From positions 64,001-85,941 of IMG/VR virus record IMGVR_UViG_3300043433_000105: a DNA stretch of 21,941 bases; one strand, 5' to 3'. The translations under genes were made by a program, and so were the position numbers. Numbering within the stretch: the first letter of the stretch is position 1; every line of letters starts with the position of its first letter. Source of the DNA: a virus. A model generated the notes under the pieces. It made no database searches and had not been told where the DNA came from. It saw only the letters and a list, made by a program, of their open reading frames with translations. Shown piece after piece: positions 1 to 21,941 of the stretch.

Positions 1-72
1 GCTTGCCAAAACGCGAATGGTTTGACCGCTTTTCTTGGATTTAAACTTTTGACCGACTTTCACTTTCAACAT
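1..72 (-). CDS. Start of an unknown small phage protein (partial)
   Basis: This is the N-terminal part of a leftward gene cut by the window edge. Only 24 residues are visible, beginning MLKVKVGQKFKSKKSG. The ATG at 72-70 is preceded by a good AAGGAAAA ribosome-binding site, and the frame is open to the edge. The Val/Lys/Gly-rich start suggests a small basic beta-barrel (SH3/KOW-like), but too little is present to assign a family. It follows the 75-residue gene at 117-344, separated by a weak hairpin. Confidence 0.6.
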   Translation of the reverse strand, partial: MLKVKVGQKFKSKKSGQTIRVLAS

Positions 73-93
73 AATGTTTTCCTTTTAAAAATA

Positions 94-110
94 CTGAATA
101 ACTGATTCAG
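94..110 (-). terminator. Weak terminator-like hairpin
   Basis: A 6-bp perfect stem (CTGAAT with ATTCAG, 5-nt loop) is followed on the minus strand by TATTTTT. It lies between the stop of the 75-residue gene (117) and the ribosome-binding site of the next gene. The stem is AT-rich, so it may only attenuate transcription or mark an RNA-processing site. Confidence 0.35.
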
Positions 111-116
111 CGACAG

Positions 117-344
117 TTACGCCTGCAAAATGAAATCAGCGACAACGCCAACCTTTGCAAGTGTAGAACCTTCTGGAAGCTGAGACAACAGAGCCATTTT
201 AGCATCGGTTGAACTCATGGAGATGACAGCAACAACTTTAGAGTCGCCATCAGGTGTTGTAAATTTGTAACTGAACACCTTTGGTCGCCCTTGATCTTCA
301 AGTACATCAATCACTTCATCGCTTGTCTGTTTTGTATCTTCCAT
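117..344 (-). CDS. Small conserved-looking phage protein of unknown function
   Basis: The product has 75 residues. The first ~20 are acidic (MEDTKQTSDEVIDVLEDQG), followed by a segment compatible with a small alpha/beta fold. I recognise no catalytic motif, no cysteines and no membrane segment. The ATG at 344 has an AAGGAA ribosome-binding site 6 nt upstream. An extended -10 element (364-375) lies directly upstream, just past the stop of the metallophosphoesterase gene, so this gene probably starts its own short transcript. The family is unknown to me; the gene call is well supported by the start signals. Confidence 0.7.
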   Translation of the reverse strand: MEDTKQTSDEVIDVLEDQGRPKVFSYKFTTPDGDSKVVAVISMSSTDAKMALLSQLPEGSTLAKVGVVADFILQA

Positions 345-363
345 AACAATTCCTTAAAAATTC

Positions 364-375
364 ATTATAGCACAG
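364..375 (-). promoter_or_regulatory. Extended -10 promoter for the 75-residue gene
   Basis: On the minus strand this reads CTGTGCTATAAT, a perfect TATAAT preceded by TGn (extended -10). No good -35 is seen at the usual spacing. It lies between the stop of the upstream gene (381) and the ATG at 344. The identical 12-mer occurs at 10448-10459 in front of another small gene. Confidence 0.6.
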
Positions 376-380
376 ATTTA

Positions 381-1904
381 CTATGCTCTCCACTTTCCAT
401 TGATAATATTGATCAATTGACGCTTGCCATTCGAATACACAATACAGTGGGTGTTGATCCAACTAGATGGGCCAGATGTATACTCCAGCTTCAAGTTGCT
501 GGAAGTGCCTACCTGATATGCGCCATAGATGATTCCTGGCGTGTGGCTATGACCAATCACATAACGTTGAGACAAGTCAGCATATTGGTTAATCGAGCCA
601 CGCGCACCATTTTTACCCTCATGTCCGTGAGAACCTAATTCTACACCAGAAATACTGAAGGATTCGCCATGCGCTAAAAACTGCGTTCTAGGCGTATCAA
701 CAGACTCACAGTACAGTTTAAATGGGTCAGCATAAGAAACTCCACTCTCACCTTGCTTCAATGTATTGAGTACATTATACATCATTTTATGGTAGAAAAG
801 TGCATTCCATGGCTCATGTTTGATATCAACTGTTGTTAGCCATTTAGTCAAGTGATCACTATGATTAGAAGGGACAATGATATTTTTATAGTTACCAAGG
901 GTTGTCTCTTTAATATATTCAACCGTCTTTTTTAACTCATCTTCGACCTTATCCATACCAAAAACGTGTTTTGCTACAGTCTTGATAGAGTCGCCCCTAT
1001 GGTGATGACTACCGGAGTACATATCCAACACATCGTGACGCACAACAAAATCAGGGTTTAACACATTGACAATCGAATCTTTGTTTGTGTATGTCGCCGC
1101 TTTGACTGTAGGGGATGCAAAAATTGCATGCTCATCACCAGTAACCAAGGCAGCAGCATAATCAAAACCGTCTGGCCCATGTTTGCTGTCTGCAGACCAA
1201 ATATTACCTATATCACGGAATTTGTTATCACCGTCACATGATAGCACACGAACATGAAAATCATTATCACTATCGATTTCAACCAAAACAGCAGAATAGG
1301 AATGGTTGAATTGTGCTTTTTCACCAACTTTGTTGTTTGCATACTGAGGGTGACTAATTGCACCTGTCGTATGCAAAATTGCAGGATGTCGAGACGCGCT
1401 TACTGCACTTGCTTTCATTCGAAGCTGTGGTGAAGGTACAATTAATGTATCACCACGAGAAAGAGACTCTAAGCCTGCCAATGGGTTAACTGTTGTCGGT
1501 ATGAAGTTGAATTTACCCATAACAAAAACTTCGTCATGAATCTTTAACTTTGTTGTAACGAGAGTGTGTTCTACATCCTCGGGGATTTCATATTCCAAAA
1601 CATCATAATCACTTGCACGGTAGTTGATAGGAACAATCAACAATTCAGCATTGTGATAATCACAATAGTTGCGCAGAGCGTATAAAAATTCCTCATGCAC
1701 AGGAGTATTGTTTTGACAAGATGTAATCACATACTTGCTCACTGCGCCATCACGTACAGGTTCAGCTACAACATCTTCTAGTTGTTTACTAAACCAACGG
1801 TTACAAGTTTGACACATATATCGTTGTGTCGTTGTGCCATTTTTGTTCAGTCGATTTTTAATAAACTTAGTGTCTGCAGATGTGCAGTGTGTACAATTAT
1901 GCAT
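381..1904 (-). CDS. Metallophosphoesterase-like protein with N-terminal C4 zinc ribbon
   Basis: The product has 507 residues. I chose the ATG at 1904, giving MHNCTHC, because AGGAAA lies just upstream; a longer frame to 1985 would add a hydrophobic stretch without a ribosome-binding site. Residues 4-34 form a C4 zinc ribbon (C4, C7, C31, C34) of the type found at the start of InsA-like transposase proteins. The rest carries a scattered metallophosphoesterase signature: GDEH (256-259), RHDVLD (289-294), SNHSDH (346-351, the GNHD-like element), SHGHEG (425-430) and GHSHTPG (451-457). Such proteins are usually metal-dependent nucleases or phosphatases. From memory the architecture resembles phage proteins related to T5 A1 (DNA transfer and host-DNA degradation); that link is inference. 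The EDxHD homing endonuclease starts 71 nt upstream in the opposite direction. Confidence 0.75.
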   Translation of the reverse strand: MHNCTHCTSADTKFIKNRLNKNGTTTQRYMCQTCNRWFSKQLEDVVAEPVRDGAVSKYVITSCQNNTPVHEEFLYALRNYCDYHNAELLIVPINYRASDYDVLEYEIPEDVEHTLVTTKLKIHDEVFVMGKFNFIPTTVNPLAGLESLSRGDTLIVPSPQLRMKASAVSASRHPAILHTTGAISHPQYANNKVGEKAQFNHSYSAVLVEIDSDNDFHVRVLSCDGDNKFRDIGNIWSADSKHGPDGFDYAAALVTGDEHAIFASPTVKAATYTNKDSIVNVLNPDFVVRHDVLDMYSGSHHHRGDSIKTVAKHVFGMDKVEDELKKTVEYIKETTLGNYKNIIVPSNHSDHLTKWLTTVDIKHEPWNALFYHKMMYNVLNTLKQGESGVSYADPFKLYCESVDTPRTQFLAHGESFSISGVELGSHGHEGKNGARGSINQYADLSQRYVIGHSHTPGIIYGAYQVGTSSNLKLEYTSGPSSWINTHCIVYSNGKRQLINIINGKWRA

Positions 1905-1939
1905 CTTTTTCCTAAAGTTAAGAGCGAGTTTTCCAAAAT

Positions 1940-1947
1940 AATAAATA
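1940..1947 (+). promoter_or_regulatory. Possible late promoter of the EDxHD homing endonuclease
   Basis: AATAAATA matches the T4 late octamer TATAAATA at 7 of 8 positions and lies 29 nt upstream of the ATG at 1976, on the same strand. In an AT-rich intergenic stretch a one-mismatch octamer is weak evidence by itself. Confidence 0.35.
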
Positions 1948-1975
1948 AAAGAAACCAATATCACGAAAGAAAACC

Positions 1976-2977
1976 ATGCCAGCAAAGATTAAATGGAGCA
2001 TCGAAGAAGATGCGTTACTAACAGATTTATGGGTAAATTCTACACTACCTTCAAAAGAAATCAAGATAGGCAATAAAACGCTACGCCAAATGCAAACTAG
2101 ATCGACGCAGCTTGGGTTGAAACGCAACTTAGAAGCAAAACGTCTAGCGACTGTAGAATTCAATAAAACCAAAGGGAGAGATTTATCACCCGAGGTACTT
2201 TACAAAATAGCAAAACAATATACAACATTCCAAGAATTTAAGTCATGTGACGAAAGTGCTTACACTACAGCCTTAAAACAAAAATTATTGGGAACCTATG
2301 ATTGGCTTTTGCCAAGTAGAATTCATCTACCAGAGACAATAATTAAAATAATTCTTGAAATGGCATACGAAAATAAAACCATCTTATGCAATGACAGGAA
2401 TTTGATAAAACCATATGAACTCGATGTTGTGGTTCTCGATGATTTAATAGCATTTGAATATGATGGCGTAAATTTCCATGACATTAAAGAATCTATTGAG
2501 CGTGACAACCTAAAGGAAAAGTTATGCCAAGAAAAAGGTATCACACTAATACGAATTGTAGAAAAGTGTAAAAAACGACCATTTGAAAATATAAAGGATG
2601 TAATGTTAAGCCACGGCTTAAAAGTCGATCATATTTCCGAAAAAGAAGTTTTGGAAAAAGTTGTAAAAATAATGCGGTTAGACTTAGATCGCATTAAAAC
2701 GGAAATTTTAAGCAAATACAAAACACTCAAATCATTTCGAGAAAATGATGTGACAACTTATAACCTTCTGTACAAAATAGGTAGACTAGATATAGTCGAT
2801 TCAATTAGAACAAAAAAATTAAATAATTCTTATAATCATAACGAAATGAATGAGCAACTGTCGAAAGTTGGTTCTAAAAATGAATTTAGAACCAACTTTC
2901 ACGCATTATACATTCATATGATGAAGAATAAAACTAAATTTAAAAATCAAATTTTGACTTATAAAAGTTTAAAATAA
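1976..2977 (+). CDS. Free-standing homing endonuclease, Vsr-like/EDxHD type
   Basis: The product has 333 residues and is on the strand opposite to its neighbours. Residues 5-48 (KWSIEEDALLTDLW...) look like a Myb/SANT-type helix-turn-helix for DNA binding. Residues 146-200 look like a PD-(D/E)xK nuclease of the Vsr/EDxHD group: YELDVVV (E148, D150), AFEYDGVNFH (E161, D163, H168), then D177, K180 and the strand GITLIRIVE. This fits the free-standing phage homing endonucleases related to I-Bth0305I, which cut a neighbouring gene and spread by recombination. The C-terminal third (about 220-333) is lysine-rich and probably binds DNA. The gene sits between the metallophosphoesterase (divergent) and phoH (tail to tail, 9-nt overlap). 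Either neighbour may hold the cleavage site. The ribosome-binding site (GAAAG) is weak. Confidence 0.75.
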   Translation: MPAKIKWSIEEDALLTDLWVNSTLPSKEIKIGNKTLRQMQTRSTQLGLKRNLEAKRLATVEFNKTKGRDLSPEVLYKIAKQYTTFQEFKSCDESAYTTALKQKLLGTYDWLLPSRIHLPETIIKIILEMAYENKTILCNDRNLIKPYELDVVVLDDLIAFEYDGVNFHDIKESIERDNLKEKLCQEKGITLIRIVEKCKKRPFENIKDVMLSHGLKVDHISEKEVLEKVVKIMRLDLDRIKTEILSKYKTLKSFRENDVTTYNLLYKIGRLDIVDSIRTKKLNNSYNHNEMNEQLSKVGSKNEFRTNFHALYIHMMKNKTKFKNQILTYKSLK

Positions 2978-3793
2978 TCCTAATTTTTCAGTCGCAATAA
3001 GCCATGACTTACATAGGCCACTACGAACAATATCATCGATGGTGAATTTAATTACTCCAAACTCTCGCATGTTTGAAATAACACGCATCATATCATGAAA
3101 ACCAGACATATCAGTCTTGGTTTTAGAGATATCAGTTTGGGCACCATCACCAATTACAACCAGCTTAGAATCTTTACCAGTGCGTGTAATAACAGTAGAA
3201 ATTTCAGAAAATGTGCAATTTTGCACTTCATCTAAAACAATAATGCTATTATTGAAAGTAAGGCCCCGAGTATGTGATGTTGTCGCAAACTCGATAACCT
3301 CCATATCTTTTAGTTTTTCATAAGCATCTTTTCTACCAAATAAAGCACCACAAATATCTTGATATGGCGCTTCAAATGGTGCGCTCTTTTCATCTAAATC
3401 GCCTTTGAGATATCCCATTTCACGCACAGCAGCAATACTGCGTAAAATCACAATACGTTTATACGGTGTTTCCCCAGACAGAACATCAGCCAAAGCCAGT
3501 GCAAGTGCAATATATGACTTACCAGAACCAGCACTACCAACAGCAGCAATAGCATCCTTTGAATCCCATGCATCAAAAAAATCTTCTTGTGCCCGAGTCA
3601 TGGGATTTACGGTTTTTAATTCACGAAGGGTGATTCCCCGACTTCTCGTAGTTGCGCTTGTGGTCGCAAGTGGAGCAGAAACCATTAATTCCTGTTCAAG
3701 TCTTTTCTGTTGTCGTGTTAGCCGTTTGGCTTGACGTTGCAACGCTGCGGGTGCAGAAGTGAGTGTAGATTTTTTAGTAGCAGAACGTGCCAA
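2969..3793 (-). CDS. phoH: PhoH-family P-loop ATPase
   Basis: The product has 274 residues. It has a Walker A motif GSAGSGKS (86-93), a Walker B region IIVLDEVQN (184-192), and the PhoH-typical stretches ILRSIAAVREMGYLKGD (116-132) and VIGDGAQTD (213-221). PhoH proteins are ATPases related to superfamily-1 helicases and are common in phages; their role there is unsettled. The start is TTG at 3793, with GGAG 7 nt upstream; no in-frame ATG has a comparable ribosome-binding site. The first ~50 residues are basic and low-complexity, longer than in minimal PhoH domains. The ribosome-binding site lies in one arm of a 10-bp inverted repeat that encloses the terminator of the upstream gene, suggesting that read-through messages are poorly translated. 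Confidence 0.9.
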   Translation of the reverse strand: MARSATKKSTLTSAPAALQRQAKRLTRQQKRLEQELMVSAPLATTSATTRSRGITLRELKTVNPMTRAQEDFFDAWDSKDAIAAVGSAGSGKSYIALALALADVLSGETPYKRIVILRSIAAVREMGYLKGDLDEKSAPFEAPYQDICGALFGRKDAYEKLKDMEVIEFATTSHTRGLTFNNSIIVLDEVQNCTFSEISTVITRTGKDSKLVVIGDGAQTDISKTKTDMSGFHDMMRVISNMREFGVIKFTIDDIVRSGLCKSWLIATEKLGLF

Positions 3794-3794
3794 G

Positions 3795-3870
3795 TTGAAA
3801 CTCCATGGTTGTTAAAAAAATTCGAGGGCTACTCACTTCACCCTCAAATCGATTTAATGCGGAGTTTCAA
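3795..3870 (-). promoter_or_regulatory. Inverted repeat sequestering the phoH ribosome-binding site
   Basis: TTGAAACTCC (minus strand, 3870-3861) is perfectly complementary to GGAGTTTCAA (3804-3795). The second arm contains the GGAG ribosome-binding site of phoH. The helix encloses the terminator hairpin at 3814-3848. A transcript that reads through that terminator would fold with the phoH site paired, whereas one starting inside the loop would leave it free. The complementarity is seen; the regulation is inferred. Confidence 0.5.
3814..3848 (-). terminator. Rho-independent terminator after the FmdB-like gene
   Basis: On the minus strand an 8-bp stem (TTTGAGGG with CCCTCGAA, one G-U pair) is followed immediately by seven T. 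It sits 18 nt past the stop of the FmdB-like gene and ends the thyX-to-FmdB group. Confidence 0.8.
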
Positions 3871-4151
3871 TACTTCCCAACATCATAGCTACTCAGCTTG
3901 TCTAGATTACTTCCAACTGTGCGACTATGCACTTTTGCAAGTACATCCTTAAAACCACCCAGATTTGACCCATAACCGCCCTTGGTGACGACTGTATAGG
4001 CAAACATAGGCGCACCTAGCTGCCGTGCAATTTCTCCCGTAGTGCCACATTTTGGGCATATCACATCACGAGTTTCATCACGATCTGCAATCTTCATATT
4101 CATGTCAAAAGTGTGTTCGCACCGTTGACATGTATAGTCATACATTGGCAT
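3867..4151 (-). CDS. FmdB-type zinc-ribbon protein
   Basis: The product has 94 residues and starts MPMYDYTCQRCEHTF, the classic opening of the FmdB/CxxC_CXXC regulatory-protein family. Two CxxC pairs (C8/C11 and C32/C35) form the zinc ribbon, and the RQLGAPMF segment after the second knuckle fits the family. I chose the ATG at 4151 because it gives the family N-terminus and lies 1 nt after the stop of the upstream gene (TAA T ATG), implying translational coupling; a longer in-frame start at 4220 would overlap that gene. The C-terminal 40 residues are Gly/Lys-rich and not family-specific. The function in phages is unknown. It is the last gene before a strong terminator. Confidence 0.8.
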   Translation of the reverse strand: MPMYDYTCQRCEHTFDMNMKIADRDETRDVICPKCGTTGEIARQLGAPMFAYTVVTKGGYGSNLGGFKDVLAKVHSRTVGSNLDKLSSYDVGKY

Positions 4152-4152
4152 A

Positions 4153-4488
4153 TTAGCTTGCGAGAACCAAACTAGATTCAGGCAAAACGATCTTGCTGAA
4201 TTGGCGACTGTGGGCTTCACGCAGTTCAGAGCCTGGGGTAGCCATGATCACCTGTGAGACTGGTGCAGAAATTGCCCCGTCAGCATAGACCATAAAAGGC
4301 GCAAGGCTAAACTTAAAGTTTCCTTTACCGTCAGCCATGGTGATGATTTCCAACACATTCGTAAGGATCAACGATCCATCAACAAAGTTTACATCGGCAA
4401 TCACCTTTTCACCCGAAGGCAAACCAAGCACCAGCAATTGGGTTTCATCAATCGTCTGCATATTCTGGTTCTGTGTGTCTGTTGTCAT
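4153..4488 (-). CDS. Small phage protein, possibly Sm-like beta-barrel
   Basis: From the ATG at 4488 the product has 111 residues; a GTG at 4500 would add four. After a Gln/Thr-rich start, the segment LLVLGLPSGEKVIADVNFVD is followed by alternating hydrophobic strands. This resembles small Sm/LSM-like proteins that I recall from T4-related cyanophages ('SGExVIADV'), but I cannot verify the similarity. No catalytic motif or cysteine is seen. The start overlaps the end of the 64-residue gene by about 40 nt, and the stop is 1 nt from the FmdB-like start, so the three small genes are tightly packed and probably co-expressed. Confidence 0.65.
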   Translation of the reverse strand: MTTDTQNQNMQTIDETQLLVLGLPSGEKVIADVNFVDGSLILTNVLEIITMADGKGNFKFSLAPFMVYADGAISAPVSQVIMATPGSELREAHSRQFSKIVLPESSLVLAS

Positions 4489-4642
4489 GTATAATTTCAC
4501 TTTCTTTAATTTTATCTAAGGATTTCGGGTCTATTTTCTTACACTTGCTACATTCAAAGCCCACATAAATGTAACCATTTTCTCTGTATGTTATAACCTT
4601 ACCTTCATATTGTCCAGTAAGGTGTGCTAACCAGTGAAACAT
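4448..4642 (-). CDS. Small CxxC protein downstream of thyX
   Basis: The product has 64 residues. It starts MFHWLAHLTGQYEGKVITY and contains one CxxC pair (C31, C34), followed by a charged tail. The layout (short amphipathic start, a 'G.IYVGFEC.KC' strand, one metal knuckle) is common among tiny phage proteins of unknown role. The ATG lies directly after the thyX stop (TAAATG), which argues for coupled translation and for the gene being real. With a single CxxC it may need a partner or dimerise to bind zinc. Confidence 0.6.
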   Translation of the reverse strand: MFHWLAHLTGQYEGKVITYRENGYIYVGFECSKCKKIDPKSLDKIKESEIIHDNRHTEPEYADD

Positions 4643-5581
4643 TTAATCCCACTTAGCTTCGTTAGGAATCAACTTACGGTACTGAATAAAACCTTGCAGG
4701 TTTGCAGACCAATAGTTACCTTTACGATCAACATGGGTCACACCTTCTTCCCAATCCAATTGATTAGGCCCTTGGTCATCCATCATCGGGGTTGCCTGAT
4801 GTTCAACAGGTGATGCATGAATGCGCGAACCACTAAACAGCTTGTTGAAAATGTCAATAGCCTTCTCTACACTGTCATCCAGTTTGCGGTATGATACCTG
4901 TGCGCAGCAAGAGGCAGAGATTTTACGCGCTGTATCAAGATCAATTTCGTTACCGGCTGTATCCAAGTAAACAAGCGCTTCGTGACCACCCGAATACAAA
5001 ACAACTTTAGTTTCAACGTAAGGCAAATGCCATTCACCTGGGTGCAGCAAAAATGGCGTCGATTGATTGATAGCTTCGGTGATACAACGTGCCAATTCAG
5101 CGAATTCTGGCTGTGCATCCTCATGATCACGCAACCAAACCAAGTTAGCCCATTCGGTACCAGACACCACAGCTTTATGCATCTGAAATGCTTCGAGTGG
5201 TCGAGCAGCGATTTGTTTGTGCAAATTAGCAGAACCCATTTCAGCAACATAGTGCATGATAGACTGCTTACACGATTCCCAAAGGTGTTGTGCGCGGCTC
5301 AATTCAGTATCTGACAACTCTTCTTTAGCAGACATACCAGACTGGTTTTTACCCCACCAAACAGGCACAAACCCGTTTTGGGATGCGTACTCAAGTGCGC
5401 GGGTCAGTGGAACGGCACGGCTGGATTGGCTGTTCTTAGACAGCATGCGATGCGTCATCAATTCACCATGGATAACACGAGGGTAGATCATCTCAAGAGT
5501 AATCATTCGATTACCCAAACTATTAATCGAATCAGCAATCACTGTTGCTGAGATACCATTTTTACCTTCAACTTTTACCAT
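4643..5581 (-). CDS. thyX: Flavin-dependent thymidylate synthase ThyX
   Basis: The product has 312 residues. It converts dUMP to dTMP using methylene-tetrahydrofolate, FAD and NADPH, supplying dTTP for phage replication. The ThyX signature RHRxxSxNxxSxR appears as THRMLSKNSQSSR (43-55). The first Arg of the motif is Thr here, while H44, R45, S48, N50, S53 and R55 are kept. The downstream block with KQIAARPLEAFQMHKAVVSGTEWANL and the PGEWHLPYV region also fits the family. The protein is longer than minimal bacterial ThyX (about 220-250 residues), with extensions in the C-terminal half. The start at 5581 has AAGGA in front. It complements the ribonucleotide reductase genes elsewhere in the window. 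Confidence 0.92.
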   Translation of the reverse strand: MVKVEGKNGISATVIADSINSLGNRMITLEMIYPRVIHGELMTHRMLSKNSQSSRAVPLTRALEYASQNGFVPVWWGKNQSGMSAKEELSDTELSRAQHLWESCKQSIMHYVAEMGSANLHKQIAARPLEAFQMHKAVVSGTEWANLVWLRDHEDAQPEFAELARCITEAINQSTPFLLHPGEWHLPYVETKVVLYSGGHEALVYLDTAGNEIDLDTARKISASCCAQVSYRKLDDSVEKAIDIFNKLFSGSRIHASPVEHQATPMMDDQGPNQLDWEEGVTHVDRKGNYWSANLQGFIQYRKLIPNEAKWD

Positions 5582-5610
5582 TCATTTTCCTTAACATTAC
5601 AAAGTTTTAT

Positions 5611-5985
5611 TTATCTACCATACAGCCCACGCTGATAAGCAGCCTCATTTCGATTACGCTGCAGATTACCCAAACATTGATAGTACATCTCATTCAAGTA
5701 AACTGCACAGTAGCCATGATCTCTCTGATTGTATCCCTGCATCTGTGATTGGTCAATAACAACAGGTGGTTGCGATACATGAGGATACCCATACGTAGGA
5801 TATGGAGACGGCGCATAAACAGGCTCACGCTTATCTTTACCCACAACATACCCAATAATGCCGCCAACAACCGCTGCTTGGCCTTCGGTCAATTGAGCAT
5901 TAGCAGGAGAGCAGTTAGCTAGGATTGCTGCAAATGCTATTGCTGTGCAAATTACTTTCAATCGGATTTTATTAATTAGTTTCAT
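5611..5985 (-). CDS. Exported glycine-zipper protein, possible lipoprotein
   Basis: From the ATG at 5985 the product has 124 residues. A GTG at 5991 lies inside the GAGGTGA ribosome-binding site, so it is not the start. Residues 1-30 form a signal peptide: basic start, hydrophobic core AIAFAAILA, then either an ANA-Q signal peptidase I site or an imperfect lipobox at LANC. Next comes a glycine zipper (AAVVGGIIGYVVGKD) of the kind that inserts in or tethers to membranes. A Pro/Tyr-rich linker and a C-terminal region with two Cys follow. It probably acts in the periplasm or outer membrane of the infected cell, for example in lysis or exclusion; that is inference. It has its own strong promoter at 6003-6030. 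Confidence 0.7.
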   Translation of the reverse strand: MKLINKIRLKVICTAIAFAAILANCSPANAQLTEGQAAVVGGIIGYVVGKDKREPVYAPSPYPTYGYPHVSQPPVVIDQSQMQGYNQRDHGYCAVYLNEMYYQCLGNLQRNRNEAAYQRGLYGR

Positions 5986-6002
5986 ATTCACCTCGTCACT
6001 AA

Positions 6003-6030
6003 AATATACACCAGTTTTCTATATTGTCAA
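6003..6030 (-). promoter_or_regulatory. Strong sigma70-type promoter for the exported protein gene
   Basis: On the minus strand there is a perfect -35 TTGACA (6030-6025), a 16-nt spacer and -10 TATATT (6008-6003, 5 of 6). It lies between the terminator at 6034-6055 and the ATG at 5985, so the exported protein is likely an early gene read by host RNA polymerase. Confidence 0.75.
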
Positions 6031-6033
6031 CGA

Positions 6034-6055
6034 AAAAGACCCCGAAGGGTCTTTT
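6034..6055 (-). terminator. Rho-independent terminator with UUCG tetraloop
   Basis: A 9-bp perfect stem (AAAAGACCC with GGGTCTTTT) has a TTCG loop on the minus strand, closed by C-G, and is followed by a T run. The C(UUCG)G tetraloop is exceptionally stable and typical of T4 terminators. It ends the 169-residue gene; the stem is near-symmetric, so it could also work in the other direction. Confidence 0.9.
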
Positions 6056-6073
6056 ATTTCTTTTCTTCTTAGC

Positions 6074-6583
6074 TTATGCTTCGAAAGTGATACCACCAAC
6101 CTTCAGCCGAGTGATAGATTCTTCTGCAAAGGTGCGGATAATAACTTTGTTATCCAATCCACCTTGATCACCATTGCTGGAAGACTGTTCACCAACCAGT
6201 TCAGCGCTGATCACTTTACCATCCAACTGGTATTCAACTTCGCCAGCACGGAGGAAAATCACTTCCAAGTAACGTTTACCTTTGTGTTCAACGATAGGAG
6301 TGCCTTCAACACGCTCACCCCACTGGCGAGGGCCGACATTGAAATCAGTAGCTTTACCTTCTTTTTCGAGACGACGCTTAACCATGGCTTCGTAACCATT
6401 AGTGTTCTTGTTTTGGAAAACCATCACAGAAGCACCACGCATAACCTTGGTGACACGACCTTGCAGAGGGTTGCTCTTACCACCCTTCAGAACAGGCTTA
6501 GTGGCGGTATCCATGCTAATGATGGTGTTGCCATTCACTGCGGAGAAGATTTGAGCGATGGTTTTGTTAACTACTTGTTTCAT
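6074..6583 (-). CDS. Unknown phage protein in its own transcription unit
   Basis: The product has 169 residues. I recognise no family. The protein is soluble, without cysteines or a signal peptide. The middle (residues 40-130) alternates short hydrophobic strands with charged turns, including GRVTKVMRGASVMVF and GKRYLEVIFLRAGEVEYQ, which suggests a beta-rich fold. The ATG at 6583 is preceded by a modest AAAGG ribosome-binding site. The gene is isolated by a terminator on each side (6034-6055 downstream, 6630-6654 upstream), with a TATAAT-like -10 (6624-6619) between the upstream terminator and the gene. A monocistronic unit with such strong boundaries usually means the product is needed in an amount or at a time different from its neighbours. 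Confidence 0.75.
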   Translation of the reverse strand: MKQVVNKTIAQIFSAVNGNTIISMDTATKPVLKGGKSNPLQGRVTKVMRGASVMVFQNKNTNGYEAMVKRRLEKEGKATDFNVGPRQWGERVEGTPIVEHKGKRYLEVIFLRAGEVEYQLDGKVISAELVGEQSSSNGDQGGLDNKVIIRTFAEESITRLKVGGITFEA

Positions 6584-6618
6584 AATCGTACCTTTTGAAG
6601 TTTTGTTGCGATGAATGA

Positions 6619-6624
6619 ATTATA
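6619..6624 (-). promoter_or_regulatory. Possible -10 element of the 169-residue gene
   Basis: TATAAT on the minus strand, preceded by TTG, lies 36 nt upstream of the ATG at 6583 and just past the upstream terminator. No convincing -35 is visible, as the region is occupied by the terminator stem. Confidence 0.4.
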
Positions 6625-6629
6625 CAACA

Positions 6630-6654
6630 AAAAAGGCCCCATAAGGGCCTTTTT
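6630..6654 (-). terminator. Rho-independent terminator after the 577-residue gene
   Basis: A 10-bp perfect stem (AAAAAGGCCC with GGGCCTTTTT) has a 5-nt loop and a T run on the minus strand, 21 nt past the stop at 6676. The GC core and flanking A/T tracts make it a classical intrinsic terminator. Confidence 0.9.
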
Positions 6655-6675
6655 CGAAATTATTTTAAAATAATT

Positions 6676-8409
6676 TTATTGGGCAGCTTTCTTCAGCCCA
6701 CCGATTTTACTCAATGGCACAGCATGCTCTTCACCGTTATAGTCTTTGCCACGTGATGCTTCCTGTTCTTCCGGTGCATCAATCTCATGGATACCAGTCT
6801 GCTTGATTTTGTCAAGTTTATACTGATCAATTCGGTGTGTGAAAGAAGAGTTGCTACGCTCACCACTTGTAGAAGTTGTTGCAGAAGTAACCACAACACC
6901 ACCTGCAGATTTAACATTTTTAGACTTGAAACGAGTAGCTTCCGAAGGCATATGATCATCGTCTTTGAAACGCGAATCAGATGGGATATCATGACCATTT
7001 ACACTTGTCATCCGTGGATGCAAGATATGTTGGTTTTGATACTCATACTTACGCGCACCCACTACTTTAAAGCCATGGTGCGCATTGCTTTCGGTTGTAG
7101 GCTTGCCAGAACCATCAAAGTGACCTTCTTTAGGCGTAGATGACAATTCAGAATCAGACAGCTTTGTACCGCGATCCCAGTATTTGATAGTCTTTGCATG
7201 TGCCTGATACTCTTTATCCATAACGCCACCACGTGGCAAGTTAGTGACCAAGTAAGAATGCATTGCAGGAGTCTTGTTACCTTGAACGTTGCGCAAGTCT
7301 TCACCAGATGACTTAGTAGCAGTCACGGTGTTATTGACACGATGCGAATCACGGTTAACGTTTTCACGCACCATTTTACCATTGATGACCTTTGGCCCAA
7401 TGTTCGAGTGTGTAACATGAGTACCGTTCTCTGGATCGTTCAATTCGTTGGTCTTGCTGTACTGATAGCTGATGATCTTTGACTTACCTTCAGATGCACG
7501 TTGCGCATTCAATTGACGAACCACGTGCTTAGTAGAACGATCATTCTCATTCAATGTGTTTGGACGAATGACAAAGTTTTTGTCTTTCTTGTCAGCCTTC
7601 TCAGCACCCATACGAATAGAGTGGGTGTGTGCCAAAATGTAATCCTGTGTCATCTTTGGATCGTGTTTAGATTGATCCAAATATGCGCGACGAATAGATG
7701 CACCTGGGTATTGTGCTTCAGCATTAGGAGCAAAGCAAGTACCTTTGGTTGTATTTGCCACGCCATGGGCATCTACACCACCACCACAGCCCCGAGTCTG
7801 CCCAGGGCACGTATTCACCACCCGATGTTGCGCATGCTCACCACCGCCCGATGTGTAAACCGCATGACCAGCAACACCTTTACATGCAGCAGCAATATAT
7901 CCACGACCAGCACTATCTTTTTCATGCAAAATGGTATCAGTCTTTTCAGATTCGTCAGTAGTGCTACCGGAATCCAAATGTTTTGCTGCCTTTAGACGAC
8001 CAATGGCTTCTTTCTCATGTGCAATCTGAAGCGCTTTAGGCTTTGCAAAATGTCGATCCAACACACTTTTATGCGATTCTTCCATTTCAGTAACAGAAAG
8101 CGGTTCACGATGTTCAGAACCATAGACTTCAGCACGTGCTTTGTTACGCTCTGACATTCCTGTCATGGTCTTGGAACCTTCCCACATATGGCGAGGAACA
8201 CTCAGCCCAGATACACCCTTTGGCGCACCTTCACCATCATGACGCATAATGATGCGTTTTGCATTTTCTGGATCAGGAGAAACTGATTCATTGATTTTTG
8301 TACCCTCAGACATGACATCATACTCGTTAGTGTCGAAGTGTTTTGCCTGAACATGAGCCTCTGTCGGGTTCATTCTTTCAGTTCTAAATTCTTTAAAAGT
8401 TTGCATCAT
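6676..8409 (-). CDS. Large Cys-containing phage protein; possible internal head protein
   Basis: The product has 577 residues with no family I can name. It is strongly hydrophilic (Lys, His, Ser, Asp-rich) with no membrane segment. A cysteine cluster lies in the first half: VNTCPGQTRGCGG...GTCFAPNAEAQYPGA, plus a nearby AACKGVAGHAVY, suggesting a metal site or disulfides. The N-terminus MMQTFKEFRTER resembles the capsid-targeting sequence of T4 internal proteins (IPIII begins MKTYQEFIAEA). The protein might therefore be packaged in the head and delivered with the DNA; this is inference from one short motif. The start overlaps the stop of the 55-residue gene by one base (TAATG), with AGGAAAA upstream, so the two are coupled. 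Transcription probably starts at the late promoter 8681-8688 and ends at the terminator 6630-6654. Confidence 0.75.
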   Translation of the reverse strand: MMQTFKEFRTERMNPTEAHVQAKHFDTNEYDVMSEGTKINESVSPDPENAKRIIMRHDGEGAPKGVSGLSVPRHMWEGSKTMTGMSERNKARAEVYGSEHREPLSVTEMEESHKSVLDRHFAKPKALQIAHEKEAIGRLKAAKHLDSGSTTDESEKTDTILHEKDSAGRGYIAAACKGVAGHAVYTSGGGEHAQHRVVNTCPGQTRGCGGGVDAHGVANTTKGTCFAPNAEAQYPGASIRRAYLDQSKHDPKMTQDYILAHTHSIRMGAEKADKKDKNFVIRPNTLNENDRSTKHVVRQLNAQRASEGKSKIISYQYSKTNELNDPENGTHVTHSNIGPKVINGKMVRENVNRDSHRVNNTVTATKSSGEDLRNVQGNKTPAMHSYLVTNLPRGGVMDKEYQAHAKTIKYWDRGTKLSDSELSSTPKEGHFDGSGKPTTESNAHHGFKVVGARKYEYQNQHILHPRMTSVNGHDIPSDSRFKDDDHMPSEATRFKSKNVKSAGGVVVTSATTSTSGERSNSSFTHRIDQYKLDKIKQTGIHEIDAPEEQEASRGKDYNGEEHAVPLSKIGGLKKAAQ

Positions 8410-8576
8410 TATTTTCCTAGTTGATTAGATTCGATAACATATTTATCGTCTTCAATTTTTTGAGGTGTTTCTACCTCTTTTTTACGAAAAATAAGATCAA
8501 AATTGCTCAAATAATCCTGCGAAGGGATTTTCGAAGCAATTTTGTCTCCGGTAATTTCATTAAAATTTTTACTCAT
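8409..8576 (-). CDS. Small acidic/basic mixed protein, coupled to the 577-residue gene
   Basis: The product has 55 residues, beginning MSKNFNEITGDKIASKI. I chose the ATG at 8576; the longer open frame to 8795 runs antisense through the homing-endonuclease leader and has no better start. An AAGGA lies 10 nt upstream, slightly far. The protein is charged and contains an SNFDLIFRKKE segment, with no motif I recognise. Its TAA overlaps the ATG of the 577-residue gene, so both are probably made from one late transcript. It could be a chaperone or partner of that protein; there is no direct evidence. Confidence 0.55.
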   Translation of the reverse strand: MSKNFNEITGDKIASKIPSQDYLSNFDLIFRKKEVETPQKIEDDKYVIESNQLGK

Positions 8577-8596
8577 ATGAGAGATGTCCTTATCAT

Positions 8597-8666
8597 TAAA
8601 TAGAAATGACAGTCGCGAAAGTTCGAAGTTCCCACTGTCTCTACTCAACCAACATGAAAGGCTTAT
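8597..8666 (+). promoter_or_regulatory. Conserved hairpin leader of the intact GIY-YIG gene
   Basis: This leader carries GACAGT (8608-8613) and ACTGTC (8634-8639), which can form a stem, then CTCTACTCAACCAAC and the ribosome-binding site AAAGG (8657-8661). The same elements in the same order precede the second GIY-YIG gene at 20567-20631. Only the inside of the hairpin differs. AAATAG at its start gives a poor match to the late octamer (ATTAAATA). Confidence 0.65.
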
Positions 8667-9479
8667 ATGAGCAGCAAAGATATTTATAGGTTTTATGTAT
8701 ACGCATACCTGCGTTCTAGTGATTCTAACACAGCCAAAGCTGGTACACCATACTATATTGGTAAGGGGTGTGGAAACCGAGCTTGGGCTAAACATTCAAA
8801 CGTAAGTAAACCAAAGGATATTACAAAAATTGTAATATTAGAATCAAACCTTTCAGAAATTGGGTCACTTGCTATTGAACGTAGATTAATTTCTTGGTGG
8901 GGTAAAAAGAATGATAATGGTATACTTTTAAATAAAACCGATGGTGGTAATGGGTTTGCAGGCATTGCCAGAAAAAAAGGTTACATATTATGTAAAAACA
9001 GCGATGGGGCTATATACAAAGCTAAAAAAGATGACCCTAAAATTAAATCAAGAGAGTTTTTACCATTTGCGTCTGAAATGGTTGCAGCTTTTAATAAAAA
9101 TGGCGAAAATGTTTTTATAGCAAGTGACGAATACTCAACAGGAGAGTATACCAGATCATCAACAGGTAAATCCTGTTACTTAGATGCCGATGGTAATATC
9201 GTGTATAGAAGTAAAGATGCTGATGAAGTAAAAAGTGGTATTTTAAAATCAATTTTTAAAAACACGATACCAGTTGTTAATACAATAACCGGCGAGTATA
9301 CACGTATTTCAAGAGATGATCCGTTATATGTAAATGGCACGTTTGTGCATATAAACAAAGGAAAACCTATGCCAAATGCAAAAACAGATCATATGAATAT
9401 AAGTGTCTCATGTATTTTCTGCAGAAAATTAGTTAATGGTATTGGTAATCTTAAAAGATGGCATAAAAATTGCCATTAG
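8667..9479 (+). CDS. GIY-YIG free-standing homing endonuclease
   Basis: The product has 270 residues and runs against the surrounding genes. The N-terminal GIY-YIG nuclease spans about residues 8-95: YVY (10-12), YYIGKG (29-34), R38, H43, the metal-binding E71 in LAIERRLI, and N89 in LLNKTDGG. The middle region (100-245) is probably the DNA-recognition linker. The end (249-270) is a likely zinc finger with C249, C252, H266 and H270. This fits Seg-type homing endonucleases of T4-like phages. AAAGG precedes the ATG at 8667. An 11-codon reading frame starting at 8654 overlaps the start out of frame. The gene lies between the 55-residue gene and the transglycosylase (6 nt tail to tail). A close relative, frameshifted, is at 19785-20566. 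Confidence 0.88.
8681..8688 (-). promoter_or_regulatory. T4-type late promoter (exact octamer) for the 55- and 577-residue genes
   Basis: TATAAATA on the minus strand is an exact match to the T4 late consensus, about 105 nt upstream of the ATG at 8576. It lies inside the beginning of the homing-endonuclease coding sequence, on the opposite strand, where it is spelled by the Asp-Ile-Tyr-Arg codons. Confidence 0.55.
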
Positions 9480-9485
9480 TTTCCT

Positions 9486-10163
9486 TTATACATCATTTAC
9501 AATTGCCTTGTAGATTTCATCATCATATTTGCGCTTTGTCAACAACACCTTAGTGGCATATACCGGTGCTTGGCCCAATGAACCGTTGTATCGCAACAAC
9601 GTTTCAACTTCAGTCTTAGAACGAGCAGAATACTCCGCGATGATCTGTGTACCAACAAAGATTGCGTTCTTTGGATCGTACAGAGCTACTTCACTTGTTT
9701 TTTCACGATGCCAAGATGCAATCACCTGCATTAGCCCACGTGCGCCAGTAGGGGATGTTGCCTTATAGTCAAACTGCGATTCATTACGCATCACAGAAAG
9801 CACCAATGTAGGATCAACAGAGTGTTTAGACGCTGCTTGATAAATCCACATTGCATATTTAGTTGCAACTTCTTTGGATGTTGGTACCTTGGCGTCACGG
9901 CGAATGATATCAGCCGTAGCTTGAATCACAACAGAATCTTCACCAGACAGCGCCTTTTTGGTTTCTTCTGCAACGTAGTTTTGCTTTGCAATGTATTCTT
10001 GATACGTAGCATTGCCAACAGTGTATGCAGCGGAAGCAATTGCTATGATTACGATAGCAATAAACCATTTAGCTCCTTGAACCCAGCGGTTCTTTTTAAC
10101 TTGGATGACAGCATCACCAAATGCATTGGTGATTTTTAGATTGGGTAGTTTAGTTTGTTTCAT
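9486..10163 (-). CDS. Membrane-anchored lytic transglycosylase (SLT domain)
   Basis: The product has 225 residues. It cleaves peptidoglycan between MurNAc and GlcNAc. A single membrane segment (about 32-50) anchors it in the inner membrane with the catalytic domain outside. The SLT/lysozyme-like fold runs from about 105 to 225: VLSVMRNESQFD with the catalytic E128, then TSPTGARGLMQVI (137-148), and LLRYNGS near the end. Residues 50-100 are a helical stalk. It may help lysis or local wall opening; a virion role cannot be excluded. The gene follows the 92-residue gene with a 5-nt gap and has a weak ribosome-binding site, so translation is probably coupled. It converges with the homing endonuclease at 9479. 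Confidence 0.85.
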   Translation of the reverse strand: MKQTKLPNLKITNAFGDAVIQVKKNRWVQGAKWFIAIVIIAIASAAYTVGNATYQEYIAKQNYVAEETKKALSGEDSVVIQATADIIRRDAKVPTSKEVATKYAMWIYQAASKHSVDPTLVLSVMRNESQFDYKATSPTGARGLMQVIASWHREKTSEVALYDPKNAIFVGTQIIAEYSARSKTEVETLLRYNGSLGQAPVYATKVLLTKRKYDDEIYKAIVNDV

Positions 10164-10168
10164 ATTGT

Positions 10169-10441
10169 TTACATTTTTTGAAGTTCAGCAGCAACCAAAG
10201 AAACTTGTTTAGTCATATATGCGTCAACAACACGACCATAGGTTGCTTGGAGAAGATTGCAAGCAATAGAAATGAATGCAGAATCGTTCGGTACAGTCGA
10301 TAGGTACAAGGCTTCGTATGCATATTCAACGAAGTCTTTTTCAAATTCAGGATAAACACCAACACCTGCTGGATCGTACTTACGCAGCAGGTTTAGAATG
10401 TTGGCTTCGCGGGTTTTGATTTGGGTGTATGTTTGTGTCAT
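10169..10441 (-). CDS. Small helical protein of unknown function
   Basis: From the ATG at 10441 the product has 90 residues; a TTG two codons earlier is possible. It looks all-helical, with segments REANILNLLRKYD, KDFVEYAYEALYLS and SIACNLLQATYGRVVDAYMTK. No known motif is seen. An extended -10 (10448-10459) sits so close that transcripts would begin almost at the ATG, and no ribosome-binding site is visible. This suggests a leaderless message or expression from an upstream promoter. It lies between the 343-residue gene (20-nt gap) and the transglycosylase (5-nt gap) and is probably co-expressed with the latter. Confidence 0.65.
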   Translation of the reverse strand: MTQTYTQIKTREANILNLLRKYDPAGVGVYPEFEKDFVEYAYEALYLSTVPNDSAFISIACNLLQATYGRVVDAYMTKQVSLVAAELQKM

Positions 10442-10447
10442 GCCCAA

Positions 10448-10459
10448 ATTATAGCACAG
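10448..10459 (-). promoter_or_regulatory. Extended -10 promoter before the 90-residue gene
   Basis: CTGTGCTATAAT on the minus strand is identical over 12 bases to the element at 364-375. TATAAT is perfect and TGn precedes it. A weak TTGAAG lies 15 nt further upstream. The predicted start point falls at about the ATG at 10441, which would give a leaderless message. Confidence 0.5.
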
Positions 10460-10460
10460 T

Positions 10461-11492
10461 TTAATCTACTTCAACAAATTTTTCTGAAATAGATTCAAAA
10501 ATAACTCGACCATCACCTTCTTTTGTTGGTCGGTACTTTCCACGTGGAAGAACAGTGACAATATTCAGCTTCTTAGATTCATGATCCACGTGAGTGACAT
10601 AGCCTTGATCCATGTGACGACTAAACATTACATGGTAACCAGAAGGTACACCATGTTTATGAATAGCAGCAACAGATTTGTCATGCAGTTTATTCCAGTC
10701 ATCAGTAGAAAACTCAGGCCGACGATCAGCCGCTTGTGCTGCAGGGTGTGTGTTTGGAACCACTGTCCAGCCACCGGTTGAGTAGTGACTACGATTGAAT
10801 CGTGACTTTGATGCCTTGAAATGATCCTCTGCAGTTGCCTCAGTGATCTTTAACCCCTGTTTACCAAGCATAATCTTAGTCTTTTTCTCTCCACCAAGTT
10901 CACGAGAGTACATAAAGTGCTTTAACTCAGGATGGCGAACAACTTCTGGATCGTTATCATCAGGACGTTCAATTTTATTACCACGAGATGCGTGAAACTT
11001 CTCAGCATCCTCGTAACTACGTGCAAAATCTCCAATGGAAACCATTTTCTTCAAAAAAGATAATGATTTACCAGAAACTTCCATGTGGGCGCGTTGCTTT
11101 CTCAAATCAGCATCAACAACTTTAGCAGCAGATGCCTTTCCTTCTGGAGTACCATCAGTTGCGATAGCAACACGTTTACGTCCATTCGAATCCTTGTACA
11201 TTGCGACACTGCGGATTTTACCATCTTGTTTATGCAATTTCCACATAGGAATATTATGAACCATACTTTCAGGTGATTCAAACCCAGTGCCCTTGATACC
11301 ACCTTGGTCAGCATATGCTTTACTCAGCATGGCATGAACTTCTTCAGCATGGGCACGTTTTTTATCTACATCGGAAGGTAGAAAGTTATGAAATCCCTCA
11401 TTCAATAAACGAAAATCAGAAAACCGTAGAGCTACGGTAACATTTTCAAAGATTATTTCATCCGAGTTGATTTGATCTGAATTTCCAGTCAT
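10461..11492 (-). CDS. Unknown phage protein of 343 residues, possibly virion-associated
   Basis: I do not recognise a family with certainty. The protein is soluble, His/Lys/Asp-rich and cysteine-free. Residues 40-160 form one unit (ADQGGIKGTGF, IPMWKLHKQDGKIRSVAMYKDSNGRKRVAIATDGT) resembling phage proteins I recall that begin with a short capsid-targeting-like motif. Here the similar motif LRFSDFRLLNEGF sits at residues 22-34, after an N-terminal extension. A second unit (about 210-343) includes HVMFSRHMDQGYVTHVDHESKK. The ATG at 11492 overlaps the esterase gene by 35 nt, and GGAAA lies 11 nt upstream, so expression is probably coupled to the esterase. Both may come from the late promoter at 12029-12036, fitting a structural or packaged protein; this is inference. 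Confidence 0.7.
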   Translation of the reverse strand: MTGNSDQINSDEIIFENVTVALRFSDFRLLNEGFHNFLPSDVDKKRAHAEEVHAMLSKAYADQGGIKGTGFESPESMVHNIPMWKLHKQDGKIRSVAMYKDSNGRKRVAIATDGTPEGKASAAKVVDADLRKQRAHMEVSGKSLSFLKKMVSIGDFARSYEDAEKFHASRGNKIERPDDNDPEVVRHPELKHFMYSRELGGEKKTKIMLGKQGLKITEATAEDHFKASKSRFNRSHYSTGGWTVVPNTHPAAQAADRRPEFSTDDWNKLHDKSVAAIHKHGVPSGYHVMFSRHMDQGYVTHVDHESKKLNIVTVLPRGKYRPTKEGDGRVIFESISEKFVEVD

Positions 11493-11973
11493 TTACGATA
11501 ATTTCCATGTTAGTTGGGGTCATTCTATGACCACCATATGTGTTGATCATTTTTGACTTACCTGCATATTTATTACAAGCAAATTCTGGATCAACAACAG
11601 TATCATCAAGAGACAGTAAAACAGTACGATCAATATTTGAATTGATCAAAACATCACGATAAAGATTGGTAACAGTTTCGGGTAACCCATACTTTTTCAG
11701 AGACTCGCGAGGATTCAAAGAAGGGTTGTACAGTGTCAAAGATACAGAAATAATCGAAGCAATACGCTCCGCATACCAGCCGCCCAAAGAAGACGCAATG
11801 ATATGAATTGGTTCATCTATTGTTTTTAGATAGCTGACAATGTTCAAAATAGACGACATTGGTGCATTACTGTCATAAGTCAAGCATTCAATGTCTGGAA
11901 TAGCTGCCTTGAAGTCTAGAAATGTCTGAGACTTCGGGGAAGAGCCATAACCATGAATATAAAAAGTTTTCAT
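11458..11973 (-). CDS. YqiA-like alpha/beta-hydrolase (esterase)
   Basis: The product has 171 residues. I chose the ATG at 11973 because AAGGAAAA precedes it and the protein then starts MKTFYIHGYGSSPKS, the usual YqiA/UPF0227 opening with the HG oxyanion element. The nucleophile is S62 in ASSLGGWYAER, D123/D124 in LLSLDDTVVDPEFA is the acid, and H149 in GGHRMT completes the triad. The family consists of small esterases with poorly known substrates. A phage copy could act on a host or virion ester; nothing in the sequence shows the substrate. Two promoters lie upstream: an extended -10 (11998-12006) and a late octamer (12029-12036). The 3' end overlaps the 343-residue gene. Confidence 0.85.
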   Translation of the reverse strand: MKTFYIHGYGSSPKSQTFLDFKAAIPDIECLTYDSNAPMSSILNIVSYLKTIDEPIHIIASSLGGWYAERIASIISVSLTLYNPSLNPRESLKKYGLPETVTNLYRDVLINSNIDRTVLLSLDDTVVDPEFACNKYAGKSKMINTYGGHRMTPTNMEIIVNDWKFRSNQLG

Positions 11974-11997
11974 CTTGTTTTCCTTATCGATGAAACA

Positions 11998-12006
11998 ATT
12001 ATACCA
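11998..12006 (-). promoter_or_regulatory. Extended -10 promoter for the esterase gene
   Basis: TGGTATAAT on the minus strand: perfect TATAAT (12003-11998) with TG one base upstream. It lies 25 nt before the ATG at 11973, close behind the stop of the upstream gene, like the elements at 364 and 10448. Confidence 0.5.
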
Positions 12007-12009
12007 CAA

Positions 12010-12468
12010 TTATTCTTGTTTCTGAAAATATTTATACACATGCGCCTTTGCTACTCGCATGTTTACGATACCGTTGTAAGTTTCATCATACGAAATTTCC
12101 ATCACTCTTGCTGCAAACTGATATTTGGCTTCGAGGTATGACGCATGAGACTTACTCAAACAAAATTCTAAAATCTCTCGGGTAAAGGCATCCTCACCCA
12201 AAGTTTCAACATCCTTCAACAACTCGGTAGAACTACCCCAGTAGGTAGGCCAGTCAGAAGGTACCAGACTCTTGATCTTCTTTACTTTTTTGTTGCCATT
12301 CTTTAGCTTAACCGTTTTTTGTGTGGTTTTCTGAAAGAAGCAAAGTTTTTTTCCGAGGTAAAATTTACCATCAGATTTCCGTGTAATCTTGTACACAAAA
12401 GAAAAAGCATCGCTAGGTATTTGATCCTGCGATGCTATTGTAACACCGTTGTATGTCCACTGACTCAT
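12010..12468 (-). CDS. GIY-YIG-family phage protein (Seg-like), last gene of the replication operon
   Basis: The product has 152 residues. It has a compact GIY-YIG domain: FVYKITR (24-30) as the GIY strand, KFYLGKK (35-41) as the YIG strand, a lysine-rich insert (48-67), YWGSS (76-80), REIL (97-100) and a Glu in ASYLEAKYQF (E113) as the probable metal ligand. Similar proteins are widespread in T4-related phages and are annotated as putative endonucleases. Unlike the two larger GIY-YIG genes in this window it lies on the same strand as its neighbours and has no recognition domain, so it may be a resident gene rather than a mobile one. AGGAG precedes the ATG at 12468. Confidence 0.75.
   Translation of the reverse strand: MSQWTYNGVTIASQDQIPSDAFSFVYKITRKSDGKFYLGKKLCFFQKTTQKTVKLKNGNKKVKKIKSLVPSDWPTYWGSSTELLKDVETLGEDAFTREILEFCLSKSHASYLEAKYQFAARVMEISYDETYNGIVNMRVAKAHVYKYFQKQE
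12029..12036 (-). promoter_or_regulatory. T4-type late promoter (exact octamer) for esterase and 343-residue genes
   Basis: TATAAATA on the minus strand, 56 nt upstream of the ATG at 11973 and inside the last codons of the preceding gene. The distance and orientation suit a functional late promoter, which in T4 needs the gp55/gp33/gp45 machinery. Confidence 0.65.
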
Positions 12469-12497
12469 AGATTTCTCCTATAAGTCAGTATTTATTG

Positions 12498-12752
12498 TTA
12501 TGTCAAAACTTTACGCAACTCAGGTAAAGAACCAACAAACTCACCATTCGGTAATGTAATGACAGGTGCCATACGAATATTGGAATACTGCTGCTTTAGT
12601 GCTTGCAGTTCAACATATTCGACATCAGGCTTTTTATCCTGCCCAACATCAATTTGTTTTTCGATGTATGTTTTGCCCTTGGATTTAATAAGAGCCTTGG
12701 CTTGGTCACACTGCACACATGCAGGTTTTGAATAAACTACGAAATCACTCAT
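12498..12752 (-). CDS. Glutaredoxin
   Basis: The product has 84 residues with a thioredoxin fold. The start MSDFVVYSKPACVQCDQAK has a CVQC active site (C12, C15), and MAPVITLPNGEFVGSLPELRKVL has the cis-proline (APV) and the GG-like turn typical of glutaredoxins. It reduces the C-terminal cysteine pair of ribonucleotide reductase, the role played in T4 by NrdC. CVQC differs from the CPYC of classical glutaredoxins. The ATG overlaps the nrdB stop by one base (TAATG), so it is translated with nrdB. Confidence 0.88.
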   Translation of the reverse strand: MSDFVVYSKPACVQCDQAKALIKSKGKTYIEKQIDVGQDKKPDVEYVELQALKQQYSNIRMAPVITLPNGEFVGSLPELRKVLT

Positions 12753-13852
12753 TAAAAATCTACCTCAAATGTTTTACCAGAATCGTCGTTCACAATTGTG
12801 TTAACCTTATATGCATTATTGACTTCTTCTTGTGGAGCAGCCTGCACGTTACCGATATTTACCCAGTCTTCAAGGTGAGGACATGGGTTCTTTGTAGGAA
12901 AAACGTAATCGCTGTTCAAATCCAAAAACTTATCAACATCACGAGCATTGAACAAAACCCATTGCTTCATTGTTGCTGCAGTAGCACCGGTCAAGGATCG
13001 ACCCTCAGAAAACATATAGTCAATGAAGGTAAATTCTGATTGCAAAACTTCCTCAAAAAGCTGCTTGATCTTAGGCAACTGACGTTTGTACGATGCTTGA
13101 CCACGTGCCGTTTTAAGTTCGATTTTCAGAACTTCCTTGTCAGCTTTTGCATGGATTTCTAGTTCATCTTGACAGATTTTTTGAACTGCTTTACCAATAG
13201 CTTGAAACAGGCCAGTAGCAGCAATCGTAAAGGTTACACCAAAAGACCCTGTAAACTGCACACGCTCCAACATGAGAAGTGCGCAATACATCAAAAAAAT
13301 CGAATCATATAATTCGTCTAAATCAACCTTTTCACCAGCACCATACAAAGCGCAGAGTCGTTTAGCATTTTCAAAAACAGCAACAACGTGAGTGAGGCGA
13401 TTGATTGATTCTTTCGCATCCAAAACTTCACGCAGTGCCATTTCTGGATTATCAAAGGACATACGGACAATCTCAGAATACGTAGACGCATGAACAACTT
13501 CGTTATCTGCAATTCGGCCTGTCAATGCCCAAAGGGAAGAGTCTGTAATGACGTTACCCAAAATGGTTGTAATTGTGGTTGCGGCAGAATCACCACCCCA
13601 CTGCCAAGCTAGATTGATCAACATCATCTGATATGTTGACCGGTCACAAGTTTTAAATTCTTGATTAGATTGGGAATAATCAAATTCCACTTCATCCCAA
13701 TCAAGAGATTTCAACTCTTTATACAAATCCCAAATCTTAGGATATTGCTTGTTTACTGTATTAAAAAGACCAGGCTCTACACCAAGGAAAAGGGGCGACC
13801 CCTTTTCCATGTATTCCTCAATCGTTTTTTCTGTGTTAAAAACTGTACTCAT
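12752..13852 (-). CDS. nrdB: Ribonucleotide reductase small subunit (class I)
   Basis: The product has 366 residues. I chose the ATG at 13852 because AAAGGAAAT precedes it and it lies 7 nt past the nrdA stop. The di-iron ligands and radical tyrosine are visible: D88 in WQWGGDSAA, E118 and H121 in NEVVHASTY, the radical Y125 four residues after H121, and a second ligand set in ELEIHAKAD. The kept Tyr indicates a class Ia-like enzyme. NrdB generates the tyrosyl radical that NrdA uses to reduce ribonucleotides. It lies between nrdA and the glutaredoxin gene in the phage's dNTP operon. Confidence 0.93.
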   Translation of the reverse strand: MSTVFNTEKTIEEYMEKGSPLFLGVEPGLFNTVNKQYPKIWDLYKELKSLDWDEVEFDYSQSNQEFKTCDRSTYQMMLINLAWQWGGDSAATTITTILGNVITDSSLWALTGRIADNEVVHASTYSEIVRMSFDNPEMALREVLDAKESINRLTHVVAVFENAKRLCALYGAGEKVDLDELYDSIFLMYCALLMLERVQFTGSFGVTFTIAATGLFQAIGKAVQKICQDELEIHAKADKEVLKIELKTARGQASYKRQLPKIKQLFEEVLQSEFTFIDYMFSEGRSLTGATAATMKQWVLFNARDVDKFLDLNSDYVFPTKNPCPHLEDWVNIGNVQAAPQEEVNNAYKVNTIVNDDSGKTFEVDF

Positions 13853-13859
13853 ATTTCCT

Positions 13860-16142
13860 TTACAAAGCGCATGATTCGCAATATTCATTTTCCTCAACTG
13901 GTTCAGTCGGGAGAGTATTTAATTGTACGGCGTTTTCACTAGAGGTCAAATCAACACCTTCCGATGTTTTTGATACCACGTAATAACGACTCTTCAAACC
14001 ATACTTAGCGATATCAAGGTAATCCTGAATAATCTGCGAAGATGAAATTTTTGTATTACCAGTAACATCAGCATAAATGTCAGCCGAAATACCTTGATCT
14101 GTCCACTTCTGTTCTACCGCATAGTTTTTAATATGGTCGGTATTTGAAATATCCCATGCAAGCTGATAATACTTACCAAGTTTTCCTGCATCCGGTGCTT
14201 CCCAATATGTTGTGGCTGTGTCGTTCGTTTTCATAATAGAAAGCGCACGAATCGCATATACACCATTGGTTGTACCGGATGCTGATGCTGATGATTCAGC
14301 AGGCATATGAGCAACAAGAACGGAGTTACGAATACCACCATTTGCAATAATTTCTTTGCGAATCCATTCCCAATCGCGCTTATTTTCTACAGTGACAAGA
14401 CTATCAACATTCTTGTTATATGTATCGAGTGGCAACCATCCTTGGGGCCATAAAGTCTTGTGCATCCATGGTGCATTACCTAGCTCTTTACCAAGACGCA
14501 AAGATGCATTCAACAAGTGCCAGTAATGTGTTTCGAATGTCTCATGAATAAAGTTGCGACCCTCTTGCGTATCGAACTTCAGATGCTTCTTAGCCATCAA
14601 GTGAGCAAGACCGATAACACCCACACCAGCACTCATGCGAGACTTAGCGGTATGCTCCAGACTCGGGAAAACATAATCTGCTTTGTGGATACAAACATCA
14701 ATCATTTTCAATGTATAGTATGCAACATCAGCATATTCTTCATCGGAATCAATGTTACCAACAACCACGCCACCGAGTGAGCAAAGACCAATCTCACCAT
14801 CACCCTCTTTGTACTCTTCGTACAACTCTTTGACTGACTTAAATCCCTTACTCACCAAACCAATTTCTTGGCAAAGATTGGATGACCAGATTGGTTCCAA
14901 AAATGGGGTGTGTCGATTCAATTCATCAGTACGGTGGTCGTACTGCACACCAGTCTCATACGCTTGACGCAGTGCATCTACAAGCACTTCACGTGCGCTT
15001 AGTTTAAAGGTAGCAGTCTTCTCATACTCAGTATAAAGACGTTCAAAAATACTCTGGTCTTTTGCATACTGTGCGTTATAAAGATCAGGGTTCGACTGAT
15101 ATGAAAATGGCGCATACATTTCATCACGTGCAACCTTACGCGCAAACAGTTTATTAGAACCAAAAGAGTAATGTGCCCCTGCAATACGTTTAGCAGCAGG
15201 AGTCATTGGATGACGCAGTTTCTGAATTGTTTTAACTTCAGGATCAAACGCTGTATAGTGAACAGTAGATGCACCACCACGACCATTTTGCAGGTTAGCA
15301 CCGATAGCACCTACCATAGCACGGTAGTAAGGTAGTTTACCTTGATGCTCAATCAAACCGCCGCGAATTGGATCACCTAATGAACGTGTCTTGATGTGCG
15401 ACCCAATACCTGCAGACATACATGTCATCATGTATGCAATATGATCACCAGCAGCCAAAGAAGGTGCAGTATCATCAGTAGTGTACACGCAGCAAGATGC
15501 ATAACCATTCAACCGAGTGCCGAGGTTTACATAGTTCGGTGTTGGTGCATTGATCTTATTTTTAGACAGGTATGTATACCACTTTTTAACATGCTCCATA
15601 CGATGCTCTTTAGGCTCGTTTTCAGCCAAAGCCATAGCCATACGCATAAACACAAACTGTGGTGTCTCATATTCCTTTTTCAGAACCTTGTTACGCAATG
15701 CATACTTGGTACGAATCTGATGAATCTGAAAGTGAGCATACTTCAAATCTTGACTATGATTAATCATAGTCTCTACTTGATCATATTCTTCTGATGAATA
15801 GTTCAAGTAGACCATCAAACCAGCGGTAAAAAGCTCCGCATGTAGTTCTCTTACAGTAGGGTGCTTCTCACCATAAAATTCACGCACTAACTGTGGTGCA
15901 TAAAGACGACCAGCCATACGGTTATATTCCCATGTCTTGCGATTCAGACATGAGTAAATAAGACCCTTTTGAAAATCCAATGTAGTGCATTGCTCACCAA
16001 GTTTGGATACAGTCTCCAGAACAACAGAACTCCAGTCAACATAGCTACCTAAAGTCTTTGCAGCAAATTCACCCCATCCATTTGCCTTTGATGCGTCATA
16101 CGCTTGAATAGTACCGTCTCTTTTAATCAGTGTTTTTAACAT
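13860..16142 (-). CDS. nrdA: Ribonucleotide reductase large subunit (class I)
   Basis: The product has 760 residues, the usual length. It reduces ribonucleoside diphosphates to deoxy forms. Visible active-site parts: the redox pair C218 (ASCCV, 215-219) and C454 (IGLCSLG), the radical site NLCQE (N422, C424, E426), and a Tyr pair in KSRYYVVSKT that relays the radical from NrdB. The C-terminal shuttle pair is in CESCAL (C755, C758), the target of glutaredoxin. Only a reduced ATP-cone-like N-terminus is present (IKRDGTIQAYDASK). The ATG lies directly after the primase stop (TAGATG), suggesting coupled translation. Confidence 0.95.
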   Translation of the reverse strand: MLKTLIKRDGTIQAYDASKANGWGEFAAKTLGSYVDWSSVVLETVSKLGEQCTTLDFQKGLIYSCLNRKTWEYNRMAGRLYAPQLVREFYGEKHPTVRELHAELFTAGLMVYLNYSSEEYDQVETMINHSQDLKYAHFQIHQIRTKYALRNKVLKKEYETPQFVFMRMAMALAENEPKEHRMEHVKKWYTYLSKNKINAPTPNYVNLGTRLNGYASCCVYTTDDTAPSLAAGDHIAYMMTCMSAGIGSHIKTRSLGDPIRGGLIEHQGKLPYYRAMVGAIGANLQNGRGGASTVHYTAFDPEVKTIQKLRHPMTPAAKRIAGAHYSFGSNKLFARKVARDEMYAPFSYQSNPDLYNAQYAKDQSIFERLYTEYEKTATFKLSAREVLVDALRQAYETGVQYDHRTDELNRHTPFLEPIWSSNLCQEIGLVSKGFKSVKELYEEYKEGDGEIGLCSLGGVVVGNIDSDEEYADVAYYTLKMIDVCIHKADYVFPSLEHTAKSRMSAGVGVIGLAHLMAKKHLKFDTQEGRNFIHETFETHYWHLLNASLRLGKELGNAPWMHKTLWPQGWLPLDTYNKNVDSLVTVENKRDWEWIRKEIIANGGIRNSVLVAHMPAESSASASGTTNGVYAIRALSIMKTNDTATTYWEAPDAGKLGKYYQLAWDISNTDHIKNYAVEQKWTDQGISADIYADVTGNTKISSSQIIQDYLDIAKYGLKSRYYVVSKTSEGVDLTSSENAVQLNTLPTEPVEENEYCESCAL

Positions 16143-17153
16143 CTAAACCTTTTTCCATTCGTTAAATTTCATCATACCCATGAGGCCTTGATATGTGTTT
16201 GCTTCGATTATCTTCAGTGGGTCTTTACCCGCTTTAACCAAATCGTTGATATCTACTTTCTTTGCACCAGAATTGGGCCAAATAACAACTTTGTATCCCT
16301 CATCAAGTGCCTTCTTGTACATCAAAACAATATCCTTGTTTCTTGGTTCACAGTCAAATATAAGCGTAATTTTGTCTTTGTCAACGCCTAGCTTTTTAGC
16401 GGTTGAAAGTAGACCAGCATTAACCGAAGCAAGACAGTTCGGTAAAAATAATGAATCCAACGGCCCTTCAACCAATAATATATTCTTTTTTCGTGTCACC
16501 CGATCTATGCCAAATATAGTGGGCATTTTCTTGTCGATGTTGACAGTGAGGTATTTATGGGTGGATTTACCTGTAAGGTCGCGACCTTGATAAGCAAAAA
16601 TATTGCCCTGCTTATCAAAAAACGGGATGATCAATCGTGGGCCTTCAGGTGCCTTTGCCATTTCAGGATTGAACTGTGCGGAAAACTCAGAAAACTTCTC
16701 CGCATAGTAAAAGGGGTATTTAGGTAGCTGTCTGGAAGCCACATAACGCGCTACGTCGCTGTTTTCAGGCATGTCCGATACAAGCTCTAGGTCAAGCTCT
16801 GAAAACGTGTCCTGCGCCTGTTTAACGCTTTCCTGAGTGGTTGCCTTACTTGTTATGACTGCACCACCATCACCATTGACGCGATATTTTTCAAATTTGT
16901 AGTCACCAAACAGGTCTGGTTCATACAGATTCATATATGCGCCAATAGGCAAGGCTAGGCCACAATTAAAACACGTACACATGACAGTATCGCCAAGTGT
17001 ACGCATATGAAATCGCATCTTACTTTTGGATTCTTTGGAATCCCCACAAACACCGCAACGGCCTTGAAAGTGAAATGGGTTCTCGTTTTTCAACCGACCC
17101 CGCTCTACCCTCTGTCCTACCATCTTGGCATACTTAATATCAATGAAAAGCAT
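16143..17153 (-). CDS. 61: T4 gp61-type DNA primase
   Basis: The product has 336 residues, close to T4 gp61 (342). It makes RNA primers for lagging-strand synthesis with the replicative helicase. The N-terminal zinc ribbon has CGVC (C33, C36) and CTCFNC (C61, C64, with C59 nearby). After a linker comes the TOPRIM catalytic core: NILLVEGPLDSL (E229), IFDCEP (D267, E269) and KKVDINDLV. AAGG precedes the ATG at 17153, 7 nt after the uvsW stop. Its place between uvsW and nrdA puts the primase under the uvsY promoter. Confidence 0.9.
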   Translation of the reverse strand: MLFIDIKYAKMVGQRVERGRLKNENPFHFQGRCGVCGDSKESKSKMRFHMRTLGDTVMCTCFNCGLALPIGAYMNLYEPDLFGDYKFEKYRVNGDGGAVITSKATTQESVKQAQDTFSELDLELVSDMPENSDVARYVASRQLPKYPFYYAEKFSEFSAQFNPEMAKAPEGPRLIIPFFDKQGNIFAYQGRDLTGKSTHKYLTVNIDKKMPTIFGIDRVTRKKNILLVEGPLDSLFLPNCLASVNAGLLSTAKKLGVDKDKITLIFDCEPRNKDIVLMYKKALDEGYKVVIWPNSGAKKVDINDLVKAGKDPLKIIEANTYQGLMGMMKFNEWKKV

Positions 17154-17160
17154 TACGACC

Positions 17161-18690
17161 TTAGTTAAAATCTACCATCACAGTTTCAAACTCGTGGCCC
17201 TCCTGCGCTAGAGTTTCCATGCGAATGCCAAAGTGCTTAAACGTGTTGTTTGGTTTTCGCTTGTGCGTGAGGTTATCACCGATATCGTAAAGGTTACAAT
17301 GTGTCTTGCCCTTCTTCAATCGAATTCCCCGCCCAAGGGTTTGCACGTACTGAATCTTTCCCTTGGTGGGGTGACAGTAGATGATGTTTTCAATAGCAGG
17401 CATATTCACACCTGCCGCCATTGTTTTAAGCGAAGCAACGATTATACAGTCTTCTAGCCCTGCCAAAAGTCGTATTTCTTCGCGTTTTTCTTTCTTGACT
17501 GAACCATCAATGATATAGACAGGGCGAGTGCCACCAACAAGTGCTTGAATTTTTTCATATATAGTTTTTCCGTGGTCTGAGTAGTTAAACATAACTAAAG
17601 TTGTGCCCTTTAACTTCGAGGCCAACTTAGCGATAAAATTGTTTCGTTTCGGATTAAGCGCCAGCCAACTAATTTCTTGGTCGTAATCTGCTTTTTTCAT
17701 AGCAGCACACCACTCTTGGCTGTAGTTTAGTTGGATCGCCTTAACCTTCAATGGTACCGCTCTGCCACGTGCAATAAGCTCTGCAGCGTTAATCACATGC
17801 ACCACTGGCCCAGTCAACCCGATCATTTGCAAAAGGTTACATTTTAGCTCTTGAAGGGTACCCGTACACGCAAGTCGGAAAGGTACTTCGGTCGCCTTGC
17901 CGTAGATGTTTTTAAACGTGTCAGCAGTGATCTTGTGACCTTCATCAGTCAATATACATGAGAAGGAGTTGAAGTATTCAGCATCCTCTTTCGCAAGCGA
18001 CTGAAACGTAGAAATAGTTATACGCTTTTTTGTCTTTTTGTCAATCCCTGCACTGATCAAATGCACTGAGTTCTCAACACTCCATCCGTTGTGACTGGAA
18101 TAGTCTTGAAAATCGGATTTGAACTGTGTAGTAAGACCAACAGTAGGTACCAGAATCAGCACTCGACCATCCAACTCTTCCGTGATGTATCGAGCAATCG
18201 AGTATACCATAAGTGACTTACCCGCACTTGTTGCCGCTTCAAGGATACACTGTCGATTGTATAGCGCCTGATAGATTCCATGGTGCTGAAAGTCATCCAC
18301 CACCAGTTTTTCACCACGTGCGTGAATATTCAGACTCTCCACGTATTCTTGGCACTCTTCCTTGGTTAGCTCTAGCTTTTGGTTTGGAAGCCCGTATGCG
18401 TCGTTTTGTGGGTTCGGAACAGTACGAAGTGTCCACCCACGACTTTCACATAGTGTAGCAAGATGGGAATACAGGCCAGATGGTAAAGTACGTTTGCCAA
18501 GGCTAAAGATGCGGATGTATCCATCCCAGCGACCCATCTTGAATAGCGGCGAAAACTTATGCCCATCCATGAGAAAACTGTATGCCTCATTGATTTCCAT
18601 AGCAATAGACTGAAAGCACATAATTTTCAATGTACTCTCATCTTGCTTGAAAACGACAACTTCGTTTTCTCCGTATTCCAAATTACTCAT
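17161..18690 (-). CDS. uvsW: UvsW-type DNA/RNA helicase
   Basis: The product has 509 residues and matches T4 UvsW in size and layout. An N-terminal domain of about 110 residues contains FKMGRWDGYIRIF. The helicase core has motif I ATSAGKS (153-159), motif II DEGH (249-252), motif III-like CTGTL, and near residue 450 motif VI QTLGRGIR. UvsW unwinds R-loops and branched DNA and switches T4 from origin-dependent to recombination-dependent replication. The ATG is 2 nt after the uvsY stop, as expected for the T4 uvsY/uvsW pair. Confidence 0.93.
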   Translation of the reverse strand: MSNLEYGENEVVVFKQDESTLKIMCFQSIAMEINEAYSFLMDGHKFSPLFKMGRWDGYIRIFSLGKRTLPSGLYSHLATLCESRGWTLRTVPNPQNDAYGLPNQKLELTKEECQEYVESLNIHARGEKLVVDDFQHHGIYQALYNRQCILEAATSAGKSLMVYSIARYITEELDGRVLILVPTVGLTTQFKSDFQDYSSHNGWSVENSVHLISAGIDKKTKKRITISTFQSLAKEDAEYFNSFSCILTDEGHKITADTFKNIYGKATEVPFRLACTGTLQELKCNLLQMIGLTGPVVHVINAAELIARGRAVPLKVKAIQLNYSQEWCAAMKKADYDQEISWLALNPKRNNFIAKLASKLKGTTLVMFNYSDHGKTIYEKIQALVGGTRPVYIIDGSVKKEKREEIRLLAGLEDCIIVASLKTMAAGVNMPAIENIIYCHPTKGKIQYVQTLGRGIRLKKGKTHCNLYDIGDNLTHKRKPNNTFKHFGIRMETLAQEGHEFETVMVDFN

Positions 18691-18692
18691 AA

Positions 18693-19133
18693 TTATCCAC
18701 CACTTAAAAATTTCTGGTATTCCACCATGCTTTTAAACAAATAATATCGATTCCCAAGGTCTTTCAAAATAGACTCACATGATTGCATCAACGACTCGAT
18801 ATAAAGCGTCTGCTCTTGCAACTTCTGCAAATCAGCATCACCTTCCAACAGTGCCTCCATTTCCGCCTTTAACGGTTTGCGAAACAGGTACTGCGACCAA
18901 CCCTTTGCATCAAGTTCTGCCTTGGGCATTTCCCCGTTGTAGTAGCGAACTTTATCACTACGGAGAGACAAGTATTTAGCGGTCATCTGACGCAGCTTGA
19001 CCTTGTAAGTTTGGAGATGCGTGAGATACTTGCTGTGTTTCATCGGATGCCGATACATCTCATTCAACAGATTTGTCTCGTCAAGGTCAGAGTCTTGTGC
19101 CCACTCAGTCATGAGTTGTTCGTGATTCAACAT
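18693..19133 (-). CDS. uvsY: UvsY-like recombination mediator
   Basis: The product has 146 residues, close to T4 UvsY (137). UvsY loads the UvsX recombinase onto ssDNA coated with gp32. The sequence is helical and charged. It has the family pattern: an N-terminal HSKYLTHLQTYK helix, SDKVRYYNGE (the 'DK..YY.G' element), a middle DADLQKLQEQTLYIESLMQSCESILKDLGNRYY, and the C-terminal LFKSMVEYQKFLSGG. I chose the ATG at 19133: a longer start at 19157 would lie inside the -10 of the promoter. Adjacent uvsW supports the call. It is the first gene of the operon. Confidence 0.82.
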   Translation of the reverse strand: MLNHEQLMTEWAQDSDLDETNLLNEMYRHPMKHSKYLTHLQTYKVKLRQMTAKYLSLRSDKVRYYNGEMPKAELDAKGWSQYLFRKPLKAEMEALLEGDADLQKLQEQTLYIESLMQSCESILKDLGNRYYLFKSMVEYQKFLSGG

Positions 19134-19155
19134 AAAATTACACCATAAATAGAAC

Positions 19156-19184
19156 ATTGTAGCTCATGTGAAAAGCGAAGTCAA
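19156..19184 (-). promoter_or_regulatory. Strong sigma70-type promoter of the uvsY operon
   Basis: On the minus strand: -35 TTGACT (19184-19179), 17-nt spacer, -10 TACAAT (19161-19156), both 5 of 6 with ideal spacing. The start point would lie about 15 nt before the uvsY ATG. No other strong promoter was seen inside the seven-gene operon. Confidence 0.8.
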
Positions 19185-19190
19185 GGGTTC

Positions 19191-19218
19191 TTGACATTTT
19201 TTCAAGTGAGTAAATAAT
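19191..19218 (+). promoter_or_regulatory. Strong sigma70-type promoter for the putative structured RNA
   Basis: On the plus strand: perfect -35 TTGACA (19191-19196), 16-nt spacer, -10 AATAAT (19213-19218, 5 of 6). It lies back to back with the uvsY promoter; the two -35 boxes are 6 bp apart in a TCAAG/CTTGA inverted repeat. No open reading frame follows, so its product should be an RNA. Confidence 0.7.
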
Positions 19219-19224
19219 AAGAAC

Positions 19225-19774
19225 TTGTAGCCAGTTTGGTGGTACTTAACTAGCTATTTATGCCTCGTGATGGGCACGTACCAAAAAAGTCACCGTCTTT
19301 ACTTGCTGTTTGAGCAGACGTTAAAGAACCTAGGGTAGCGCCCTATACAACTATGAAAACAAGCTACCACCTGTTTACTAAGCAACCCGCAGGAAGTATG
19401 TCTCATCTGGGCATACAAGACACGACACACCGAAAGGCATGATTTTAACTCAGTTGTGTGGAGAGCACTACCACATAGGAGTCTGAGCGTTGGAGCAATT
19501 CAACGATAAAAACTCTGTCGATAATTGGATAAGATTGAATGACCAGTACGACTCAATACGAGATACGGAAAATCATAAGAGCTAGAGACATAAACACTCT
19601 CTTCGAAGCAGCAACGTATAGACACAGGAACTAAAAGAATAGATCGATAAGACCAACAGAACGTAATTAAACCCATTGTAGTAGAAACACCTAATAAGTG
19701 CCTACGGCAAGGCTACGCCTGTACATCTTTTCCTATTCTTTTAGTTCTCTTGATTTATCATGCTGCGGGTTGCT
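19225..19774 (+). ncRNA. Putative large structured non-coding RNA (about 550 nt)
   Basis: No gene is found in 19158-19784 on either strand, yet the stretch is rich in nested complementary segments. Two long-range helices are 19381-19392 with 19763-19774 (12 bp) and, inside it, 19628-19642 with 19733-19747 (15 bp). Local stems are 19240-19245/19278-19283 (around 19261-19264/19273-19276), 19294-19297/19317-19320, 19331-19335/19341-19345, 19396-19400/19412-19416, and 19449-19453/19483-19487 enclosing 19457-19461/19471-19475. A CCGAAAGG tetraloop-like element occurs near 19430. A strong plus-strand promoter lies just upstream. The size and ornate folding recall phage RNAs such as GOLLD and ROOL, but I cannot match it to either, and it may be new. 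The 3' end is uncertain; no T-rich terminator is seen. Confidence 0.6.
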
Positions 19775-19800
19775 GACTGCCTGTTTATATACCTAACCAA
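19759..19800 (+). repeat. Direct repeat, left copy
   Basis: CATGCTGCGGGTTGCT, a variable 9-nt stretch, then TTTATA and TACCTAACCAA. The same blocks occur at 20649-20691 on the other side of the homing-endonuclease gene. The left copy includes the last codons and stop of that gene (minus strand) and the 3' arm of the RNA's 12-bp helix. Confidence 0.8.
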
Positions 19801-20566
19801 GTATATTGTATGCATAATGAATTTAGTTGATCAATTGATAGTGATCGAGTGTCAATAACTCTACATTTCATTAGAGTGTCTGAAACAGCTTTAGATGGGT
19901 TATTCTGTGTCCATTTTCTTATTTGAGAATATGTTAAATCTTTATAAAATCGGCTTATAATTAAAAATTTTGATGTTATATACTTATCATCAATAATGTA
20001 CAGGTTTATAGCACGTGCTGATTCTACATGCAAAATTGGTGTTGGGGTTTGTTCAGAAATTTTGACTATTTTACCAGTTATTAACGATTTAACACAACGA
20101 CCAACTTTTTGTTTTTTACTGGCTTCTGACATGTTAAGTAGTGATTTTTTGATGTGATTTTTCTGACAATTCTTGATTTTGCCATTTTTTGACGAAATTC
20201 TGTACATTTATACTTTTCGTTTAATATGTTAGATCGTGTCTTTTTACTCAAATCAGTAATCTTAGTATTAGTTACACCATCACCACCAGATGTGCGGTTT
20301 TGAAGTATCCCATTACCGATGTCTTTACGACCCCACCATTCTATCAGTCTACGCTCTAATGCTAAAGCACCTAAATCAGTTAAATTAGATTCCAATATCA
20401 CAATATGGTTTCTATTTTTAGGCAGATGAAGTTTCCCATGTTTAGCCCAAGCACGGTTTCCTGTACCCTTTCCAATATAGTATGGTGTACCAGCTTTAGC
20501 TGTAGTAGAATCACTAGAACGCAAGTATGCGTAAACATAGAATCGATAAATAGAATCGCTGCTCAT
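19785..20566 (-). pseudogene. GIY-YIG homing endonuclease split by a -1 frameshift
   Basis: The 5' part (20566 to 20081) encodes the GIY-YIG domain: [41 protein letters not shown], closely similar to the intact gene at 8667-9479. The 3' part (to 19785) is in the -1 frame and continues with [18 protein letters not shown] and a C-terminal region. Joining the frames at A_AAA_AAT (20150-20144) gives about 260 residues, close to the 270 of the intact relative. The heptamer fits the X_XXY_YYZ pattern of programmed -1 frameshifting, but a simple indel in a 6-A run or a sequencing error is as likely. The start is taken at 20566 behind AAAGG, as in the other copy. The gene lies between ~42-bp direct repeats at the edge of the putative RNA. 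Confidence 0.75.
20144..20150 (-). promoter_or_regulatory. Possible slippery heptamer A_AAA_AAT
   Basis: In the frame of the nuclease domain the codons read TCA AAA AAT; slipping back one base gives AAA AAA TCA and enters the frame of the C-terminal part. No convincing downstream stimulatory stem was noticed. Confidence 0.35.
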
Positions 20567-20631
20567 ATAGCCTTTCATGTTGGTTGAGTAGAGACAGTGG
20601 ATATTGACGTATCGCGACTGTCATTTCTATT
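20567..20631 (-). promoter_or_regulatory. Conserved hairpin leader of the split GIY-YIG gene
   Basis: This is the same arrangement as at 8597-8666: AAATAGAAATGACAGTCGCGA, an internal segment, then CCACTGTC, CTCTACTCAACCAAC, ATGAAAGG and the start. The stem is 20617-20622 with 20593-20598. The inner bases differ from the other copy yet can still pair (GATA with TATC), suggesting selection for structure. Confidence 0.65.
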
Positions 20632-20648
20632 TATTGTTTTTAAACTCT

Positions 20649-20691
20649 CATGCTGCGGGTTGCTCTATGGTTATTTATAATACCTAACCAA
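20649..20691 (+). repeat. Direct repeat, right copy
   Basis: CATGCTGCGGGTTGCT, variable stretch, TTTATAATACCTAACCAA: the second copy of the repeat at 19759-19800, about 890 bp away. It also carries CTGCGGGTTGCT (20653-20664), able to pair with 19381-19392. A third fragment, TCATGCTGC, is at 20700-20708. Confidence 0.8.
20672..20679 (-). promoter_or_regulatory. T4-type late promoter (exact octamer) for the split homing endonuclease
   Basis: TATAAATA on the minus strand, about 106 nt upstream of the ATG at 20566 and inside the right direct repeat. The left repeat has a one-mismatch version (TATAAACA). Confidence 0.6.
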
Positions 20692-20729
20692 ACATGTGAT
20701 CATGCTGCACGAAGTCAGATATAGAATCG

Positions 20730-20750
20730 AATCCCCGTGCTGAGGGGATT
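20730..20750. other. Stable hairpin at the end of the tail-protein gene
   Basis: A 7-bp perfect stem (AATCCCC with GGGGATT, 7-nt loop) overlaps the stop codon at 20749-20751. Neither strand has a T run after it, so it is not a classical terminator. It may protect a 3' end or mark the border between the GC-rich tail module and the AT-rich region. Confidence 0.45.
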
Positions 20751-21941
20751 AGGCTGTTCCTGCGGCGTCCAAGAGATTCCAAAGGTCGGACACGGTGCCG
20801 GTACTCAGTAGTCCCTGATCGGCTCGCAGCTTCAGTTGGTCAAGGTACGCGCAGAAGTTACGCATAGACGCCTCGGTGCTGAAGTGGTGGTGATAGTTCG
20901 CCGCGATGCCGCCCCGCTTCACCAGATCGTCAACAAAGGTGCGGATAGCCGTCTGGGCATCCACGCCGCTTGCGTGGGTGTCTATCGCTGTCGGCAGGTT
21001 CAGCCACTCGGTCACGCTTGTGCCCTGCGGAGTTGTCGTAGTCCCGCCGAGGCCCGCAGACATATGACCGATGGCAATGCGCGGGATGTAGCTATTCTGA
21101 GCAATCCCGCTATTGGCGAAAGTGCCGCCCACAGTCCGCATGTTTCCAGCCGTGCGCAGGGCAACAATCGCGGCTTCTGTGTTGATGTCGTAAGCGCCCT
21201 GATTCATCGCGTAATGACGCCAGGCTTTGAAGCCCATGGCCTGCATAGCTGCTTGGCCCGTTGCAAAGTCGGCGGCAATGGCCGTGCTGTCATTTGCACT
21301 GCCTGCGTAACGATAGCCCCAATTCGCGGGGGTGCCAGCGCTGCTGAAGGTGATCGGGTTCACGTTGTTACAGGAGTCGGCTTCCGTCCGGTGCATGGTG
21401 AAGGTTGTGGTTGTCACGTTGCGCAGCCACACGGTATCCCCAGCGGACAAGCTACCGGACACCGGAACAGGAAAGCCAGAACCAATGAGGGTTACCGGAT
21501 AGCCTTGGTTTCCAGCAATGCCCGAAGTCAATCCGATGCTGTGCGTTGCGCTTGTGACTGCACCAGTGCCTGTGTTTACTGCGCTGATTTGGCCCACCGG
21601 CATCACGTTGAAGCCATCAGGCCCCAGCAAGCGAAGCCCTCGGTTGTCCCCGCTCAGTGGGTTTGCATGGCTTTGAAAACCAATATCCCAGCCGTAGTTG
21701 TCTTGCAAGTCGCGGAGCTGCGCAGCGGTCAAAAAACCTTTGGCCGTGTCCCCGATGTGCCGAGTCAGCACATAGCAAGTGGCCTTGAGTCCAAACGCCT
21801 GCACCAGAGATAGCGCAGATTGCGGGACGCCTTGCGGAATTGTGACGCCAGAGGTTCCCACAAAGGGCGTCGAAAGCGACAAGCGCGGAACGTATTGATC
21901 TAACACGCCGTCATCGAGTCGCACATAAGCAAAGGGCTTGG
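20749..21941 (-). CDS. Tail fibre/spike protein with polysaccharide-deacetylase-like domain (partial)
   Basis: At least 396 residues are visible, and the frame is open through the right edge, so the N-terminus is missing; an internal GTG at 21924 is not the start. The sequence PFAYVRLDDGVLDQY matches the first NodB-type motif, ATCYVLTRHIG and GFLTAAQLRDLQDNYGWDIGFQSHANP the second, RHYAMNQGAYD the third, and YHHHFS...FCAYLDQLKLRADQGLLSTGTVSDLW the end. An extra domain of about 110 residues sits inside the fold: 'GAVTSATHSIGLTSG...GDTVWLRNVTTTTFTMHRTEAD', a pattern seen in phage tail proteins. One usual metal His in SHANP appears to be missing, so the enzyme may be inactive or use other ligands. 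GC is about 60% against 40-45% nearby, suggesting a host-range module obtained by transfer. Confidence 0.75.
   Translation of the reverse strand, partial: KPFAYVRLDDGVLDQYVPRLSLSTPFVGTSGVTIPQGVPQSALSLVQAFGLKATCYVLTRHIGDTAKGFLTAAQLRDLQDNYGWDIGFQSHANPLSGDNRGLRLLGPDGFNVMPVGQISAVNTGTGAVTSATHSIGLTSGIAGNQGYPVTLIGSGFPVPVSGSLSAGDTVWLRNVTTTTFTMHRTEADSCNNVNPITFSSAGTPANWGYRYAGSANDSTAIAADFATGQAAMQAMGFKAWRHYAMNQGAYDINTEAAIVALRTAGNMRTVGGTFANSGIAQNSYIPRIAIGHMSAGLGGTTTTPQGTSVTEWLNLPTAIDTHASGVDAQTAIRTFVDDLVKRGGIAANYHHHFSTEASMRNFCAYLDQLKLRADQGLLSTGTVSDLWNLLDAAGTA

Follow-up and report, generated by a model that had tools for sequence, protein, structure and literature searches.

Our window covers the final 22 kb of an 86-kb phage fragment from IMG/VR and encodes a large structured RNA on the plus strand (19225-19790), and the fold of this RNA is real, because its base pairs have been kept through compensating mutations in related phages and in one bacterium. 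The T4-type genes of the window are uvsY, uvsW, primase, nrdA and nrdB. The RNA is divergent from uvsY (18693-19157, minus strand; Pfam PF11056, phrog_231), and between uvsY and an endonuclease-like gene (20081-20578, minus strand) no open reading frame exceeds 58 amino acids. Likewise, all open reading frames that overlap the RNA on either strand have at most 58 codons, and the one of 58 has no PHROG match. Compared with the closest homologue (L004, described below), 9 of the 12 insertions and deletions are not multiples of three and break any reading frame. Thus the protein-coding signal that the initial annotation had named as a possible refutation of an RNA is absent from the stretch.

A sigma70-type promoter of the form TTGACA-16-AATAAT lies at 19191-19218 on the plus strand and matches the consensus at 11 of 12 positions, which bears out the near-consensus plus-strand promoter proposed earlier. 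We estimated the ends of the RNA from this promoter and from the outer helix: it starts at about 19225 and ends at about 19775-19790. Its 3' end has not been mapped, and no terminator was recognised there. The left limit first given for the stretch, 19191, is the -35 box of the promoter.

Homologues at two phage loci and in one bacterium

The closest homologue, L004, was found in a 198-kb phage at the same site beside uvsY. At 85.6% identity to the RNA of the window, it is more similar than the uvsY-uvsW DNA of the two phages, which is 78.1% identical. A second, diverged copy in the genome of L004 (63% identity in a local alignment) occupies a 582-nt gene-free stretch directly upstream of a late sigma factor gene of the gp55 type. 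Searching IMG/VR phage contigs with the core pattern GATNAAAACTCNGTCGATAA yielded four further homologues, L015, L018, L020 and L022. Two types of site could be distinguished: one at which the RNA is divergent from uvsY (L004 and L022) and one at which it directly precedes gp55 in the same orientation (L012, L015 and L018), with both types present in the 198-kb phage. L020 is probably at a uvsY-type site too, as it lies behind gp19, where the phage of L006 has uvsY next. L019 is a duplicate of L015; the latter comes from a 178-kb phage, the source of L007 as well.

Applied to sequenced bacterial genomes, the core pattern gave one true homologue, L064, which lies on the chromosome of Ramlibacter rhizophilus with an integrase gene about 2 kb away. 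A covariance model of the most conserved core (model R1) was run on samples of about 400 genomes each from the family, order and phylum of Ramlibacter and matched Ramlibacter only. From this we infer that the RNA is rare in bacteria and that the bacterial copy is probably carried by a mobile element. R1 scored the window at 160 bits and L064 at 71 bits; the window had been used in building the model and L064 had not. Membership in the new family, defined by the R1 core, the covarying helices P6, P8, P9 and P10 and the outer helix P4, is met.

Named phages and plasmids gave no credible blastn match to the RNA, and R1 had none in T4 (11 bits), phiM12, phiN3, HTVC008M, S-CRM01, X1, V45v66, BUCT-ZZ01 and C48C1. 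Two pattern matches (L017 and L021) were left out, as they resemble coding sequence, and five others (L035, L037, L040, L044 and L063) were not accepted at 18-19 bits. The last pattern scan gave no new homologue. We also rejected an 850-nt gene-free stretch beside uvsY in L006, from a more distant phage, which is not recognisable as a member. This stretch (4080-4925 of L006, minus strand) has a 31-nt sequence that is repeated exactly (GTGACGAGTACCACTTAAAACTACTGTTCTG) and a long hairpin that is nearly perfect, and it may be another large RNA; it matched neither R1 nor Rfam.

Fold, covariation and strand

The two perfect helices on which the RNA was originally proposed, one of 15 bp (19628-19642/19733-19747) and one of 12 bp (19381-19392/19763-19774), are exactly where they were placed, the first inside the second. 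When 19191-19790 was shuffled 500 times with its dinucleotides preserved, a perfect inverted repeat of 15 bp never arose, and repeats of at least 12 bp arose in 8 of the shuffles. The longer match is therefore beyond chance, as had been argued from a rough count; the 12-bp match alone would be marginal, yet it covaries strongly in homologues.

Its core, the closing helix P4 (19382-19389/19766-19773), is the clearest case of covariation, with entirely different pairs in other lineages. P4 reads GCAACCCG/CGGGUUGC in the window, GAAAGCAG/CUGCUUUC in L015, CGCAGCCG/CGGCUGCG in L018, ACGCCCCG/CGGGGCGU in L020 and CAAAGCCG/CGGCUUUG in the Ramlibacter copy. It is present in 6 of the 7 other sequences; L022 is cut by the end of its contig. 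The 5' domain (19241-19282) begins with helix P1 (19241-19245/19278-19282), which is GGUAC/GUACC in the window and GACAC/GUGUC, UGUGC/GCACA or UGCAC/GUGCA in homologues, and which encloses an inner stem (19261-19264/19273-19276). The loop of this stem pairs with the strand that follows P1 in a pseudoknot-type interaction (19267-19270/19290-19293), for which homologues have GUGA/UCAC, ACGA/UCGU and CCUA/UAGG. Hairpin P3 (19331-19335/19341-19345) also covaries, and a possible second pseudoknot (19334-19339/19363-19368) was seen in the window only. Hairpin P5 (19396-19416) has interior G-U wobbles on the plus strand in several families.

The most conserved part of the RNA is the core described by R1 (19421-19582), with invariant strings such as AAAACUCNGUCGAUAA. 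It comprises P6 (19423-19427/19516-19520), a CC-GAAA-GG hairpin (19430-19437), P8 (19449-19453/19483-19487) with P8a, P9 (19488-19494/19499-19505) and P10 (19539-19542/19573-19576) with P10a. Hairpin P11 and a conserved UUCGAAGNAG follow at 19584-19602. The 15-bp helix belongs to a variable 3' domain (19628-19747); it is kept, with compensatory changes, in L004 only (GAAUUAAAGAAUA/UAUUCUUUAAUUC) and is not recognisable in distant homologues.

Covariation of the core was assessed on only eight distinct sequences. In a plain MAFFT alignment of seven of them, 94.8% of cells were paired and 16 of the 25 pairs had changes on both sides, with the caveat that these seven sequences had also supplied the structure. 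After re-alignment to the model and addition of L064, 97.9% of cells were standard pairs and 17 of 25 pairs were compensatory, a result reached in none of 500 shuffles; this alignment is fitted to the structure and hence biased towards it. When pairing partners were slid by one to three columns as a control, 24-38% of cells were paired and two to five pairs had two-sided changes. Over the whole RNA, the strands of 14 hand-placed helices paired at 100% within their own sequence and at 64% when strands were mixed between sequences. The first of these values is built in, because pairing was the criterion by which the helices were selected; two-sided changes were found in 50 of their 61 pairs. A lack of covarying pairs among homologues would have refuted the RNA, and these data show the opposite.

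Several observations bear on which strand is the RNA. The hand-placed helices contain 24 G-U cells and no A-C cells when read on the plus strand. This count was not blind and leans to the plus strand, for which the helices had been placed. A blind look at the pairs at helix ends gave no strand signal; it is uninformative, as the helices are bordered by unpaired bases that are themselves conserved. Folding energy does not decide either: 19225-19790 is more stable than all of 100 shuffles on the plus strand, but its z score of -3.1 compares with -2.6 for the opposite strand, and the RNAalifold energies of -104.9 and -106.7 do not separate the strands. All five phage loci scanned (the window, L004, L012, L015 and L018) have a TTGACA promoter with a spacing of 16-17 nt ahead of the RNA and on its strand, and L022 has TTGACT and TAACAT 16 nt apart, as judged by eye. 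On the basis of the wobbles and promoters, we assign the RNA to the plus strand with high confidence. On the minus strand, T4 late-promoter-like (T)ATAAATA strings occur inside and behind the RNA (19252-19261 and 20672-20679), and these could yield antisense transcripts towards uvsY late in infection.

Relation to known large RNAs

A search of 4,227 Rfam families, including group I and II introns and tmRNA, gave no match to the RNA at gathering or permissive thresholds, and ARAGORN found no tRNA or tmRNA in the window. ROOL is a large phage RNA (about 580-660 nt) with elaborate helices and pseudoknots, no coding capacity and unknown function, and GOLLD is a large ornate RNA of phages and prophages that is reported to rise during lysis; both form RNA-only cages (PMC12286853). 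The new RNA resembles ROOL in its size, its ornate helices and pseudoknots and its lack of coding, and it shares with GOLLD the character of a large ornate phage RNA, although it is smaller. However, the ROOL model (RF03087) found nothing in 19100-20700 at E values up to 10. It also had no match in eight genomes, which is a weak test because control genomes gave none either. The GOLLD model (RF02032), which covers a conserved 3' region, had no match at the RNA loci and none over threshold, its best score being 7.5 bits elsewhere in the genome of L004.

ROOL frequently, although not always, lies near phage tRNA genes, and no tRNA gene was found in the window or beside the homologues. The tRNAs of the 198-kb phage occupy about 68-86 kb, and its two RNAs, at 43.5 and 175.5 kb, are more than 20 kb away. 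This tRNA island (L083 and L084) has sixteen tRNA matches and several gene-free stretches of 0.6-1.8 kb, for which Rfam gives only tRNAs.

Because there is neither a covariance match nor a tRNA neighbourhood, the new RNA is not a member of GOLLD or ROOL. The family is in no public RNA library that we searched, and by sequence it is unrelated to either of them. Together with the homologues and the covariation, this upholds the initial annotation, which had suggested that a large structured RNA of a new kind lies divergent from uvsY and had seen no feature that assigned it to these families. A literature search that did not reach most subscription journals and preprints found no description of it. 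Large gene-free transcripts have been described in other virulent phages, among them the ~800-nt noncoding RNA of ICP1 and the long noncoding RNAs of phage K (PMC7567579, PMC9241854). These come from different phages and hosts, and we have not compared their sequences one by one. Very few bacterial or phage RNAs this large and conserved are known, most of them without a known function, and this covariance-supported family shows that T4-type phages carry such RNAs too.

Possible roles and the neighbouring endonuclease gene

We favour, with a probability of roughly 0.7, a stand-alone noncoding RNA of about 550 nt that acts in trans, is expressed early on the plus strand under a sigma70-type promoter of its own and adopts a large structure of several helices and one or more pseudoknots. 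What is observed directly is homology, covariation, the lack of coding, similarly placed promoter-like sites and the presence of two paralogous loci in a single genome. Early transcription by the host RNA polymerase is inferred from the promoter without transcript data; the product would then fold into the large structure described above, and its action in trans, of which no effect has been demonstrated, is likewise an inference.

The orientation of neighbouring genes makes a stand-alone RNA the most likely reading and bears on whether the RNA might instead be a cis-acting leader or switch for gp55, or for uvsY through antisense. In three families (L012, L015 and L018) gp55 follows directly behind the RNA on its strand, so that a cis role of these copies is not excluded. 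However, a separate strong TTGACA promoter stands between the RNA and gp55 in L012 and L018. At uvsY, sizeable genes on the other strand lie behind the RNA in the window, L004 and L020, which argues against a cis leader at these loci, and the RNA is directed away from uvsY in the window, L004 and L022. We therefore give regulation in cis little weight. The main rival is a role in replication, as an R-loop or primer like those of T4 ori(uvsY) or ColE1 RNAII, with two loci serving as two origins, because T4 has an annotated origin (ori(uvsY), or oriF) at this gene. The size of the RNA is like that of ColE1 RNAII, and both RNA loci of the 198-kb phage are near local minima of cumulative GC skew. 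Yet the T4 primer is the uvsY transcript and runs in the uvsY direction, whereas the new RNA is divergent from uvsY, on the opposite strand, and has a paralogue at gp55. GC skew, moreover, largely follows gene strand, and third-position skew showed no clear switch save a mild one near 42 kb. A primer would also not be expected, by our inference, to need so many conserved unpaired stretches, and we consider an origin RNA unlikely.

It is also conceivable that the RNA is a selfish mobile element, intron-like or other, without benefit to the phage, given its two sites in one genome, the integrase near the Ramlibacter copy and the endonuclease gene beside the window copy. But no Rfam intron family matched, the RNA is intergenic and leaves all genes intact, L004 lacks a neighbouring endonuclease gene, and the constant position within each locus type agrees with vertical descent; this explanation seems very unlikely. 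That the complementarity is accidental or a DNA-level signal without any RNA could draw only on the frequency of 12-bp repeats in shuffles. Compensation in most pairs of the hand-placed helices cannot be chance, and G-U wobbles within helices point to RNA, so this reading is already refuted unless the alignments are wrong throughout.

How a stand-alone trans-acting RNA might work is a matter of conjecture. It may be a compact, perhaps self-assembling particle like GOLLD and ROOL, although no oligomerisation has been shown, and such a particle might bind or enclose a host or phage factor, for which we have no partner. Two copies could provide more dose or two specificities, which is again a guess. 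That the family is a new class of ornate large RNA in T4-type phages and an integrated bacterial element, acting as a self-assembling particle or ribozyme in early takeover, is possible but a tentative proposal. The paired loci of one genome provide two diverged versions for natural comparison, and the compensatory pairs in the alignment are open to direct testing.

The gene directly behind the RNA (20081-20578, minus strand) is of the GIY-YIG homing endonuclease type; among its relatives are genes annotated as an intron-associated endonuclease and as a NUMOD3 protein. Beyond it, at 20630-20691 on the plus strand, the 3' end of the RNA occurs again in imperfect form (72% over 50 nt), with CTGCGGGTTGC and also ATACCTAACCAA, so that 19740-19800 and 20630-20691 form an imperfect 60-nt direct repeat flanking the endonuclease gene. 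In the sequence past the outer helix, the L004 flank is more similar to the far copy than to the near one. The simplest reading is that an endonuclease cassette was inserted at the 3' end of the RNA gene and left the outer helix whole. In the endonuclease-like region (19785-20578, minus strand), the gene seems to be divided between two overlapping frames, 20081-20578 and 19785-20207, possibly by a frameshift or decay. Elsewhere in the window, a SegE-type GIY-YIG endonuclease gene (PF19835) is present at 12010-12468 on the minus strand.
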